A stretch of DNA of 64,000 nt from Solitalea canadensis DSM 3403 (lineage in GTDB: Bacteria > Bacteroidota > Bacteroidia > Sphingobacteriales > Sphingobacteriaceae). The notes under the pieces were generated by a model, which did no database searches, was not told where the DNA came from, and saw only the letters and a program-made list of their open reading frames with translations. Numbering within the stretch: position 1 is the first letter of the stretch; each line of letters starts with the position of its first letter. Below are positions 1-64,000 of this stretch, piece by piece. The position numbers and the translations under genes were made by a program. The stretch spans positions 558,001 to 622,000 of the forward strand of contig NC_017770.1 in the NCBI RefSeq assembly GCF_000242635.2, in the 5' to 3' direction.

Positions 1-2
1 CC

Positions 3-1649
3 ACATTAGGTGCATTTTATATTGGAGAGTATCCGGAAGGAGTAGCTGTAATGCTCTTTTATTCGGTTGGAGAGTTGTTTCAGGGAGCGGCTGTTAAAAG
101 AGCAAAGGGTAATATTAAAGCATTGCTTGATGTTCGTCCCGATTCGGCTACGGTAATAAGAAATGATGTAGCCACTATCGTACATCCTGAAAAAGTGGGA
201 GTCGGAGAGATCATTAGTTTAAAACCGGGAGAAAAAGTGCCATTGGATGGAACTATTATCGATGGATATAGTTCTTTTAACACAGCTGCACTAACCGGTG
301 AAAGTAAACCTAAAACAATAAGAGCCGCAGAAACAGTGCTTGCCGGTATGATCAATATTGATCGTGCAGTAATGGTTCGGGTAACCAAAAAATTTACTGA
401 AAGTTCATTGGCGCGTATACTAGATATGGTGCAAAATGCATCAGCACGTAAAGCTCAAACAGAGCTATTTATCCGGAAGTTTGCCAAAATTTATACGCCA
501 ATTGTGGTTTACCTGGCTTTAGCGGTAATTTTCCTCCCTTATTTTTTTGTGAGCGATTACGTATTCAATGATTGGTTATATAGAGGATTGATTTTTTTGG
601 TGATTTCTTGTCCATGTGCGTTGGTAATTTCGATTCCTCTAGGCTATTTCGGCGGAATTGGTGCTGCCTCACGTAATGGTATCCTGTTTAAGGGATCAAA
701 TTATCTGGATCAGGTAACTAAGCTAACCACCGTTGTGATGGATAAAACCGGAACACTTACAAAAGGTGTTTTCAATGTGCAGGAAGTAATTTCAGCTAAT
801 GGAGATAAACAGAAACTCATCAACTATGCAGCTGCACTTGAAAGTCATTCGACACACCCGGCAGCCAAAGCCATTATTTCCTATGCAAATGGAAGCGTAC
901 AATCAGCATCGCTCAAGGCAATGAATGTACAAGAAATAGCGGGCCATGGTCTAAAGGGGGAGGTGAATGGTAGTGTGGTATTGGCCGGAAATGCAAAACT
1001 ATTAGCCAAACATGCAATTGCATATCCGAAAGAATTGGATGCGGTAGTGGACACTGTGGTGGCGGTAGCTATCGATGGAAACTACGCTGGTTACTTTACC
1101 ATTGCAGATGAACTAAAAGAAGATGCGCAACAAGCAGTGAAAGATTTGCATAATGCAGGTGTAAAGGAATTAGTAATGCTTTCGGGAGATAAGAGCAGTG
1201 TGGTACAAAAAGTTATTAAAACATTAGGTATTGAAAAGGGCTTTGGTGACTTGCTGCCTGAAGGAAAGGTTCAGAAAGTTGAAGAGATAAAAAGTGATCG
1301 GTCTAAAGTAGTCGCTTTTGTTGGCGACGGAATAAATGACGCTCCTGTACTTGCATTAAGCGACGTTGGTATCGCAATGGGAGGTTTAGGTAGCGGTGCG
1401 GCTATCGAAACTGCTGATGTGGTTATTCAAACGGATCATCCTTCAAAAATTGCTACTGCAATCAATATTGGGAAAGCTACACAACGTATCGTATGGCAAA
1501 ATATTGGTTTAGCGATGGGAATCAAAATCATTGTACTCATTTTGGGTGCAGGAGGTGTGGCAAGCATGTGGGAAGCCGTTTTTGCTGATGTTGGAGTGGC
1601 ATTGTTGGCTATATTGAATGCAATAAGAATACAAAGAATGAAGTTTTAA
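3..1649 (+). CDS. Heavy-metal P1B-type ATPase (Zn/Cd exporter type), 5' end outside window
   Basis: This is the C-terminal part of a heavy-metal pumping P-type ATPase in the inner membrane. The frame is open to the left edge, so the metal-binding N-terminus and first membrane helices are missing; an in-frame ATG at 51 is internal to the family and not the start. Visible motifs in order are the actuator TGES, the metal-channel CPC (codons from 608), the phosphorylated DKTGT (Asp codon at 741), the soft-metal HP dipeptide (STHPA) and the hinge GDGINDAP. The last helices carry MGIK and FADVG, the Lys and Asp positions typical of ZntA/CadA-type P1B-2 pumps, so Zn2+/Cd2+/Pb2+ export is more likely than Cu+. 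Specificity is inference; the family is certain. A hairpin repeat follows directly. Confidence 0.93.
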   Translation, partial: TLGAFYIGEYPEGVAVMLFYSVGELFQGAAVKRAKGNIKALLDVRPDSATVIRNDVATIVHPEKVGVGEIISLKPGEKVPLDGTIIDGYSSFNTAALTGESKPKTIRAAETVLAGMINIDRAVMVRVTKKFTESSLARILDMVQNASARKAQTELFIRKFAKIYTPIVVYLALAVIFLPYFFVSDYVFNDWLYRGLIFLVISCPCALVISIPLGYFGGIGAASRNGILFKGSNYLDQVTKLTTVVMDKTGTLTKGVFNVQEVISANGDKQKLINYAAALESHSTHPAAKAIISYANGSVQSASLKAMNVQEIAGHGLKGEVNGSVVLAGNAKLLAKHAIAYPKELDAVVDTVVAVAIDGNYAGYFTIADELKEDAQQAVKDLHNAGVKELVMLSGDKSSVVQKVIKTLGIEKGFGDLLPEGKVQKVEEIKSDRSKVVAFVGDGINDAPVLALSDVGIAMGGLGSGAAIETADVVIQTDHPSKIATAINIGKATQRIVWQNIGLAMGIKIIVLILGAGGVASMWEAVFADVGVALLAILNAIRIQRMKF

Positions 1650-1650
1650 T

Positions 1651-1798
1651 AACCGCTAAGGCGCGGAGACGCTAAGAAAATAGCAATATAAAGAGTAAAT
1701 AGTATGTAAAGCCGCTAAGAATTGTTCTCTTGGCGACTTAGAGGCTTTGTGTGCATTTTATCTTAAAAAGCCTTAGCGTCTTTGCGGCTTTGCGTGCA
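1651..1798. repeat. Imperfect inverted intergenic repeat (CTTAGCG/CTTTGCG type)
   Basis: Fills most of the gap between the ATPase and branching-enzyme genes. The arm at about 1654-1676 pairs with the complement of 1772-1794 at roughly 19 of 23 positions, and an inner pair (GCCGCTAAG at 1711-1719 with CTTAGAGGC at 1736-1744) forms a second hairpin. The words CTTAGCG and CTTTGCG recur in the hairpin at 47127-47179, so this is a dispersed repeat. It could also act as the 3' end of the ATPase transcript. Confidence 0.7.
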
Positions 1799-1838
1799 AT
1801 TTTATAACTTACACCAATATGTTATAACATTCTAGACT

Positions 1839-3848
1839 ATGCATTATTCTCCTTCCGTACTTCTTTACAGTAGATTTTCAGATTTCGACATTGGTCTTTT
1901 TAAAGCTGGTAAGCATTTTAGATTATATGATAAGCTGGGGTCGCATGTGGTGGAGCATGAAGGAACAACAGGTACCTATTTTGCAGTTTGGGCCCCTAAT
2001 GCTGATGCGGTTTCGGTGATCGGTAATTTTAACGGTTGGAACAACGAAGCACATTACCTCGGTGCACGATGGGATGGATCAGGTATATGGGAAGGGTTTA
2101 TTCCGAATATCGGACAAGGAGAGGCTTACAAATATTTTATCCGTTCTAACTCAGGAGGGTATTTTGAAAGAGCTGATCCTTACGCATTATATTGCGAAGA
2201 GCCTCCGCGTACAGCTTCTATCGTTTGGAATACTTGGTATGAATGGCAAGATCAGGAGTGGATGAACCGACGACCTCAATTCAATGCACTTGATAAACCC
2301 ATTTCTGTATATGAAGTTCATTTAGCCTCATGGCGACGGGATCCGTCAAACCCTGATCGTTTTCTTTCCTATCGTGAGCTGGCCCGTGACTTGGTTGAGT
2401 ATGTAACTCACATGGGATTTACACATGTGGAGTTCATGCCTGTTATGGAACATCCATTTTTGGGATCTTGGGGTTACCAGGTGACAGGGTATTTTGCACC
2501 AACATCACGCTTTGGATCTCCTCAGGATTTCATGTTTTTAATTGAAAGTCTTCATAGAGCAGGAATTGGTGTTTACCTCGATTGGGTTCCATCTCATTTT
2601 CCTGGAGATGCTCATGGATTGTATAATTATGACGGTTCACATTTGTATGAACATGCCGACCCTCGTCAGGGCTTTCACCCCGACTGGAGTAGCTATATTT
2701 TCAATTATGGAAGGAATGAGGTTCGTTCCTTTTTGATCAGTAATGCTTTGTTTTGGTTCGATCGATACCATGCTGATGGGTTACGGGTTGATGCTGTGGC
2801 ATCTATGCTATACCTGGATTATTCAAGGAAAGAAGGAGAGTGGGTACCGAATCAATATGGAGGGCGAGAGAATTTAGATGCTGTTTCTTTCCTGAAAGAA
2901 TTAAATGAAGTAGCCTATGGGAATTATGGCGATATACAGATGATTGCCGAGGAATCCACTTCTTGGCCTGGCGTTTCTCACCCAACCTGGCAAGGAGGAT
3001 TAGGTTTCGGAATGAAATGGATGATGGGGTGGATGAATGATACGCTTCGCTATTTTGCTAAGGAACCTATTTATCGTAGGTATCATCAACAAGAACTTAC
3101 GTTCAGTACTGTTTATGCATTTACTGAGAATTTTATGCTTCCGCTTTCACATGACGAAGTGGTGCATGGAAAAGGTGCATTAGTTAGTAAAATGCCTGGC
3201 GATGAGTGGCAACGCTTTGCTAACCTTCGCTTATTGTACGCTTTTATGTATACCCACCCGGGAACCAAATTGTTATTCATGGGTGGCGAATTCGGACAAA
3301 CTTCGGAATGGAGTCATGATTATTCGCTCGACTGGCACTTAACTCAATACGAGCCACACAAAGGAGTTGAAAACATGATGTGTGATTTAAATCGTTTGTA
3401 TAAGAATGAACCAGCTTTGTACGATTTTAACTTTGCCGGATATGGTTTTGAATGGATCGATCAATCTGATAGTGAAAATTGTGTATTGGTTTATTGTCGG
3501 AAAGGACACCATTGGCAGGAGTATGTAGTAGTTGTTGCTAATCTAACACCAGTCGCTCGTCATGATTATCGTATCGGGTTACCGCACAATGGCACCTGGT
3601 CCGAAATATTTAACTCAGACAAGCACGATTATTGGGGAAGTGGTGTGGTAAATCATTATCCTAAAGAAGCAGAAATGGAAAGCTGGCAAGGTAAGGCACA
3701 ATCAATTTCAATTAGTTTGCCGCCATCGGGTATTACCGTTTGGAAATTAAAAGAACATCCGGATGTGAGTAATAGTAATTATTCGGAGAATAATATAAAG
3801 GAGGAGAAGAAGAAAAAAGCGCCTAAAGGCTTATCCGACGGTAAATAA
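1839..3848 (+). CDS. glgB: 1,4-alpha-glucan branching enzyme GlgB
   Basis: Cytoplasmic GH13 enzyme that makes alpha-1,6 branches in glycogen. The 669-residue product has an N-terminal CBM48-like domain (about residues 45-130, with VIGNFNGWN), the catalytic barrel, and a C-terminal beta domain. Family motifs are DGLRVDAV with the nucleophile at about D318, MIAEESTSWPG with the acid/base at about E371, and LSHDEVVHGKGAL with the stabilising D439. The last 30 or so residues are an unusual Lys-rich tail. No other glycogen gene lies in the window, so it is not in a glg operon here. Confidence 0.96.
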   Translation: MHYSPSVLLYSRFSDFDIGLFKAGKHFRLYDKLGSHVVEHEGTTGTYFAVWAPNADAVSVIGNFNGWNNEAHYLGARWDGSGIWEGFIPNIGQGEAYKYFIRSNSGGYFERADPYALYCEEPPRTASIVWNTWYEWQDQEWMNRRPQFNALDKPISVYEVHLASWRRDPSNPDRFLSYRELARDLVEYVTHMGFTHVEFMPVMEHPFLGSWGYQVTGYFAPTSRFGSPQDFMFLIESLHRAGIGVYLDWVPSHFPGDAHGLYNYDGSHLYEHADPRQGFHPDWSSYIFNYGRNEVRSFLISNALFWFDRYHADGLRVDAVASMLYLDYSRKEGEWVPNQYGGRENLDAVSFLKELNEVAYGNYGDIQMIAEESTSWPGVSHPTWQGGLGFGMKWMMGWMNDTLRYFAKEPIYRRYHQQELTFSTVYAFTENFMLPLSHDEVVHGKGALVSKMPGDEWQRFANLRLLYAFMYTHPGTKLLFMGGEFGQTSEWSHDYSLDWHLTQYEPHKGVENMMCDLNRLYKNEPALYDFNFAGYGFEWIDQSDSENCVLVYCRKGHHWQEYVVVVANLTPVARHDYRIGLPHNGTWSEIFNSDKHDYWGSGVVNHYPKEAEMESWQGKAQSISISLPPSGITVWKLKEHPDVSNSNYSENNIKEEKKKKAPKGLSDGK

Positions 3849-3877
3849 AAAATTTTTAAGGTATTGCCTTATCTGAA

Positions 3878-4222
3878 ATGTTACGGGAAATAGACCAGTT
3901 TTATTTACATCAAAATGACCCGGTGCGAAGCTGTCTGATTGCTTTGCGAAATTACATCCTGACCTTTAATGATCAATTTACGGAAACGTGGAAATATAAA
4001 ATGCCCTGTTATTGCTATAAGGGTAAGCATTTCTGCTACCTATGGATCGATAAGAAAACTAGAGAACCCTATGTTTTGCTAGTGGAAGGCAGGCAAATTG
4101 ACCATCCTGATCTTGAAGCAGGCGATCGTTCCCGAATGAAGATTTTAAGAATTAAGCCGAATGAAGATCTTCCGGTTGAAACTCTGAATACAATTTTTGA
4201 ACAGTTGGTTAGATTGGTTTGA
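3878..4222 (+). CDS. DUF1801 / YdhG-like domain protein
   Basis: Small soluble protein of 114 residues resembling the YdhG-like (DUF1801) family: an N-terminal helix (IDQFYLHQNDPVRSCL), a central ETWKYKMPCYCYKGKHFCYL segment and a C-terminal helix. The function of the family is not established. It starts 29 bases after glgB on the same strand. The sequence immediately after its stop degenerates into broken reading frames. Confidence 0.7.
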   Translation: MLREIDQFYLHQNDPVRSCLIALRNYILTFNDQFTETWKYKMPCYCYKGKHFCYLWIDKKTREPYVLLVEGRQIDHPDLEAGDRSRMKILRIKPNEDLPVETLNTIFEQLVRLV

Positions 4223-4390
4223 TGAATATAAACAACCTGATTTTATGAGATATTCAGAGGCTCTTATATCTATAAAGAAGGCCGGGTGATCCAGCAGCAT
4301 TGTCAGAATTATGCGGGAGGCGGAATTATAGGCCATTTTGGTGGCTCTATGATAGGAGAAAAAGCAATAGACGCAGTTCTTGAAAAATAA
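4221..4390 (+). pseudogene. Remnant of an unknown gene (C-terminal fragment, frameshifted)
   Basis: No normal start. The frame 4241-4390 encodes about 49 residues (including YEIFRGSYIYKEGRV and a Gly-rich GGGIIGHFGGSMIG) and ends in TAA. Upstream, another frame encodes DEYKQPDF and joins it smoothly if one T is added to the TTTT run at 4241-4244. The Gly-rich C-terminus is unrecognised. Its stop overlaps the TTG start of the next broken gene by 11 bases, which suggests a former operon. Assignment as a pseudogene is inference from the frames. Confidence 0.4.
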
Positions 4391-4888
4391 AACTATAATA
4401 ACGAGACCTATTATTCAAAGTCAGGACAAGAATATCATAATTGTATCGTCAATTTCAAAGTCGTTAGATGATTTATTGAAATGGATGACATTTATTAAGA
4501 GTTTCTTAAATAGAATTATTCCTTCCAATATGACTATTATAACACTTTCTCCTCAAAAATATTCTTTAGGTTATGAGTTAAGTAGTTTTCGGGAAGAAAG
4601 AATAGGGAAAAAAGGTTTTTAATCAATGAGAATATTTCGACTAGTGCTCAATTGCTGGAAATTCTTTGTGGGTCTGAGGAATTTGAAAGAGGCTTATTGA
4701 TACTTTTAGCAAGTAGTAACTACAAAAAACACTTACTGAATATAGGAGATTTATATCAAATTACAGATAGAGTGATTTTCCTAGATGCAGATGGAAGCAT
4801 TCTTAATCTAATAAATTTCAACGAGAATTTCAGAGATATTGAAGGGATTTTTAATGACTGTTTAGCCACTCTTTATCCTAAGGAATAA
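4380..4888 (+). pseudogene. Unknown ~169-residue protein broken by one frameshift
   Basis: Two frames join into one protein. 4380-4622 (TTG start) ends with IGKKGF, and the next frame continues LINENISTSAQLLEILCG to the stop at 4886-4888. Adding one T to the TTTTT run at 4616-4620 restores a single open frame of 510 bases. The product has no signal peptide and no family I recognise. It sits in an AT-rich stretch between a remnant and a broken lipoprotein. Either a real mutation or a sequencing error is possible. Confidence 0.5.
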
Positions 4889-4892
4889 ACAG

Positions 4893-5523
4893 ATGTGTTC
4901 GAGCGTTCATAAAGTGATTTTTATATTTATAGTTAGCGTAATCGTAAGTTGTACTAATAATCGAAACAAGAAGATAAATGAGATTCACAGCAACCTACTG
5001 AAAACTACACTCACTAATGGTCATGATTCAGTATTAGTCATTATGGGGCAAGTTTTTAGAAAAAAGACATCTAAGCAATGCTATCAGTTAAGTAATAATG
5101 AATTAAAAGAGGATTTGGGATTCCTAAATACTAATATTTGCTACTTGGAGATTGATACAATAAATAACAGTTTGTTGGCAAAGAAGAATATTATAGAGGC
5201 ATTCTAATTGAAACTCAATTTCTAAATTTTTTAGGAAATGAGTTTAAAAATGGGCATTATAAGTTTCATTTAAGTGGAAAAACTATAAAAAAATATGGAA
5301 AATGTATTGTTGGGCAATATTCATTTTCATCGTTTGTGAATTCAGCCCAGCAAAGTTGCATTTTGATCATTAATCCTAAAAGAAAAGAACTAACTATTTG
5401 GTTGACGATTTAACTATAGATAAAGGTATACTGAAGTGTGATTTTAATGTTAGAGGCAAACATGTAATATACAATATAGAGTATAATGCTAATTGTCAAA
5501 TGTTTGTACCTACCAATGATTAG
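4893..5523 (+). pseudogene. Lipoprotein gene broken by two frameshifts
   Basis: Starts as a lipoprotein (MCSSVHKVIFIFIVSVIVSC, lipobox cysteine at residue 20) and stops at 5207 in its first frame. Adding one A near 5180-5182 continues into AKEEYYRGILIETQFLNFLG. Adding one T near 5397-5399 then continues TILVDDLTIDKGILKCDF to the stop at 5521-5523. The restored protein would be about 210 residues. No family is recognised. It begins 4 bases after the preceding broken gene. Confidence 0.5.
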
Positions 5524-5804
5524 ATTGACTTTTAAAACATCAGCATTCAGAAATGATAACTTAAAAGTAAAATTCATCAAATTATGCAAAAGTACTCAGC
5601 TGCTTATAGCTAGTTTTGTTTCAACCGGCTTAAAAGCCGACACTACTGTTGTTGAAAGTGTTAAAACGATAGCATCACTTTCAACTATAAATAAAACATA
5701 GATTTCTTCCTACAAATAGCCCAATAAGATGCAAAGTGCAATAAGTCTGTTTGATTTACTATTTCAAAATGGTACTTTATCTTAAAAATAAAGAATCCTC
5801 AACC
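5524..5804. other. AT-rich region without a supported gene
   Basis: Contains short open frames only, none with a convincing start, domain or composition. It separates the decayed cassette from the serine hydrolase gene. No clear terminator or promoter was found. Confidence 0.4.
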
Positions 5805-6932
5805 ATGCAAAAAACACTCATCGTCTTATTACTGGTTTTTCTTCAATCGTTCGGAGCTCCAGCTCAATCGATTCAAAAACCGGTACAGGCAAAAGATGGT
5901 ATTCCTATTGGAAATTCAACTGTTTTGGATGCAGGAATAATCGCTAAAATGGAAGCAGCTATTACAGATGGGACTTTCCCAAACATTCACAGTGTATTAA
6001 TTGCCAAATCGAATAAACTGGTTTACGAGCATTATTGGCCAGGTAAAGATGAAATTTGGGGAAATTACAAAGGAATAGTTGAACACGCCAAAGATAGTTT
6101 GCATGATATCCGGAGTATCTCGAAAAGTGTGGTTTCAGCTTGTATTGGAATTGCAATTCAGCAAGGCAAGATCAAGAGTGTTGATCAAAGAGTGTTTGAG
6201 TTTTTCCCTGAATATGAAAAATTGGATACGGGTTTAATAGCTGGTTTAACAATAAAACATCTGCTAACCATGACTTCCGGGCTGAAATGGAATGAGGATG
6301 TGCCTTATGATAATGCGGAAAACAGTGAAATAAAAATGGCTTTCAGTAAAAACCAGGTAGAGTTTGTATTAAGTCAGCCGATGGATTACCCTCCTGGAAA
6401 AAGCTGGAAATATAATGGTGGCACCACACAATTGTTGGCCGCTATAATTGAGCGAACAACCGGAAAAAAGATCGATGAATTTGCTGGTGAATATCTTTTT
6501 AAACCCTTAGGCATTACTAAGTTTCAATGGACAAAGTATCCGAATACTAATTACCCGGCTGCGGCTTCCGGACTTCGCTTAACTTCGCGAGATCTGATGA
6601 AATTTGGACTGCTTTACAGCCAGAAAGGAAAGTGGCAAAATAAACAAATTCTTTCAGTTCAATGGGTAGAAGATTCTTTTAAGCCATATACTGATCTTCC
6701 ATTTGACGGAGGAAAATATGGATATCAATTCTGGATATGGCCTACAGACTTTCAGGGGAAGACGGTTAACATGGTAACTGCTGTAGGAAATGGTGATCAA
6801 CGGATATTCTTCAACAGTGCATTGGACGTAGTAATTGTAGTTACCGCAGGAAACTATAATACATGGAACGTTCAGAAGAATGCGCTTGCATTGGTCAGAG
6901 AGTTCATTAATCCTGCATTAATTAAAAAATAG
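5805..6932 (+). CDS. Exported serine hydrolase, class C beta-lactamase/esterase fold
   Basis: Secreted 375-residue serine hydrolase of the beta-lactamase/penicillin-binding (PF00144) superfamily. I take the ATG at 5805 because it opens a normal signal peptide (MQKTLIVLLLVFLQSFGAPA, cleavage near AQS); an in-frame TTG at 5751 adds 18 residues that would disrupt it. The catalytic SxxK motif is SISK (S104, K107), and WKYNGG is in the place of the YxN motif. Such proteins in Bacteroidota are usually esterases or D-aminopeptidases rather than resistance enzymes, so I do not call it a beta-lactamase. It stands alone in the locus. Confidence 0.85.
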   Translation: MQKTLIVLLLVFLQSFGAPAQSIQKPVQAKDGIPIGNSTVLDAGIIAKMEAAITDGTFPNIHSVLIAKSNKLVYEHYWPGKDEIWGNYKGIVEHAKDSLHDIRSISKSVVSACIGIAIQQGKIKSVDQRVFEFFPEYEKLDTGLIAGLTIKHLLTMTSGLKWNEDVPYDNAENSEIKMAFSKNQVEFVLSQPMDYPPGKSWKYNGGTTQLLAAIIERTTGKKIDEFAGEYLFKPLGITKFQWTKYPNTNYPAAASGLRLTSRDLMKFGLLYSQKGKWQNKQILSVQWVEDSFKPYTDLPFDGGKYGYQFWIWPTDFQGKTVNMVTAVGNGDQRIFFNSALDVVIVVTAGNYNTWNVQKNALALVREFINPALIKK

Positions 6933-6993
6933 TTTACTCCTGTTCCGAGGGATCGTCTATACGTTTATCTTTGGATAAATTACATCGAAAAAT

Positions 6994-7422
6994 ATGTGGA
7001 CGTGTCCATTGTGCTCGCAGAAATTTCTTCATCAAAATCAAACACATTCTTGCAACGACAGAACGATTGAAAGCTTTCTGGAAGGAAAGTCGATTCATAC
7101 CATAGGGTTATACAATACATTCATTAATGAATATGCTTCAATTGGCGATTTTGTGCTGCATCCTGCTAAATCAAAGATCGGACTGGCAGCTAAAATTAGG
7201 TTTTGTTCTATAATCAGGCTGGGTAAAGATTTTATTGATGTGGTTTTTCACCTCAATAAATTATATAATGATACACTTTGCTTTCACAAGGCAGGTCAGA
7301 TTCCAGGCTCCAACACATTTAATCATCATTGCAGAATCTACCGTGTCGAAGATATTAATGAAGAGTTAAAAATGTATATGAAAATTGCCCTTAACTTAGG
7401 TGAAAAGAAAATGCAAGAATAA
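6994..7422 (+). CDS. DUF5655 domain protein with N-terminal Cys/His cluster
   Basis: 142 residues. The N-terminus WTCPLCSQKFLHQNQTHSC is a CxxC...H..C zinc-binding pattern. The rest (YASIGDFVLHPAKSKIGLAA, then LGKDFIDVVFHL) matches the DUF5655 family, whose function is unknown. A Bacteroidota -7 element TATCTTTG lies at 6966-6973, about 20 bases before the ATG, without a clear -33 TTTG. The next gene follows after 16 bases, so the pair may be cotranscribed. Confidence 0.65.
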   Translation: MWTCPLCSQKFLHQNQTHSCNDRTIESFLEGKSIHTIGLYNTFINEYASIGDFVLHPAKSKIGLAAKIRFCSIIRLGKDFIDVVFHLNKLYNDTLCFHKAGQIPGSNTFNHHCRIYRVEDINEELKMYMKIALNLGEKKMQE

Positions 7423-7438
7423 CTATTAACTGTATCAA

Positions 7439-8065
7439 ATGACCATTTTAACTCAATTGGCCTCCGCATTGAACAGAAATGATGAGGTGCCAAACCAGGA
7501 ACTTGCTTTACGAATTGTAAAAAACGATGATGTGGAAGCAATTAAAGAACTGGTTGATAATCTAAAGAATAAAAGCAAAGACATACAAAAGGATTGTATC
7601 AAAGTGCTTTATGAAGTTGGAGAAAAAAAGCCTGCTTTAATTGCCGGTTATGTAAATGTGTTTTTTGAATTACTGAAGAATAAGAATAACCGATTGCAGT
7701 GGGGTGGAATGACGGCTTTAAGTAGTATAACACTCCATGATCCGGCTGCGATAGTTGAACAATTGGTAAAGATTATTGATGCTGCAGATAATGGTTCGGT
7801 TATAACCAAAGACCAGGCGGTAGCTATTTTGATTAAGCTAGGTAGCATGGATAAGTATGCTGAAGATGCTTTTTCATTATTGGTCGAACAATTAAAGAGT
7901 TGTCCGACTAATCAGTTGCCGATGTACGCTGAAAATGCAAAACCGATTGTAAACGAACAGAATAAAGAATTTTTTATCAATACCCTTTCATCCAGACTTA
8001 ACGAGATTGAAAAGGAATCTAAACGTAAACGTGTTGAAAAAGTTATTAAACAGGTAAGTAAATAA
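7439..8065 (+). CDS. HEAT-repeat protein
   Basis: 208-residue soluble all-helical protein with HEAT/armadillo-like repeats (for example DVEAIKELVDNLKNKSKDIQ, GYVNVFFELLKNKNNRLQWG). No catalytic motif or signal peptide. Such folds are usually protein-binding scaffolds; the partner is unknown. It lies between the DUF5655 gene and a cupin gene only 2 bases downstream, so it is probably the middle gene of a small operon. Confidence 0.65.
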   Translation: MTILTQLASALNRNDEVPNQELALRIVKNDDVEAIKELVDNLKNKSKDIQKDCIKVLYEVGEKKPALIAGYVNVFFELLKNKNNRLQWGGMTALSSITLHDPAAIVEQLVKIIDAADNGSVITKDQAVAILIKLGSMDKYAEDAFSLLVEQLKSCPTNQLPMYAENAKPIVNEQNKEFFINTLSSRLNEIEKESKRKRVEKVIKQVSK

Positions 8066-8067
8066 AT

Positions 8068-8397
8068 ATGCAGATCACTACTACTGATGCACTCAAAAAA
8101 CTTGATGATTCAAAAGAGCTGTTTCTTGAACTATTTAAACACGGTACACTTTCTGTTGAAGTTTATAAACCAGTAGGAGCTGATTTTCAAACACCGCATG
8201 AACGTGATGAAGTGTATGTGATCATTTCAGGTAGCGGTGACTTTTATTCTGATGGTAAATACTATCCATTTAAACCTGGTGATTTTCTATTTGTTGCAGC
8301 CGGAGTGGGTCATCGCTTTGAAAAGTTTACCGAGGATTTTTCTACATGGGTAATTTTTTATGGGCCCAAAGGAGGCGAGCAAAACCTGGTAAGGTAG
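8068..8397 (+). CDS. Small cupin-domain protein
   Basis: 109-residue single-domain cupin. PHERDEVYVIISGSGDFYSD is cupin motif 1 with the usual metal ligands, and FKPGDFLFVAAGVGHRF is motif 2 with its His. The substrate cannot be told; such stand-alone cupins may be metal-dependent enzymes or binding proteins. It follows the HEAT gene by 2 bases. Confidence 0.8.
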   Translation: MQITTTDALKKLDDSKELFLELFKHGTLSVEVYKPVGADFQTPHERDEVYVIISGSGDFYSDGKYYPFKPGDFLFVAAGVGHRFEKFTEDFSTWVIFYGPKGGEQNLVR

Positions 8398-8472
8398 TGT
8401 ATTCAAATTGTTATTAGTTTTCTGTTTAAGATTGGCCCATCTTTGAAGAACAAACAATAACCCTCTATAATT

Positions 8473-8931
8473 ATGAAAAAAAGACTCTTCTTTTTAGGAG
8501 CTAGTGCTTTTCTTTTGGTTTCTTGTAACTCAAAACCGGCTAAAACAACTTCGGCAGAACAGCCTCCTGTTGAGAAAAAATCTAATGAGTTTTGTTACTC
8601 GTACACCCAAAATAAGGATAATGTATTCTTAAATTTCAAAATGTCTGATGATAGCCTGATTTTAGGTAAATTGAATTATCACTTCCACGAAAAAGATTCG
8701 AATGATGGTATTGTTCAAGGACAGATGCGTGGAGATACATTGTTTTTGGATTACATTTTTACGTCTGAAGGTGTTGAAACGGTTAGGGAAGTAGTCTTTT
8801 TGAAGAAAGGGGAAGACTTTGTGGAGGGCTATGGAGATGCGGAAGAGAAAAACGGAAGAATGGTATTCAAAAACACTTCGAAATTAGACTTTAATAACAG
8901 TATTTTATTGAAACATGTCGACTGTAAGTAA
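8473..8931 (+). CDS. Lipoprotein, unknown function
   Basis: 152 residues with a lipoprotein signal (MKKRLFFLGASAFLLVSC, lipobox LVSC). The mature part is a small beta-rich domain (LNFKMSDDSLILGKLNYHFH, GIVQGQMRGDTLFLDY) of a type frequent in Bacteroidota lipoproteins. No function is known to me. Its TAA overlaps the ATG of the SMR exporter by one base (TAATG), implying translational coupling. Confidence 0.75.
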   Translation: MKKRLFFLGASAFLLVSCNSKPAKTTSAEQPPVEKKSNEFCYSYTQNKDNVFLNFKMSDDSLILGKLNYHFHEKDSNDGIVQGQMRGDTLFLDYIFTSEGVETVREVVFLKKGEDFVEGYGDAEEKNGRMVFKNTSKLDFNNSILLKHVDCK

Positions 8932-9260
8932 TGAAATATGTATACCTGCTGTTAGCTATATTATTTGAAATTATAGGCACATCTGCATTGCAAGCTTCGG
9001 CACAATTCACCAAATGGAAACCTTCATTATTGGTGGTTTTGGGGTATGCCTCGGCATTTTTCTTTTTGAGCCTGAGTTTAAGGAGTCTGCAATTAGGAGT
9101 TGCCTATGCAATATGGTCGGGAGTGGGAATCGTAATAATTATACTTGCAGGTATTTTTCTGTTTAAGCAAATCCCTGATACACCAGCTATTATTGGGATG
9201 GCTTTAATTGTAATAGGAGTAGTAGTGATCAATTTGTTTTCGAAAACAACATCACACTAA
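8931..9260 (+). CDS. SMR-family multidrug/quaternary ammonium exporter (EmrE-like)
   Basis: 109 residues with four membrane helices, the usual SMR length. It carries the essential membrane glutamate at E13 (LAILFEIIGTSAL, equivalent to E14 of EmrE), AYAIWSGVGIV, and the C-terminal PAIIGMALIVIGVVVINLFS. These match EmrE-type exporters closely rather than the guanidinium-specific Gdx branch, though the true substrate is unknown. The dimer exchanges protons for cationic compounds in the inner membrane. It is coupled by a TAATG overlap to an upstream lipoprotein. Confidence 0.9.
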   Translation: MKYVYLLLAILFEIIGTSALQASAQFTKWKPSLLVVLGYASAFFFLSLSLRSLQLGVAYAIWSGVGIVIIILAGIFLFKQIPDTPAIIGMALIVIGVVVINLFSKTTSH

Positions 9261-9267
9261 AATAAAT

Positions 9268-9296
9268 TGCCTCGGGTTGGAAAATAGCTGAGGCAT
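9268..9296 (+). terminator. Weak hairpin after the SMR gene
   Basis: TGCCTC and GAGGCA can pair around an 11-17 base loop 8 bases after the SMR stop codon. There is no T-run, so terminator function is only possible. Confidence 0.3.
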
Positions 9297-9317
9297 TATC
9301 TCTTAACAAGAAATTGA

Positions 9318-9838
9318 ATGAGCTTAATCATCAGACCAGAAAATAGTGCAGATATTAATGCAATTTATGAAGTAAATAGACATTTAAGCAGGAGGGAGAA
9401 GCAAAATTGGTCGACTTACTTAGAAAAAGCGAGGCATTTATTTCGCAATTATCGCTAGTCGCCATTGTTGATGATCAGATCGTAGGATATATTTTGTTCT
9501 CTAAGATCTATATAGTGGATGACCAAGGGAATAGAACTCCGAGTATTGCTTTGGCTCCGGTGGCCGTTTTGCCTCAATTTCAGAAACAAGGTATAGGCAC
9601 GCAGTTAATTGAAAGAGGCTTAAGTGATGCACGTGTGTTAAATTTTAAATCGGCAGTAGTTTTAGGTCATCCGACGTATTATCCAAAATTTGGTTTTGTT
9701 AAGGCAGAAAAATGGAGCATTAAAGCTCCTTTCGATGTGCCTTCGGAGGCATTTATGGCTATTGAATTAGTTGAGAATACCCTTCAAGGAATTGCTGGAA
9801 CTGTGGAATATCCAAAAGAATTTCAGGAAGTATCATAA
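9318..9838 (+). pseudogene. GNAT acetyltransferase gene with one frameshift near its 5' end
   Basis: A GNAT of the YhbS-like type. The ATG at 9318 encodes SLIIRPENSADINAIYEVNR, a typical GNAT N-terminus. The frame then fails, and another frame continues FKQEGEAKLVDLLRKSEAF through the acetyl-CoA loop (PQFQKQGIGTQLIERG) to the end. One extra base near 9378-9385, for example a T in CATTTAAG, restores a 173-residue protein, the normal length. As it stands, only a TTG (9407) start without the first strand and helix is possible. It could be a real mutation or a base-calling error. Confidence 0.7.
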
Positions 9839-9841
9839 CTT

Positions 9842-10462
9842 ATGTTAAAGGAAGTATTTGAAAATTTAATAGAAAACTATTGTCATGACCACCAGTTGCG
9901 CTTAAAACTGTGGGATGAAATTGAAATCGCCTATACTTCCGAATCCCGTTACTACCATAACTTACATCATTTAGTGTCTGTTTACCACGAATTAAAAGCA
10001 GTTGAAGATCAGATCTATGATTTTGATACCATCCTTTTTACACTTTTTTATCATGATTTTGTCTATGATCCCCTTGAATCTGATAATGAGTTACAAAGTG
10101 CAATAGTTGCTAGGGAGCGTTTGGCAAAAGTTGGATTTCCAATATTACTGATAGAAAGATGTTATGAACAGATTGTGGCAACGCATGGGCATCACAGGTC
10201 TGTAGAAAATGATACAAACTTATTCACCGATGCAGATTTGTCTGTTTTAGGAAAGGATTGGAGTATATATCTTGAATATGGTCAGCAAATAAGAAAAGAA
10301 TATCATGCCTATCCCGACGAAGTGTATAGGATTGGCCGTTCAAAAGTGCTGAAACACTTTTTAGCGATGGAACGCATTTACAAAACAGCTCACTTTTATC
10401 AGTTGTATGAGAAAAACGCAAGGAAGAATATGCAAAACGAGTTGGAACTGTTGATGGATTAG
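9842..10462 (+). CDS. HD-superfamily metal-dependent hydrolase (COG4339 type)
   Basis: 206-residue soluble protein of the predicted HD phosphohydrolase group. SRYYHNLHHL gives the first His ligands, FYHDFVYDP the HD dyad, ATHGHH a further His pair and FTDADLSVLG the distal Asp. The physiological substrate is unknown. It starts 3 bases after the acetyltransferase frame ends, so the two are probably one transcript. Confidence 0.82.
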   Translation: MLKEVFENLIENYCHDHQLRLKLWDEIEIAYTSESRYYHNLHHLVSVYHELKAVEDQIYDFDTILFTLFYHDFVYDPLESDNELQSAIVARERLAKVGFPILLIERCYEQIVATHGHHRSVENDTNLFTDADLSVLGKDWSIYLEYGQQIRKEYHAYPDEVYRIGRSKVLKHFLAMERIYKTAHFYQLYEKNARKNMQNELELLMD

Positions 10463-10527
10463 GGTTAGTTGCTTTTATTTATGTCCGTTTTCCTGTAGAA
10501 CATGTAACTTTATGATAAAAATAAGTG

Positions 10528-11367
10528 ATGGAAGCGGATGTTCACACCTTGTATGAATCTGATTTTTACAGAATATTAGACTTCAAATGTCGATGCAAGG
10601 AGTGTGGAACTTCAAAACCGGAATACGCCAGTGCATTTACCATTAGTTTTATACGAACCGGCAATTTTCAATTTAACGTTTTCCGCAATTCACATGATGC
10701 GCATACTAGCCGCATTTTAATGAATAAACCAGGTTACGAACATACCGTAACACATTTTCACTATTCAGTCCCTGATGAATGTACCATCTTTGAGTTTAAG
10801 CACCCTTTTTTTCAATTATTAAAGGAAGATTTCAAAAACCAATTTTTTCATAATAATGATCTGCATTCCTTATTGTTAAATGCTAATGCCGAGCTTGATT
10901 TGCTTCATGTTACTGTTCTGCAAAAGATTAGCCTGTCAGGTACTTCAAGATTAGAAATTGATAGCCTTGTGCTCGATATTGTTTATCAGGCTCTTCGGAT
11001 TATAGATAATTCGATTACGATTCCTTCAATTCCTGTAAGGCTTAAGAAATATCATTTACCCACTGTTGAGAAAGCAAAACAGTACATTTCTACCTTTTTT
11101 GTGGATGATATTTCACTCAATCAGATCGCAGATCATTGTAACATAAGTGTTTTCCATTTTAGCCGATTATTTAAGCTATTCACAGGGTATTCACCTTATT
11201 TTTATTTACTAAACGTCAGGCTAAAAAATGCGGAGATGCTTTTAAGAAGCACTGCATTACCAATCACCGATGTTTGCTTTTCATCCGGGTTTAATAGCAT
11301 CGATCATTTTTCAACCGCTTTTAAGCAGAAATATCATTATCCTCCATCTAAAATTAGGTTGGTTTAA
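10528..11367 (+). CDS. AraC-family transcription regulator with N-terminal CxCxxC
   Basis: 279 residues. The N-terminal half is a sensor domain beginning LDFKCRCKECG, with a CxCxxC cluster (C21, C23, C26) that could bind metal or sense redox state. The C-terminal half has two helix-turn-helix motifs (ISLNQIADHCNISVFHFSRL, then ITDVCFSSGFNSIDHFSTAF). I chose the ATG at 10528; GTG at 10525 adds one residue. TAACTTTA just upstream resembles a -7 element. The DinB gene downstream on the same strand is its likely target or partner (inference). Confidence 0.85.
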   Translation: MEADVHTLYESDFYRILDFKCRCKECGTSKPEYASAFTISFIRTGNFQFNVFRNSHDAHTSRILMNKPGYEHTVTHFHYSVPDECTIFEFKHPFFQLLKEDFKNQFFHNNDLHSLLLNANAELDLLHVTVLQKISLSGTSRLEIDSLVLDIVYQALRIIDNSITIPSIPVRLKKYHLPTVEKAKQYISTFFVDDISLNQIADHCNISVFHFSRLFKLFTGYSPYFYLLNVRLKNAEMLLRSTALPITDVCFSSGFNSIDHFSTAFKQKYHYPPSKIRLV

Positions 11368-11449
11368 AACCATAAATTCAAAAGAGCAAGATTCCTAAAG
11401 TCGGCACAGCAATGAGAAAGTAAATTTGATCAAACAAAAATGATCAGTT

Positions 11450-11866
11450 ATGAAAACCACTTTGTTAGAAAATCTCGAAAAGTCGAGGAATTACACCATT
11501 CAAACAGCTCAATCAATGCCTGAAAACAAATTTGATTTTAAGCCGGTAGATGAAGTTTGGAGTTTTAAAGAGTTGATTCACCACATTGCTTATTGTATTC
11601 AATGGATGGAAGATAATTTTTTAAAAAATAAGGAAGCTGATTGGGCTCCACCATCAGTAAAAGGTTCTAAATCCGAAATTATTGATTATATCAACAAAGC
11701 CTATGCTGATGTAACTTCAACCATAAAGGGAGTGGAAAAGCTAACCGACGCGCAGATAAATGGAGTTTATGCAATAATAGATCATAGCACTCACCACCGC
11801 GGACAAGCAGTTACGTATTTACGATGTAATCATATCGACCCTCCCGAATATGTGTTTTTGGCGTAA
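11450..11866 (+). CDS. DinB-family protein
   Basis: 138-residue four-helix DinB-like protein. The His residues expected to bind metal are present: HHIAY at 44-45 and DHSTHHRGQ at 112-116. DinB/YfiT-type proteins include thiol-dependent transferases, but the substrate here is unknown. A -7-like TAAATTTG lies at 11421-11428. It follows an AraC regulator by 82 bases. Confidence 0.82.
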   Translation: MKTTLLENLEKSRNYTIQTAQSMPENKFDFKPVDEVWSFKELIHHIAYCIQWMEDNFLKNKEADWAPPSVKGSKSEIIDYINKAYADVTSTIKGVEKLTDAQINGVYAIIDHSTHHRGQAVTYLRCNHIDPPEYVFLA

Positions 11867-11876
11867 GAATTTTAAG

Positions 11877-11907
11877 CAACCCGAGGAAAACCTTGGGTTG
11901 TTGTTTT
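11877..11907 (+). terminator. Rho-independent terminator after the DinB gene
   Basis: CAACCCGAGG and CCTTGGGTTG pair at 9 of 10 positions across an AAAA loop, followed by TTGTTTT, 11 bases after the stop codon. Confidence 0.75.
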
Positions 11908-11992
11908 CAACCTGTTGAAGTTTTATAATTTATTTGGCTATTTAAACAATATTAACCTATTTAGTACTTTCAATTATTAGCATACAAATACC

Positions 11993-12754
11993 GTGAAATT
12001 ATTAAACAAAACTCTTCTCATTGCATTTCCATTTTTATTGTGCTTAACAGTAGCATGTTCATCTGATAAAAAGGACAAAGTAATCGACAAACCAACTAAA
12101 CTATCAATTGATGGACAGAAGTTAAAAGGAACTTATAAGGGTGATTTTGGGGGATCTCCGATTTATATCACATTAAATTATTTAAGTGCCAACAATGTGG
12201 CAGGTTATAATGTGCATAAAGGTTTACGAAGAAATATTCATGGGGTGATTAAGAAGGGAGATAATGATACCTATGTCTTAATGCTAAGTGAACCAGGAGA
12301 TAATGAATTTGACGGAACCTTTAGCATTACTTTACAGCCGGATTTTATGTCGGCAAATGGTGAATGGAAACCTAATTCTTCAGGGTTAAAAGAAAAGCAA
12401 TTTACGCTAAGCAAAGTTGTGATAAACCAAGATGATGAGTTTGATCCTATTGGTTCGGGTTATGAATTGATGGGTGAACATAGTGATGTTTCTTTTGACA
12501 ATGACGGAACCTGTGTGTTAAATTATTATGAAAAGATAAATGACTCAACATTTGTTCAACAAATGAATACCCTTAAAGGAACTTGGGAAAAAGATGGAGA
12601 CAAGGTCAGAGTGAATTGGCAACCCAACCAACAGTTTAATAAAAGGACTACCATCTTTGAAATCAAATATTACACTGAAGAAGGAACAGGGGAGAAAAGA
12701 CCAACGACGATTGAAGGTGATGGATTTGAGTTTTCATTGATCATGGCTGGATAA
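11993..12754 (+). CDS. Lipoprotein, unknown function
   Basis: 253 residues with a GTG start at 11993 and a lipoprotein signal (MKLLNKTLLIAFPFLLCLTVAC). The mature part has two beta-rich halves: one around GTYKGDFGGSPIYITLNYL, and one with GEHSDVSFDNDGTCVLNYY, which looks like a lipocalin-like small-molecule or copy-number-reporting lipoprotein fold seen in Bacteroidota. No specific family is recognised. The DUF2306 gene follows after 3 bases, so they are likely one operon. Confidence 0.7.
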   Translation: MKLLNKTLLIAFPFLLCLTVACSSDKKDKVIDKPTKLSIDGQKLKGTYKGDFGGSPIYITLNYLSANNVAGYNVHKGLRRNIHGVIKKGDNDTYVLMLSEPGDNEFDGTFSITLQPDFMSANGEWKPNSSGLKEKQFTLSKVVINQDDEFDPIGSGYELMGEHSDVSFDNDGTCVLNYYEKINDSTFVQQMNTLKGTWEKDGDKVRVNWQPNQQFNKRTTIFEIKYYTEEGTGEKRPTTIEGDGFEFSLIMAG

Positions 12755-12757
12755 ATA

Positions 12758-13414
12758 ATGAAATTAGTGCGCTACGCTCTCTTAGTCCTTGTTTGCCTGA
12801 CTATACTTTATGGTTCTTGGTTAATGCTTTGTTTGAGTTATCCATATTTGTCTTTTGACAAGCATACGGATTTTCTTATGACAAAGCAGCTGATCTACCA
12901 TATTAAAACATGGAGAATAAGCTTTTATATACATGTATTTGTAAGTACGGGTGTATTAATTGCAGGTTTATTTCAATTCAGCACCTACCTTATTAAATAC
13001 AAGCCTGCCTTACATAGGTTTTTAGGAAAAACATATGTTTTCGTAATCTTATTTTTTAGTGGTCCTTCTGGTTTAATAATGAGTTATTATGCCAATGGAG
13101 GAGTCTGGGCTAAGACAAGTTTTATTATTCTTTCATTACTTTGGCTAATATCAACAGCTTATGGATGGTATTATGCTGTTGCAAGAAAATGGCAGTTACA
13201 CCTAAATATGATGTTAAGGAGTTATTTCCTAACGCTATCAGCCTTAACACTCCGAACTTATGCTTATTTAATCGTTTTTTTTAATATTCCACTGCAACCA
13301 AAGATGGCATATATTTTAATTGCCTGGTTAAGCTGGAGTTTAAATTTATTAGTGGCTGAAATAATTATAAGGAGGAGATGGGCCAATCGGGTTGTTTCTT
13401 TCCAAATGGCATAA
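12758..13414 (+). CDS. DUF2306 membrane protein
   Basis: 218 residues with about six membrane helices. YIHVFVSTGVLIAGLFQF and KYKPALHRFLGKTYV match the DUF2306 family, and the C-terminal half has a second His/Arg site (WQLHLNMMLRSYFLTLSALTLR). The function of the family is unknown; conserved His residues in helices hint at a redox or metal role. It is cotranscribed with the preceding lipoprotein. Confidence 0.8.
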   Translation: MKLVRYALLVLVCLTILYGSWLMLCLSYPYLSFDKHTDFLMTKQLIYHIKTWRISFYIHVFVSTGVLIAGLFQFSTYLIKYKPALHRFLGKTYVFVILFFSGPSGLIMSYYANGGVWAKTSFIILSLLWLISTAYGWYYAVARKWQLHLNMMLRSYFLTLSALTLRTYAYLIVFFNIPLQPKMAYILIAWLSWSLNLLVAEIIIRRRWANRVVSFQMA

Positions 13415-13415
13415 T

Positions 13416-13449
13416 AAAGAAAGACCTTCTGATCAGAAGGTCTTTCTTT
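13416..13449. terminator. Bidirectional terminator between convergent genes
   Basis: Perfect 34-base palindrome (17-base arms centred between 13432 and 13433) with A-run and T-run ends. It serves the DUF2306 gene on the plus strand and the TPR lipoprotein gene on the minus strand, whose stop codon touches it. Confidence 0.92.
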
Positions 13450-14558
13450 TATGATTTAATAAAATGTCCGTCAGGGGCTATTGTATATTGTTGAGATTCA
13501 ATTTCTTCGCTGCTTATAATCTTGTTGTTTGAATAGCCGTTTTCTTCAGGATTCTTCTCGTAGTTCAATTTTAATAAGCTTATGTTTATCGAATTATCAT
13601 TTATAGTCGGAACTTTAAAAGGAGCATCCAATTTTGTTCTACCGCCAATTTCAATTTTGTCGATCAATGTTCCACTACTGCTCAAACTGATGGCATAATA
13701 AGTTGTTGGGACGTTTTTAACAGCTTCATCCGTTTCCTCATCATAAAGTTCATCTCTTGATGCATAAATTAAAACTTTATAGTCATTTGTTCCTTTAATA
13801 ACTCCTACTGAATAAAAAGATTTACCAACCTCTCTCGAAAATTTCTCATCTCGCATTTCATTTATATATTTTTCATAATCGTATGAAATGGTTTGACTTT
13901 CATTAAAGCCATTTGCATAATTCATGTCGATAGTTAATGGTAATGCTAGTTGTTTAAACTCGCGTGAGAATAAATTCCATTGCAATTTGTCTGCATCCCC
14001 CGAACCCGACAAGGCATCAGCTACATTATTTTTGAAGTACCATTTACTTCGTATGTATGACAAGTCTTTATCATTAAAAATGCTTTTTGTGTTATTGTAG
14101 CCAAACTCAATGGCTGAAACGAGGTAATAAATCGCTAAAGTATCATTCTCCTGAAGCGAATAAGCGCAGGCGGTATTATACAATAATTTTGACAGGGGTT
14201 TATAACCAAGTTTTTCAGCTATTTTATATGCCTTCACACTTAATTTATAATTCTCTACATCCAAATAGGCATTTCCTAATTCATAGTATGCTTTTGCCAG
14301 AGGCTTGGAAAAAATAGACTTTTTAAATAATTGGATTGCTTTAGTAGGGTTCTTTTTGTTTCTGTAAGTGTCAATGCCTTTCAAAAAAAACTTATCTGCA
14401 TCTGATTTATTCAAACCTTCGGCATTAGTAAATAAGAGAACGGAATCTTCGTTAAAGATGGTCCTGTCTGTTAATTTAAATGCAGGTTCTGTTTTTTTTG
14501 AAGATTTACACGAAAAGAATAAAAATGAAATAATAATTAACAATGATATATGTCGCAT
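13449..14558 (-). CDS. TPR-repeat lipoprotein
   Basis: 369 residues. Lipoprotein signal MRHISLLIIISFLFFSC, then TPR-like helices at about residues 50-160 (KFFLKGIDTYRNKKNPTKAI, AKAYYELGNAYLDVENYKLS, LLYNTACAYSLQENDTLAI). The C-terminal 190 residues form a beta-rich domain without a recognised family. It is probably a periplasm-facing scaffold. It is flanked by hairpin terminators on both sides, so it is a single-gene transcript. Confidence 0.78.
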   Translation of the reverse strand: MRHISLLIIISFLFFSCKSSKKTEPAFKLTDRTIFNEDSVLLFTNAEGLNKSDADKFFLKGIDTYRNKKNPTKAIQLFKKSIFSKPLAKAYYELGNAYLDVENYKLSVKAYKIAEKLGYKPLSKLLYNTACAYSLQENDTLAIYYLVSAIEFGYNNTKSIFNDKDLSYIRSKWYFKNNVADALSGSGDADKLQWNLFSREFKQLALPLTIDMNYANGFNESQTISYDYEKYINEMRDEKFSREVGKSFYSVGVIKGTNDYKVLIYASRDELYDEETDEAVKNVPTTYYAISLSSSGTLIDKIEIGGRTKLDAPFKVPTINDNSINISLLKLNYEKNPEENGYSNNKIISSEEIESQQYTIAPDGHFIKS

Positions 14559-14624
14559 AGCAATAAATGTGTACCCAAATTTAATAATATTTCGTAATCT
14601 CGCTAAATAAAGCTTGATCCCATT

Positions 14625-14656
14625 AAAAAAGCCTCCGACTTAAAATCGGAGGCTTT
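14625..14656 (-). terminator. Rho-independent terminator of the IPT/TIG lipoprotein gene
   Basis: GCCTCCGA (14631-14638) pairs perfectly with TCGGAGGC (14646-14653). On the minus strand the stem is followed by a six-T run, 28 bases beyond the stop codon. Confidence 0.9.
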
Positions 14657-14683
14657 GCAGTTAATCTTATTAATTGATTGATG

Positions 14684-16342
14684 CTAATTAGTTAGGGTGA
14701 AGTTTTGAGGACTTGTAATAGTTTGGCCGTAAGTAGTAACCGCTATTTTCATTGCCCCCGGAAGAACATTTGAAGGTACCGCAACCTTAATGGTATTTTC
14801 AGTAACACTTATTATTGATGTTTGAACGGTTCCGAATTTAACAATTGTATTCCAGGTTGAGGTGTCAAAACCTGCTCCAGTAATTGTTACAATTGTTCCT
14901 GGTACTCCGGAAATTGGACTAATAGAAGTAATTTTAGGTGGAATAACTTCAAAGGTTCCCGGAGCAGTAACAATTTGCTCTCCATACTGCACTTTAATGG
15001 TTGAATTGCCTATTGTTGCACCATAAGGAACAGTTAACTTTAACGTAGTTGATGAGCTTGCATTATTAGCGGTTTGAACATTACCAATTGTAGCATAATA
15101 ATATAAATTTGGAACAAACACTCCCGTTAAAGTGATCTCTTTTCCGACAGCTCCTGATAATGGACTTACAGATGAAACACTGTGAGATTTTACCTGAAGT
15201 TTTTGAGTAGAAGTAGCTGAACTTTGTCCGAATTTAAGTTTAATTGTGTAGTCTCCCTCTTTTATTCCGGGTACCGTAAATGTAAACGGGCTGTTTAGAA
15301 TGTTACCTATGTAAATATTTGCATTTCCAATTTCAAGGTAACATTCGCCATAAGTTAATGGGAAATCAGTTCCTGTAACTGTAACTGTTTGCCCTGGCAA
15401 TGCAGTTGCAGGTGAGATAGACGTAATTTTAGGCATGTTTACAGTAAACTCATCAGGAAGTTCTGTTCTTAAACCTTCTGTTACATAGGCAATTTTAAAC
15501 TTATCGGAAGGAACATTTGTTATCGTAGACTTGTAAACGTTGTTATAGTCGCTATATAAACCTGCCAGAGTATTGCCAAAATAAATTTGAGCGCTATAGT
15601 AATATGTATGAAGGTGTTCTCCTGTAAATGTAATTATTGTCCCTAATGGGCCTGATTTTGGATAAAAGTCAATAATATTTGGTTTAAAAATGAAGTTGCC
15701 ATTTACTAAAATTGATTGAGACCCTTTAAATGCAATGTATACACTACATTGATTTTCAAGTACACCTGACGGTACTTCAGCTTTTATTTGTGAAGTGCTT
15801 AAATCGAGAACTTTGGCATTTTTATTTCCGAATAATACACTAACATCCTCTTTTTTAGTAGTGTAAAAATTTCCAAAAATAGTTACAATATCTCCGACCT
15901 TAGCAGCAGAAGGTGAAATGTTTGACGCTGTCGGACGTGGTAAGATGGCGGAAATAGCCTTGCCATAAGCGGTTCCTTCAGCATTGGTAATGTATGATCG
16001 TACATAAATTGTATTATCATAATTAGAAGAATAGATGGATGATACCTCTTTAGTGAATTCTCCTTTTTTTGCGTCTTTGCCAAGAGAAACTTTCATTCCA
16101 GTGGTTATATCAACATTTGACCAATTACCGTAAACGAATCCATAATCAGCTACCGGAAGATCTCCTGTGCTAATAATACTGCCTTTAAATAAAGCAGATC
16201 CCGGCTGAAGTGGTGTAATCGTTAATGTTTGAAGTTCTGGGTAATTGTTGTCATCTTTTTTACAGGATGTAAACACTACTGCGAGTAACGTAAAACACCA
16301 AAAAATATAATTAAATGATTTTTTCATTGTTACATTCAGCAT
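14684..16342 (-). CDS. Surface lipoprotein with five IPT/TIG domains
   Basis: 552 residues. A lipoprotein signal ends at FTSCKKDD. A Fn3-like N-terminal domain follows (about 35-130), then five IPT/TIG immunoglobulin-like domains recognisable by their repeated openings (SNISPSAAKVGD, DFYPKSGPLGT, TSISPATALPGQ, SSVSPLSGAVGK, TSISPISGVPGT). Such proteins are usually exposed on the outer membrane and bind glycans or proteins. The ATG at 16342 overlaps the TAA of the upstream OMP gene, suggesting coupling; the ATG at 16327 (MKKSFNYIF) is an alternative that gives a more ordinary signal peptide. It forms an operon with the OMP. Confidence 0.85.
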   Translation of the reverse strand: MLNVTMKKSFNYIFWCFTLLAVVFTSCKKDDNNYPELQTLTITPLQPGSALFKGSIISTGDLPVADYGFVYGNWSNVDITTGMKVSLGKDAKKGEFTKEVSSIYSSNYDNTIYVRSYITNAEGTAYGKAISAILPRPTASNISPSAAKVGDIVTIFGNFYTTKKEDVSVLFGNKNAKVLDLSTSQIKAEVPSGVLENQCSVYIAFKGSQSILVNGNFIFKPNIIDFYPKSGPLGTIITFTGEHLHTYYYSAQIYFGNTLAGLYSDYNNVYKSTITNVPSDKFKIAYVTEGLRTELPDEFTVNMPKITSISPATALPGQTVTVTGTDFPLTYGECYLEIGNANIYIGNILNSPFTFTVPGIKEGDYTIKLKFGQSSATSTQKLQVKSHSVSSVSPLSGAVGKEITLTGVFVPNLYYYATIGNVQTANNASSSTTLKLTVPYGATIGNSTIKVQYGEQIVTAPGTFEVIPPKITSISPISGVPGTIVTITGAGFDTSTWNTIVKFGTVQTSIISVTENTIKVAVPSNVLPGAMKIAVTTYGQTITSPQNFTLTN

Positions 16343-17100
16343 TAAAAGATAAAGCCTAAACGAATTCCGTTTTGAAGATTGGATCCAAATGAATAGTATG
16401 AACTATTAGTTTCTGGTTTAAACTGCGGATTGGTAGCTCCGGTTCCGGTTTGAGTCTCTTCCAACTGTTGGTTTTTCGTTTTATTGAAACCAAAATTGAA
16501 TTCATAGCCAAAATAAAAATGACGAGCGATATAAAAATCAAAACCTGCCAACAGATTTAAGCCATAACGGGTATAGCCGGTTTCAGTCATTTGTTGTTGG
16601 GCAGAACCATTGTCAGGATAATAATAAGAAACCCAGGCTCCTTTACGGGTAATTGTAGTTCCATTATTAGTGATCGTTTGCTTGGTGGATTTGTTTACCA
16701 ATGATAGGTCAGCACCGATGTAAGGTGATAATCTGCGAGTTCCTTTAAAGTGTTTTTCGATACCAAAATTTAATCCTAGAGTAGTACTGCTTCTTTCATT
16801 TTTGTAAAAGCTTGAATTTGTACCATAAGGGTTGTTATAATCCACCAGATCGCCGGTTGCATTAGCCGTAACGCCTAATCTTAACGCTAAATTTTCTTGG
16901 GCAAAATACCTCACCTTGATCTGATTAATGGCGTTATTAAGTTTTAGGTCGCCGTTAAAAGGGTTGACATTCAATTCGGTAGAGAAACTTCTTTTGTTTG
17001 GTTTTAAAATGTCTTCATCGATAGATTCAACTTCATTGGTTTGTGCATAAACAGAGAACGCGCCTGAAAACAGCGCAAGTGTTAATAGAATTTTTTTCAT
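16342..17100 (-). CDS. Outer-membrane beta-barrel protein
   Basis: 252 residues with a signal peptide (MKKILLTLALFSGAFSVYA|QT) and alternating amphipathic strands (IKVRYFAQENLALRLGVTAN, HFYFGYEFNFGFNKT) ending in an aromatic residue (GIRLGFIF), as needed for barrel insertion. The family is the general porin-like or OmpA-like barrel group in Bacteroidota; no substrate is indicated. Its stop overlaps the start of the IPT/TIG lipoprotein gene, so barrel and lipoprotein are probably a surface complex. Confidence 0.8.
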   Translation of the reverse strand: MKKILLTLALFSGAFSVYAQTNEVESIDEDILKPNKRSFSTELNVNPFNGDLKLNNAINQIKVRYFAQENLALRLGVTANATGDLVDYNNPYGTNSSFYKNERSSTTLGLNFGIEKHFKGTRRLSPYIGADLSLVNKSTKQTITNNGTTITRKGAWVSYYYPDNGSAQQQMTETGYTRYGLNLLAGFDFYIARHFYFGYEFNFGFNKTKNQQLEETQTGTGATNPQFKPETNSSYYSFGSNLQNGIRLGFIF

Positions 17101-17332
17101 GCGAATGTTAAAAAATAAGAAATAGCAACTTCTGGAACAGAAGTATGTTTTTGATTAAGTTTTTTAAAAATTATCTGGTATAAATGTGTTTTGTTAATCT
17201 ACTGTATAGGTAGCTTCTAATTACAACTAACTTTTTGCGGCGAAAGTACATCATTTGTTTATTGCAGTGAAATAAAATGATAAGGAGATTATGATCGGAG
17301 AGCTAATTGCTTAAATGACAAGTGTATAAAAT
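17101..17332. other. Intergenic region, OMP operon leader
   Basis: AT-rich spacer between the OMP start and the terminator of the HmuY-like gene. It should contain the OMP promoter, but I see no full TTTG...TAnnTTTG pair on the minus strand. Confidence 0.4.
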
Positions 17333-17372
17333 GCAAAAAAGCAGCCCCGGAAATCCATAAACCGGGGTCTGC
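17333..17372 (-). terminator. Rho-independent terminator of the heme-uptake operon
   Basis: GCAGCCCCGG and CCGGGGTCTGC pair around a 12-base loop. On the minus strand the stem is followed by TTTTTT. It lies 50 bases after the HmuY-like stop codon. Confidence 0.9.
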
Positions 17373-17422
17373 TTAATCAGACAAGATATAAATGATAGGT
17401 AGAGTGTCGTTTGTTGATTGAG

Positions 17423-18823
17423 TTAGGCTTTTTTAACCAGTTTGTATTCAATTACAGGTTTACCTCTTGTTCCGCCATCATTTGGGTGGAAGCTGATAAA
17501 CTTAAATTTGTAAACGTTTCCGGATGCGTCTTTAATTACATAAAAACGATCAGTTTTTAAGCTGGCTCCAGAAGGAGAGGTGCTTCTCCATCCACTTCCG
17601 ATGGTCCATTTATCACTTACAAAAGTGGTTGTTGCAATATTGCTTTCAGCGTATGCATCATATGTTACGGCGCTTGTTAAAACTTCAGCAACCTTTACTC
17701 CTCCAAGATGGTTGATAGCTACTAAGTCAGAAAAATTGTAGGGAACATCGCCTGCGCCGAAAGAAGTTTTGAATACAGAATAAGTCCATTGAATATCCCA
17801 CTCATTTTTCTTTGGTTCAACAGGGGTAGCGCCTGTTTCTAGTGATACAAAGTTGAAGTTGTACAAAGCATCCTTAGAAACATTTATTGTTTTAAAGGCA
17901 GTTTCTGTAATTCTCGCATATTGTAAAGTATAGCCGTTGGCGTTACGTAAAACTCTGATTTTATACCATGGACGAGCAGCTATGGCACCTCCAGTACCTC
18001 TGTTTAGAATGATTACTTTATTTTCAGCCTCAGTAGCTGAAACGGCGGGAATAACAGTTTTGGTGATGTCACCAGTATAACTATCTAACATTAAGAATTC
18101 TTCAGGACTCGGCGCCATCTGATTTAATGACAGGTTTACCCCGATAGTATCTGCTTCAGTTACTTTTGTCAAATCGTTTTTAGCTAACACTTTAACTAAG
18201 GCTGAACTGGTATTGTTGATAATTACCCTGAAGTCGTCACCAGCATAAAAACCTAAATCCCAGCTCTTACGTAATACAGGCGATTGACTGTTATTGCTTA
18301 AATCTACAAATACTGAATTGCCTGCGCTTGAACCGGCTTCGTTTCCTGCAAGTCCGCTCAGGGTGAGCTTGGTTCCTTCAGAAACAATCGATGAAAATTT
18401 AAGATTGAATGAAGCAGTTTTGCCAATCACCAGGACTGAACCAGCCGATTTTACGGTGAATTTGATCGACTCATCGCCACTCAAGAAAATGTTTTGAGCT
18501 TTAGTAATCTTAAATGAAGCTGTGCTGCTACCAGCAGGTATAGTTAACGTAATCACATTGCTTGCTGCAGCCGGAATAGTAGTGAAATCTGTTCCATACA
18601 CAACATCAGATGGTTGTAACTCAATAGTCAATGTAGAAGCCGTTTCAACATTTCTAGCTAGCTTTAATTTCACTTCTAGCTCATTTTTGTCGGAACCAAA
18701 CCCTTGTTCACTAGCTTCAAATTGAACCGTATTATCAGGTAGTGGGGGATCGTCATCTTTACAAGCTGTAAAAATGCAGGCCGATATCATTAACATCAGC
18801 AAGAATGTACTTATTTTTTTCAT
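17423..18823 (-). CDS. HmuY-family heme-binding lipoprotein with Calx-beta-like N-terminal domain
   Basis: 466 residues. Lipoprotein signal to C21 (MISACIFTACKDDD). Residues 30-150 look like a Calx-beta-type domain (LTIELQPSDVVYGTDFTTIP, LSGDESIKFTVKSAG). Residues 150-466 resemble the HmuY family (KSWDLGFYAGDDFRVIINN, NEWDIQWTYSVF, YVIKDASGNVYKFKFISF). HmuY proteins capture heme at the surface and pass it to the paired TonB receptor. The receptor gene lies 44 bases upstream on the same strand, and a terminator follows. The extra N-terminal domain makes it about twice the size of the P. gingivalis protein. Heme as ligand is inference. Confidence 0.85.
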   Translation of the reverse strand: MKKISTFLLMLMISACIFTACKDDDPPLPDNTVQFEASEQGFGSDKNELEVKLKLARNVETASTLTIELQPSDVVYGTDFTTIPAAASNVITLTIPAGSSTASFKITKAQNIFLSGDESIKFTVKSAGSVLVIGKTASFNLKFSSIVSEGTKLTLSGLAGNEAGSSAGNSVFVDLSNNSQSPVLRKSWDLGFYAGDDFRVIINNTSSALVKVLAKNDLTKVTEADTIGVNLSLNQMAPSPEEFLMLDSYTGDITKTVIPAVSATEAENKVIILNRGTGGAIAARPWYKIRVLRNANGYTLQYARITETAFKTINVSKDALYNFNFVSLETGATPVEPKKNEWDIQWTYSVFKTSFGAGDVPYNFSDLVAINHLGGVKVAEVLTSAVTYDAYAESNIATTTFVSDKWTIGSGWRSTSPSGASLKTDRFYVIKDASGNVYKFKFISFHPNDGGTRGKPVIEYKLVKKA

Positions 18824-18867
18824 GATGCTTTATGGTTATATATGTTTTAGGAATTGTTGAATTCTTA

Positions 18868-20907
18868 TTAGTTTTTAGCCAGTCTGAAGTTTAAACCCAA
18901 GAAGAAGGAGCGGCCGTAACTGTATGGAACGGCCCCACCGCCTGTGCTGTGTGCACTTCCTGTATCAGTTGCAGTGTTATTCAGATTGGTTATATCCAAC
19001 AGGTTTTTTACTCCCCCCGAAATCGTAAGGAAGTTCTTAATTGACTTACTGATAGTTATATCAGCCCAATTAAACGATTCGGTTTCGGCTAGTTTTATGC
19101 TGGTAATGCCGTTTGATGAACTATATTGATAGCTTGGGCTTTTTCCGGAGAACTTATAAGACAGACTAAATGTTGTTCCGATTTTTCTTGCCAGGAAAGA
19201 GAGATTACTGTTCACTTCAGGCGACCAAACAAACTCCGGAAGATCATTCATTTCCGAAAGTTCATTATATCTTCCTATGTAGGATAAGCCAAGTGATGCA
19301 GTCAGGTTTTTATAAATCAATGTGTTTTCAAAGGTTCCGCCGGTTGTTTTAAAGCGATCTACATTAATGGTCATTGTAACTGTCGGATCATTCGGATCTG
19401 TACCGTAATTGATCAGGTTATTGAAATCATTATAAAAACCGCTGATTACAGAACGATAAATGCCTTTGTTCCACTCGATCGATCCATTAAAACTGTTAGA
19501 ATGTTCAGCCTTCAGATCAGGGTTTCCATTGATAGAATGACTGGCATCAAAGAAATTGAAGTAAAGTTCGCGCAGGGCAGGAGAGCGGAAACCTCTCGCA
19601 TAGGCAAGCCTTAAATCAAGATGATCCGAGAGATTGAATTTGGTATTAATTGATGGAATTACAGGGGTAGCGTCGTAAACGGAATTATGAATAAAGCGTA
19701 ATCCTGGACGTATGTTCATGAATGAAAGCGGTTTTATTTCAGCAGAAATAAAGAGCGCATAATCACTGATAGAAGGGAAACCTGCTATCCGTTGACCTGA
19801 AGCAGATTCCATAGTTAAATCCAAACCAGGCTGAATAGAAAGTTTATCCGAAATTTTGTATTGTGCTGTTGTTCTGAAAATAGTGCTGTTAAACTTGGAA
19901 GCATCCTGTTCTGCTGCATCGGTGGATAATGTCCTGCTGTTTGTAACCAGATCCAAAACTGTTGTTTGTGTTTTTCTTTTATAGTTAGTGAATGAAGCCA
20001 GAAAGCTTAGGTTAAGTTTATTAGTGACCATCCAGTTCGATTGAAGTTGATTAGTAAATCGATCTGTTGTGTATTTTTTATCGCGGGCAATTGGATTGTC
20101 ATATAGCGGGCTTATAAGTTGTCCGCCATTTGCCAAAATATCTTCATTTAATACATCAATACGATAGTAAATATTGAAGTTACCAATGGTATAACCCACT
20201 TTGGCATTTCCTAAAAGTTGATTTTTGGGATGCCATTGCTTAACCCTGTCGCTCGTATCACCTTGCCAACCTTCAAAATTATTGTGAGTAAAACCTGCTG
20301 AGGCGTTCCATTCGCTCTTTTGCCAACTAAGGTTGATGTTTTGATTATGAATACCTTCATTGCTTAAGGTTTTATATTCGTTTCCAGCACTTTCTTCCTG
20401 GATTTTAGCAGTTATTAATAATTTTTCGGCTCCTGGTTTTTTGGTAATAATATTAATTACTCCGGCCAGCGCATCCGTTCCGTAAGAAACAGACATCGGT
20501 CCTTCGATAATCTCAATGCGGTCAATTGTATTTACATCGATTTGGTTTAAACTTTCTCGAGTCTCACCTCTGTCAACCATTGGAACTCCATCCAATAGAA
20601 TTTTCACATTTCTTCCCGACATGCCCATCAGCTGAATATCCGATGTTCCTAAAGTCATGTCGTTTGAAAAGCGAATACCAAGTTCGGTGTTTAGTACCTG
20701 TTGAATGGAAGTTGCAGCCCTTGATTGTATAGTCTTGCTATTAATCGTACGGACCTGATATACCGATTTTCGCACGCTTTGTGGTTCATACTGCCCGGTC
20801 ACAATTACTTCATCCAGTTTTCTTGCGGTAGAATCACTTGTTTTCTGTTGAGCGTAAACAGTTGAAGACCCAGCTAATGCCAGATAAAGTAGGCTGATAG
20901 TTTTCAT
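18868..20907 (-). CDS. TonB-dependent receptor, HmuR/heme type
   Basis: 679 residues with a signal peptide (MKTISLLYLALAGSSTVYA), a TonB box region (LDEVIVTGQYEP), a plug domain (IQQVLNTELGIRFSND, VKILLDGVPMVDRG, IEIIEGPMSVSYGTDALAGV) and a 22-strand barrel ending in FFLGLNFRLAKN. It lacks the carboxypeptidase-like N-terminal domain found in the second receptor of this window (30779). Pairing with a HmuY-type lipoprotein points to heme uptake. A Fur-like inverted repeat lies just before the start codon. No Tyr/His axial ligand assignment was attempted. Confidence 0.9.
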   Translation of the reverse strand: MKTISLLYLALAGSSTVYAQQKTSDSTARKLDEVIVTGQYEPQSVRKSVYQVRTINSKTIQSRAATSIQQVLNTELGIRFSNDMTLGTSDIQLMGMSGRNVKILLDGVPMVDRGETRESLNQIDVNTIDRIEIIEGPMSVSYGTDALAGVINIITKKPGAEKLLITAKIQEESAGNEYKTLSNEGIHNQNINLSWQKSEWNASAGFTHNNFEGWQGDTSDRVKQWHPKNQLLGNAKVGYTIGNFNIYYRIDVLNEDILANGGQLISPLYDNPIARDKKYTTDRFTNQLQSNWMVTNKLNLSFLASFTNYKRKTQTTVLDLVTNSRTLSTDAAEQDASKFNSTIFRTTAQYKISDKLSIQPGLDLTMESASGQRIAGFPSISDYALFISAEIKPLSFMNIRPGLRFIHNSVYDATPVIPSINTKFNLSDHLDLRLAYARGFRSPALRELYFNFFDASHSINGNPDLKAEHSNSFNGSIEWNKGIYRSVISGFYNDFNNLINYGTDPNDPTVTMTINVDRFKTTGGTFENTLIYKNLTASLGLSYIGRYNELSEMNDLPEFVWSPEVNSNLSFLARKIGTTFSLSYKFSGKSPSYQYSSSNGITSIKLAETESFNWADITISKSIKNFLTISGGVKNLLDITNLNNTATDTGSAHSTGGGAVPYSYGRSFFLGLNFRLAKN

Positions 20908-20913
20908 GTTTTA

Positions 20914-20930
20914 TTTAGATTTATTCTAAA
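20914..20930 (-). promoter_or_regulatory. Candidate Fur-type operator before the heme receptor gene
   Basis: TTAGATTTATTCTAA at 20915-20929 is a 7-1-7 inverted repeat with one mismatch to TTAGAATnATTCTAA, a form expected for Fur-type metalloregulators, and one more base pair extends it each side. It lies 8-23 bases upstream of the receptor ATG. Function is inferred from form and context. Confidence 0.45.
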
Positions 20931-21198
20931 CAGTTGCAAACATAGCAGTCATTTTCTAATTCTGCAAGTGTTAAATTAAATTAGATTAAATAAAAATAAA
21001 TTTGAATGTTTGGTATTACTTACCATAGCTTTGTCATTGTTTTAAATCAGATCAATTATAAATAATGTCAAAAGTTTTTTGATAACTATCTGATAGTTTG
21101 TTTAATACATCAGCTATTCAGTTGGTAATGCATCAACATATTAAGTCCTATTAAAGAATCAAGAATTAAGTAATCATTTAGAAAACATAAATAAAAAC

Positions 21199-22104
21199 AT
21201 GAAAAATTATCTTCTGGCAGCAGCACTTTTACTTGCGGGTACTTCTGCTTTTGCTCAAAAAACAAAAGACAAAGAGTCTATCAAATCGATGTGTGGTTGC
21301 TATGAGGTTAAGTTTGAATATGCAGAAACTTTTGCAAGTGATACGGCTTACAAAAAGGCTAAGAACTACAAAACTGGTGGTTTGGAATGGATTTTAGCGG
21401 ATGTTGATACCGATAATAAAATCGTATTACAACATTTATTAATAATTAATGATTCAACTGTTATTAAACACTGGCGTCAGGATTGGCTTTTTCAAAATAC
21501 AGATTTCCTGAACTACAAAAAAGGTAAATCATGGAAATATGCTACGGCAAATGCTTATGCTGTAAAAGGGCAGTGGACTCAGAAAGTATATGAGGTTGAT
21601 GATAGTCCCCGTTACCAGGGTACTGCCACATGGGTGCATCTGGATGGTAAAAACTACTGGGAAAATATAGCTGACGCTCCGCTTCCTCGTCGCGAATACA
21701 CAAAACGGAGTGATTATAATGTAATGAAGCGTACAAATCGTCACGAAATAACCTCGTATGGACATGTTCATGAACAGGATAATGCGAAAGTAATCCGTTC
21801 AGAAAGTGGAGATAAAATCCTTGCTTGGGAAAAAGGAATGAACACCTACAAAAAGGTGGATGATTCAAAATGTCAGGCTGCAGCGAAGTTTTGGGCTTCT
21901 CATGCCGACTACTGGAGAAAAGTTCGCGGTGCCTGGGATGAAATTTTAGCTCGCAAAACAGATATTACTTTATTGCCTAAAGTAAATGATAAGTATCTGT
22001 ATGAAGTGTTGGATGAAATGGAGAAGGATAAAAATGTTACGCAGGCACAATTGGTAAAAACACTTGATGCATTTATCTCAAAAGAAGAAATCACTAAGAA
22101 ATAG
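21199..22104 (+). CDS. Secreted DUF6607-like protein
   Basis: 301 residues with a signal peptide (MKNYLLAAALLLAGTSAFA|QK). The mature protein has CGCYEVKFEYAETF, HWRQDWLFQNTDFLNY, then VKGQWTQKVYEVDDSPRYQG and KRTNRHEITSYGH. These fit the DUF6607 family as I recall it; its function is unknown. It is divergent from the heme receptor gene across a 291-base region holding the Fur-like box, so a role linked to heme/iron is possible. A strong terminator follows. Confidence 0.65.
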   Translation: MKNYLLAAALLLAGTSAFAQKTKDKESIKSMCGCYEVKFEYAETFASDTAYKKAKNYKTGGLEWILADVDTDNKIVLQHLLIINDSTVIKHWRQDWLFQNTDFLNYKKGKSWKYATANAYAVKGQWTQKVYEVDDSPRYQGTATWVHLDGKNYWENIADAPLPRREYTKRSDYNVMKRTNRHEITSYGHVHEQDNAKVIRSESGDKILAWEKGMNTYKKVDDSKCQAAAKFWASHADYWRKVRGAWDEILARKTDITLLPKVNDKYLYEVLDEMEKDKNVTQAQLVKTLDAFISKEEITKK

Positions 22105-22155
22105 TTTACTTGTAATGATTTATTTGAAGAGATTATAGTACAAGTAATCTTTGTA

Positions 22156-22189
22156 AAAGCCGTGGTTATCTGATAACTACGGCTTTTTT
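22156..22189 (+). terminator. Rho-independent terminator
   Basis: AAAGCCGTGGTTATC pairs with GATAACTACGGCTTT at 14 of 15 positions across one loop base, followed by TTT. It lies 51 bases after the DUF6607-like gene. Confidence 0.88.
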
Positions 22190-22232
22190 GTTATTATATT
22201 TTAGTAAATTAATGTACTAAATCCATTCAGAA

Positions 22233-22859
22233 ATGAAACTTATGAAAAAATGGTTCCCATTGATGGTCGCATTAATGTTTATGATCTCTTTAATGCCCAC
22301 GAAATTGTTTGCTCAAGAGTTGAGTAAAGAAGAAAGGACATATTTGCTTGACTATCTTAACAAAACCAAAGATGATTATATAAAGTCTATAAAAGGGCTT
22401 TCTGACGCACAATGGCATTACAAGGAAGATACAAGCAGATGGTCTGTTGCTGAATGTGCAGAACATATCATTAAATCTGAAAAGATGCTGAGGGGGTACG
22501 TTCTGGACTCGGTATTAACCTCCCCGGTTGATCCTGCAAAGAAGGCGGAGGTAAAGGTTAAGACTGAAGATATTGCAAAAATGATTGAAGACAGGTCGAA
22601 GAAATTTAAAACCGGAGGCCCCTTAATACCTAAAGATATTTATGCAACACCGGCAGAGGCACTTAAAAGCTTTGAAGAAGAACGAAATAAAACGATTGAG
22701 TATGTTAAGTCAACGAAAGATGATTTGCATGGTCATGTAGGAAAAGCACCTCTTGGCACATTGGATGCTTATCAATGGTTGGTGTTTCTTACCGCCCATA
22801 GTGCCCGGCATATCAAACAGATAAATGAGGTAGAAACCGCTGCCGGCTATCCCAAATAA
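22233..22859 (+). CDS. DinB-family protein with signal peptide
   Basis: 208 residues. The N-terminus (MKLMKKWFPLMVALMFMISL, cleavage near LFAQE) is a signal peptide. The rest is a DinB-like four-helix domain with the expected His positions (SVAECAEHIIKSE, FLTAHSARHIKQI) and the PxG..TLDAYQWL region. Most DinB proteins are cytoplasmic, so an exported one is unusual, although such forms occur in Bacteroidota. Substrate unknown. Confidence 0.8.
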   Translation: MKLMKKWFPLMVALMFMISLMPTKLFAQELSKEERTYLLDYLNKTKDDYIKSIKGLSDAQWHYKEDTSRWSVAECAEHIIKSEKMLRGYVLDSVLTSPVDPAKKAEVKVKTEDIAKMIEDRSKKFKTGGPLIPKDIYATPAEALKSFEEERNKTIEYVKSTKDDLHGHVGKAPLGTLDAYQWLVFLTAHSARHIKQINEVETAAGYPK

Positions 22860-22924
22860 AAAATGCTGCTGCCGCTTTGCCAAAAGCAAAGGTCAGTTCG
22901 TTCTTATATACGATTGGAAATATT

Positions 22925-22957
22925 GAGGCGTCCCTGGCATTGGGCGCCTTTTTTTGC
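22925..22957 (+). terminator. Rho-independent terminator
   Basis: AGGCGTCCC pairs with GGGCGCCT across a TGGCATT loop and is followed by a seven-T run, 66 bases after the exported DinB gene. Confidence 0.85.
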
Positions 22958-22974
22958 TTTAGCGAATTTGTACC

Positions 22975-23730
22975 TTATTTCGTGATAACAAGTTTTATAT
23001 AAGATTCTTGTATATCATGGTTTTTGTCGATCATTATTTTATGAGCAAGTAGAGTGCTATTGTCCAGCCATTTTATCTCTCTGATAGCCCAGTCTGTAAT
23101 TTCTTTTTGTTCAATTAATTTCACTGACTTACCATTGCTTTCCAATAATTCAATTCCGTTGAATGTAAACTGTGCTTCTAAATCTTCATTTACTGTGATC
23201 ACATATTTTTTAGTAGGAGAAACCACAGGTAATCCAATTAAATGAGTTTGTTTTCCATTGCTTTTATCCACCAGGATGTAGTCATAAGCTTCGTAATAAA
23301 TGGCAAAAACGAGCCATTGATTAATTGATTTCAGATCATCTGTTAAAGTATACCTCGCATAGTCATCACCTTCAGACACAGTATCATTTTTCAGAACAAT
23401 AGTTCTTTTGGATAATGTTTTGAAGATCAGTGAATCATTGCTACGAAGAACTTGTCCGGCAGTGTTTTGCAAGCAATGAACCTCATTACTGTCAGATTTG
23501 TACGATGGAATTCGGTTAAATTCTTCTTTGGTTGACGGAAAAATCTGAAAGCGAACGCTTCCAATTGTTAGCATCTCTGAAGGAGAACCGGTAGTAACAG
23601 CGTCTTTTCCAAATTGAGTAAGTTCGTTAACCAGCGAGTCGGTTGCATTACTATTTGAGTTATCTGTTTTTCCTGATTTTGAACAACTGAACTGGATTGC
23701 TGCTAAAAGTATAAGTAAACTATATTTCAT
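22975..23730 (-). CDS. Lipoprotein, unknown function
   Basis: 251 residues from the ATG at 23730, which gives a clean lipoprotein signal (MKYSLLILLAAIQFSC); an in-frame ATG at 23754 adds eight residues and is less likely. The mature part includes RFQIFPSTKEEFNRIPSY, QWLVFAIYYEAYDYILVDKS and YVITVNEDLEAQF, and resembles a small beta-propeller or beta-sandwich. No family is recognised. It is a single gene between hairpins. Confidence 0.7.
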   Translation of the reverse strand: MKYSLLILLAAIQFSCSKSGKTDNSNSNATDSLVNELTQFGKDAVTTGSPSEMLTIGSVRFQIFPSTKEEFNRIPSYKSDSNEVHCLQNTAGQVLRSNDSLIFKTLSKRTIVLKNDTVSEGDDYARYTLTDDLKSINQWLVFAIYYEAYDYILVDKSNGKQTHLIGLPVVSPTKKYVITVNEDLEAQFTFNGIELLESNGKSVKLIEQKEITDWAIREIKWLDNSTLLAHKIMIDKNHDIQESYIKLVITK

Positions 23731-23954
23731 GTTAATAGATAAAAGTGGGTGCAAAAATGCAATGTTTGAAGTAAAGCAGCAAGAGGTTGGAGAGAAACAA
23801 TACAGATGATTCCATTAAGAGATATCGCTCTATATGGAGCTTACATTTTTTGGAAATCTAATTACTATTGAGATTATGCTTCTGGAGCTGATGTGTCGAT
23901 AATTCATCACATAGCATTCGGCTTCAGAGAAGCCTAATCTTAGTAGGCATAGAA

Positions 23955-23994
23955 GCAAAAAAGCACTTTACCTAACGATAAAGTGCTTTTTTGC
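23955..23994 (-). terminator. Rho-independent terminator of gapA
   Basis: GCAAAAAAGCACTTTA pairs with TAAAGTGCTTTTTTGC, a perfect 16-base stem, 20 bases beyond the gapA stop codon, with A/T runs inside the stem suitable for both directions. Confidence 0.92.
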
Positions 23995-24014
23995 ATTAAA
24001 CAGCAATTCTGAAT

Positions 24015-25025
<1,011 letters not shown>

Positions 25026-25138
25026 TTAATAATAATAGTTTGTGATTCTGTTTGCTTGTTGCGATATAGTAATCTAACAAATTATAGCCACTTAATTTGA
25101 ACAGATTGCTAAAAACCTCTTGGTTGAGAAGGTTTTGA

Positions 25139-26119
25139 TTAGATCGCTAAAATGTTTACTAGTTCAATTAATGATTCGTCCATTTCTGTTTTATTCTTTA
25201 TTGCAAGGTCAATGCTTGTGAGCGCAACTTTGTTGCTAATCATTCCAGCCATTTTGCGCGAATAACCTTTTAATAAAGCTTCTACAGCGGCTTGGCCTAA
25301 ACGGCTTGCCAGTACTCGGTCGAAACTTGTAGGGCTGCCACCTCGTTGAAAGTGACCTAAAATGCTAACCTTGGTATCATAGTTAAAGCGTTCTTTAACT
25401 TTTTCAGCGATAGCCATCGCACCACCACCGTGTTCCCCTTCAGCAACAACGACAATGCTTGATGTTTTAGCATTTCCAAGGTCAATCATTAATTTATCAA
25501 CAAGATCGTCAACCGACGTTTCTTTTTCAGGAATCAGAACAGCTTCAGCTCCTCCTCCGATTGCTGACCATAAAGCAATGTAGCCTGCATCACGGCCCAT
25601 CACTTCTACAAAGAATAAGCGGTCGTGAGAGGCAGCTGTATCTCTGATTTTGTCAATGGCTTCAATTACGGTGTTGTTGGCAGTGTCGAAACCAATCGTG
25701 AAATCAGTTCCGAAAAGATCATTGTCAATGGTACCCGGAACACCCATTACCGGAATGTCATATTCTCGCGAAAAAATTTCGGCTCCGGTGAAACTTCCGT
25801 CTCCTCCAATAACAATTAAACCATCGATTTTGTGTTTCTGAAGATTTTCATAGGCTGTTTTTCTTCCTTCGGATGTTTTGAACTCCATGCAACGGGCTGT
25901 CTTTAAGATGGTTCCACCTCGCTGAACAATGTTGCTAACTGATTTGGAGTTTAATGGAATGATTTCATCCTGAATCAATCCTTGGTAGCCTTGCATGACG
26001 CCAAACATTTCAATGTGGTGGTAAATACCTGTTCTAACCACGGCGCGGATGCAAGCATTCATACCGGGGGCATCGCCTCCCGATGTTAATACTGCGATTC
26101 TTTCAATTTTTCTCCCCAT
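25139..26119 (-). CDS. pfkA: 6-phosphofructokinase, ATP-dependent
   Basis: 326 residues, the bacterial type-A length. ATP site SGGDAPGMNA (13-22) and GGDGS (105-109); catalytic PGTIDND with D132; fructose-6-phosphate motif MGRDAGY and ILGHFQRGGSP. It commits fructose-6-phosphate to glycolysis. It is followed by gapA and is divergent from a Nudix-winged-helix regulator 147 bases away, which may control it. Confidence 0.97.
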   Translation of the reverse strand: MGRKIERIAVLTSGGDAPGMNACIRAVVRTGIYHHIEMFGVMQGYQGLIQDEIIPLNSKSVSNIVQRGGTILKTARCMEFKTSEGRKTAYENLQKHKIDGLIVIGGDGSFTGAEIFSREYDIPVMGVPGTIDNDLFGTDFTIGFDTANNTVIEAIDKIRDTAASHDRLFFVEVMGRDAGYIALWSAIGGGAEAVLIPEKETSVDDLVDKLMIDLGNAKTSSIVVVAEGEHGGGAMAIAEKVKERFNYDTKVSILGHFQRGGSPTSFDRVLASRLGQAAVEALLKGYSRKMAGMISNKVALTSIDLAIKNKTEMDESLIELVNILAI

Positions 26120-26266
26120 AAAGCGATAAAATTACAAATTTTATTCAAAAACTTTGAGTAATTTCAATATTTGAATATACTTTTTGTGGCTAACGCAAAA
26201 ATAATAATATTGCTGTTTGAATTTGTAAACTTAGTGTAATTTATACAATATCCCAATTTTTTTTGA

Positions 26267-26962
26267 ATGGAAACAAAGGATCTACCTAAACTTCACTCCG
26301 ATTTCTCGGTTGACTGCGTGGTGTTTGGTTTTGATAAAGGAGAATTAAGAATATTACTCATTGAACGAGCGGAAGAACCATTTAAAGATTATGTGGCTTT
26401 GCCAGGTAACCTGGTTTATGATAATGAAAATATCGATCAGGCAGCAACTCGCGTTTTAACGGAATTAACCGGTTTGAATGATGTTTACATGGAGCAATTG
26501 TATGCTTTTGGTGATGTAGACCGCCACCCGCAGGGACGAGTTATTACAATTGCCTATTTCGCATTGATTAAGGTTAAAAAACATACCTTAAGTCCGTTAT
26601 CTGCTTATGCGCGAAAAGCTCAATGGTACACCATTAACGAACTCCCTCCGTTAGCATTTGACCATGCCCTGATTTTGGAGAAAGCGTATAAGCGTTTACA
26701 AAGTGGCATTCGTTATCAACCAATCGGGTTTGAGCTATTGCCTGAGAAATTTACGTTAAGTCAGTTACAACAACTTTACGAGGTGATTCTCGAAAAACCA
26801 ATCGACAAGCGTAACTTCCGTAAAAAGATTTTAAGCTTTGGGCTTTTGGTTGAATTGGATGAAAAGCAAAAAAATGTTTCTCATCGCGCTGCCAAGTTGT
26901 ATAAGTTTAACAAAACCCGTTATAACAATCTAAGGAAGATGGGATTTTCTTTTGAATTATAA
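26267..26962 (+). CDS. Nudix-domain/winged-helix transcription regulator (NrtR-like)
   Basis: 231 residues. Residues 10-145 form a Nudix fold (DCVVFGFDKGELRILLIERA), but the Nudix box is degenerate: NIDQAATRVLTELTGL has Val and Leu where catalytic Glu residues belong, so hydrolysis is unlikely. Residues 160-231 are the winged helix (TLSQLQQLYEVILEKPIDKR, HRAAKLYKFNKTRY). NrtR-type homologues in Bacteroidota are often sugar-catabolism regulators. Divergence from pfkA-gapA supports glycolytic control here (inference). An acetyltransferase gene follows after 14 bases. Confidence 0.85.
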   Translation: METKDLPKLHSDFSVDCVVFGFDKGELRILLIERAEEPFKDYVALPGNLVYDNENIDQAATRVLTELTGLNDVYMEQLYAFGDVDRHPQGRVITIAYFALIKVKKHTLSPLSAYARKAQWYTINELPPLAFDHALILEKAYKRLQSGIRYQPIGFELLPEKFTLSQLQQLYEVILEKPIDKRNFRKKILSFGLLVELDEKQKNVSHRAAKLYKFNKTRYNNLRKMGFSFEL

Positions 26963-26976
26963 TTACAATTCAGCAT

Positions 26977-27411
26977 ATGACTATCAGAGAAGCATTACCG
27001 AATGATTTTATAGAACTACATGCGATAAGAGTCGCTGTAAAAGAGAATATATTACCTGATCCGGGTATGATCACAGCTGCCGATTATGAGTTGTATATGA
27101 CTCAAAAAGGTAAAGGCTGGGTATATGAAACTGAGGAAGGAATTCTGGGATTCTCAATAGTAGATTTAGAAGATAAAAGTGTTTGGGCGCTGTTTGTGAA
27201 ACCTGGACATGAAGGGAAAAGTATTGGGAAAACATTACACAAAGTTATGTTAGCGTGGTATTTTGATCAAACAAAGGATACCATTTGGCTTTCAACTGCG
27301 CCTAAAAGCCGGGCTGAACAGTTTTATAGAATGCAGGGTTGGAAAGAAGTTGGCGTAGAACGAAATGGCGACCTTAAGTTCGAATTGAGCGAAGAAGACT
27401 GGAAGAAGTAA
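26977..27411 (+). CDS. GNAT-family N-acetyltransferase
   Basis: 144 residues. Standard GNAT fold: MTIREALPNDFIELHAIRV, strand-rich WALFVKPGHEGKSIGKTLHK with the acetyl-CoA loop (GHEGKSIG), and a C-terminal AEQFYRMQGWKEVG. Acceptor unknown. Probably cotranscribed with the regulator upstream. Confidence 0.85.
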   Translation: MTIREALPNDFIELHAIRVAVKENILPDPGMITAADYELYMTQKGKGWVYETEEGILGFSIVDLEDKSVWALFVKPGHEGKSIGKTLHKVMLAWYFDQTKDTIWLSTAPKSRAEQFYRMQGWKEVGVERNGDLKFELSEEDWKK

Positions 27412-27486
27412 TATAATTTCAAGCTTCGAATTATTCGTTACTGATTTTAATTGTACAGCTATGCGAATTTAGCCTGATTTAAAATA

Positions 27487-27519
27487 AATAAGGCCGTAGA
27501 TCAGTTCTTCGGCCTTATT
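27487..27519. terminator. Hairpin between convergent genes
   Basis: AATAAGGCCG pairs perfectly with CGGCCTTATT across a 13-base loop, midway between the acetyltransferase gene and the kinase gene. T-runs are weak. Confidence 0.7.
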
Positions 27520-27580
27520 ACATATAATTAAAAACAGGACATTATTAATTCAAAACTCATAACTCACACACGTAATTAAA

Positions 27581-28444
27581 TTACGCAACTGTAAGTTTCA
27601 ATTCGTTGATATGATACTGAACTAAATCGTCAATAGGTGATCGAACAATTTTGCCCACTTTCATTCCATATTCTGTACTTACCTCAACTAAAACGTCACG
27701 GAAGTTATAGCCAACAGAACCAATACAGTTGAATGTATGTTTTTGATAATCAGGATAGCGACTAACTAAATCGCGGAAAAATGCAGTGAAAGAATCTTTT
27801 ATAACACCACGTGCATAAGGCTGAACGTTGTTATTGTCGTATAGGAATTTACTGAAACTTGCTAAGAAACGATTAGGTAATGGTTTTTTGTAGATACGAT
27901 CAAGAATTTCATCATGTGAATGACCATAGGTACGATCAAAAGCATCCATTAGTTCCTGCGGCATTGATCCTCTCATGTAGTCGCGTAGCAAACGACGTCC
28001 GATGTAAGAACCACTACCTTCATCACCTAACATATAACCTAATGAATCTATATTTAAAGTGATTTCTTGTCCGTCATAATAACAAGTATTAGTACCTGTT
28101 CCCAATATTGCTGCAAAACCTGCTTCGTTACCTAATAAAGCACGGGCAGCTGCTAATAAATCATGGCTAACAAATACTTTAGCTTTGGTAAATACGGTAC
28201 GGAGAGCGGATGCAACTACTTCATTTTTTTCAGCATTTGAACACCCTGCACCATAAAAACTCACATGTTCAATACTGTTGATATCCAGATTGTCTGGAAG
28301 GTTGTTTCTCAATGATTGGATGATGCCTGGTGAATCGATAAAATAAGGATTATATCCCTCGGTGTTGAAGTAAACCTTTTTATTTTCCTTATTTAACAAA
28401 CACCAGTTGGTTTTTGTAGAACCTCCATCGGCAATAATTATCAT
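27581..28444 (-). CDS. BadF/BadG-type N-acetylglucosamine kinase-like protein
   Basis: 287-residue ASKHA-fold kinase. Phosphate-1 motif ADGGSTKTNW, phosphate-2 motif ILGTGTNTCY, and the GDEGSGSYIGRRLL signature shared by eukaryotic-type NAGK and bacterial glucosamine kinases. Likely phosphorylates GlcNAc or a related amino sugar in the cytoplasm. It is a lone gene; a 460-base spacer precedes it. Substrate is inference from family. Confidence 0.85.
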   Translation of the reverse strand: MIIIADGGSTKTNWCLLNKENKKVYFNTEGYNPYFIDSPGIIQSLRNNLPDNLDINSIEHVSFYGAGCSNAEKNEVVASALRTVFTKAKVFVSHDLLAAARALLGNEAGFAAILGTGTNTCYYDGQEITLNIDSLGYMLGDEGSGSYIGRRLLRDYMRGSMPQELMDAFDRTYGHSHDEILDRIYKKPLPNRFLASFSKFLYDNNNVQPYARGVIKDSFTAFFRDLVSRYPDYQKHTFNCIGSVGYNFRDVLVEVSTEYGMKVGKIVRSPIDDLVQYHINELKLTVA

Positions 28445-28904
28445 AATATACGGTCGTTAATATTAATTCCTATCGATCTTTTATCTAATGATTCATTAGA
28501 AATTTTTCAAAAATAGCAAAAAACAAGAATGTTTAATGTGAGAATTAAAAAAATATTAAGAAATCACCGTTTATTTTTTAACACATTAGCTAAAAGTTAA
28601 AAAATAGTTACGTAAATAATTGATTTATAGCGTTAAAAGGTGCAAATATTTGGTTGGCTTTAATTTTCTTCTTGTACGTATTACACTAAGGTTTTTTGGG
28701 GTAAATTAAGGCGTTTTATGACATAAATCAGGAAGTTTGGAGAGGCTTTTTCCTTTTGATAGGAAACTTGAAGAATTGATTAGAGATTTTTAATCGCAAC
28801 TGCCTTTTGAAGGAGTGTTTTTAAACGTGTTTCATATTTGTAATCTGAATGCAAAAAATTAAGGATTCGGTATCTTTATAACGATAATCTTTTATTTTAG
28901 CTAA
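28445..28904. other. 460-base intergenic region without a gene
   Basis: AT-rich spacer between the divergent kinase and CBM-esterase genes. I find no open frame with a start, no RNA gene and no convincing promoter pair, though both promoters must lie here. Confidence 0.5.
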
Positions 28905-30083
28905 ATGCTAAAGAGATTATCAGTTTTAGTATTATTTGCTTTACTCTCCGTTTTATGCAGGGCCCAGGTAGTTATTAAAATTCAATCGGTGCCGGCAAAT
29001 ACTTCCTCTTTTGATAAACTTTACCTTGCAGGAAATCTCAATAATTGGAATCCAGGGGATGAAAAGTTTATGTTTAAAAGGTCTTCAGATGGGACCTATT
29101 CACTAACGCTTAATTTAATACCCGGTAAATATGAGTTTAAAGTAACCCGTGGAAGTTGGGAGAAAACGGAGGTGGATAGTATTGGCAATCCGATCAGGAA
29201 TAGGTTTGCTGAACTACAAGGTAATGAAACAATTGTTTTGGATGTAGATGGTTGGAGTGATACTTACATGAAACAATTGGTACATACCGCATCAAAAAAC
29301 GTATACCTGATTGATTCAGTATTTTATATTCCGCAGTTAGAGACTCACCGTAGGGTGTGGATCTATTTACCAACCTCTTATTTTGATAAATCAACCAAAA
29401 AGAAAAAATACCCGGTGCTTTATATGCACGATGGACAAAATCTTTTCGACGATTATTATGCACCCTATGGTGAGTGGGATATTGACGAGATTCTGGATAG
29501 CTTAAAAAAGGAAATAATTGTTGTTGGTATTGATCATGGTGGAAATGAGCGATTGAATGATTACTCGCCTTATCAGAATTTAAAATATGGAGGTGGTAAG
29601 GGCAATAAATACCTTGATTTTGTAGTCAACACTTTACGCCCATACATTAATAGTAACTACCGGACATTAAAGGATCAGCAAAATACAGGGATTATGGGAA
29701 GCTCGATGGGTGGATTGATCTCATTTTATGGAGGTATTAAATACAATAAAATATTTGGGAAAATTGGCGTCTTTTCTCCTTCTTTTTGGTTTCATCCGAT
29801 TATTTATGATTATGCAGAAAAATGGAAACCTGAACGCAAATCCCGAATCTATCTATTAGCAGGAGAAAAAGAGAGTGATTCGTTAGTTTACGAGGTAAAA
29901 CGGATGGAAAACATTCTTGTAAAAAAAGGACTGAAAGATGACGAACTAAAAGTGGTTTTTAAGCCAGATGGCCGTCATGCCGAATGGTTCTGGAGAAGAG
30001 AGTTTCCTGAAGCAATAAACTGGTTATTTCCTGAGCCTCAAAATGCAACAATAGTGCGAAGGATTCTTCACCGTTTTAAATAA
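28905..30083 (+). CDS. Secreted esterase with N-terminal starch-binding-like domain
   Basis: 392 residues. Signal peptide MLKRLSVLVLFALLSVLCRA. Residues 22-115 look like a CBM20/48-type domain (KLYLAGNLNNWNPGDEKF, PGKYEFKVTRGSWEK). Residues 140-385 form a PF00756 (esterase D/feruloyl-esterase-like) alpha/beta hydrolase with nucleophile S267 in MGSSMGG and LYMHDGQNLFDD. Likely acts on an acylated polysaccharide or a siderophore. Since an apparent metal-uptake set follows, a siderophore-esterase role is worth keeping open. Confidence 0.85.
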   Translation: MLKRLSVLVLFALLSVLCRAQVVIKIQSVPANTSSFDKLYLAGNLNNWNPGDEKFMFKRSSDGTYSLTLNLIPGKYEFKVTRGSWEKTEVDSIGNPIRNRFAELQGNETIVLDVDGWSDTYMKQLVHTASKNVYLIDSVFYIPQLETHRRVWIYLPTSYFDKSTKKKKYPVLYMHDGQNLFDDYYAPYGEWDIDEILDSLKKEIIVVGIDHGGNERLNDYSPYQNLKYGGGKGNKYLDFVVNTLRPYINSNYRTLKDQQNTGIMGSSMGGLISFYGGIKYNKIFGKIGVFSPSFWFHPIIYDYAEKWKPERKSRIYLLAGEKESDSLVYEVKRMENILVKKGLKDDELKVVFKPDGRHAEWFWRREFPEAINWLFPEPQNATIVRRILHRFK

Positions 30084-30095
30084 GATTAATTATTG

Positions 30096-30127
30096 TTTGT
30101 CTGATTAATGTACAGTTACTAACTTTG
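30096..30127 (+). promoter_or_regulatory. Bacteroidota promoter (TTTG-N20-TAACTTTG)
   Basis: TTTG at 30096-30099 and TAACTTTG at 30120-30127, spacer 20. A start about 7 bases further on gives a leader near 50 bases before the Cys-rich protein gene at 30184. Confidence 0.75.
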
Positions 30128-30183
30128 CGGCACAAAAAATCGAGGAACTTCGGGCAATAAACCACCAAAGTTCTCAAGAATTG

Positions 30184-30555
30184 ATGAAGAAGCTCGTATC
30201 CATAGTTTTAATGATTGCAATTTTGCTGCAGACATTCAGCTCATGGGTTATTGTTTCAGGTTATCAAATGAATAAAAGCTTTATTGCAGCTTACCTTTGT
30301 GAGAACAAAAACAAACCTCAGCTTCATTGTAACGGACAATGTTATTTGATGAAGAATCTTAAAAAAGAGGCTCAAGAGCAGGAGCAAAAAGCTAATAACA
30401 CCCTTCGCGATAAATTTGAGATCAATCACTTTGTCTCAAATTCTCAACAAAACTTTATCGATACAAGTTATATTGAATTAACTCAAATTAATTTCTTTCT
30501 GCAGAAAGAGCCTCGTAATATTTCTATTGCTATTTTTCAGCCTCCGCAAGTTTAA
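30184..30555 (+). CDS. Small Cys/His-motif protein of a metal-uptake set
   Basis: 123 residues from the ATG at 30184 (a TTG just before it adds one residue). It has an N-terminal hydrophobic segment (MKKLVSIVLMIAILLQTFSS) and a CENKNKPQLHCNGQCYLMK cluster (C39, H48, C49, C53) suited to metal binding, followed by a charged segment. Similar small proteins occur upstream of TonB receptors in Bacteroidota; their function is not established to my knowledge. A TonB receptor and a PepSY protein follow on the same strand. Confidence 0.65.
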   Translation: MKKLVSIVLMIAILLQTFSSWVIVSGYQMNKSFIAAYLCENKNKPQLHCNGQCYLMKNLKKEAQEQEQKANNTLRDKFEINHFVSNSQQNFIDTSYIELTQINFFLQKEPRNISIAIFQPPQV

Positions 30556-30778
30556 ATCATCTGTTTTTCCGGATACTTATTAGACTTCTTCAAATTGGAA
30601 GATGAGCCTGTTGCGCTATATTATTTTGTGAATAGTACAAGCTGTAAGTCCTGTTTTCCGGAATATTCCCCTCATATAGTTTAATTAAAATTTTTAGGTG
30701 ATCCTTAAGGAATTTCTTAAGCAGATCCTGAATTATTATTTATTAATCGGCAGGTTAATACTGCCAATTTGATGTATT

Positions 30779-33094
30779 ATGAAGCTGAAAGTATACCTTA
30801 TTATACTGTTCATATGTTTCTGTGCACCTGCTTTTGCACAGAAAATTATAAAAGGAAAAGTTTACGATGCAACTACGCTGGAGCCTTTGTCGGGAGTATC
30901 TGTTTACATTACAGGCACCACCAAAGGAGCAAACACAAATGCCCAGGGTGCTTTTGCATTTTCTGCAGATAACGACAATTCAATTACAGTATCGCTGCTA
31001 GGTTATGAAACCAAACTAGTAACGGCTAATGATAAAAGCCTGTCAATAGCCCTAAAGCAATCAACTGCTAATATGCAAGAAGTGATTGTAACAGCAAGTC
31101 GTGAAGTGCAGTTACGCCGGGATGCTCCTGTTGCAGTTAGCAAAATAGGGGCTAAGGTTATTGAGGAAACCCAGCCAACCGTTATCAATGAGTTGATAAA
31201 TAAGGTTCCTGGTGTTGTAATGACCAATCTGAATAATGAACAGCACAGCATGTCTATTCGCCAACCCTTAACCACTAACCCTTACTTTTTATACATGGAG
31301 GATGGTATTCCGATTCGTCCGTTGGGAGTATTCAATCATAACGCATTGTTAGAGATGAATGTAACCTCTATAAATTCTGTAGAAGTAGTGAAAGGACCAT
31401 CTTCATCATTGTATGGTAGTGAAGCTATTGGCGGGGCTATTAATTTCATCACACTTAAACCTTCTGCCATTCCTTCAGCAAAAGTTAGTGTACAGGGCGA
31501 TAATTACGGCTATTTGCGTGGACAATTTAGTGCCGGTGGTTATGTAAATGAAAAATTGGGTGTAATTGCAAGTGGCTTTATTGCTCGTCAGCGCGACAGC
31601 TGGTTAACTTATAGTGATTATGATAAGGGCTCAATTAATCTTAGAACTGATTATAAGTTGAGTAACCGATCTAACCTGATTTTTTCGGCAACGTATGATA
31701 AATACTATTCAGAAATGACAGGGTCTGTTGATAGTTCAGGTTTCTACAATAAAAAATATAAATCCAATAATTCGTTTACATACCGTGATGTAATGGCGCT
31801 TAGAGCAAGAGTTACTCATGAATTTACAATAAACCCTTCTACCGCTTTGCATACTTCAGTTTACTATCGCAACAATAGTATTGGACAACTTCCAAGTTAT
31901 GCGATTAAGAATAGTAAAAATGCATCTATTTCCTACGGGCAAATTAATGAAAACAGCTTTCGGAGTTTGGGTGTGATCTCACAGGGAAGTAAGCGATTTA
32001 AATTTTTAACCAGTAAACTAATAACAGGAGTATCTGTGGATTATTCTCCAAATGATTATATCGCCAATTTTGTCGAAATCCAAAGAGATCCGTCAACAGG
32101 GAATTATCCCGGCTTTACAAATAGGCCCGATTCTTTATTAACAGATTACAATGCCAGAATTTCAAATGTAGGCACTTATCTGCAGTATGAGTTTAGTCCT
32201 CTAAATCATTTGATTATTGTAGTAGGGGGCCGATACGATTATATCAATTATAATTTTAATAATCACTTGCCTTCAACCGCTTATACGGGTGCTGCTGATA
32301 GTAAGAATAGCTTCAATAAGTTTACCCCTAAGTTTGGTGCTACTTATAATTTCACTTCCGGAGTGGGGGGTTATGTGAACTTTAGCCAGGGATTTGTTCC
32401 TCCTTCGGTTAATCAGCTTTATAGTGGAGTTAAAGTGCCAACATTACAACCAGCTGTTTTTAATAATTATGAAGTAGGTGGATGGATAACCTTATTAAAT
32501 GACAAGTTGTACGCAGATGTGAGTTTATACAGAATGTGTGGAAAGAATGAAATTGTAAACTACCGTTTTCCTGATAATTCAACCGAATACCAAAATTCCG
32601 GAGAAACTTTACATCAGGGAGTAGAATACAGTATAAACTATACGCCTGTTCACCAATGGACACTACGATTTGGCGGAACGAATGCGATTCATAAATACGA
32701 AGAGTATAAAATAAATTCGAAAGAAGATTTTAGTGGAAAATACATGCCTCAGGCTCCAAAATTTGTGGCCAATGCAGAAGTTACCTATCGTCCTGAATTT
32801 GTTAAAGGATTTAGAATTGCGGCTGAATGGCAACGCATAAGCACCTATTTTCTGGATAATGCTAATACGCAACAATACAGCGACGAAACGTTGTTTGGCT
32901 TTAAAGGTGTAAGTGCATTAAATCTTCGGGCCGGTTATAATTTCAAAGGAATTGAGATTTTCTGTAATGCCTTTAATATTACCAATGAGCTTTATGCACA
33001 TACAGCAAGTTTGGGTGCTTATGGTAAAAATTATACCCCGGCAGCTCCCCGAAATTTTGTAATGGGTTTATCTTATCAGTTTTCCAGAAAATAA
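30779..33094 (+). CDS. TonB-dependent receptor with CarboxypepD-like N-terminal domain
   Basis: 771 residues. Signal peptide MKLKVYLIILFICFCAPAFA; residues 22-105 a carboxypeptidase-regulatory-like domain (IKGKVYDATTLEPLSGVSVY); plug at 110-230 (MQEVIVTASREVQLRRDAPV, VEVVKGPSSSLYGSEAIGGA); barrel ending VMGLSYQFSRK. The context of a PepSY protein and a Cys-rich small protein suggests ferric-siderophore or copper uptake, not glycans: there is no SusD partner. The specific ligand is unknown. Confidence 0.9.
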   Translation: MKLKVYLIILFICFCAPAFAQKIIKGKVYDATTLEPLSGVSVYITGTTKGANTNAQGAFAFSADNDNSITVSLLGYETKLVTANDKSLSIALKQSTANMQEVIVTASREVQLRRDAPVAVSKIGAKVIEETQPTVINELINKVPGVVMTNLNNEQHSMSIRQPLTTNPYFLYMEDGIPIRPLGVFNHNALLEMNVTSINSVEVVKGPSSSLYGSEAIGGAINFITLKPSAIPSAKVSVQGDNYGYLRGQFSAGGYVNEKLGVIASGFIARQRDSWLTYSDYDKGSINLRTDYKLSNRSNLIFSATYDKYYSEMTGSVDSSGFYNKKYKSNNSFTYRDVMALRARVTHEFTINPSTALHTSVYYRNNSIGQLPSYAIKNSKNASISYGQINENSFRSLGVISQGSKRFKFLTSKLITGVSVDYSPNDYIANFVEIQRDPSTGNYPGFTNRPDSLLTDYNARISNVGTYLQYEFSPLNHLIIVVGGRYDYINYNFNNHLPSTAYTGAADSKNSFNKFTPKFGATYNFTSGVGGYVNFSQGFVPPSVNQLYSGVKVPTLQPAVFNNYEVGGWITLLNDKLYADVSLYRMCGKNEIVNYRFPDNSTEYQNSGETLHQGVEYSINYTPVHQWTLRFGGTNAIHKYEEYKINSKEDFSGKYMPQAPKFVANAEVTYRPEFVKGFRIAAEWQRISTYFLDNANTQQYSDETLFGFKGVSALNLRAGYNFKGIEIFCNAFNITNELYAHTASLGAYGKNYTPAAPRNFVMGLSYQFSRK

Positions 33095-33138
33095 AAAATA
33101 GTGTCTAGCGATTTTGTTAGATACTTTAACTCATTGTC

Positions 33139-34641
33139 ATGATTAAAAGAAATATCTATAAATGGCATCGTTCCCTAAGTGTATTAATTGCCTTGCCGGT
33201 AATTATGTGGACGCTCAGCGGAATTATGCATCCTGTAATGACATCCTTTAAACCAAAGGTGAAAAATCAGTTTTTGGCTTCGGAGAATATTGATTTGTCA
33301 AAAGCTAAAATTCCCTTGGATGCGGCATTACTTAACAATCATATAACTACTATATCAAATTTCCGATTGGTTGAAATAGGAGATAGTCTGTACTATCAAA
33401 TTATGAAGTATGATGATCAATTGCTTTATATTAATGCAGAAACCGGAATTCTAAACAAATATGCAGAAGAGAGGTATGCAAAAAAGATTGCCCAGCAATT
33501 GTTAGGGGACTCAACTTCTAAGGCTGTTTCAGTAGAGCTACTAAAGGATTTTGATGAAGAATATTTAGCTATTAACCGATTGCTCCCGGTTTACAAAGTT
33601 TCTTTCGATCGTGCGGATGGAATAAGGTTATATGTCGATGCAACAACCGACCGCTTAGGTTTGGCGATGGATAATAATCGGGCAATATTTCATTCTTTCT
33701 TTCGAAATTTTCATAGTTGGGAGTTTTTAGATCATCTGGGAAATTTCAGGTTGTTTACACTCACCCTGATAGCTTCCATTGCTTTTGTAACTGCAATACT
33801 AGGTATTTATATCACCTTTATTACTAAATCTAACAAGGCAAAGAGCAATCAGAATTCTTCGGTAAAATACCGTAGACTACATCGTCAAATTGCCATTGTT
33901 GTTTCGATAACAACCTTGATGTTTACATTTAGTGGCGCCTACCATGCTATAGTGAAAATTGAGCCAGATACTCGTCAGAATTATTTTGTTAAAAATGATT
34001 TTAACGTTACTGAACTGAAGTTTGATTTGGATTCTGTTGCGAAACGTTACCAAGTTAAAAACATCTCCATCATAAAGATGAATGACACCACTTATTTGCG
34101 TTTAAGCTGCTCAGCTGATAAAGGCTTTAATAAGGAAGCGTGTTGTGAGAAAATGTTGGTTGCCGCATCTAAATTTGGACTTGAAAAGAAAAAGGATGCC
34201 CCGGTTATTCATTATTTAAGTCTCCATTCATTAACAGAATTAGCCAATGGTGATGTGCAATATGCACGTTTCATGGCTGAAAAATTCAGCAAAAATGAAG
34301 ATATAGTTTCAGTCACGCCGATTACAGAGTTCAAAGGCGAATACGGTTTTATTAATAAACGTTTACCAGTTTACAAGGTTCAATATAAAGCTAATGATAA
34401 TGAACGCTGGTACGTAGAACCCTCAACAGGTGAACTGGCTGCCAAAATTAACGACACAAACCTACGCGAAGGATTGAGCTTTGCCATGCTGCACAAGTTT
34501 CATTTCGTCGATGATATAGGAAAAACAACCCGAGATGTATTAACAGTAATAGCAGCTTTAGGAAATTTAGCAGTAGCGTTAATTGGCATTGTTCTACTAG
34601 TGTTTTGGTATAAGAAAAAGTACATAAAAGCAAGAGTATAA
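33139..34641 (+). CDS. PepSY-associated membrane protein
   Basis: 500 residues. It opens KRNIYKWHRSLSVLIALPVIMWTLSG (the W-H-R and helix-1 form of PepSY_TM proteins), then periplasmic PepSY-like segments (YLAINRLLPVYKVSFDRADG, a second RLPVYKVQYKANDNERW), internal helices and a C-terminal helix (GNLAVALIGIVLLVFWYKKK). Such proteins often accompany TonB receptors and may reduce ferric iron in the inner membrane. The stop codon at 34639-34641 directly touches repeat copy A. Confidence 0.85.
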   Translation: MIKRNIYKWHRSLSVLIALPVIMWTLSGIMHPVMTSFKPKVKNQFLASENIDLSKAKIPLDAALLNNHITTISNFRLVEIGDSLYYQIMKYDDQLLYINAETGILNKYAEERYAKKIAQQLLGDSTSKAVSVELLKDFDEEYLAINRLLPVYKVSFDRADGIRLYVDATTDRLGLAMDNNRAIFHSFFRNFHSWEFLDHLGNFRLFTLTLIASIAFVTAILGIYITFITKSNKAKSNQNSSVKYRRLHRQIAIVVSITTLMFTFSGAYHAIVKIEPDTRQNYFVKNDFNVTELKFDLDSVAKRYQVKNISIIKMNDTTYLRLSCSADKGFNKEACCEKMLVAASKFGLEKKKDAPVIHYLSLHSLTELANGDVQYARFMAEKFSKNEDIVSVTPITEFKGEYGFINKRLPVYKVQYKANDNERWYVEPSTGELAAKINDTNLREGLSFAMLHKFHFVDDIGKTTRDVLTVIAALGNLAVALIGIVLLVFWYKKKYIKARV

Positions 34642-34805
34642 CCTCACCCTAAATCCCTCTCCTCAAGGAGAGGGACTTTGAGACAGTGCTTTCAATTGAT
34701 CAGTGCTTCAATATTGATTAGTCTTTTGTTTCAGTCAATTAAACAAGCGATTAAAACATTCCGAGCGCTCCCTTCTCCTTAAGGAGAAGGGCCGGGGATT
34801 AGGTG
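34642..34805. repeat. Bipartite hairpin repeat, copy A
   Basis: 164-base element. Its first 54 bases are identical to copy B (35254-35307), and its last 48 bases differ from copy B at two positions. It carries a 10-base hairpin (34654-34675), a variable centre of about 60 bases, and a perfect 22-base palindrome (34770-34791). The ends are imperfect inverted repeats (CACCCTAAATCCC against GGGGATTAGGTG). It starts on the base after the PepSY stop codon and ends one base before the DUF559 stop codon. Confidence 0.92.
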
Positions 34806-34806
34806 A

Positions 34807-35172
34807 TCAAGCTATTTCCCCCAAAATCCTCATCAAAACATAATTTAAATCATACATAACCTCATCATTACTAAACCGAACAATTGTCAATCCCAATTCC
34901 CTCAGCTCAAAAGATCTTCCTTCATCATATTCTTGCTGTTCTTTTGTTAAGTGATATCCGCCATCAACCTCAATGATTAATTTATGAGAATGCGCATAAA
35001 AATCCACGATATAAGTAAGAATTGGATGTTGACGACGAAATTTTATCCCATTTAAATTTCGATCTCTTAAACAATTCCAAAGTAAATCTTCAGCTGCAGT
35101 AGATCTTTTACGTAATAATCGAGCTTTTTCAAAAAGAGAGGGATATGCATCAAAATGCAAAGAGTCATTCAT
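34807..35172 (-). CDS. DUF559 protein, Vsr-like nuclease fold
   Basis: 121 residues of the DUF559 family, which shares the Vsr/restriction-endonuclease-like fold. Visible family motifs: RKRSTAAEDLLWNCLRD (E28), KFRRQHPI (45-51), YIVDFYA (D57) and LIIEVDGGYH (E68, D70, H74), then GLTIVRFSNDEV. D57 with E68-x-D70 suits a metal-dependent nuclease site; activity is not shown for this protein. The gene sits inside two direct copies of a hairpin repeat, with copy A touching its 3' end and copy B 81 bases 5' of its start. Confidence 0.88.
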   Translation of the reverse strand: MNDSLHFDAYPSLFEKARLLRKRSTAAEDLLWNCLRDRNLNGIKFRRQHPILTYIVDFYAHSHKLIIEVDGGYHLTKEQQEYDEGRSFELRELGLTIVRFSNDEVMYDLNYVLMRILGEIA

Positions 35173-35253
35173 AATAAAAATAGATAGCCTGTAACGTTCA
35201 ATTAGAACAATCGCTATTTACAACGTTTGAGTGAAAAAATCAAGCACCTCACA

Positions 35254-35401
35254 CCTCACCCTAAATCCCTCTCCTCAAGGAGAGGGACTTTGAGACAGTG
35301 CTTTCAAATACGTTTAATTCGTATTGTTCATTCATGTATTCAAACGATTAAGTATTCCGAGGGCTCCCTTCTCCTTAAGGAGAAGGGCCGGGGATGAGGT
35401 G
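35254..35401. repeat. Bipartite hairpin repeat, copy B
   Basis: 148-base direct repeat of copy A, with the same two conserved ends and two hairpins but a different centre (about 45 bases, with its own AATACG/CGTATT hairpin). Its last base directly touches the TAA stop of the lipocalin gene on the minus strand (35402-35404). Conserved ends with a divergent middle suggest an element defined by its ends rather than a simple duplication. Confidence 0.92.
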
Positions 35402-35923
35402 TTATAGCGTTGGATCAATCCTCTGTTGCGAATTTTCCGGTTCATGATCTTGAGAAACCAATCGATCCGTATTATAACCTTTATCCTTACACCTTCTGAT
35501 AATATCCTGAAAAAGCTTTGGCTCCAGGAAAGGCCTTCTTGATAAGATAAATAGCCATTTCTTTTTAGGGTGACCAACTACCGCATAAGAATAATCATCA
35601 GCCAATTCAATTATCCAATAGTCACTTTTGAAAGGCCATACGAACTGAATTTTCCATGCAGCATTGTTAGTTCCTCGAACAATAAAACCTTTTGCTGTTG
35701 AAGACTGCTGAATGCGATCCTTTATTCTTCGGTAAGTGGTAAGAATATCAATATAACCCTTTGAATTGATGCGATAGGTTTGCGTTGTTTCACGCCAGTT
35801 ATTATCGAACCCAGTTGGGATTGAGGAAAGGGAATACCATTTACCGGAAAATTTTTCCAGGTTTACAGATTGAACCGTTCCATCCATTGAACTGCTTTGG
35901 CACGCTATGCTGAGAATAATCAT
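35402..35923 (-). CDS. Lipocalin (Blc-like)
   Basis: 173 residues. Lipocalin motif 1 is EKFSGKWYSLSSIP (GxW) and the Blc signature is YAVVGHPKKKWLFILSRRPF. Bacterial lipocalins bind lysolipids or fatty acids at the outer membrane. The N-terminus (MIILSIACQS) looks like a lipobox preceded by too short a signal; an out-of-frame ATG upstream would give MHIILLIT ahead of it if one base near 35924-35930 were lost, so the start may be frameshifted. The stop codon touches repeat copy B. Confidence 0.82.
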   Translation of the reverse strand: MIILSIACQSSSMDGTVQSVNLEKFSGKWYSLSSIPTGFDNNWRETTQTYRINSKGYIDILTTYRRIKDRIQQSSTAKGFIVRGTNNAAWKIQFVWPFKSDYWIIELADDYSYAVVGHPKKKWLFILSRRPFLEPKLFQDIIRRCKDKGYNTDRLVSQDHEPENSQQRIDPTL

Positions 35924-36091
35924 AGTTAATCAAAAGAATAATGTGCATTGATTCACTTCTCTCACAAAACCCTAAGGTTTGTATCATGAAAATAGTGTTA
36001 TTTCTCTGTAATTGTTGCTTAAAATCATGAAAACTTCATGCCGAAAGTCCTATATTCGTGGCACTTTAATAACCCAATAAATACTTTTAAT

Positions 36092-37030
36092 ATGAAAATA
36101 ACTGTAGTTGGTGCAGGTGCTGTTGGTGCAACCTGTGCAGACAACATCGCTCGTAAAGAGCTTGCCTCAGAAGTAGTATTGCTAGATATCAAAGAAGGTT
36201 TTGCCGAAGGTAAAGCTATGGATATGATGCAAACTGCCATGTTATTAGGTTTTGATACTAAAATTACCGGCTCAACTAATGACTATACCAAAACTGCAGG
36301 TTCTGATGTAGTTGTTATCACTTCAGGTTTACCACGTAAACCGGGTATGACTCGTGAAGAGCTAATCGGTATCAATGCAGGTATCGTAAAAGGCGTTGCA
36401 GAGAATATTTTAAAACATTCTCCTGATGCTATTTTTGTAATTATTTCTAATCCAATGGATACCATGACTTACCTTGCGTTTAAAGCGTTAGGTTTGCCTA
36501 AAAACCGCGTTATCGGTATGGGTGGTGCGTTGGATTCATCTCGCTTTAAGTACTATTTAAGTCAGGCTATTGGCTGTTCTTCAAATGAAATTCATGGAAC
36601 AGTAGTTGGTGGTCACGGTGATACTACCATGATTCCTTTAACTCGTTTAGCAACTTATAACGGTGTTCCGGTTTCTCAGTTCTTAGACGCTGACACATTG
36701 AAAAAAGTAGCTGCTGATACCATGGTTGGCGGCGCTACATTAACAGGTTTGTTGGGTACTTCAGCTTGGTATGCTCCAGGTGCAGCAGGTGCGGCAATGG
36801 TTGAAGCTATTGTTCGTGACGAGAAACGTGTTTTCGCTTCTTCAGTTTTCTTAGAAGGTGAATACGGTCAATCTGATATTTGTATGGGTGTTCCTGTTAT
36901 CGTTGGAAGAAACGGTTGGGAAAAAATCATCGACTACAAATTAAATGATGAAGAGAAAGCTGCTTTCGCAAAAAGTGCAGACGCTGTTCGTGCAATGAAC
37001 AACGTATTAAGCGATATGAAATTAGTTTAA
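36092..37030 (+). CDS. mdh: Malate dehydrogenase (LDH-like type)
   Basis: 312 residues from the ATG at 36092, which starts exactly at the NAD fold (MKITVVGAGAVGATCADNIA); an in-frame upstream start adds 18 residues absent from the family. The substrate-loop LPRKPGMTREEL has the Arg that marks malate rather than lactate, and the catalytic His lies in VVGGHGDTTMIPL. It converts malate and oxaloacetate in the TCA cycle. Single gene with its own terminator. Confidence 0.96.
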   Translation: MKITVVGAGAVGATCADNIARKELASEVVLLDIKEGFAEGKAMDMMQTAMLLGFDTKITGSTNDYTKTAGSDVVVITSGLPRKPGMTREELIGINAGIVKGVAENILKHSPDAIFVIISNPMDTMTYLAFKALGLPKNRVIGMGGALDSSRFKYYLSQAIGCSSNEIHGTVVGGHGDTTMIPLTRLATYNGVPVSQFLDADTLKKVAADTMVGGATLTGLLGTSAWYAPGAAGAAMVEAIVRDEKRVFASSVFLEGEYGQSDICMGVPVIVGRNGWEKIIDYKLNDEEKAAFAKSADAVRAMNNVLSDMKLV

Positions 37031-37047
37031 TCTAATTAACTTAATAA

Positions 37048-37083
37048 GAAAGAGGCTGTCTACAAAAAGGCAGCCTCTTTTTT
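37048..37083 (+). terminator. Rho-independent terminator of mdh
   Basis: AGAGGCTG (37051-37058) pairs with CAGCCTCT (37071-37078), followed by a run of T, 20 bases after the stop codon. Confidence 0.92.
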
Positions 37084-37184
37084 GTTGGGTTCAAAACAAA
37101 TTTGGTTCAATTATTATTCTTATAGTTTATCACCAATTGATTATACTTATCAGTATTGTCAAAATTTAAGTTCATTTTTGTGCT

Positions 37185-37643
37185 ATGTTTTTCAATCTCA
37201 CAATATTTAAGCCCGGTCCGAAGGAAGTAACATTGCCACTAGATATATTCAGTCTAGATGGAGATGGATATCATCCCAAAATTGAGGTAGTAATTAATGG
37301 AGTTAAGCTGAAAGCGATTCTTGATACCGGAGCTTCTAAGACAGCTTTGGATCATGACCTTTTACAATCCATTGCAGGAGAACAGGTGTTTCACCTCGAC
37401 GAAAAACTTTCAACCGGATTAGGAACCAACTCGATGCAATGTTATAGAGCAACCGTTGATTTAAAGCTGGGCGAATTGGAAATATTGGAATATGACACTG
37501 CTGTATTAGACCTTTCACATATAAATATTGCTTATGAAAAGTTGGGATTAGAAAAAGTGATAGGAGTGATTGGAAGTGATATTTTGGTAAGGTATAAGGC
37601 CTTAATTGATTACGAAAAGAAAATATTGATTTTGAAGTCATAA
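37185..37643 (+). CDS. Retropepsin-like aspartic protease (clan AA)
   Basis: 152 residues with one aspartic-protease half-domain: LKAILDTGASKTALDHDLL holds the catalytic DTGAS, and GVIGSDILVRYKALIDYEKK matches the family's C-terminal ILG-like flap region. Such single-domain proteins act as homodimers. No signal peptide is visible, so it is probably cytoplasmic. Substrate unknown. Confidence 0.82.
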   Translation: MFFNLTIFKPGPKEVTLPLDIFSLDGDGYHPKIEVVINGVKLKAILDTGASKTALDHDLLQSIAGEQVFHLDEKLSTGLGTNSMQCYRATVDLKLGELEILEYDTAVLDLSHINIAYEKLGLEKVIGVIGSDILVRYKALIDYEKKILILKS

Positions 37644-37686
37644 AAAAGATCGAAAGGTCATTTTGTTACGACCTTTCAATCTTTTA
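37644..37686. terminator. Bidirectional terminator
   Basis: GAAAGGTC and GACCTTTC pair, extended by AAGAT/ATCTT with one bulge, and A- and T-runs lie at the two ends. It serves the convergent protease and CHRD genes. Confidence 0.85.
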
Positions 37687-37695
37687 TCTACTTAA

Positions 37696-38556
37696 TTAAT
37701 CTTTTAAATGTCCACGTACAACGCCAGAAGGGAATGTTGTACTATGTGCATTTACATATAATGGATTATTGAATAACAGATCAAATTGTTCATCAGAAAT
37801 GGAACGTGATTGGTCTGAACCAAATTGACTAGCATTGTCTGCAAGGTTTATAATTACTGGTCCATTTTCATCAGGAGCACCACTGTGAATATGAGCGATA
37901 ACCAGTGCATCTCCAGCATCCAGATTATCCACTGTTATATGTGAGAATAGTATTTTGTCTATTGAAATACGAACGACTGCATGTCCTGAAGCCCCACTCA
38001 CAACCGGGGGAACCTGATTGTCGGGTGATAAATCTACATCAGCTCCAAATTTTAAAGGATGATCTAATTGGTTTCTTAATAAGCCCGCAGGATGTTGTGT
38101 AGAGTGAATGTTAACGTACAGGTTATTTCCATCTAATATTCGATTATACTGATCAACTGTCAAGGCAATGGTTCCTGAAGCTTTGTTGCCACTAAAAGCT
38201 ATAGATGATCCATCTACCAAGCCAACCACAATCGGACCCGCGTTGAGCGGATCTGCATCATGAATGTGTGCGACTGTCAATTGATCTCCGGCTAATAAAT
38301 TCTTTACCTCAAGTTCAAAATAAAGTGTCATATCATCAAAAAGATGAACGCAAGCAGTTCCTGTTTCTTGTCGGTCCATGTGAGCAGGTACTTCAAAATT
38401 AGGACAAAGGGGGATGTCATCGTAAACCTTAATTTTTTCAGCGGTTGTGGTGGCTTTCTCTAATAATTGGGTGTCCTTCTGGCACGATGTAATTAAAAAT
38501 CCGAGGAGTAAAAAGTATCCAATACTTTTTACAAATAATAAGTCTGGATTCTTCAT
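37696..38556 (-). CDS. Lipoprotein with two CHRD domains
   Basis: 286 residues. Lipoprotein signal ends LLGFLITSCQKD. Two CHRD domains follow, at about 60-165 and 170-286, each with the family pattern (TVAHIHDADPLNAGPIVVGL, LYVNIHSTQHPAGLLRNQL; then VIAHIHSGAPDENGPVIINL, LYVNAHSTTFPSGVVRGHL). CHRD domains are named from chordin; their bacterial function is unknown. Conserved His residues in HIH and AHST suggest a metal site. It is probably surface exposed. Confidence 0.9.
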   Translation of the reverse strand: MKNPDLLFVKSIGYFLLLGFLITSCQKDTQLLEKATTTAEKIKVYDDIPLCPNFEVPAHMDRQETGTACVHLFDDMTLYFELEVKNLLAGDQLTVAHIHDADPLNAGPIVVGLVDGSSIAFSGNKASGTIALTVDQYNRILDGNNLYVNIHSTQHPAGLLRNQLDHPLKFGADVDLSPDNQVPPVVSGASGHAVVRISIDKILFSHITVDNLDAGDALVIAHIHSGAPDENGPVIINLADNASQFGSDQSRSISDEQFDLLFNNPLYVNAHSTTFPSGVVRGHLKD

Positions 38557-38705
38557 AATAATTCAATTTAGTTTGAGAAAAACGGTTGAATGATTCTTCG
38601 AAGGTTTGTTTTGGTCAGCAGGAAGAAATGATTGGTCTGGTACCGAAGAATTGTATACAAATATATAATTTTTAATACTTAAAATATTATATATCAAATA
38701 TTTAG

Positions 38706-38740
38706 TTAAAAACAAAAGGCTACCATTTGGCAGCCTTTCT
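38706..38740 (-). terminator. Rho-independent terminator of gyrB
   Basis: AAAGGCTACC and GGCAGCCTTT pair across an ATTT loop with small mismatches. On the minus strand it is followed by TTTTGTTTTT, 32 bases beyond the gyrB stop codon. Confidence 0.85.
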
Positions 38741-38771
38741 ACTCTATTTTCTAAAAAAAAGTTAACAAAGA

Positions 38772-40733
38772 TTATGCATCAATTTTAGCGTATTTTGCAT
38801 GTTTCTCAATGAAATCACGGCGTGGTGCTACTTCATCGCCCATTAACACAGAAAACGTATGATCACATTCTGCCGCATTTTCAATGGTTACCTGGCGAAG
38901 TGTACGTGTATCAGGGTTCATTGTAGTTTCCCAAAGCTGTTCTGCGTTCATCTCTCCCAAACCTTTGTAACGCTGAATGTTTACGCTATCTTCTTTACCA
39001 TTACCCTTCACTCGTTCAATAGCGGCTAAACGTTGCTCTTCCGTCCATGCATATTCAAAGTCTTTTCCTTTTTTAACAAGGTAAAGGGGAGGAGTTGCAA
39101 TATAGATATAACCTTGTTCTACTAAGGCTTTCATATAGCGGAAGAAGAAGGTAAGAATCAGCGTGGTGATGTGTGAACCATCAACGTCGGCATCCGTCAT
39201 GATAATGATCTTGTGGTAACGAAGTTTTTCAAGATTCAATGCTTTATCATCTTCTGGCGTGCCGATACTAACACCCATAGCGGTGAAAATATTCTTGATC
39301 TCCTCATTTTCGTAGATCTTATGCTCCATTGCTTTCTCCACGTTCAAGATTTTACCTTTCAACGGAAGAATAGCCTGGAAGTTCCGATCGCGACCTTGCT
39401 TTGCTGTTCCACCCGCAGAGTCACCCTCCACAAGGTATAATTCACAAGCTTCCGGATCATTGTTAGAGCAGTCAGATAATTTACCAGGTAATCCTGAACC
39501 TGACATAACACTCTTGCGTTGCACCATTTCACGTGCCTTACGGGCTGCAGCTCGTGCAGTTGCCGCAAGAACAACCTTTTGAACGATCAAACGCGCTTCC
39601 TTAGGATGCTCTTCAAGGTAAACCCCTAAAATTTCACCTACCGCCTGGTCTACTGCACCTATAACTTCATTGTTTCCAAGTTTAGTTTTAGTTTGGCCTT
39701 CGAACTGCGGTTCAGCTACTTTAACAGAAACTACTGCCGTTAAACCCTCGCGGAAGTCATCGCCGGTAATTTCTACTTTTAAGTTCTTTAATAAACCACT
39801 TTTTTCGGCGTAACTCTTTAACGTACGTGTTAAACCTCTGCGGAATCCGGCAACGTGGGTACCTCCTTCAATAGTATTGATATTATTTACATACGAATGC
39901 ACATTTTCTGAATAAGTGCTATTGTATTGTAAGGCCAATTCAACCGGAATACCGCTTTTGTTACCGTCGATATAGATTGGTTCCGGAATTAAAGGTTCAC
40001 GATTACCATCAAGGTATGTAATGAACTCTTTTAATCCTCCTTCAGAAAAATAAGAGTTAACTACATATGAACCATCATCATTAGTTTCACGCTCATCTGT
40101 TAACGTTAAGCGAATACCCTTGTTCAAATAGGCTAATTCACGTAAGCGAGCTGCTAATGTATCGTAGTTATAAATAGTAGTGAGGGTGAAAATTTCTGTG
40201 TCAGGGGTAAATGTTACAATAGTTCCGGTGATGTTTGTTTCACCAACTGTTTTAACATCATATTGTGGTTTCCCTCGTTCGTACTCTTGTACCCAAACCT
40301 TACCTTCACGGTGTACCTCGGCTTTTAAGTGGGTTGATAATGCATTTACGCAGGAAACACCCACACCGTGCAAACCACCCGATACTTTATAAGTGTCTTT
40401 GTCAAATTTACCTCCGGCGTGAAGAACAGTCATTACAACCTCTAAAGCAGATTTTTTCTCTTTAGTGTGCATTCCTGTTGGAATACCCCGTCCGTTATCT
40501 TTAACTGAAATTGAATTGTCTTTGTGAATAGTAACGTAAATGTCATTACAGAATCCGGCTAAAGCTTCATCAATAGAGTTATCTACAACCTCGTAAACCA
40601 AGTGATGTAAACCCTTAACGCCAACATCGCCAATATACATGGCCGGGCGTTTTCTTACTGCTTCTAATCCTTCAAGAACCTGAATATTATCCGCTGAATA
40701 ATTCGCAGCCTTTGTCTCCGCTGTTTCGCTCAT
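38772..40733 (-). CDS. gyrB: DNA gyrase subunit B
   Basis: 653 residues. GHKL ATPase (YEVVDNSIDEALAG, NGRGIPTGMH, GGLHGVGVS), transducer domain, TOPRIM with LVEGDSAGGTAKQGRDR, then QAILPLKGKILNVEKA, and the C-terminal RYKGLGEMNAEQLWETTMNP. With GyrA it introduces negative supercoils. A -7-like TATCTTTG lies on the minus strand at 40757-40764, about 25 bases before the start. gyrA is not in the window. Confidence 0.97.
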   Translation of the reverse strand: MSETAETKAANYSADNIQVLEGLEAVRKRPAMYIGDVGVKGLHHLVYEVVDNSIDEALAGFCNDIYVTIHKDNSISVKDNGRGIPTGMHTKEKKSALEVVMTVLHAGGKFDKDTYKVSGGLHGVGVSCVNALSTHLKAEVHREGKVWVQEYERGKPQYDVKTVGETNITGTIVTFTPDTEIFTLTTIYNYDTLAARLRELAYLNKGIRLTLTDERETNDDGSYVVNSYFSEGGLKEFITYLDGNREPLIPEPIYIDGNKSGIPVELALQYNSTYSENVHSYVNNINTIEGGTHVAGFRRGLTRTLKSYAEKSGLLKNLKVEITGDDFREGLTAVVSVKVAEPQFEGQTKTKLGNNEVIGAVDQAVGEILGVYLEEHPKEARLIVQKVVLAATARAAARKAREMVQRKSVMSGSGLPGKLSDCSNNDPEACELYLVEGDSAGGTAKQGRDRNFQAILPLKGKILNVEKAMEHKIYENEEIKNIFTAMGVSIGTPEDDKALNLEKLRYHKIIIMTDADVDGSHITTLILTFFFRYMKALVEQGYIYIATPPLYLVKKGKDFEYAWTEEQRLAAIERVKGNGKEDSVNIQRYKGLGEMNAEQLWETTMNPDTRTLRQVTIENAAECDHTFSVLMGDEVAPRRDFIEKHAKYAKIDA

Positions 40734-41130
40734 ATTATCCTATAGTTACAAAAGTTCAAAGATACGATTTTTTGGCCTCTTACTGAAATGAAAAAGGCGA
40801 TTAAATGCTCGATATTAGTAATTTATTGTGGATAATTAAAACCCAATGATAGATAGTTATACACAATTTTTAGCTTAACGTTTGAACCCTCCCTCATCGT
40901 CTGTACATCCATAAATTTTAACAAAGCAATAGTTAAAAATCTATCTGGTCTCCCTTTATTCTTACTTGTTGATCCAAATATCGGAAAGCTTAATATTAAG
41001 TAGTTGTTTTTCAATATTTTACTAAATTATTTGTTGGTATGAGGATTGAATTTTACTTTGTTGTACCGATAATTCTGCAAAACTTTATATAGATTAGAAC
41101 CTTTAACAAATCAACCAACCAAACCAAAAA
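40734..41130. other. Intergenic region between gyrB and the Rieske lipoprotein gene
   Basis: About 400 bases between divergent genes. A 63-codon minus-strand open frame (40823-41014) lacks family, signal and context, so I do not call it. Apart from the gyrB -7 element I see nothing definite. Confidence 0.45.
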
Positions 41131-41586
41131 ATGAGAAGAAATGAGTTTTTAGCCAAATTAGGTATTGGTGCTGCTCTTGTTTGTACGGGCAATTTATTGC
41201 AAGCTTGTGGAAAGAGCGATGGCAATACTAATCCGGATGACGGTAATCAAGATCCTAAACCGGTAAATTTTACACTAAATATCACTATTGATTTACCAAC
41301 TGTTGGAAGCTCGAAAACTAAGCAGGATATAATAGTTGTACGGACAGCAAGTGCACTTGTGGCAAGTTCATTTGTTGCATTGGAAGCTGTTTGTCCACAT
41401 GAACAAGGCTCAATTTTTTATAATGTTAATAAGGCCAATCTTGAGTGTAGCTTGCATAGCAGCCGTTATAATCTTGATGGAACAGTAATTAACGGACCAG
41501 TTAATAGTTCTGGCAACACCAGAACGTTAAAACTGTACTATATTTCTGTAGAAGGGAATGTCATTACAGTAACTGATAAAGTTTAA
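41131..41586 (+). CDS. Rieske [2Fe-2S] lipoprotein
   Basis: 151 residues. The N-terminus MRRNEFLAKLG looks like a Tat signal (twin Arg), followed by lipobox LLQAC (C26). The Rieske ligands are C88-P-H90 and C106-SL-H109, the normal CxH-15-CxxH arrangement with both Cys-His pairs intact. It is a small exported electron carrier, not part of a bc1 complex: no cytochrome gene is nearby. Partner unknown. Confidence 0.85.
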   Translation: MRRNEFLAKLGIGAALVCTGNLLQACGKSDGNTNPDDGNQDPKPVNFTLNITIDLPTVGSSKTKQDIIVVRTASALVASSFVALEAVCPHEQGSIFYNVNKANLECSLHSSRYNLDGTVINGPVNSSGNTRTLKLYYISVEGNVITVTDKV

Positions 41587-41615
41587 ATCACTTAAAAAGT
41601 CTTACAAAATAAGAT

Positions 41616-41644
41616 TTTGAAAATCGTTTGAATAATTATATTTG
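41616..41644 (+). promoter_or_regulatory. Bacteroidota promoter (TTTG-N17-TATATTTG)
   Basis: TTTG at 41616-41619 and TATATTTG at 41637-41644, ending 16 bases before the ATG at 41661. It overlaps an in-frame TTG start at 41628 and argues against that longer start. Confidence 0.75.
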
Positions 41645-41660
41645 CCGCAAACTGAATAAT

Positions 41661-42269
41661 ATGAATTTGAAAAAATCTTTTGCCCTTTTGCCTGTTAGTG
41701 GAATTGCATTATTAGGAATTATGGCTGCTTGTAATAATAACCAAGGTTCTAACACTGCAGCTAAAAAAGACTCAACCGGAACTAAAGTTGATGTAGCAAA
41801 ATCAGAAGTGATCGTATATGTAAATTCTGATTCATTACAAAAACACTATGAGTACTTTACTGATATAAAAAAGAAACTAGATGATAAAAATACTGTTCGT
41901 CAGCAACAGTTTGAAAGTAAAGGAAAGGCGTTTCAGCAAGAAGTTGCCAATGCTCAACGCGCCGCACAAGGTATGTCTCAGGAGCAGCAACAACAATTGA
42001 GCTTAAATTTACAGAAAAAACAACAAGATTTAGGTCAGTTACAACAAAGCTTAGCAGGTCAGGCAGCTAAAGACGAGCAGGAGGAAACTGAAAAATTGTA
42101 TGCTAAGATCACTGAATATTTGAAAAAATATGCAAATGAGCACGGCTACAAAATGGTGATTTCCTACTCAAAAGGTAATAGTGCAATTTTATATGCAGAT
42201 GAAAGTCTAGATGTTACTAATGATGTAGTAAAAGGCTTAAACGAGGAATATAAAGCAGCTAAGAAATAA
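41661..42269 (+). CDS. OmpH/Skp-like coiled-coil lipoprotein
   Basis: 202 residues from the ATG at 41661, after a promoter. Lipoprotein signal MNLKKSFALLPVSGIALLGI then MAAC. Residues 55-150 form a long charged coiled coil (EYFTDIKKKLDDKNTVRQQQ, QKKQQDLGQLQQSLAGQAAK), then EYLKKYANEHGYKMVISYSK. This is the Skp/OmpH pattern (VIVYVNSDSLQ at the N-terminal strand), a periplasmic chaperone for outer-membrane proteins; lipid anchoring is a variant. Confidence 0.8.
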   Translation: MNLKKSFALLPVSGIALLGIMAACNNNQGSNTAAKKDSTGTKVDVAKSEVIVYVNSDSLQKHYEYFTDIKKKLDDKNTVRQQQFESKGKAFQQEVANAQRAAQGMSQEQQQQLSLNLQKKQQDLGQLQQSLAGQAAKDEQEETEKLYAKITEYLKKYANEHGYKMVISYSKGNSAILYADESLDVTNDVVKGLNEEYKAAKK

Positions 42270-42330
42270 TTACGAGTTGAGAGTTACGAGTTTAATCCGT
42301 AGCCCGTAACTCGCAATCCGTAATTTTTTT
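42269..42330. terminator. Inverted repeat built of GAGTTACG-like units, bidirectional terminator
   Basis: ATTACGAGTTGAGAGTTACG at 42269-42288 and the complement of 42305-42324 match at about 17 of 20 positions, ending in a T-run. It separates the convergent OmpH-like and S4 genes. The unit GAGTT(A)CG is repeated in tandem in each arm, which is unusual for a simple terminator. Confidence 0.65.
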
Positions 42331-42331
42331 A

Positions 42332-42721
42332 TTAATCTCCACTACCTCTTAAGTTATCCAGGTCGCGGCGTTCGCGTTTGGTAGGGCGACCGGTTCCTCG
42401 GGCTCTTGTAAATACCGGAGACGTAAATACCGACATATGTCTTGGTTCGGTGTTTACCGGACTCAAATCTTCATAGTATAGCACCGCTGTTTTTGCGTCA
42501 ACCCGATTTTCAAGCAAACCGGTAACCTTAACTATTTTTTTATCAATTCCTTTCTGAATATGGTAAGTATCTCCAACTTTAACTACATGCGCTGGTTTTA
42601 GGTTATTACCATCTAGTTTTACTTTTCCACCTTTACAAGCTTCGGTTGCTAAACTTCTGGTTTTAAAAATCCGGATAGCCCATAAATATTTATCGATCCT
42701 TAATTTTTCATTTTCACTCAT
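42332..42721 (-). CDS. hslR: S4-domain RNA-binding protein (Hsp15-like)
   Basis: 129 residues. The S4 motif is LRIDKYLWAIRIFKTRSLAT, EACKGGKVKLDGN, and the tail is basic (RARGTGRPTKRERRDLDNLR), as in Hsp15. Hsp15 binds stalled 50S subunits carrying nascent chains. Single gene, convergent with the OmpH-like gene. Confidence 0.88.
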   Translation of the reverse strand: MSENEKLRIDKYLWAIRIFKTRSLATEACKGGKVKLDGNNLKPAHVVKVGDTYHIQKGIDKKIVKVTGLLENRVDAKTAVLYYEDLSPVNTEPRHMSVFTSPVFTRARGTGRPTKRERRDLDNLRGSGD

Positions 42722-42880
42722 GGTACAAAAATAACGTATTACTAAATAGTTAAGTCGCTTTCAACGACAGTAATCAATCTTTTTATCCAAACACTTTAGG
42801 TTGATATTCGGTTTGTCTCTAAAAATTGCGTTATTTGCAATGTATTAACCTAAATATTGATTTTACCTATGTTTTTCAGA

Positions 42881-42907
42881 TTTGAAATTATCAGGTCTGT
42901 AAATTTG
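42881..42907 (+). promoter_or_regulatory. Probable dapD promoter
   Basis: TTTG at 42881-42884 and TAAATTTG at 42900-42907, spacer 15, shorter than usual. It gives a leader near 40 bases. Confidence 0.45.
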
Positions 42908-42951
42908 TAAGTAAATTCATACTCAAATTCAAACATTTAAAAACGATAAAA

Positions 42952-43773
42952 ATGCCTTTAAGCGCACTAAAAGACAAAGTTGAAAAAGCATGGGAAGATC
43001 GTTCTCTGCTAAATTACAGCGACATTATTTTAGCTATTGAAGAAGTTATTGAATTATTAGATAAAGGTAAGCTACGTGTAGCAGAACCTGTAATGGGTGG
43101 TTGGCATGTAAACGAGTGGGTAAAGAAAGCCGTTATTATGTATTTCCCAACTCGTGAAATGGAAGAGATCAAAGCAGGTCCGTTTGTATTCCATGATAAA
43201 ATCAAATTAAAAACTGATTTTAAAGAGACTGGTGTGCGTGTAGTTCCTCATGGTTTAGCTCGTTATGGATCTTATTTAGCCAAAGGTGTGATCTTGATGC
43301 CATCCTATGTAAACATTGGAGCTTTTGTTGATGAAGGTACGATGGTTGATACATGGGCAACTGTAGGATCATGTGCGCAAGTTGGTAAAAATGTTCACTT
43401 AAGCGGTGGTGTTGGTTTGGGTGGTGTGTTAGAGCCAGTTCAGGCTGCTCCGGTAATCATCGAAGATGGCTGTTTTATTGGTTCACGTGCTATCGTTGTA
43501 GAAGGTGTTCGTGTAGAGAAAGAAGCAGTTTTAGGTGCAAACGTTGTATTAACTGCGTCTACTAAGATTATTGATGTAACCGGTTTAGAGCCTAAAGAAT
43601 ACAAAGGAGTGGTTCCTTCTCGTTCAGTAGTGATTCCGGGTAGTTATACAAAAGAGTTTCCGGCAGGCAAATACCAGGTTCCTTGTGCGTTAATTATTGG
43701 TAAACGTAAAGAAAGTACCGACTTAAAAACATCGTTAAATAATGCATTACGTGATTTTAACGTTGCTGTTTAA
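42952..43773 (+). CDS. dapD: Tetrahydrodipicolinate N-succinyltransferase
   Basis: 273-residue left-handed beta-helix acyltransferase of lysine/diaminopimelate synthesis. Hexapeptide repeats run from about 100 to 200 (YVNIGAFVDEGTMVDTWATV, NVHLSGGVGLGGVLEPVQA, VIIEDGCFIGSRAIVVEGVR). It uses succinyl-CoA. It stands alone behind its own promoter and before its own terminator. Confidence 0.96.
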   Translation: MPLSALKDKVEKAWEDRSLLNYSDIILAIEEVIELLDKGKLRVAEPVMGGWHVNEWVKKAVIMYFPTREMEEIKAGPFVFHDKIKLKTDFKETGVRVVPHGLARYGSYLAKGVILMPSYVNIGAFVDEGTMVDTWATVGSCAQVGKNVHLSGGVGLGGVLEPVQAAPVIIEDGCFIGSRAIVVEGVRVEKEAVLGANVVLTASTKIIDVTGLEPKEYKGVVPSRSVVIPGSYTKEFPAGKYQVPCALIIGKRKESTDLKTSLNNALRDFNVAV

Positions 43774-43796
43774 TTGAAAATAAGTTAACAAGATAA

Positions 43797-43835
43797 TCCA
43801 TAAGGTATTAATTTACCTTGTGGATTTTTTTATTT
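43797..43835 (+). terminator. Rho-independent terminator of dapD
   Basis: TCCATAAGGTA and TACCTTGTGGA pair at 10 of 11 positions around a six-base loop, followed by seven T. It lies 24 bases after the stop codon. Confidence 0.92.
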
Positions 43836-43842
43836 TAAGGCT

Positions 43843-44478
43843 ATGAATAAAGTTATTAAGTTACTCCTACTCATTCTTCTTGTATCTACATCTCAGGGTT
43901 TCGCACAAAAAGAAAAAGTTCTTGATTCTATTACAGCGAAGATGTGCAACGATATTAAGAAAGTTGATATTAATAAGGTTTCACCAGATTCGTTATCCAT
44001 CATGTTCGAAACTATGATGATGAATGCCTGTACACCCCATTTAGGCGAGCTTATGCAATACTATGACCTGATGGGACCTAATTCAAGTGAAGCGGGAACT
44101 AAACTAGGTGAAGATGTGGCAAAAAGACTTTTTGCTAATTGCCCTATTGCGGTAAACTATGCTGTTAAGATGGCAGAAAATCAAAACAGCGCAAGTCCTC
44201 CTCCAATAGATATGACGAGCAGTAACGCTAATTTTAAAGGTAAACTGACTAAAGTAGTAAAAGGCGATTTTTACAAATTCATTTGTACGGATGATAAAGG
44301 TTTACAGGAAACATTTTACTGGTTCCAGAATTGCGGAGCTGAGAAATTATTGCCGGATCCATCAAAACATATTGGTAAAATACTGAAGATCAAATTTGTT
44401 GAGGTTAACTACTTCATTCCATCAGAAAATAATTATAAAAAAATTAAGATGATGGCTTTGGTGGAAGTGGTTAATTAA
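43843..44478 (+). CDS. Secreted protein, unknown function
   Basis: 211 residues with a signal peptide (MNKVIKLLLLILLVSTSQGFA|QK). A helical N-terminal half with conserved-looking Cys (KMCNDIKKVDINKVSPDSL, MMNACTPHLGELMQYYDLMG, ANCPIAVNYA) and a beta-rich C-terminal half (FKGKLTKVVKGDFYKFICTD, LKIKFVEVNYFIPSENNY). No family recognised. It precedes the nucleotidyltransferase-like gene. Confidence 0.65.
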   Translation: MNKVIKLLLLILLVSTSQGFAQKEKVLDSITAKMCNDIKKVDINKVSPDSLSIMFETMMMNACTPHLGELMQYYDLMGPNSSEAGTKLGEDVAKRLFANCPIAVNYAVKMAENQNSASPPPIDMTSSNANFKGKLTKVVKGDFYKFICTDDKGLQETFYWFQNCGAEKLLPDPSKHIGKILKIKFVEVNYFIPSENNYKKIKMMALVEVVN

Positions 44479-44536
44479 TCTGTCGAAGTAAAACTCATAA
44501 AGTGATTTATGTGTAGCTTTGCGATGTAGCACATTC

Positions 44537-45007
44537 ATGGATAAACGAACAGCAATAATAGGTTTTCTTGAATCAATATCGGAGTCATTACAACTTTTGG
44601 AAGATGATTTTTACTTAATCGGAAGCGGGGCCTTAGTGATGGAGAGAATTGAAATTGATAAAGTAAACGATATTGATCTGTTAACATCCGAACGAGATGC
44701 AGATAAACTTAAAAAGATTTGGAACGATAAATTGTCCCAAGGATATATTCCGGCCGATGGTCAGCTGTTCAAATCAAACTTCGGACGTTTTCGATTTAAC
44801 ACATTTGATTTGGAGGTAATGGGTGATTTAGCGGTAAATACTCAGAATGGATGGCATAATTTAAGAATTAACGAATATTTAACCGTCAATATTGCTGGGT
44901 TATCGCTCCGAATTCCAACACTTTTAGAACAATATCGTGTGTTTAAGTTGTTTGGACGGCCCAAAGATTTACATAAGGCTCAACTAATAAAAAATAGTGA
45001 TCAATAG
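44537..45007 (+). CDS. Nucleotidyltransferase-fold protein
   Basis: 156 residues from the ATG at 44537; a TTG at 44519 in the same frame lies over a -7-like TAGCTTTG (44514-44521), so the longer start is unlikely. FYLIGSGALVMERI and VNDIDLL resemble the GG/GS and DxD region of Pol-beta-type nucleotidyltransferases (AbiEii/MNT-like), but no second Asp is clear, so activity is uncertain. The TsaC/Sua5 gene follows after 3 bases. Confidence 0.6.
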   Translation: MDKRTAIIGFLESISESLQLLEDDFYLIGSGALVMERIEIDKVNDIDLLTSERDADKLKKIWNDKLSQGYIPADGQLFKSNFGRFRFNTFDLEVMGDLAVNTQNGWHNLRINEYLTVNIAGLSLRIPTLLEQYRVFKLFGRPKDLHKAQLIKNSDQ

Positions 45008-45010
45008 TCA

Positions 45011-45568
45011 ATGCAAAAAGAAATAGAAAAATCACTGGAAGTAATTAAAGCAGGTGGAACACTATTGTACCCTACCGATACTATATGGGGATTGGGATGC
45101 GATGCAACAAATCCTGACGCAGTTGAAAAAATCATTCAGTTGAAAAAACGATCAGGAAAGAGTTTCATCGTTTTGCTGGACAATATCAATGATCTTTTCA
45201 AGTATGTTAAAGACGTTCCTGAAGTTGCTTATGAACTCATAGAGGTTTCGGATAAGCCATTAACCATTGTTTTTGACGGTGGTAAAAATCTTGCTCCAAA
45301 TGTCTTAAATGAAGATGGAAGCGTGGGAATTCGTATTGTTAAGCACCCTTTTTGTGAGCAATTGATAAGAAAATTCCGCAAGCCAATTGTGTCAACCTCA
45401 GCAAATATTAGCGGAGAGCCCTCAGCAATGAGTTTTGACGAAGTTTCTGATGAAATTAAATCAGGTGTTGATTATGTGGTGGATTTTGAAAGGAGCAAAA
45501 AATCACATGCAGCTTCGTCAATCATAAAATTAGGCAGTGGAGGCTTAATTAAAATATTGAGAAAGTAA
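45011..45568 (+). CDS. Threonylcarbamoyl-AMP synthase (TsaC/Sua5/YrdC family)
   Basis: 185 residues. TLLYPTDTIWGLGCDATNPD, KKRSGKSFIVLLDN, PLTIVFDGGKNLAPN and GSVGIRIVKHPFC fit the YrdC fold, and PIVSTSANISGEPS is its nucleotide-binding end. It makes threonylcarbamoyl-AMP for t6A37 of tRNA. Length fits the short TsaC-like type without the Sua5 extension. The CCA-adding enzyme gene follows 97 bases later, another tRNA-maturation step. Confidence 0.9.
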   Translation: MQKEIEKSLEVIKAGGTLLYPTDTIWGLGCDATNPDAVEKIIQLKKRSGKSFIVLLDNINDLFKYVKDVPEVAYELIEVSDKPLTIVFDGGKNLAPNVLNEDGSVGIRIVKHPFCEQLIRKFRKPIVSTSANISGEPSAMSFDEVSDEIKSGVDYVVDFERSKKSHAASSIIKLGSGGLIKILRK

Positions 45569-45665
45569 TCGTGTTAAACTCATAGAGTGACAGTGCGATT
45601 CTAAGTACTTTTGTACAATACTAATTTTGAAATAATTACTTCCTGAATGGAAGTTGGAGGACTAA

Positions 45666-47120
45666 ATGAGAAAACATCTCAATCATCCTATATTTAAAAC
45701 CATATCGGAACAAGCCGCAAAAGCTAATGTTGAAGCTTATGTGATAGGAGGTTTTGTACGCGACATTTTTCTGAAGAGGCCGTCAAAAGATGTGGATATT
45801 CTGGTAATAGGTAATGGCGTTGAATTTGCCAAGTCTGTTGCTAAAGAAGTTGGATTGGAGAAAAGACTGGCGGTGTTCAAAAATTTCGGAACCGCTATGC
45901 TAAAGCTTGAAGACCTGGAAGTAGAGTTTGTTGGCGCTCGAAAAGAATCGTATAGGGCGCATTCCCGTAAACCTATTGTTGAAGAAGGGACATTGCAGGA
46001 TGACCAGAATCGTCGGGATTTTACGATAAATGCCATGGCGATCCGTTTAAATGACGGCAGCACGTTCGGCGAATTGGTCGACCCTTTCAACGGACTTATC
46101 GACCTGGAATATAAAACCATTCGTACTCCGCTCGATCCGGATATTACTTATTCGGATGATCCATTGCGTATGATGCGGGCAATTCGTTTTGCAACGCAGC
46201 TACATTTTACGATTGAAGAGAAATCGCTGAAGGCCATTACGAAGAATAAAGAAAGAATAACGATCGTTTCGGCAGAGCGAATTTCCGATGAATTAAATAA
46301 GATCATTCTTTCTAAAAAGCCGTCGATCGGGTTTAATCTATTGTTTGATACGGGTTTGTTGGAATTGGTATTTCCTCAAATGGTGGCATTGTATGGGGTT
46401 GAAACAATAAATGGCCGTTCTCACAAAGATAATTTTTATCACACCTTAGAGGTATTAGATAATATTTGTAAGCTCACCGACGATCTATGGTTGCGCTGGG
46501 CAGCAATACTGCATGATATTGCCAAACCTGCGACTAAACGTTTTGAGCCAAATCATGGCTGGACTTTTCATGGGCATGAAGATAAAGGGGCCCGTATGGT
46601 ATCTAAGATCTTTCGCCAATTGAAGCTTCCGTTAAATGAAAAAATGAAGTTTGTAGAGAAAATGGTACTGCTGCATCTTCGACCAATTGTATTGGCTCAG
46701 GAAATCGTAACAGATTCTGCTGTTCGTCGCTTGCTTTTTGATGCTGGTGAAGACATTGATGCATTAATGAAACTTTGCCATGCGGATGTAACCACTAAAA
46801 ATGAGTACAAGATCAAGAAGTACAAAAAGAATTTTGAGCTTGTTCAGCAAAAGTTAAAAGACGTAGAAGAGCGGGATCAGATCAGAAACTGGCAGCCTCC
46901 TGTTAGTGGAAACGACATTATGGTGATGTTTCAGCTCCCAGCGGGTAAAGAAGTGGGTATTTTAAAGAACCTGGTTCGAGAAGCAATCCTTGAAGGAGAT
47001 ATAAAAAACGATAGGGAAGAAGCCCTCAACTTTATTGTTCAAAAGGGTGTTGAAATGGGGTTTATCGTTTATGACAGAGCTCCTGTTCCTGAAGAGGAAA
47101 AGGATAAGAAAGAAGTTTAA
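45666..47120 (+). CDS. cca: CCA tRNA nucleotidyltransferase with HD domain
   Basis: 484 residues, class II. Head: YVIGGFVRDIFLKRPSKDVD and DVDILVIG (metal Asp pair), RRDFTINAMAIRL; neck YSDDPLRMMRAIRFATQL; C-terminal HD domain LHDIAKPATK and HGHEDKGARM. It adds CCA to tRNA 3' ends, and the HD domain gives phosphatase/phosphodiesterase activity in relatives. A -7-like TACTTTTG lies at 45606-45613. Its 3' end is a hairpin repeat. Confidence 0.93.
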   Translation: MRKHLNHPIFKTISEQAAKANVEAYVIGGFVRDIFLKRPSKDVDILVIGNGVEFAKSVAKEVGLEKRLAVFKNFGTAMLKLEDLEVEFVGARKESYRAHSRKPIVEEGTLQDDQNRRDFTINAMAIRLNDGSTFGELVDPFNGLIDLEYKTIRTPLDPDITYSDDPLRMMRAIRFATQLHFTIEEKSLKAITKNKERITIVSAERISDELNKIILSKKPSIGFNLLFDTGLLELVFPQMVALYGVETINGRSHKDNFYHTLEVLDNICKLTDDLWLRWAAILHDIAKPATKRFEPNHGWTFHGHEDKGARMVSKIFRQLKLPLNEKMKFVEKMVLLHLRPIVLAQEIVTDSAVRRLLFDAGEDIDALMKLCHADVTTKNEYKIKKYKKNFELVQQKLKDVEERDQIRNWQPPVSGNDIMVMFQLPAGKEVGILKNLVREAILEGDIKNDREEALNFIVQKGVEMGFIVYDRAPVPEEEKDKKEV

Positions 47121-47126
47121 TAAAAT

Positions 47127-47179
47127 CACGCAAAGTCGCAAAGAATCGTTAAATCTTAGCGCCTTTGCGACTTTGCATG
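47127..47179. repeat. Hairpin of the CTTTGCG repeat family, terminator-like
   Basis: CACGCAAAGTCGCAAAG (47127-47143) and CTTTGCGACTTTGCATG (47163-47179) pair at 16 of 17 positions. The loop contains CTTAGCG, as in the repeat at 1651-1798. It lies between convergent cca and creD and can end both transcripts. Confidence 0.75.
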
Positions 47180-47189
47180 AATATATTTT

Positions 47190-48605
47190 TTACTTCAATT
47201 CTTTCCTCCGGAAATCATACCAGTCGACTTTACGTGAAACATACATCACGATTCCTAATATTACAAAGAGTCCGACACTACCTATCAGTAATGCATAATC
47301 TTCCATTTGCAATAAAATAAACAAGAATAAATACAATGCTGATAGCAATGAGCCCATCAGCACTGCCAATCCTTTGCTTTGTAAAACACTAGCGGTAAAG
47401 AGTGTGATCAATATAATTGTAGCTCCTGATGCAATTAAATAAGCCCATCCAAAGAACATGTGCTCTGTAATTGATAATAATAACGTATAAAAAATAACAA
47501 GGGAAATACCCACTAAAATGTATTGTATAGGATGTATCCGTTTTTTATTAACAAGCTCTATGAAGAAAAAGGCGGTAAATGTGAGTGCAATAAACATTAA
47601 AGCGTATTTAGCCGATCGGTAAACTTTTTGATAAAAATCGACTGGCATTAATAAATCCACACCAAATTCAAAACTTGACTTTTGAGCAGAGGTGGCAACT
47701 TCAGCTTTATTACCATCGTAAGCAAGCTGATTTTCATTAGCCGACTGAAATGAGTATTGATCTCCTGTCCATTTTTGAGGGAAGTTTCTGTTCAGCTCTA
47801 ATACTTTCCAAGTTGCTTTAAACCCTTTTTCATTTACTTCGCGGGGCTCAGGTAAAAACGCACCTGAGAAACTAGGAGTTGTCCACGGAGATGAGAGATT
47901 AACAATAGTTTCTTTACCCAATGGCCAAAAATTTAAACGACTACTTCCATTAATATCCAGGTTAAAATTGAAGGTAATGGGCCGCTGATAAAAACTGGCA
48001 TCAACTGATTGAACCGGAATGCTCAACCCCGAATCGAAAACTCCACCTATGCTTATTCCAGGGTTAACAATAAGCTGTTTTCCGTTGACTTCAAATTTAA
48101 TAACCTCCTTGATACCTCTCAGGTCTGTAACTCCAATTGTAAAAAATGCATCGTTCCACATAACACTTTCAGGATTAACTTTTAATCCATTTAGGTCCGG
48201 AGCAATAAAACTGCCGGTACATGCTAATTTTCCATTGTAAAGAATGGCTTCATAAATCCCCCGATACTTAACAGATGGATTGAGTGTTCCATTAATCTTT
48301 AATTGCTCAGGCAAAAAATGCAGGTAATCAATCGATTCTTCAACTTTACCCTCCTTGTTTTTAATGAAAACTCGATAGGGTACATTCAAAATCGGTCCAG
48401 AGATGGTTTGTTGCTCACCCCATTTACTGTAAATGTCTTTTACTGCATTGTCACGGGTTTCAGAACGCTCTATTACTAGATTTTGAATCATTGCAGATGG
48501 AATCAATAGAAGCAATGATAGAATACCGATGGTGATAAGTTTTAACACGATCGCATTGCGTTCCCAAAAGTTCGGTTGTTTGAAGTCTGATAAGTGAGTT
48601 TCCAT
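47190..48605 (-). CDS. creD: CreD-like inner-membrane protein
   Basis: 471 residues from the ATG at 48605; an upstream ATG at 48650 adds 15 residues that match nothing. N-terminal helix (LITIGILSLLLLIPSAMIQN), a large periplasmic domain (WGEQQTISGPILNVPYRVF, GVTDLRGIKEVIKF, FLPEPREVNEKGF) and five C-terminal helices (FIELVNKKRIHPIQYILVG, FFGWAYLIASGATIIL). This is the CreD family, an envelope-integrity protein often under CreBC in Gammaproteobacteria; no CreBC genes are here. It is the last gene of the exosortase-N operon. Confidence 0.9.
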   Translation of the reverse strand: METHLSDFKQPNFWERNAIVLKLITIGILSLLLLIPSAMIQNLVIERSETRDNAVKDIYSKWGEQQTISGPILNVPYRVFIKNKEGKVEESIDYLHFLPEQLKINGTLNPSVKYRGIYEAILYNGKLACTGSFIAPDLNGLKVNPESVMWNDAFFTIGVTDLRGIKEVIKFEVNGKQLIVNPGISIGGVFDSGLSIPVQSVDASFYQRPITFNFNLDINGSSRLNFWPLGKETIVNLSSPWTTPSFSGAFLPEPREVNEKGFKATWKVLELNRNFPQKWTGDQYSFQSANENQLAYDGNKAEVATSAQKSSFEFGVDLLMPVDFYQKVYRSAKYALMFIALTFTAFFFIELVNKKRIHPIQYILVGISLVIFYTLLLSITEHMFFGWAYLIASGATIILITLFTASVLQSKGLAVLMGSLLSALYLFLFILLQMEDYALLIGSVGLFVILGIVMYVSRKVDWYDFRRKELK

Positions 48606-48672
48606 TGTTTTTAAGTTTAATGTGCTTCGAAATTCAAAGTTTGTTGACAAAAAATATTGATAACTTTTAGTG

Positions 48673-50058
48673 TTAATTAAGGTTGTTTAAATGAGTTGAA
48701 GGTGTCTTTTTGTTTTCTTGCGAGATCATAAAAGACGTATTGGTTTTATTTTCAATGAATTGTTTAATCTGATTGTTGAGCTCCATGGGAGATGCAGCAC
48801 TTATATTCACCAGCCAAAAACTTTCATCGTTGATCAGGCATCTCTTTCTCCATTCCAGTTGATCTATTGTAAAGTGAACGTTGCTTTGGTACCACCAGGC
48901 GGTATACAGTTTGTCCTTTTTATTCGTTAGCTCGCCGAAATAGATTTTTTTGTCATCGATAGTTTTCACCGTAAAAAAATCCATTTTATACCCACTTCCT
49001 TTCCAGCAAATGGACGGATTGTGGTCTGTGCTATAAAAATTTCGTAACGGCTTTAAATAGATTAAGGATTGATCGTTACTTAATTTCACAATGCCATGTG
49101 TTAAGTTTTCTGATTTGAAACCGGAAACAGAAACAGTCGGATTTACCAGATACGTTTTTGTTCTCACAAAATATCCTGCAAATGCAACGATGCAAACTAG
49201 TATCAATGAAAAAACATGGAAACTAGTTGAATGATGACTGGCAAATGGTGTTACTGGATTTACTTGTTTTCCTTTACAGTATTTATTGATTAATAGTATA
49301 AGGGGCAATACGCAATAGCATAGTAAACAGATTATGCCTGCTGTATAATGGAAAGGGTGTTCGGGGCCAATATGAAATAGTACAAGGAAAATGATCCTGA
49401 AAAAATTAGCCACCAAACCGAGTAGCAGGGTTAAGGCAATCCATTTTAGTAGTTGGAGGAAACTAAGCTTGTAATGGTGTTTTTTACAAACATGAGCCAG
49501 TATTAAAATCACTAATAACATCGATGTTTCGAGCATTTTTAGACCCGAGCAAGCCTCATCAATATTGAAAGTAGCACCTTTAACTGTTATTAAATTGCCA
49601 CCTGCTTGTATTGGATAACCAACTGTATTTAAGCAAATGGTTACCAACTGGGTTAATTGCAGGCGGAATGGAAAGGTTAGGGTGTTAAAAATATAATCTC
49701 CTATGGGTGATACAACCGTTAATGCAACAAACGGTAGAAGGTTAATTTTTCCATAGTAATTCTCAATGAGCCATCCTAGTGCTAAAACACAACTGATAAA
49801 ATAGAATGTTTTAACACCTTGGGTGCTTAAGTAGAAACAAACAGTTAACGGTAGCAACCACCAATTGCGTTTACTCGCTACTTCAGTTGGTTGTAATGAA
49901 TAAAGCATTATCAAAATGCCACCAATAAATAGCGGTCCTGTATTGAAATATGATTTTAAAACCGGAAAGGATGCTACAATCAATAGCACAATCCTGCTAT
50001 AAAAGAACAATCTTTTATACATTTCATCAGGAATGGTCATTTTATTAGTTGCTATCAT
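48673..50058 (-). CDS. xrtN: Exosortase N (XrtN) with fused EpsI-like domain
   Basis: 461 residues. About eight N-terminal helices carry the transpeptidase residues: C170 in IDEACSGLKMLE, R221 in ANFFRIIFL and H237 in HPFHYTAGI. The periplasmic C-terminal part (about 290-461) has DHNPSICWKGSGYKMDFF, close to the EpsI/DUF3485 HxPxxCxxGxG form, so the two functions are fused. It is expected to cleave and process a PEP-type C-terminal signal. The gene follows its VIT-domain substrate by 5 bases and precedes creD. The assignment to type N comes from this neighbourhood and from family knowledge. Confidence 0.88.
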   Translation of the reverse strand: MIATNKMTIPDEMYKRLFFYSRIVLLIVASFPVLKSYFNTGPLFIGGILIMLYSLQPTEVASKRNWWLLPLTVCFYLSTQGVKTFYFISCVLALGWLIENYYGKINLLPFVALTVVSPIGDYIFNTLTFPFRLQLTQLVTICLNTVGYPIQAGGNLITVKGATFNIDEACSGLKMLETSMLLVILILAHVCKKHHYKLSFLQLLKWIALTLLLGLVANFFRIIFLVLFHIGPEHPFHYTAGIICLLCYCVLPLILLINKYCKGKQVNPVTPFASHHSTSFHVFSLILVCIVAFAGYFVRTKTYLVNPTVSVSGFKSENLTHGIVKLSNDQSLIYLKPLRNFYSTDHNPSICWKGSGYKMDFFTVKTIDDKKIYFGELTNKKDKLYTAWWYQSNVHFTIDQLEWRKRCLINDESFWLVNISAASPMELNNQIKQFIENKTNTSFMISQENKKTPSTHLNNLN

Positions 50059-50063
50059 TATGA

Positions 50064-52577
50064 TTATTGCTTATGAATGTTTAAGAATAGGAAGCCTTTC
50101 AATTTTGGATAAAAGATGTAAATGAATACTCCTGCTATCAGTATTATTAGCATCCATTCATGTGGTTCTGGCACGGCTCCTGAAGAATTCATAGCGGCAT
50201 TTCCCAAGCTGTTGTCATATTTCTTTATGTTGAATTGGTCGTAGTCACTTTGTCTTTCCAATACGACTAAGCTTGATACCGGACTAACAATGTTGGTAAT
50301 TCCGGCCTCTGAAATTAAGTTGGTTGCTACCGAATTAGTCGCCATGCCTTTATTTCCGATCTTAAATAAAAGATGGTTATAAGCAAAAAGCCGTAATAAA
50401 TGGTCTGGAGCATTGTTCGTTAATGAAGTGTCTGTAGTTCGCTCAATTCGTAATCCTGCACTGCTGATAACTACACTATTTTCATTTTCAGGATAGGCAA
50501 TGAACTGCTCTTTGTTTATTAAAGTGGATAAAGTTTCCCAATCTTGTTTAATGGATTGAATTACCCGAAGCTCTTTTAACGATTTAAGGTATATGCTCTC
50601 ATTATCGCCAATCTGAATGACTTTTAATGGAGTTGGATTATTTGAGCAATATGTTTTCAGTTTATTATAGAATTCAGAGTCTTTTAACTCATCCAACGTA
50701 GGACTGTAAAGGGTTGAACTGGTGACGAGTAGGGCAGATGTGAGGTCGGTAACTTGGTGAATAGGGAACAACGAAAATGTTAGGGAAGATAATTTTTCAA
50801 ATAGCGCATTTCTGTTTTGTGTTGTCACTTTCACAAACTTATTATCATAGATATAGACATCCTTGTTCCAAAATATCTTTAGTGCTGCAGTAAAATCTTG
50901 TTGCGACCAGGATGAATTAACATCAAGGTAAATTGATTTTGGGTCGAAATGTTGTATCTCAGGTTTTAAAGGGGCAAAATGGTACGAATAGCCATTAAAA
51001 GAAAAAGAATGCGGTAAAAGTGGCTGCTTCTTAAAACTTAACATCCAATCCGGTTGATAATCCCTGTTTGATAAATAAGTATTGGTAACTTCCTGATTAA
51101 AACCCGATGGAAGTTTTAAGTCCTCAGGCGTACGCATAAACTGAACCTTGACAATTTCTTTGGCATTACTGTTTTCCGGGCCTTCAAACCATATATTTTC
51201 ATAGCTAACAATATTATCAGCTACTGGTAAAGGTGATGTAATACCAATCTTCACAATACGGTCCTCTTCATTTGTACAAGGAAAAACCCGTACAGTTACC
51301 GTATTTCCTTCTTGCCATTTTACTACAGAAGGATCTCTAACTTCAACTCCTACAATGGTTTCATAAGCCTTTTCGGCATTTGAGCGGGTAGTGATAAGCC
51401 CTTTTTCTTCTTTTCCATTGACCCATAATGAGAGGCTGGTAATAACACTTCCTTCAGGTAGGTGAAAAGTGAATAAAGCTTCCTGATTCTGATTCCATCC
51501 ACGTTGATCATTGTTGTGGATACTGATTGTTTTCTCTGTATAGGCTAATTGAAGCTCTGGGTAAATTTTAACATTACTATTGATTCGGCTAACACTTAAA
51601 TGATCGCCACTCCATAGTTGTTCCTGAGTCTGGTGACGGTTTCTGGAAAGTACCTTAAGCATGTTGATAGACGAGCTCCGGTCAAGCATCTCAGAAGGAG
51701 TGCCCAATGACGATAATACAATCAACGGATCATGTTTTTTTGGTTCATTGGTAAGTCCCGAAGGCATTTCAAAGAATCCAATATTATCCTGGAAGGTACG
51801 ATAAAGCAAACCTGATTTCAAGATTTTAACCGTCAGGAGATCAGGAGCAAGTTGCTGACTTACAGTTACCCAATTAGGGAGCGAACTTTCAGAATTTAAT
51901 AGAGATAGGGAAGTGGTGGTTTTAATTTTTTCAATCCTGTTTTGCCACACGAATACCCAAACAATGGCAGTAATTAAAGGAATGAGCAATCCAATACTGT
52001 ATGATGGCCATAAACCGGTATGTTTCCGCTGTAGTGTACTGAATGAAGCAATTGTTACACAGAGCAAAAGGAGCGGCACCAATAAATGCAAAGACAGTCC
52101 TAGAACGATGGCTCCTAAAATTGCGATAGGGTAGGTACTTGCTAATAATAAAGCAAAATAGGCATACAGGAAAGTGGCTATTCCGAGAAAGAAACAAAGT
52201 AATGAGACAAGGAAGCCGCTTTCAAACTCAAAGGTGGCAAAGAGTAACAGACTAATTGATGAAACCATTAGTAGAAGGCATAGCCAATTTACGCTATCAT
52301 CAAACACCGTAATTTCTTTGTTTAAAGCAAAAGCACTTATGTTAAAGAGTAAAAAAGAATAAATTACATTCGGACTTACAAGGTTTTGTATAAATGATTT
52401 ACCTTCTCTAATTATCAAACTAAAAAATAAAAAGGAAATAGCAGGTAAGTAATGAAGCCAGAAAAACGTAAAGTTGTTCGCAGAGTGGGCCGGATTTCTT
52501 AAAGCAAACAATAGGAAAGAAAGTGCTATTAAAAGCAATCCTATCCGGTTCATGGTAGTTAAATGTTTTAGTTTCAT
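50064..52577 (-). CDS. XrtN-sorted VIT-domain protein
   Basis: 837 residues. Residues 1-215 hold about seven membrane helices. A VIT domain lies at about 340-450 (TRSNAEKAYETIVGVEVRDP, VTVRVFPCTNEEDRIVKIGI). A central region of about 300 residues follows. The C-terminus is a PEP-type signal: SSGAVPEPHEW, one helix (MLIILIAGVFIYIF) and basic residues (YPKLKGFLFLNIHKQ). This is the dedicated substrate of exosortase N. There is no von Willebrand domain with an intact MIDAS that I can see. Function unknown; a surface or periplasmic adhesion/stress role is inference. Confidence 0.85.
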   Translation of the reverse strand: MKLKHLTTMNRIGLLLIALSFLLFALRNPAHSANNFTFFWLHYLPAISFLFFSLIIREGKSFIQNLVSPNVIYSFLLFNISAFALNKEITVFDDSVNWLCLLLMVSSISLLLFATFEFESGFLVSLLCFFLGIATFLYAYFALLLASTYPIAILGAIVLGLSLHLLVPLLLLCVTIASFSTLQRKHTGLWPSYSIGLLIPLITAIVWVFVWQNRIEKIKTTTSLSLLNSESSLPNWVTVSQQLAPDLLTVKILKSGLLYRTFQDNIGFFEMPSGLTNEPKKHDPLIVLSSLGTPSEMLDRSSSINMLKVLSRNRHQTQEQLWSGDHLSVSRINSNVKIYPELQLAYTEKTISIHNNDQRGWNQNQEALFTFHLPEGSVITSLSLWVNGKEEKGLITTRSNAEKAYETIVGVEVRDPSVVKWQEGNTVTVRVFPCTNEEDRIVKIGITSPLPVADNIVSYENIWFEGPENSNAKEIVKVQFMRTPEDLKLPSGFNQEVTNTYLSNRDYQPDWMLSFKKQPLLPHSFSFNGYSYHFAPLKPEIQHFDPKSIYLDVNSSWSQQDFTAALKIFWNKDVYIYDNKFVKVTTQNRNALFEKLSSLTFSLFPIHQVTDLTSALLVTSSTLYSPTLDELKDSEFYNKLKTYCSNNPTPLKVIQIGDNESIYLKSLKELRVIQSIKQDWETLSTLINKEQFIAYPENENSVVISSAGLRIERTTDTSLTNNAPDHLLRLFAYNHLLFKIGNKGMATNSVATNLISEAGITNIVSPVSSLVVLERQSDYDQFNIKKYDNSLGNAAMNSSGAVPEPHEWMLIILIAGVFIYIFYPKLKGFLFLNIHKQ

Positions 52578-52626
52578 TTATATTAAGTGAAAGTACTTTG
52601 AAATTCAAAGTATATAGATAAAAAAA

Positions 52627-52929
52627 TTATTTGTTTGATTTTAGCAATAACTCAAGGCTGTTTAAGTGATCTGCAAAAGCCTTTTTTCCAATCTCAGTTG
52701 CTTCATATGTTGTGTTAGGTTTTTTTCCAATAAATTGTTTACTGATTTTGATATAGTTCAACTCTTCAAGTGCTTTAGAATGGCTGGCTAAATTACCATC
52801 GGTTACTTGTAGTAAATCTTTCAAAGTAGAGAAATCGACATTGTCGTTAACCATCAGGATCGACATAATGCCTAATCTAACTTTGCTTTCAAAGGCTTTA
52901 TTGAAATTTTGAAACAGATTTACTACCAT
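52627..52929 (-). CDS. Winged-helix transcription regulator (HTH_34-like)
   Basis: 100 residues, a single winged-helix domain: AFESKVRLGIMSILMVNDNV, STLKDLLQVTDGNLASHSKA (recognition region) and FIGKKPNTTYEATEIGKKAF (wing). This matches the PF13601-like ArsR/MarR-related group common in Bacteroidota. It lies in the exosortase-N operon 50 bases before the VIT gene, so it probably controls that operon. No sensor domain. Confidence 0.85.
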   Translation of the reverse strand: MVVNLFQNFNKAFESKVRLGIMSILMVNDNVDFSTLKDLLQVTDGNLASHSKALEELNYIKISKQFIGKKPNTTYEATEIGKKAFADHLNSLELLLKSNK

Positions 52930-52963
52930 GGCTATTTTTTACGGTTATTTCCCTTACTACTTT

Positions 52964-53608
52964 TTAATTACCACTGTCATATTTTCTGTACATTACTGAA
53001 CCGTAAATAATGTGCATGATTCCGAAGCCAAAGCACCAAAACCAGAAACCATATCCGATAATAAATAAGTTAATCAAGCCGAGTACTAACTCTACCATGC
53101 CTAAATAGCGGATATCACCGAAGGTGTACTTGCTGGCATTAATAAGCGACAAACCATAAAATATAAGCATGGACGGAGCGATCAGTTTATAATTTGACTG
53201 TAATAGCAATGCAAGTGAAAACATTCCGCCGGCAAATAATGGAATGCACAAATTAATGATCAAACGTTGAGCTGATTTATCAAGCAATGAGTGCTGAATT
53301 TTTCCGGCTTTTCTTTTTGACAGGATAAAGGCTGTACCTATTGATAAAAACAATACTAATAAAGCATCAATCAGGCAAAACAACATGAATTTGTTTTGCA
53401 ATGTGAATACCGGAGCATACTCGTTCATTGGAACAAAACTCTTATTGTAATGTTGATTGGCCCAAAATGCTGCAGCTGCACCAAGCAGAGCGTAAACACC
53501 GGCAAATATTCCCGATAAACCATTTAATGAAATAAACTTCGATGAGCGTTCCATTAAACTTCTGATCTCCGTCAGTGATTCTAGATGTTTATTAATATTT
53601 GTGTCCAT
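52964..53608 (-). CDS. Six-helix membrane protein of the XrtN operon
   Basis: 214 residues. The N-terminal cytoplasmic helix (KHLESLTEIRSLMERSSKFI) is followed by about six membrane helices (GVYALLGAAAAFWANQHY, FCLIDALLVLFLSIGTAF, WFWCFGFGIMHIIYGSVMY). The family is unrecognised; similar proteins occur beside HTH_34-type regulators, where they may act as the membrane signal input. First gene behind a near-consensus promoter. Confidence 0.7.
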   Translation of the reverse strand: MDTNINKHLESLTEIRSLMERSSKFISLNGLSGIFAGVYALLGAAAAFWANQHYNKSFVPMNEYAPVFTLQNKFMLFCLIDALLVLFLSIGTAFILSKRKAGKIQHSLLDKSAQRLIINLCIPLFAGGMFSLALLLQSNYKLIAPSMLIFYGLSLINASKYTFGDIRYLGMVELVLGLINLFIIGYGFWFWCFGFGIMHIIYGSVMYRKYDSGN

Positions 53609-53628
53609 TTAAAAAGAACTTTGAGTTA

Positions 53629-53659
53629 CAAAGTTAAAAAGGGAAATCTAATTTGCAAA
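53629..53659 (-). promoter_or_regulatory. Bacteroidota promoter of the XrtN operon (TTTG-N19-TAACTTTG)
   Basis: On the minus strand TTTG is at 53659-53656 and TAACTTTG at 53636-53629, with an ideal 19-base spacer. Predicted start near 53622, leader about 14 bases. The promoter drives the five-gene operon that ends at 47190. Confidence 0.85.
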
Positions 53660-53821
53660 TGAAAGTTAAAAATGCTTTAAAGTGGCTGATTTTTAATGAT
53701 ATTGCTGCAATAGTAAAAGCTGAAAATAGTTTTATGGCTTTATAATACTAAAAGTTGAAATTCGTTTAATAATGATTTAAAGCGAAGATAAACAGGACGG
53801 TACTCACTTTTTGACTTATAG

Positions 53822-53855
53822 TTGTTTTCGTATTGCTGTCAGTTTCCTATTTTTG
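53822..53855 (+). promoter_or_regulatory. Probable promoter of the pRiA4b ORF-3-like gene
   Basis: TATTTTTG at 53848-53855 fits TAnnTTTG. TTGTTTT at 53822-53828 is in the -33 place but lacks the G. It lies 17 bases before the ATG. Confidence 0.5.
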
Positions 53856-53871
53856 CATAAAATAAACAACA

Positions 53872-54537
53872 ATGGCTATCTATAGATTCAGAGTTGCATT
53901 CGAAGATTATGATGCAGTAAGGGAAATCGATATTAAATCGAACCAAACGTTCGAAGATTTTCATTATGCTATTCATAAGGCAATTAATTATGATGCTAAT
54001 CAGGCCTCATCTTTTTATGTGAGCAACGACCAGTGGATTAAAGGAGAAGAACTTGCTTTTATGCCTAATGAGCGTAAAGTTGAACGTGGTATAAAATTAA
54101 TGAAGGATTTTAAACTAAGTAAGTTTATTGATGACCCTCATCAGAAATTCTATTATATCTCTAATTTCGATCGTCCTTTTGATTTTCATGTTGAACTTTC
54201 AAAAATTTTATTGGATCCGGAAGCTGGTGTTGAATACCCTGTTTGTGTAAAATCAACTGGAGAGCCTCCTAAGCAATTTAAGGCAGCAGCGGTGGTGGCA
54301 GCAACCAATAAAGAGCCGTTGGAGTCGTTGGATGATGAATTTGATATTGAAGAGCCAGAAGAACTGGATGAGTTTGGTATTGACGTTGAAGATTTCTCTT
54401 CAGGAGGAACTGCTACCAAAACCTCAGACGAAGAGGATGAGCAAAGTGAAGTGGAAGATGGAGAAGCGGAAGATGAGTTTGGAGAACTAGGATTTGGCAG
54501 TGGTGATGACGAATATGGTGATCGTGACGATTATTAA
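53872..54537 (+). CDS. pRiA4b ORF-3-like (PF07929) protein with acidic tail
   Basis: 221 residues. Residues 1-125 form the ORF-3-like domain (YRFRVAFEDYDAVREIDIKS, NQTFEDFHYAIHKAINYDAN, FYYISNFDRPFDFHVEL). The last 75 residues are a low-complexity acidic tail rich in Asp/Glu. No transposase is nearby, so the IS1096-passenger name of the family does not fit the context. It is directly followed by miaA, an arrangement I recall from other Bacteroidota. Function unknown. Confidence 0.8.
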   Translation: MAIYRFRVAFEDYDAVREIDIKSNQTFEDFHYAIHKAINYDANQASSFYVSNDQWIKGEELAFMPNERKVERGIKLMKDFKLSKFIDDPHQKFYYISNFDRPFDFHVELSKILLDPEAGVEYPVCVKSTGEPPKQFKAAAVVAATNKEPLESLDDEFDIEEPEELDEFGIDVEDFSSGGTATKTSDEEDEQSEVEDGEAEDEFGELGFGSGDDEYGDRDDY

Positions 54538-54566
54538 TAGATAAATAAGTTCATGGTCCATGGACT

Positions 54567-55490
54567 ATGGACTATAGACTTATTAGAGTGACCAAAGAGC
54601 ATCGTAAAAAACTGATTGTAATTGTCGGGCCGACAGCCGTGGGAAAAACACGTACAGCGATTGAACTGGCAAAGCATTTTCACACCGAAATTATTTCGGC
54701 CGATTCAAGGCAGTTTTTTAAAGAAATCAGTATTGGAACAGCCAAGCCCGATATGGATGAATTGGCAGAAGCCAAGCATCATTTCATAAATTCCCATTCA
54801 ATTTTTGATGAAATAAATGCCGGCCGTTTTGAGGTGGAAGCATTAGCTGTGATTGCTAAGCTGCATCAGCAATACAATCAACTAATTATGGTTGGCGGAT
54901 CGGGGTTATATATTAATGCTGTTTGCGATGGTTTGGATGATCTTCCAAAAGCCGATGAAACACTGAGGCAGCAAATTGTCGATCAATATGAAAAAGAGGG
55001 GATAGTTTATCTGCAAAGTGAGGTTGAACGATTAGATCCTCAATATTTTCGGCAAGTAGATCAAAGTAACCCACAACGATTAATGCGGGCCCTTGAAGTT
55101 TGCCTAATGACAGGACAACCTTTTTCATCCTTCAGAAATAATTCATCTAAAGAACGTCCATTTGAAGTTATTAAAATCGGCCTGAATCTTCCTCGGGAAG
55201 AACTGTATGCCAGAATTAACCATAGGGTGGATTTAATGGTTGAAGTAGGGTTGGTAGAAGAGGCCAGGGCCATGTATCCTAATAAAGAAACGTATGCCTT
55301 GCAGACGGTTGGTTACACAGAATTGTTCGATTATTTCGAAGGAATGCATAGTCTGGAACGAGCCATTGAATTAATCAAACAAAATACCCGGCGGTTTGCG
55401 AAACGCCAAATCACCTGGTTTAATCGCGACAAGAATACAACGTGGTTTAAACCGGATGAAGTAGAAAAAATAATAACATTCTTAGGCTAA
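54567..55490 (+). CDS. miaA: tRNA dimethylallyltransferase MiaA
   Basis: 307 residues. P-loop IVGPTAVGKTRTAIELA, then ISADSRQFFKEISIGTAKP, HFINSHSIFDEINAGRFE and the DMATase signature LMRALEVCLMTGQPFS. It adds an isopentenyl group to A37 of UNN-reading tRNAs. The ATG at 54567 lies within a TGGACTA tandem repeat, so the in-frame GTG at 54588 (VTKEHRKKLIV) may be the true start. Its 3' end overlaps the convergent Nudix gene by 4 bases. Confidence 0.95.
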   Translation: MDYRLIRVTKEHRKKLIVIVGPTAVGKTRTAIELAKHFHTEIISADSRQFFKEISIGTAKPDMDELAEAKHHFINSHSIFDEINAGRFEVEALAVIAKLHQQYNQLIMVGGSGLYINAVCDGLDDLPKADETLRQQIVDQYEKEGIVYLQSEVERLDPQYFRQVDQSNPQRLMRALEVCLMTGQPFSSFRNNSSKERPFEVIKIGLNLPREELYARINHRVDLMVEVGLVEEARAMYPNKETYALQTVGYTELFDYFEGMHSLERAIELIKQNTRRFAKRQITWFNRDKNTTWFKPDEVEKIITFLG

Positions 55491-56125
55491 AAGCTCAATT
55501 CTTTTAAGATCCACTTAAATTCACTCAGCATCATAGCTGTTGCACCCCAGATTATTTTCCCATCAATTTTAAAACATGGTGCATCAAAATGAAGTCCCTG
55601 AGAGTTGGTTACCGGTACTGAAGTAACATATAGATCATCGAGTAAACTATCGACAGAAACATTGAATATCTCCTCCACTTCGATATCACTTTTAACGAAA
55701 ATAGGATCAGTAGAGTAATAGCCAATGATGACATTCACCAAAAAACGACTTGGGGGTATATAAACCGGACTCAAATTGCCAATTACCTGAACTTTCTCTC
55801 TTTCAATTCCAATTTCTTCAAAGGCTTCTCTTAATGCGGTATCTTCCGGTGATAGGTCTTCAGGTTCTGCTTTCCCTCCGGGGAAGCTTATCTGACCACC
55901 ATGAACTCCTTCGTAAACAGGTCGCTGTATAAAAGGGATAAATAGAGTGTTTTGACCAGTACAAAGTAATAATAGCACACTACTTTTACGCGCGTTCACC
56001 AAATCATAACCTTTTTCATAATCTGGCAACCTTAAAGCAGGAATCATTTGTAAATGAGCCTCCTTGCCAGGAAGTGGTTCTTGGAGTCGCTTTTCTAATA
56101 AGTCGATAAGGTTTTTTGGATGCAC
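55487..56125 (-). CDS. CoA-pyrophosphatase-type Nudix hydrolase
   Basis: 212 residues. Intact Nudix box: GGKAEPEDLSPEDTALREAF then EEIGI, with both catalytic Glu residues. HGGQISFPGG and PVYIPPSRFLVNV are typical of the CoA-diphosphatase (NudL/YeaB) group. Likely hydrolyses CoA or acyl-CoA derivatives. Convergent with miaA, 4-base overlap, no space for a terminator between them. Confidence 0.88.
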   Translation of the reverse strand: MHPKNLIDLLEKRLQEPLPGKEAHLQMIPALRLPDYEKGYDLVNARKSSVLLLLCTGQNTLFIPFIQRPVYEGVHGGQISFPGGKAEPEDLSPEDTALREAFEEIGIEREKVQVIGNLSPVYIPPSRFLVNVIIGYYSTDPIFVKSDIEVEEIFNVSVDSLLDDLYVTSVPVTNSQGLHFDAPCFKIDGKIIWGATAMMLSEFKWILKELSF

Positions 56126-56196
56126 GGATATGATAACTAAAGATCGTTTTTATCGTCTTATAAAAGTAACAAAAAGATGCTTTAATGTGTTTCTCA

Positions 56197-57609
56197 TTAA
56201 ATTTCCACTATTTCTTTTTTAGCGGTTACAAGATTTTTGCTTGGAATTCTGCTGGCTGGAATTAATGCCAGTGTTACTAAAATACAGGATATGGTAAAAC
56301 CTCTGTGTAAGGCAAATTGTTCGGCCTCTGCACCTGAAAAATCTAAATCTATTTTGTTGTTATAGACATTCTGATGGATGAAGGTTAAAATGGCTATGCC
56401 TAATGAGCCTCCAACTTGCAAAAGCAAACTGTTAATCGAAGAGGCCATGGTAACTTCTTCAAATTTTACTGAGTTTATGGTGGCGGAGGATAAAGGACTT
56501 ATCAATAGGCCCAAGCCAACTCCACGAAGGCATACTGCCACTAACACCCACGTTAAGTTACTTTGTGCACCCAACTCCGAAAACAGGTACATAGAAAATG
56601 CTACAATAATTAACCCTGCTATGGTTAATTTTCGCGAGCCAAATTTATCGGCCATGGTTCCTGAAATAGGCATTAAAATACCCATAAATAAAGCTCCGGG
56701 AAACATTATAAGTCCCGACTCCAGTTCATTGAAATGCAAAAGGCCTTGTAATAAAAAGGGAAGCAGAAATAATCCACCAAAAAGCGCGGCTGATCTTACT
56801 ACTGTTACCAATATGCAACTGGTAAACTTTTTATTCCTGAATAAACGGATATTGAGGAGGGGGGCAGTTGTTCGTAATTCAGTATGAATGAAGTAAGCCA
56901 AAGAAGCTATTAAAACAATAAGGAGAATTACCGTTTCATAAGATAATAGGCCTACACTTTCAACCCGAACCAATACAAACTGTATAAGCGAAAGAAAAAT
57001 GGTAAGGCTTACGAACCCTTTAAAATCAAATTTTTCATATTTCTTAGGCACCTGTTTTAAGAAACCCAGGGAATAAAAACACATCCCTATAGCAATAACA
57101 CTGATCGGTAAGTTGATCAAAAATATACTGTGCCATCCGAATTCCCGTGTTAAAAAACCTCCTAATGTTGGTCCAATGGTTGGCCCGAAAACAGATCCTA
57201 ATCCCCACCATCCAATGGCTTTACCTCTTTCTTCTTTTGGGAAAACTGTTGACATGATCGCCATTGCGGTAGGATTTAAACTTCCTCCTCCAATGGCCTG
57301 TATAATTCGTCCGATGATCAGCGTTTCTAGGTTTTGTGCAATTCCACAAAATAAGGAGGCAATGGTAAATACGACTAACCCGCCAACATACAAGTTGAAG
57401 AAGCCAATGCGATCTTTTAGCCAACTCGTTAATGGCATGAAAAGGGAAAAACTGAGCATATAGCCTGTAACAACCCATTGAATCTGATCCATGCGACAGT
57501 TGAAATCTTCTTTGATAATTGGCAAGGAAACATTTACAATGCTTGAATCGAGAGAACCCATAAAGGTTCCGATCATGAGGGTAGAAAGGACTACATACTT
57601 GTTTTTCAT
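56197..57609 (-). CDS. DHA2-type MFS drug exporter (EmrB/QacA)
   Basis: 470 residues with 14 membrane helices. Motif D1 MGSLDSSIVNVSLPIIKEDF, motif A-like WLKDRIGFFNLYVGG and antiporter motif C GLGSVFGPTIGPTLGGFL. No EmrA or TolC gene adjacent. Exports lipophilic compounds by proton antiport; substrate unknown. Confidence 0.9.
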   Translation of the reverse strand: MKNKYVVLSTLMIGTFMGSLDSSIVNVSLPIIKEDFNCRMDQIQWVVTGYMLSFSLFMPLTSWLKDRIGFFNLYVGGLVVFTIASLFCGIAQNLETLIIGRIIQAIGGGSLNPTAMAIMSTVFPKEERGKAIGWWGLGSVFGPTIGPTLGGFLTREFGWHSIFLINLPISVIAIGMCFYSLGFLKQVPKKYEKFDFKGFVSLTIFLSLIQFVLVRVESVGLLSYETVILLIVLIASLAYFIHTELRTTAPLLNIRLFRNKKFTSCILVTVVRSAALFGGLFLLPFLLQGLLHFNELESGLIMFPGALFMGILMPISGTMADKFGSRKLTIAGLIIVAFSMYLFSELGAQSNLTWVLVAVCLRGVGLGLLISPLSSATINSVKFEEVTMASSINSLLLQVGGSLGIAILTFIHQNVYNNKIDLDFSGAEAEQFALHRGFTISCILVTLALIPASRIPSKNLVTAKKEIVEI

Positions 57610-57666
57610 TAATAATGAGTGAACATTTTACTAAATATACAAAAATGGCGTTGGGAAAAACATCAT

Positions 57667-57696
57667 AAAAAAGGCCTGAAACTTTCATTTCAGGCC
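57667..57696 (-). terminator. Rho-independent terminator
   Basis: GGCCTGAAA and TTTCAGGCC pair perfectly around a six-base loop, with TTTTTT following on the minus strand. It ends the transcript of the repeat-rich secreted protein gene. Confidence 0.9.
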
Positions 57697-57730
57697 AAAT
57701 TACAAACTAAACTATGGTATAACTAACTAA

Positions 57731-59263
57731 CTAATTCCTTGATCTTGATCTTCCTTCGCTACCTCTGTTTGAATCATCATTGCTTACGCGTTGTACTCTT
57801 TGCGACGAATTATCTTGTCTTGAATCTCTATTAGGGCGTTCCATGCGCTGATTTTCGTTGCTTCTTCTTTCCTGCGGTTGTTCTCTTCTTTGTTCCTGTT
57901 GGTAACGATTTTCTGAGCGTGGACGTTCAGGACGATTTTGCTGTTCATTGCTTCGATTGTAATCACGCTGTCCGTTTCCTTGGTTTGGATAAGTAGGGCG
58001 ATTATCGTTGCCAGGATTTCCATTTGAAGGTCGGCCACCATTATTATTCGGACGACTCTCATTTCCGTAAGACGGACGGTTATTATTTTCTATTCTATCA
58101 GTATTACCAGGGTTGTTAGGACGACGACTTTCATTGCCTTGATTTCCATAAGACGGACGGCCCGAGTTATTGTCTGGACGATTTCCATTACCTGGGTTCT
58201 CATACGAAGGACGACCTGAATTGTTATTACCCGGACGATTTTCATTGCCTTGATTTCCATAAGACGGACGACCCGAGTTATTGTCTGGACGATTTCCATT
58301 ACCTGGGTTCTCATACGAAGGACGGCCTGAATTGTTATTACCCGGACGACTTTCATTACTTGAATTTCCGTATGAAGGACGATTGCGGTTGCTATTGCCC
58401 CATTGTCCATTATTATCTCTATCTCTCGGACGAGACTCATTTCTGTTTACATAATAATCACGGCTTCTGATTGTTTCCGGACGAGCAGAAGAACGCTGAC
58501 TTACTCTTGGACGGTAAACATAAAGCTCTCTATTATCATAACGACTTCCTCTTGCATCATGGCATTCTCTAATAGGTACTGGACGTGCACTACAACCAGG
58601 TAATCTGTTATATTCATGCACTCGAGGTCCACATACATAACGGGTACGGTTATAAACGTTGTAGTTATTAACGATTGTTACATTTCTAACAATCGTTACA
58701 TTGTTATACACAGGGGCACAATAACTATACAAACGTGGACTTGAAATATAACGTGGAGGTGCAAATACCCAATAATTGCTTGGAACGCTTCCAATGTTGA
58801 TGGAAACATTGATGTTCCATCCCGGAGCCATTGGTGCCCATCCATAATAATCATTTGATGAACTCCAAATTACCCATGCAGGAGCCCATTCATATCCAGG
58901 AATCCAATACCATCCCATATAATTGTCAAATTTCCAGCGACCGTAGTGGAAAGGAGCCCATCCCCAGCTATAGTCAGATACCCAAGTCCAACCAATCTCA
59001 CTCGACACCCAATGTCCGCCTGTTCTGTAAGGCATAAAATCCGGACCCATATCAGGTCTCCACACATATCCGTATTGGTTATCGTACACCCAATCACCGT
59101 AAGGACTCAATTCATCATAAAATGTTTGGTAGCTCACACCCTCATCATCCATATATTGTTGTTGCCCCACTCCACTATTCGCTGAAACGCCCATTGACGC
59201 TGCATATGAAGTAAACACTAAGGTCAGGAATGCAGCTACTAATGTGTATTTTATTGTTCTCAT
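57731..59263 (-). CDS. Secreted Tyr/Trp-rich protein with Asn/Arg-rich repeat tail (DUF6600-like)
   Basis: 510 residues. Signal peptide MRTIKYTLVAAFLTLVFTSYA. Residues 35-160 are Trp/Tyr-rich with the repeated DUF6600-like pattern (FYDELSPYGDWVYDNQYGYV, WVSDYSWGWAPFHYGRWKFD, YEWAPAWVIW). Residues from about 260 on are low complexity (Asn, Arg, Pro, Gly, Ser) and contain a 37-residue repeat in two near-identical copies. The tail is positively charged and disordered, suited to binding nucleic acid, polysaccharide or the cell wall. Function unknown. Confidence 0.75.
   Translation of the reverse strand: MRTIKYTLVAAFLTLVFTSYAASMGVSANSGVGQQQYMDDEGVSYQTFYDELSPYGDWVYDNQYGYVWRPDMGPDFMPYRTGGHWVSSEIGWTWVSDYSWGWAPFHYGRWKFDNYMGWYWIPGYEWAPAWVIWSSSNDYYGWAPMAPGWNINVSINIGSVPSNYWVFAPPRYISSPRLYSYCAPVYNNVTIVRNVTIVNNYNVYNRTRYVCGPRVHEYNRLPGCSARPVPIRECHDARGSRYDNRELYVYRPRVSQRSSARPETIRSRDYYVNRNESRPRDRDNNGQWGNSNRNRPSYGNSSNESRPGNNNSGRPSYENPGNGNRPDNNSGRPSYGNQGNENRPGNNNSGRPSYENPGNGNRPDNNSGRPSYGNQGNESRRPNNPGNTDRIENNNRPSYGNESRPNNNGGRPSNGNPGNDNRPTYPNQGNGQRDYNRSNEQQNRPERPRSENRYQQEQRREQPQERRSNENQRMERPNRDSRQDNSSQRVQRVSNDDSNRGSEGRSRSRN
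58131..58352. repeat. 111-bp tandem duplication inside the secreted-protein gene
   Basis: The blocks 58131-58241 and 58242-58352 differ at only a few bases (for example GGCC/GACC and ATTTTC/ACTTTC). Because 111 is a multiple of three, reading frame is kept and the protein gains one 37-residue unit. Confidence 0.85.
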
Positions 59264-59479
59264 ATTGTTCCTTTTTTTTTCGAAAAACCTTGGTAGGGTT
59301 CTTTATTACTAAGACGATTGAAACGAACTATGGTTGTATGAGAATTTAATAAATATTTAATATTAATGCAGAATGTGGTTCCTGATTATACAGAGCCATT
59401 TTTTACAAAATGAACATTAAAAATGTTACAATAATGACCCGTAAGAATCTTAATTAGTGATAAGATGAGGAGAAAAATA

Positions 59480-59529
59480 ACGACTTAAACGATCCGTCAG
59501 ATTTATAAAAAACGGATCGTTTAAGTCGT
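59480..59529 (-). terminator. Long hairpin after the alpha-galactosidase gene
   Basis: The arms at 59480-59497 and 59512-59529 pair perfectly (18 bases) around a 14-base loop. It lies 15 bases after the stop codon; TATTTTTC follows on the minus strand. Confidence 0.88.
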
Positions 59530-59544
59530 CAGTGTAGCTAAATT

Positions 59545-60768
59545 TTATTTGTATTGGAACACATTGAAAGGTTTCATACTTCCTTTAATTTTAAGGACTA
59601 TTACCCCATGTGGAAGCACTTCAAATTTTTGCTTCTGATCACGCGTAAACGGATAATCTTTCTTTGACCATAAGTCTCGCATTATATACCCTTTATCGGG
59701 ATCAATTCCAACTGCATTAAGGTCAAGAACAATCGTATCGTTTTTAGATGATCTGTTCAGGAGCGCAATCGCCACCATGCCACTCATGGTACCGTACAAA
59801 GGTTTTGCCCATAACTCAAGGTCTCCATTATCGACTAATCGTCTTGCCTGGTAAACTAAAGGGTCTTGGTTTAAAGCTATAACCTCTTTATTAGTTAATA
59901 TTTCTATTGTTTGTTTCGACATCTTCCGCAGGTCGTTTCCTGCAAGAAGAGGGGAGTTCATCATACACCACATACTAAAATGACTTTTGTCTTCTTCATA
60001 GCTCATCCCTCGTCCTACTTGTAGCATATCCATATCATTTACATGACCTGGGGAAGCGTATTTCCATAGGTCTGCATTTAAATCAATGATTTTTAAAATC
60101 GATTCATACTGATTGTTGATATCTCCTGAAATTCTCCATGAATCGGCAATGTGAGTAGCCCACGCACCCGGAAATTTCCATCTGCAAATGTTATAAACAA
60201 CCTTCGGATTGATAGCCCTAATGATTGTGCTAATAGCAGTGTACCTTGTTTGTTCATCAAGTTCCATCCATTCGCCCCCACACCAATCTACTTTGATAAA
60301 ATCATATCCCCATTTATTTAACATCAACTCAAGATCCTGCTGATCATGCCCAAATAAACCCGAACCAGTGCTAATTGTATCTTTATCCCAGTAAGAACCA
60401 CAAGTATTAATGCCTGCGTCTGAATAAATACCCGCTTTTAAACCTTTGGAATGAATATAATTGGCAATGGATTGCATTCCGTTGGGAAATCTTACAGGAT
60501 GAACAAGTAACTGTCCATTACCATCGCGCCCGCCGAAAAAACCATCATCAATATTAACATAGCTATATCCGGCATCTTTCATTCCGGTAGATACCATATA
60601 GTCAGCCTGGGATTTTATAATTTCTTCATTAATATTTATTCTGAAGTTATTCCAACTCGACCAACCCATAATTGGAGTTTGAGGTCGTAAGACTTTCGGG
60701 TTATTTTGTGCACAGGTTTGCTTATTTAAAAGTAAAACGGACAATAGTAGTAATAGGAGTGACCTCAT
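59545..60768 (-). CDS. GH27 alpha-galactosidase, secreted
   Basis: 407 residues. Signal peptide MRSLLLLLLSVLLLNKQTCA. GH27 barrel with MGWSSWNNF, YVNIDDGFF, nucleophile D161 in IKVDWCGG and acid/base D216 in WRISGDI; the C-terminal 100 residues are a beta domain. Removes terminal alpha-galactose from glycans, though some relatives are isomaltodextranases or alpha-N-acetylgalactosaminidases. Three bases after the DUF5009 gene, so a two-gene operon. Confidence 0.93.
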   Translation of the reverse strand: MRSLLLLLLSVLLLNKQTCAQNNPKVLRPQTPIMGWSSWNNFRININEEIIKSQADYMVSTGMKDAGYSYVNIDDGFFGGRDGNGQLLVHPVRFPNGMQSIANYIHSKGLKAGIYSDAGINTCGSYWDKDTISTGSGLFGHDQQDLELMLNKWGYDFIKVDWCGGEWMELDEQTRYTAISTIIRAINPKVVYNICRWKFPGAWATHIADSWRISGDINNQYESILKIIDLNADLWKYASPGHVNDMDMLQVGRGMSYEEDKSHFSMWCMMNSPLLAGNDLRKMSKQTIEILTNKEVIALNQDPLVYQARRLVDNGDLELWAKPLYGTMSGMVAIALLNRSSKNDTIVLDLNAVGIDPDKGYIMRDLWSKKDYPFTRDQKQKFEVLPHGVIVLKIKGSMKPFNVFQYK

Positions 60769-60771
60769 GAA

Positions 60772-61941
60772 TTAGAGTTTTAGTTTTATACGACGTTTTT
60801 CAAGCCATCCCGTAATTAAGATGATAATTAATGAATAAAGAAGACTTTTGATGATGCCAATTGTGCCATCTCGCAAAACTTCTGGTAGTTTCCATCCAAT
60901 TATAGTATAGATAGCATAATGAAAATAGGGTAATAGATAAGCGGTAAGGGTAGCAGTTCCTGCCGGTTTTAAAATCTTAAACCAACTTTCTTTCTTCCTT
61001 ATATCCACCAGCCAAATTAGTAGCATAAAAACAACAATTATAATTCCTGAACAGATGGTGGTCCAAGAAGGCGTGCCTCGTAATTTCGAAATTCCCCAAA
61101 TAGGACGGGTGCCAAATCCAAACGCGAATAAGACAATTGCAAATCCTGCCAATAATAACCATAAGTATAGATTATGGTTAGAATGTTTATTATAAATAAG
61201 GGCGGTTAAAATACCAGCCACCGTAATCGTTGCTGTTGATCCATCACCTACAACCCATAAATGTAAATGTGGAGGCATTAATTGTGCATGAAAGGCAGAA
61301 TTTAATGCTATTAAGGCTATAAAACTTGTAATTAAAGCCACCAAATTGCCTTTTGACAGCACGTAGATGGTGCTACATAACAAGTAAGCCCAGCCGATCA
61401 AACCTAAGATTCCCCACCAGTAATGTTTCATCCAAACCGGATGCGTTGCGTCACCACCTTTATAAATTGCAGCAAGCAGGATAAGCATTGCAACTCCAAT
61501 TCCCTGAAGTGTAAACTTTCTGCTTTTGATCATGTCCCGTGGATAATCCAGCCAAATCAGAAAGAAAGCAAGTGTGATCAGTATTTGCCAGATAGGTTTT
61601 GGTAATAAAGCACCCGGGTTATAGCTTTCAAGATTAACGTGGAAGAAACCAATTACCAATAGTGCAAATGAACGAATGAAAATGTGCTTAAGCAGCTGAA
61701 TAGTTGAGTCTCCCTTTTTTATCCGGTTTTCAACCGAAAACGGAATTGATAAGCCAACGATAAATAAAAATGCTGGAAAAATTACATCCGACAATCCCAT
61801 TCCATCAGTTTGAACATCAACATGTTCGAGCCATTTGGGGACATTAACTAACGACCAAAGATCATTTACAAAGATCATTAAAAACATGGTTAAGGCCCGT
61901 ATTACATCAATAGAACCTAAGCGATTGATTGTTTTGGTCAT
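60772..61941 (-). CDS. DUF5009/HGSNAT-like membrane acyltransferase
   Basis: 389 residues with about ten membrane helices. It begins RLGSIDVIRALTMFLMIFVN, has FPAFLFIVGLSIPFSVENRI, HIFIRSFALLVIGFFHVNL and ILKPAGTATLTAYLLPY. The fold relates to heparan-alpha-glucosaminide N-acetyltransferase and DUF5009 proteins, which move acetyl groups to sugars across the membrane. Paired with an alpha-galactosidase, it may de- or re-acylate the sugar that the enzyme releases (inference). Confidence 0.82.
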   Translation of the reverse strand: MTKTINRLGSIDVIRALTMFLMIFVNDLWSLVNVPKWLEHVDVQTDGMGLSDVIFPAFLFIVGLSIPFSVENRIKKGDSTIQLLKHIFIRSFALLVIGFFHVNLESYNPGALLPKPIWQILITLAFFLIWLDYPRDMIKSRKFTLQGIGVAMLILLAAIYKGGDATHPVWMKHYWWGILGLIGWAYLLCSTIYVLSKGNLVALITSFIALIALNSAFHAQLMPPHLHLWVVGDGSTATITVAGILTALIYNKHSNHNLYLWLLLAGFAIVLFAFGFGTRPIWGISKLRGTPSWTTICSGIIIVVFMLLIWLVDIRKKESWFKILKPAGTATLTAYLLPYFHYAIYTIIGWKLPEVLRDGTIGIIKSLLYSLIIILITGWLEKRRIKLKL

Positions 61942-62024
61942 TAGGTTGACAGACTTTTAGTTTAAATTGATAACAGCTGTTAAAATAATTAATAATTAGC
62001 CTGTTTAGTTGAAAAAATGAAAAT

Positions 62025-62082
62025 AATATAAAATAGAAATGCCCCACTGTATGCATACAGTGGGGCATTTCTATTTTATATT
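62025..62082 (-). terminator. Perfect 58-base palindrome, terminator of the AsmA-like gene
   Basis: Every base from 62025 to 62082 pairs with its complement around the centre 62053/62054 (29-base arms, no loop). It contains GCCCCACTGTATG and A/T-rich outer arms that supply T-runs both ways. It starts 8 bases after the AsmA-like stop codon. Confidence 0.93.
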
Positions 62083-62089
62083 TTAGTTT

Positions 62090-64000
62090 TTATTTGCTGC
62101 CAAAAAGGCCTTTTAACTTATTTTTTACTTCGCTTTTTACTTTTTCAGTAGCCTGTTTTTTAACGGTATCAACTTTTTGTTTTACTTGTTCAGTTGCTTG
62201 TTCTTTCAGTTTTGTCACTTCTTCTTTAGCTTTTGTCTCAAGTTCGGCTTTTTTCTCATCTGCCGCTTGCGCTAATACTGATTGTCCGGCTGATTTATCA
62301 TTAGCTAGTTGAAGTTTAACGGTTGGCTTGGTAATGCTACCGCCTAAAAGAGCATTTACATTGATGGTTTCCCCAACAGAAACATTAGTACCTGCTTTGC
62401 TATTTAAAGATGCAACCAATGAATTTACCGTAGCATTTGCTTGTGAACCTAATAAACTACGAGGAACCTTTAATGCAAGTTTATAATCCATTGATTGATC
62501 CAAACCGTTAGAACCTTGAACATTCATTAAGAAATCACCTTTTTTAACATCAAACGGAGAAACTTTCAGACGACCTTCTTCGATACGGAACTTAGCCAAC
62601 AGGTTGTTTACTTCCAGTTTTTTCAATTTATCCGTATTTAAGGCCATTGATAATTTATTCATTGGTTCAAATCCTTGAACTATAGCCTGAATAATATTGG
62701 TTAATCCTTCTGCATTTATTGAAGAATAAACAGGCATCATATTTTGGTTCAGGTCAGAATTGAACTTAAGATCTGTTGAGAAGGTTCCTGCGGTATATTT
62801 TGCAATTGGAGCCAATAATTTAACAGTATTAAAAGTTGAAAAGGCTTTCTGAATGTTCATGTTGTCAATTCCGAAATTGATATCAACCTTAGGTTTCTTT
62901 GGATTGGTGGTGGCATAATAACCATTCATTTTTACTTTTCCATCCAACATGTCCATCGACATATCCTTAAAAGTAATTGTTTGGTTTTTTACAAATAATG
63001 CACCGCGGGCATTTTGGATATCCATGTTATCGTACAATACACGGCCAACTTTTGCAGTAAGCGTAAAGTCGATATTGGCAGGGACTTCAATAACACTAAG
63101 TTTAGCTGTATCGTTTTTGGTTTCTACCGTAGCAGGGCCCATTAGTTCATTTACATTCACAAGAGTTGAAGAAACATCAAAAGTTCCTTGTAATGCCTGC
63201 CCTTTTTGGAAGAAATAAGCTAAGTAGTTGTTGATTGATCCGTTTGCTGCAAAATCACTTTCGCCAACTTTTGCTGAAAAATTAGTTAGTGAAATGTTTT
63301 TAGGGTTAAACGTAAGTTTAGCAGATGGAATACTTACTGGTTTTGGAACGTTTGCGCCTGAGTAATTGAAGGCAGAAACAACCATTTGTCCTGCAGCTTT
63401 AAATTCCTCATAACGACCTTTGTCTATAGAAGACTTATGTCCGTTGGCTTGTACATCCGCATCAAGAACACCACTTAGTTTCATGTCTTTTAACGGGAAA
63501 ATAGTAGTCATTTGTTTTAAATCTACTTTTCCTTTTAAAGCCATATCTACATAAGGGTCAGATATAGGCGTTTTTACTAATAAACGACCATCCAAAGGAA
63601 CGGCACCAAATTCTAAATGGAATGAAGGGATATTAACCTGAGTGTGATCAATAACACCGTCAGGGTTGCTGATCGTTGTTTTTACCTGGATATTATTAAT
63701 TGCTGAAGGAAGAGAAGGATATTTGATTTTTCCGTTTTCAACCAACAAATTTACATTAAATGCAGGAAGTGATTTTTCATTATAAATACCTTTTGCAGAA
63801 CCATCCATCGCAAATTTCCCTGAAGCTTCTAAATCTTTAAAGTTGGAAGCATAAATAGCGGGAATTAATGAAAGGAAGTTTTTTAATTCTGATTTTTTGG
63901 CATCAAACTTAAAGTCGATAGCCATATCCGTTTCATTCGGCATTGAAAGGCTACCAACAAATGAAAGCAATAACTCGTTCAACTTGATTTCATTTTCTTT
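62090..64000 (-). CDS. AsmA-family protein, 5' end outside window
   Basis: At least 637 codons; the frame is open to the right edge, so the apparent start at 63982 (TTG) is internal. The repeated beta-strand pattern fits the C-terminal AsmA region (VNIPSFHLEFGAVPLDGRLL, TLTAKVGRVLYDNMDIQNAR, GKVKMNGYYATTNPKKPKVD, LLAKFRIEEGRLKVSPFDV, MDYKLALKVPRSLLGSQANA). The last 60 residues are a Lys/Glu-rich coiled coil (AELETKAKEEVTKLKEQATE). AsmA/TamB-like proteins bridge the envelope and move lipids. A terminator palindrome follows. Confidence 0.88.
   Translation of the reverse strand, partial: KENEIKLNELLLSFVGSLSMPNETDMAIDFKFDAKKSELKNFLSLIPAIYASNFKDLEASGKFAMDGSAKGIYNEKSLPAFNVNLLVENGKIKYPSLPSAINNIQVKTTISNPDGVIDHTQVNIPSFHLEFGAVPLDGRLLVKTPISDPYVDMALKGKVDLKQMTTIFPLKDMKLSGVLDADVQANGHKSSIDKGRYEEFKAAGQMVVSAFNYSGANVPKPVSIPSAKLTFNPKNISLTNFSAKVGESDFAANGSINNYLAYFFQKGQALQGTFDVSSTLVNVNELMGPATVETKNDTAKLSVIEVPANIDFTLTAKVGRVLYDNMDIQNARGALFVKNQTITFKDMSMDMLDGKVKMNGYYATTNPKKPKVDINFGIDNMNIQKAFSTFNTVKLLAPIAKYTAGTFSTDLKFNSDLNQNMMPVYSSINAEGLTNIIQAIVQGFEPMNKLSMALNTDKLKKLEVNNLLAKFRIEEGRLKVSPFDVKKGDFLMNVQGSNGLDQSMDYKLALKVPRSLLGSQANATVNSLVASLNSKAGTNVSVGETINVNALLGGSITKPTVKLQLANDKSAGQSVLAQAADEKKAELETKAKEEVTKLKEQATEQVKQKVDTVKKQATEKVKSEVKNKLKGLFGSK

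Follow-up and report, generated by a model that had tools for sequence, protein, structure and literature searches.

A DUF559 nuclease gene between paired BoxC/PIT/TM-type repeats in Solitalea canadensis as a probable locus of a REPIN/RAYT-like system

A 760-bp island in the genome of Solitalea canadensis DSM 3403 is probably the locus of a REPIN/RAYT-like system, in which a DUF559 nuclease with the Vsr fold would mobilise short palindromic repeats of the BoxC/PIT/TM type (probability about 0.6). The island belongs to the window, which is the whole stretch of 64,000 nucleotides that was analysed (contig NC_017770.1, positions 558,001 to 622,000), and all window coordinates are counted from its first letter. 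This reading builds on the association of DUF559 genes with palindromic repeats, the cognate pairing of gene and palindrome type, the presence/absence polymorphism of the elements, and the occurrence of whole elements in-frame within longer proteins with the active site conserved.

The original prediction described two direct repeat copies around a DUF559 gene, and its coordinates, hairpins and residues were all confirmed. The features of the island are the following.

34642–35401, no strand assigned: whole island, consisting of element 1, the DUF559 gene and element 2, between two converging stop codons
34641–34804, plus strand: element 1, a complete paired type A and type B triplex-motif repeat of 164 bp
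34641–34649, plus strand: left terminal tag of element 1, ACCTCACCC, an approximate mirror of the hairpin arm (the mirror test was run on other hairpins)
34654–34675, plus strand: hairpin A of element 1, with a 10-bp stem and the pyrimidine arm first
34770–34791, plus strand: hairpin B of element 1, a perfect 22-base palindrome
34792–34804, plus strand: right terminal tag of element 1, CCG followed by GGGATTAGGT, type B (type B naming from PMC4666352)
34807–35172, minus strand: gene for a DUF559/Vsr-like PD-(D/E)XK nuclease of 121 amino acids, with D57 and E68-x-D70 (Pfam DUF559, E 8e-35)
35253–35400, plus strand: element 2, a complete paired triplex-motif repeat of 148 bp
35266–35287, plus strand: hairpin A of element 2
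35366–35387, plus strand: hairpin B of element 2, a perfect 22-base palindrome

The ends of the two copies are conserved as predicted, with full identity across the leftmost 55 bases and 91% identity across 55 bases at the right. Each copy carries a 10-bp hairpin (TCCCTCTCCT-CA-AGGAGAGGGA) near its left end and a perfect 22-base palindrome (CCCTTCTCCTTAAGGAGAAGGG) near its right end, and the element ends form imperfect inverted repeats (ACCTCACCC / GGGATGAGGT). Computed hairpin folding of element 2 as single-stranded DNA gave -27 kcal/mol (z -4.5), and the ends of element 1, folded singly, gave z values of -2.6 and -1.6.

The syntenic site in G002, a genome of the same genus, lacks the 760-bp island. 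A PepSY-type gene and a lipocalin-like gene stand 44 bp apart there, followed by malate dehydrogenase (names given from the sequences, not by family search), and the gene order is that of the window without repeats or DUF559. A search of the G002 genome returned no PF04480 match and no exact palindrome; the same-genus genomes G001 and G003 contain DUF559 matches, and the exact window-type palindrome is absent from both.

Two other roles for the elements were considered and rejected. A terminator or insulator role is not supported, since no intrinsic terminator was found at 34500–35500 and elsewhere the elements sit within reading frames. A structured RNA was rejected as all Rfam matches were sub-threshold, the best being the whalefall-1 RNA (RF01762), which the left ends match at 34640–34676 and 35252–35288, both on the minus strand, with 28.7 and 26.2 bits against a gathering threshold of 37. 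The whalefall-1 family itself may be this DNA repeat.

The window palindrome occurs at 41 genomic places with up to two mismatches and its reversed pattern at none, therefore it is not a chance pattern. An end-to-end pattern identified 10 complete elements of 84–214 bp with fixed ends and free centres, two of them nested with a common right end, in addition to lone halves; the expectation of many copies with conserved ends is thus borne out in this genome. Out of 33 palindromes in 22 fetched regions, one is located within a reading frame of at least 100 amino acids, 21 are nearest a stop codon (13 of these within 25 bp) and 11 nearest a start. Several findings in the same genome count against the main reading. 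No target-site duplication, a feature of DNA transposons with MITEs, was found in the 10 complete elements when they were inspected by eye for shared flanks of at least 3 bases. Furthermore, of the three other DUF559 loci in the genome, L042 and L044 are without pyrimidine-arm palindromes, and L043 has two palindromes with 7-bp stems on one side only, of a different type (CCCCTCTC). The DUF559 gene of L044 (G000:C1:2912967-2913316) is matched as two neighbouring segments and appears to be broken.

Judged by their sequence, the repeats belong to the BoxC/PIT/TM family, and the window elements have that build. According to the available text of Holder et al. 2015 (PMC4666352), the BoxC/PIT/TM intrastrand triplex motif is a hairpin with a 3-nt loop, TTA in type A or CCG in type B, and then GGGTGAGG, and the two types are paired in inverted orientation at five sites. 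The same text traces knowledge of these repeats back to the 1990s, places them in more than 260 genomes, connects them with genome instability, and reports that no mobility gene was found near them. They share with the window elements the pyrimidine-arm G/C-rich hairpin, the short loop, the mirror-like tag GGGTGAGG and the inverted A/B pair, which is present in the other complete copies as well, with a type A loop of TTTA instead of TTA. In E. coli they are reported there as always intergenic, whereas the repeats described here have a partner nuclease gene and form whole elements in-frame. The original prediction had regarded the system as undescribed, which does not hold for the repeats, as they match BoxC/PIT/TM, and does hold for the partner gene, which was what was missing. 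The available text of PMC4666352 contains no mention of DUF559, endonuclease or ycjD, and no paper linking DUF559 (COG2852, ycjD) with BoxC, triplex or REP/RAYT repeats was found in a partial literature survey, with subscription papers and preprints outside its scope.

The build of the system, with paired inverted hairpins, a free centre, a gene between its own repeats and many short copies, is that of REPINs and RAYTs with a different enzyme. The available part of PMC3733652 describes REP/REPIN and RAYT loci (REPtrons) as dispersed short, often paired hairpin repeats with an enzyme gene that has repeats of its own type on either side, and both features are found here. RAYT is a tyrosine transposase (PMC3733652, available part), whereas the enzyme here is a PD-(D/E)XK nuclease, and the tag and hairpin sequences appear to differ. 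REP/RAYT hairpins have GTAG or CGTC at their foot, and the tag here is CCTCACCC; CCTC is a variant of CGTC listed in the accessible part of that paper, and the stem is another one. Because the tyrosine transposase is absent, the system is not a member of REP/RAYT.

The window protein is predicted to be a Vsr-fold PD-(D/E)XK endonuclease. Its Pfam matches are only DUF559 and a sub-cut-off MTES_1575. No change at D57, E68 or D70 is found among 22 aligned sequences that include the window protein, and in an alignment of 45 sequences (window included) drawn from 63 candidates D57 is invariant and E68 and D70 are conserved at 90% or more. The predicted model (pLDDT 88) is closest to the DUF559 entry 3hrl (Z 16.8), followed by the homing endonuclease I-Bth0305I (Z 12.7) and Vsr (Z 10.1), and the match to TnsA (Z 6.5) is too low to weigh. 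A profile match was obtained to 3r3p (E 1.6e-4); among the PDB profiles, enterotoxin B chains also matched (E of 0.2 or more), which was attributed to chance. There was no tyrosine transposase match, and the structure matches of the model agree with the earlier view of a restriction-endonuclease-like (Vsr) fold rather than a transposase.

The window protein would thus share its fold with I-Bth0305I and Vsr, which are not known to be tied to dispersed palindromic repeats. Their place as the nearest solved structures after 3hrl, along with the 3r3p match to the homing fold family, favours a homing-type process, in which DUF559 would cut a conserved empty site and double-strand-break repair would copy the element in, by analogy with the homing endonucleases of introns and inteins, the short repeats being decayed remnants. 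We consider this unlikely, as homing does not predict that nearly all copies lie at unrelated intergenic sites, as they do in this genome (only 1 of the 33 palindromes is in a reading frame), and no common target sequence was seen.

The association of DUF559 genes with palindromic repeats is near certain. At 135 of 158 distinct DUF559 loci from many phyla, which are not independent as genomes contribute several each, pyrimidine-arm palindromes (loop up to 8) lie within 300 bp of the domain, and at 82 loci they are present on both sides. The other 23 loci, without such a palindrome nearby, count against the main reading. Among the 80 Bacteroidota loci, taken as 30 given first and then in listing order with lower-scoring ones left out, 18 have no such palindrome, 25 have them on one side and 37 on both (62 with palindromes); eight candidates were passed over, three as duplicates or as coming from this genome and five as lying near a contig start. 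For the other set, 84,980 species were scanned with one genome each, which gave 190 confirmed loci, and the best 80 of these were used. The set spans candidate phyla, Planctomycetota, Spirochaetota, Proteobacteria, Deinococcota, Acidobacteriota and others, with 18 loci from Bradyrhizobium. Its 78 loci from many phyla comprise 5 with no palindrome, 28 with palindromes on one side and 45 on both (73 with palindromes), after the two loci common to both sets (L231/L166 and L233/L163) were removed to give 158; the 160-locus tally is 23 none, 53 one side and 84 both. One locus (L125) contains a run of N.

The controls gave a different picture. The 160 loci, duplicates included, yielded 1154 further reading frames; with the same loop limit, none of these had palindromes on both sides, 59 had them on one side and 1095 had none. 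Among 11731 random places more than 2 kb off (loop up to 6), 7 were flanked on both sides and 357 on one. An effect of the local neighbourhood is therefore rejected (both-side palindromes at 7/11731 random places and 0/1154 reading frames). The density of pyrimidine-arm palindromes in Bacteroidota (loop up to 6) is 4.25/kb at 0–100 bp from the domain and 0.043/kb at 4–8 kb, and in the other set (loop up to 8, duplicates included) 5.9/kb at 0–100 bp against 0.05–0.08/kb beyond 500 bp. Palindromes without a pyrimidine arm are enriched at 0–100 bp too, to a lesser degree (1.06 against 0.24/kb in Bacteroidota, 1.45 against 0.41/kb in the other set), which counts against the main reading. These counts bear out the claim that, across many phyla, DUF559 domains adjoin such repeats at a rate far above chance (135/158 loci, with 0/1154 controls flanked on both sides). 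In addition, G/C-rich hairpins near DUF559 with the pyrimidine arm first, as in BoxC/PIT/TM, number 276, against none with the purine arm first at matching thresholds. About half of them have a mirror tag of the kind that could supply a third strand: at least 7 of 8 mirror matches occur in 133 of the 276, compared with 64 of 276 in the direct-repeat control, and at a limit of at least 6 matches the numbers are 168 and 158 (duplicates included).

The arrangement also extends to plasmids, with matching palindromes on both sides of the gene in Deinococcus aetherius and on one side in Synechocystis B12; on plasmids of Pseudanabaena, two Picosynechococcus and Azospirillum, no nearby palindromes passed the 85% threshold. 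Similarly, DUF559 genes of the Caulobacter group lie between matching palindromes in three genomes (L256, L276 and L280).

The palindrome type goes with the DUF559 gene, as had been claimed, on the evidence of arm agreement within loci and of the distribution of the Bradyrhizobium palindrome. Left and right arms have a mean similarity of 0.755 within a locus and 0.415 between loci, and they are identical in 25 of 78 within-locus comparisons versus 94 of 6006 cross pairs (duplicates included). Hairpin similarity tracks protein similarity (Mantel r 0.337 overall and 0.123 for dissimilar proteins, with 0 of 499 permutations as high), a correlation which genome relatedness could partly explain and which, like the genome counts and the E. 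coli contrast below, is a raw statistic that ignores phylogeny. Within the 30 of 80 loci covered (13 of the 18 from Bradyrhizobium), the Bradyrhizobium palindrome is present in 6–84 copies in all 13 Bradyrhizobium genomes given, absent from 16 of 17 others and present once in the remaining one. The converse is weaker, as CCCTCTCC palindromes occur in 25 of the 30 genomes, with 0–31 copies in Bradyrhizobium, and this partial reciprocity counts against the main reading. The genome of L305 harbours 509 CCCTCTCC palindromes, and its DUF559 gene is flanked by that type.

Such gene-specific pairing bears on the idea of a passenger, a small gene trapped between recombination-prone repeats that another agent spreads, with no functional link between the two. 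The repeats do occur without the gene, and 23 of the 158 loci have no repeats; however, a trapped passenger would not belong to a single family across many phyla and be bordered left and right by matching palindromes specific to the gene, and among the 1154 remaining reading frames of these loci not one is flanked in this way. We regard this explanation as very improbable.

Among 60 relatives, all 11 genomes with at least three exact palindromes have a DUF559 match, compared with 32 of the 60 overall, and three genomes without a DUF559 match have one palindrome each. In a wider set of 392 Bacteroidota genomes, 79 carry CCCTCTCC(N2-6)GGAGAGGG, and a PF04480 match is found in 64 of these 79 versus 158 of the 313 without it (odds ratio 4.2, p 4e-7), rising to 26 of 29 genomes with at least five copies. 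The expectation that genomes lacking the gene would have no repeats failed: 15 of the 79 genomes have no PF04480 match, including G140 (32 copies) and G060 (12), and in E. coli the 23 sampled records that lack the ycjD-fabI spacer nevertheless have 1–16 matches. Dependence of the repeats on the gene is thus not strict. In G140 (L316, L322), many of the 32 CCCTCTCC palindromes are clustered 40–90 bp apart.

In E. coli, sapF and fabI flank the DUF559 gene ycjD, and BoxC-like repeats follow immediately downstream. The gene is reported from phylogroups A, B1 and C and from ST69 and ST182, its place being taken elsewhere by an efflux operon (PMC12817139, available part). With the 115-bp ycjD-fabI spacer, which stands in for the gene, as query, 37 records with at least 80% of the spacer matched at a median of 15 places (7–22) and 23 records without it at a median of 3 (1–16), a contrast that lineage confounds (Mann-Whitney p 1e-9, or 2e-8 after subtracting 2 places for the locus); these 60 records were sampled from those with at least one match, and no match was present in 77 of the 5426 genomes. 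With a 34-nt E. coli TM query, matches were obtained in 4059 of the 5426 genomes, at 1–7 places each. No clean empty site was found in the four inspected E. coli records without ycjD, which carry other genes after sapF (two of them viewed through to fabI). A 45-base inverted repeat is located between sapF and ycjD in L333:2436-2480.

Co-occurrence of gene and repeats would also follow if DUF559 acted in structure-specific repair, removing or resolving the hairpin or triplex DNA of the repeats and moving nothing. This would agree with the variability of TM loci in E. coli and with the block that PIT elements pose to DNA polymerase in vitro (PMC4666352, available text). Moreover, Caulobacter VsrA, which has the same Pfam domain as the window protein and is the one family member for which an in vivo study was found, is needed for the SOS response in a methylase mutant and was read by its authors as a mismatch-repair nuclease (PMC12907096, available text), which counts against the main reading. 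The terms 'palindrom' and 'inverted repeat' have no mentions in the available text of PMC12907096, and the SOS role of VsrA is consistent with a family member that damages DNA in vivo. Repair leaves unexplained why the gene lies between its own palindrome type, why repeats are more numerous where the E. coli locus is present, and why whole elements are found in-frame in LeuRS, MetH and IcmF, and we consider it improbable.

These in-frame elements were found at 18 of the 80 Bacteroidota loci, where the domain is part of a longer frame, preceded by more than 200 amino acids and with more than 250 from domain start to stop. Of the 18, L109 and L183 have no in-frame palindromes (stem of at least 7); the other 16 comprise 8 with such palindromes on both sides and 8 with them on one side. 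A family scan of 12 proteins, 10 of them among the 18, identified as in-frame hosts LeuRS (2), MetH, the fused isobutyryl-CoA mutase IcmF, HsdM, HsdR, Eco57I-type and ISP-type proteins, a UvrD-like helicase and a RecB-like helicase, and the nuclease residues are kept in six aligned in-frame copies. Fusion as a useful domain is possible for DNA enzymes and hard to see for LeuRS, MetH or IcmF. Rickettsia palindromic elements are likewise in-frame in metabolic genes, with the difference that at ~150 bp (PMC10969869, available part) they are too short for a nuclease domain, whereas whole elements here add a nuclease of ~110 amino acids.

The IcmF insert of G312 and G265 has inverted ends around the domain (GCCTCACC...DUF559...GGTGAGGC) and is missing from IcmF in seven other genomes, of which two belong to the same genus. 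The inverted ends with the enzyme gene between them match the full-length element of DNA transposons with MITEs, which carries terminal inverted repeats around its enzyme gene. In the LeuRS loop, compared in 18 genomes, a full element is present in G036, G015 and G050 (two families), a short hairpin pair in G016, halves in G265 and G312 and an apparently decayed piece in G400, and nothing of the kind in G429, G412, G397, G018, G000 and G237. One loop that is full, short-paired, half or empty in this way also speaks for the homing-type process. A different insert of more than 100 amino acids occupies the same loop in the LeuRS of G023 (L198), and the stretch looks like another PD-(D/E)XK nuclease. 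In the LeuRS of G400 and G016 (L187, L199), short hairpin-pair peptides are in-frame at a second site, at the start of the editing domain.

Under the preferred reading of a nuclease that mobilises the repeats, each element is built from two pyrimidine-arm hairpins that stand in inverted orientation about a free centre and bear mirror-like tags on their outer sides. Replication or repair may lay the tag and hairpin open in single-stranded or triplex form. The DUF559 protein would then recognise its own palindrome type and nick or cut at the tag, as cognate pairing, the fold and the conserved active site suggest. Following this, the element would be copied or moved to a new site, often just past a stop codon; occupied and empty sites were found, and the copying step is what we infer from them. 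Finally, short paired elements could move in trans and outlive the gene, to which the dispersed copies and the genomes without the gene point. The DUF559 nuclease is in this respect a candidate for what spreads the repeats.

A broader proposal, whose chances we put slightly short of even, is that DUF559 elements form a widespread, unrecognised class of minimal mobile elements, each with one Vsr-fold nuclease gene between triplex-forming ends. They would generate the BoxC/PIT/TM repeats of many bacteria and would enter essential genes in-frame without splicing, using no known transposase chemistry.

To conclude, nuclease domains annotated inside LeuRS, MetH or IcmF are likely inserts, and the enzyme family that includes E. 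coli YcjD becomes a testable candidate for the mobility of BoxC/PIT/TM repeats. If this holds, a large set of proteins listed as 'domain of unknown function' would gain a role, the repeat class would gain an origin, and mobile elements would gain an enzyme type.
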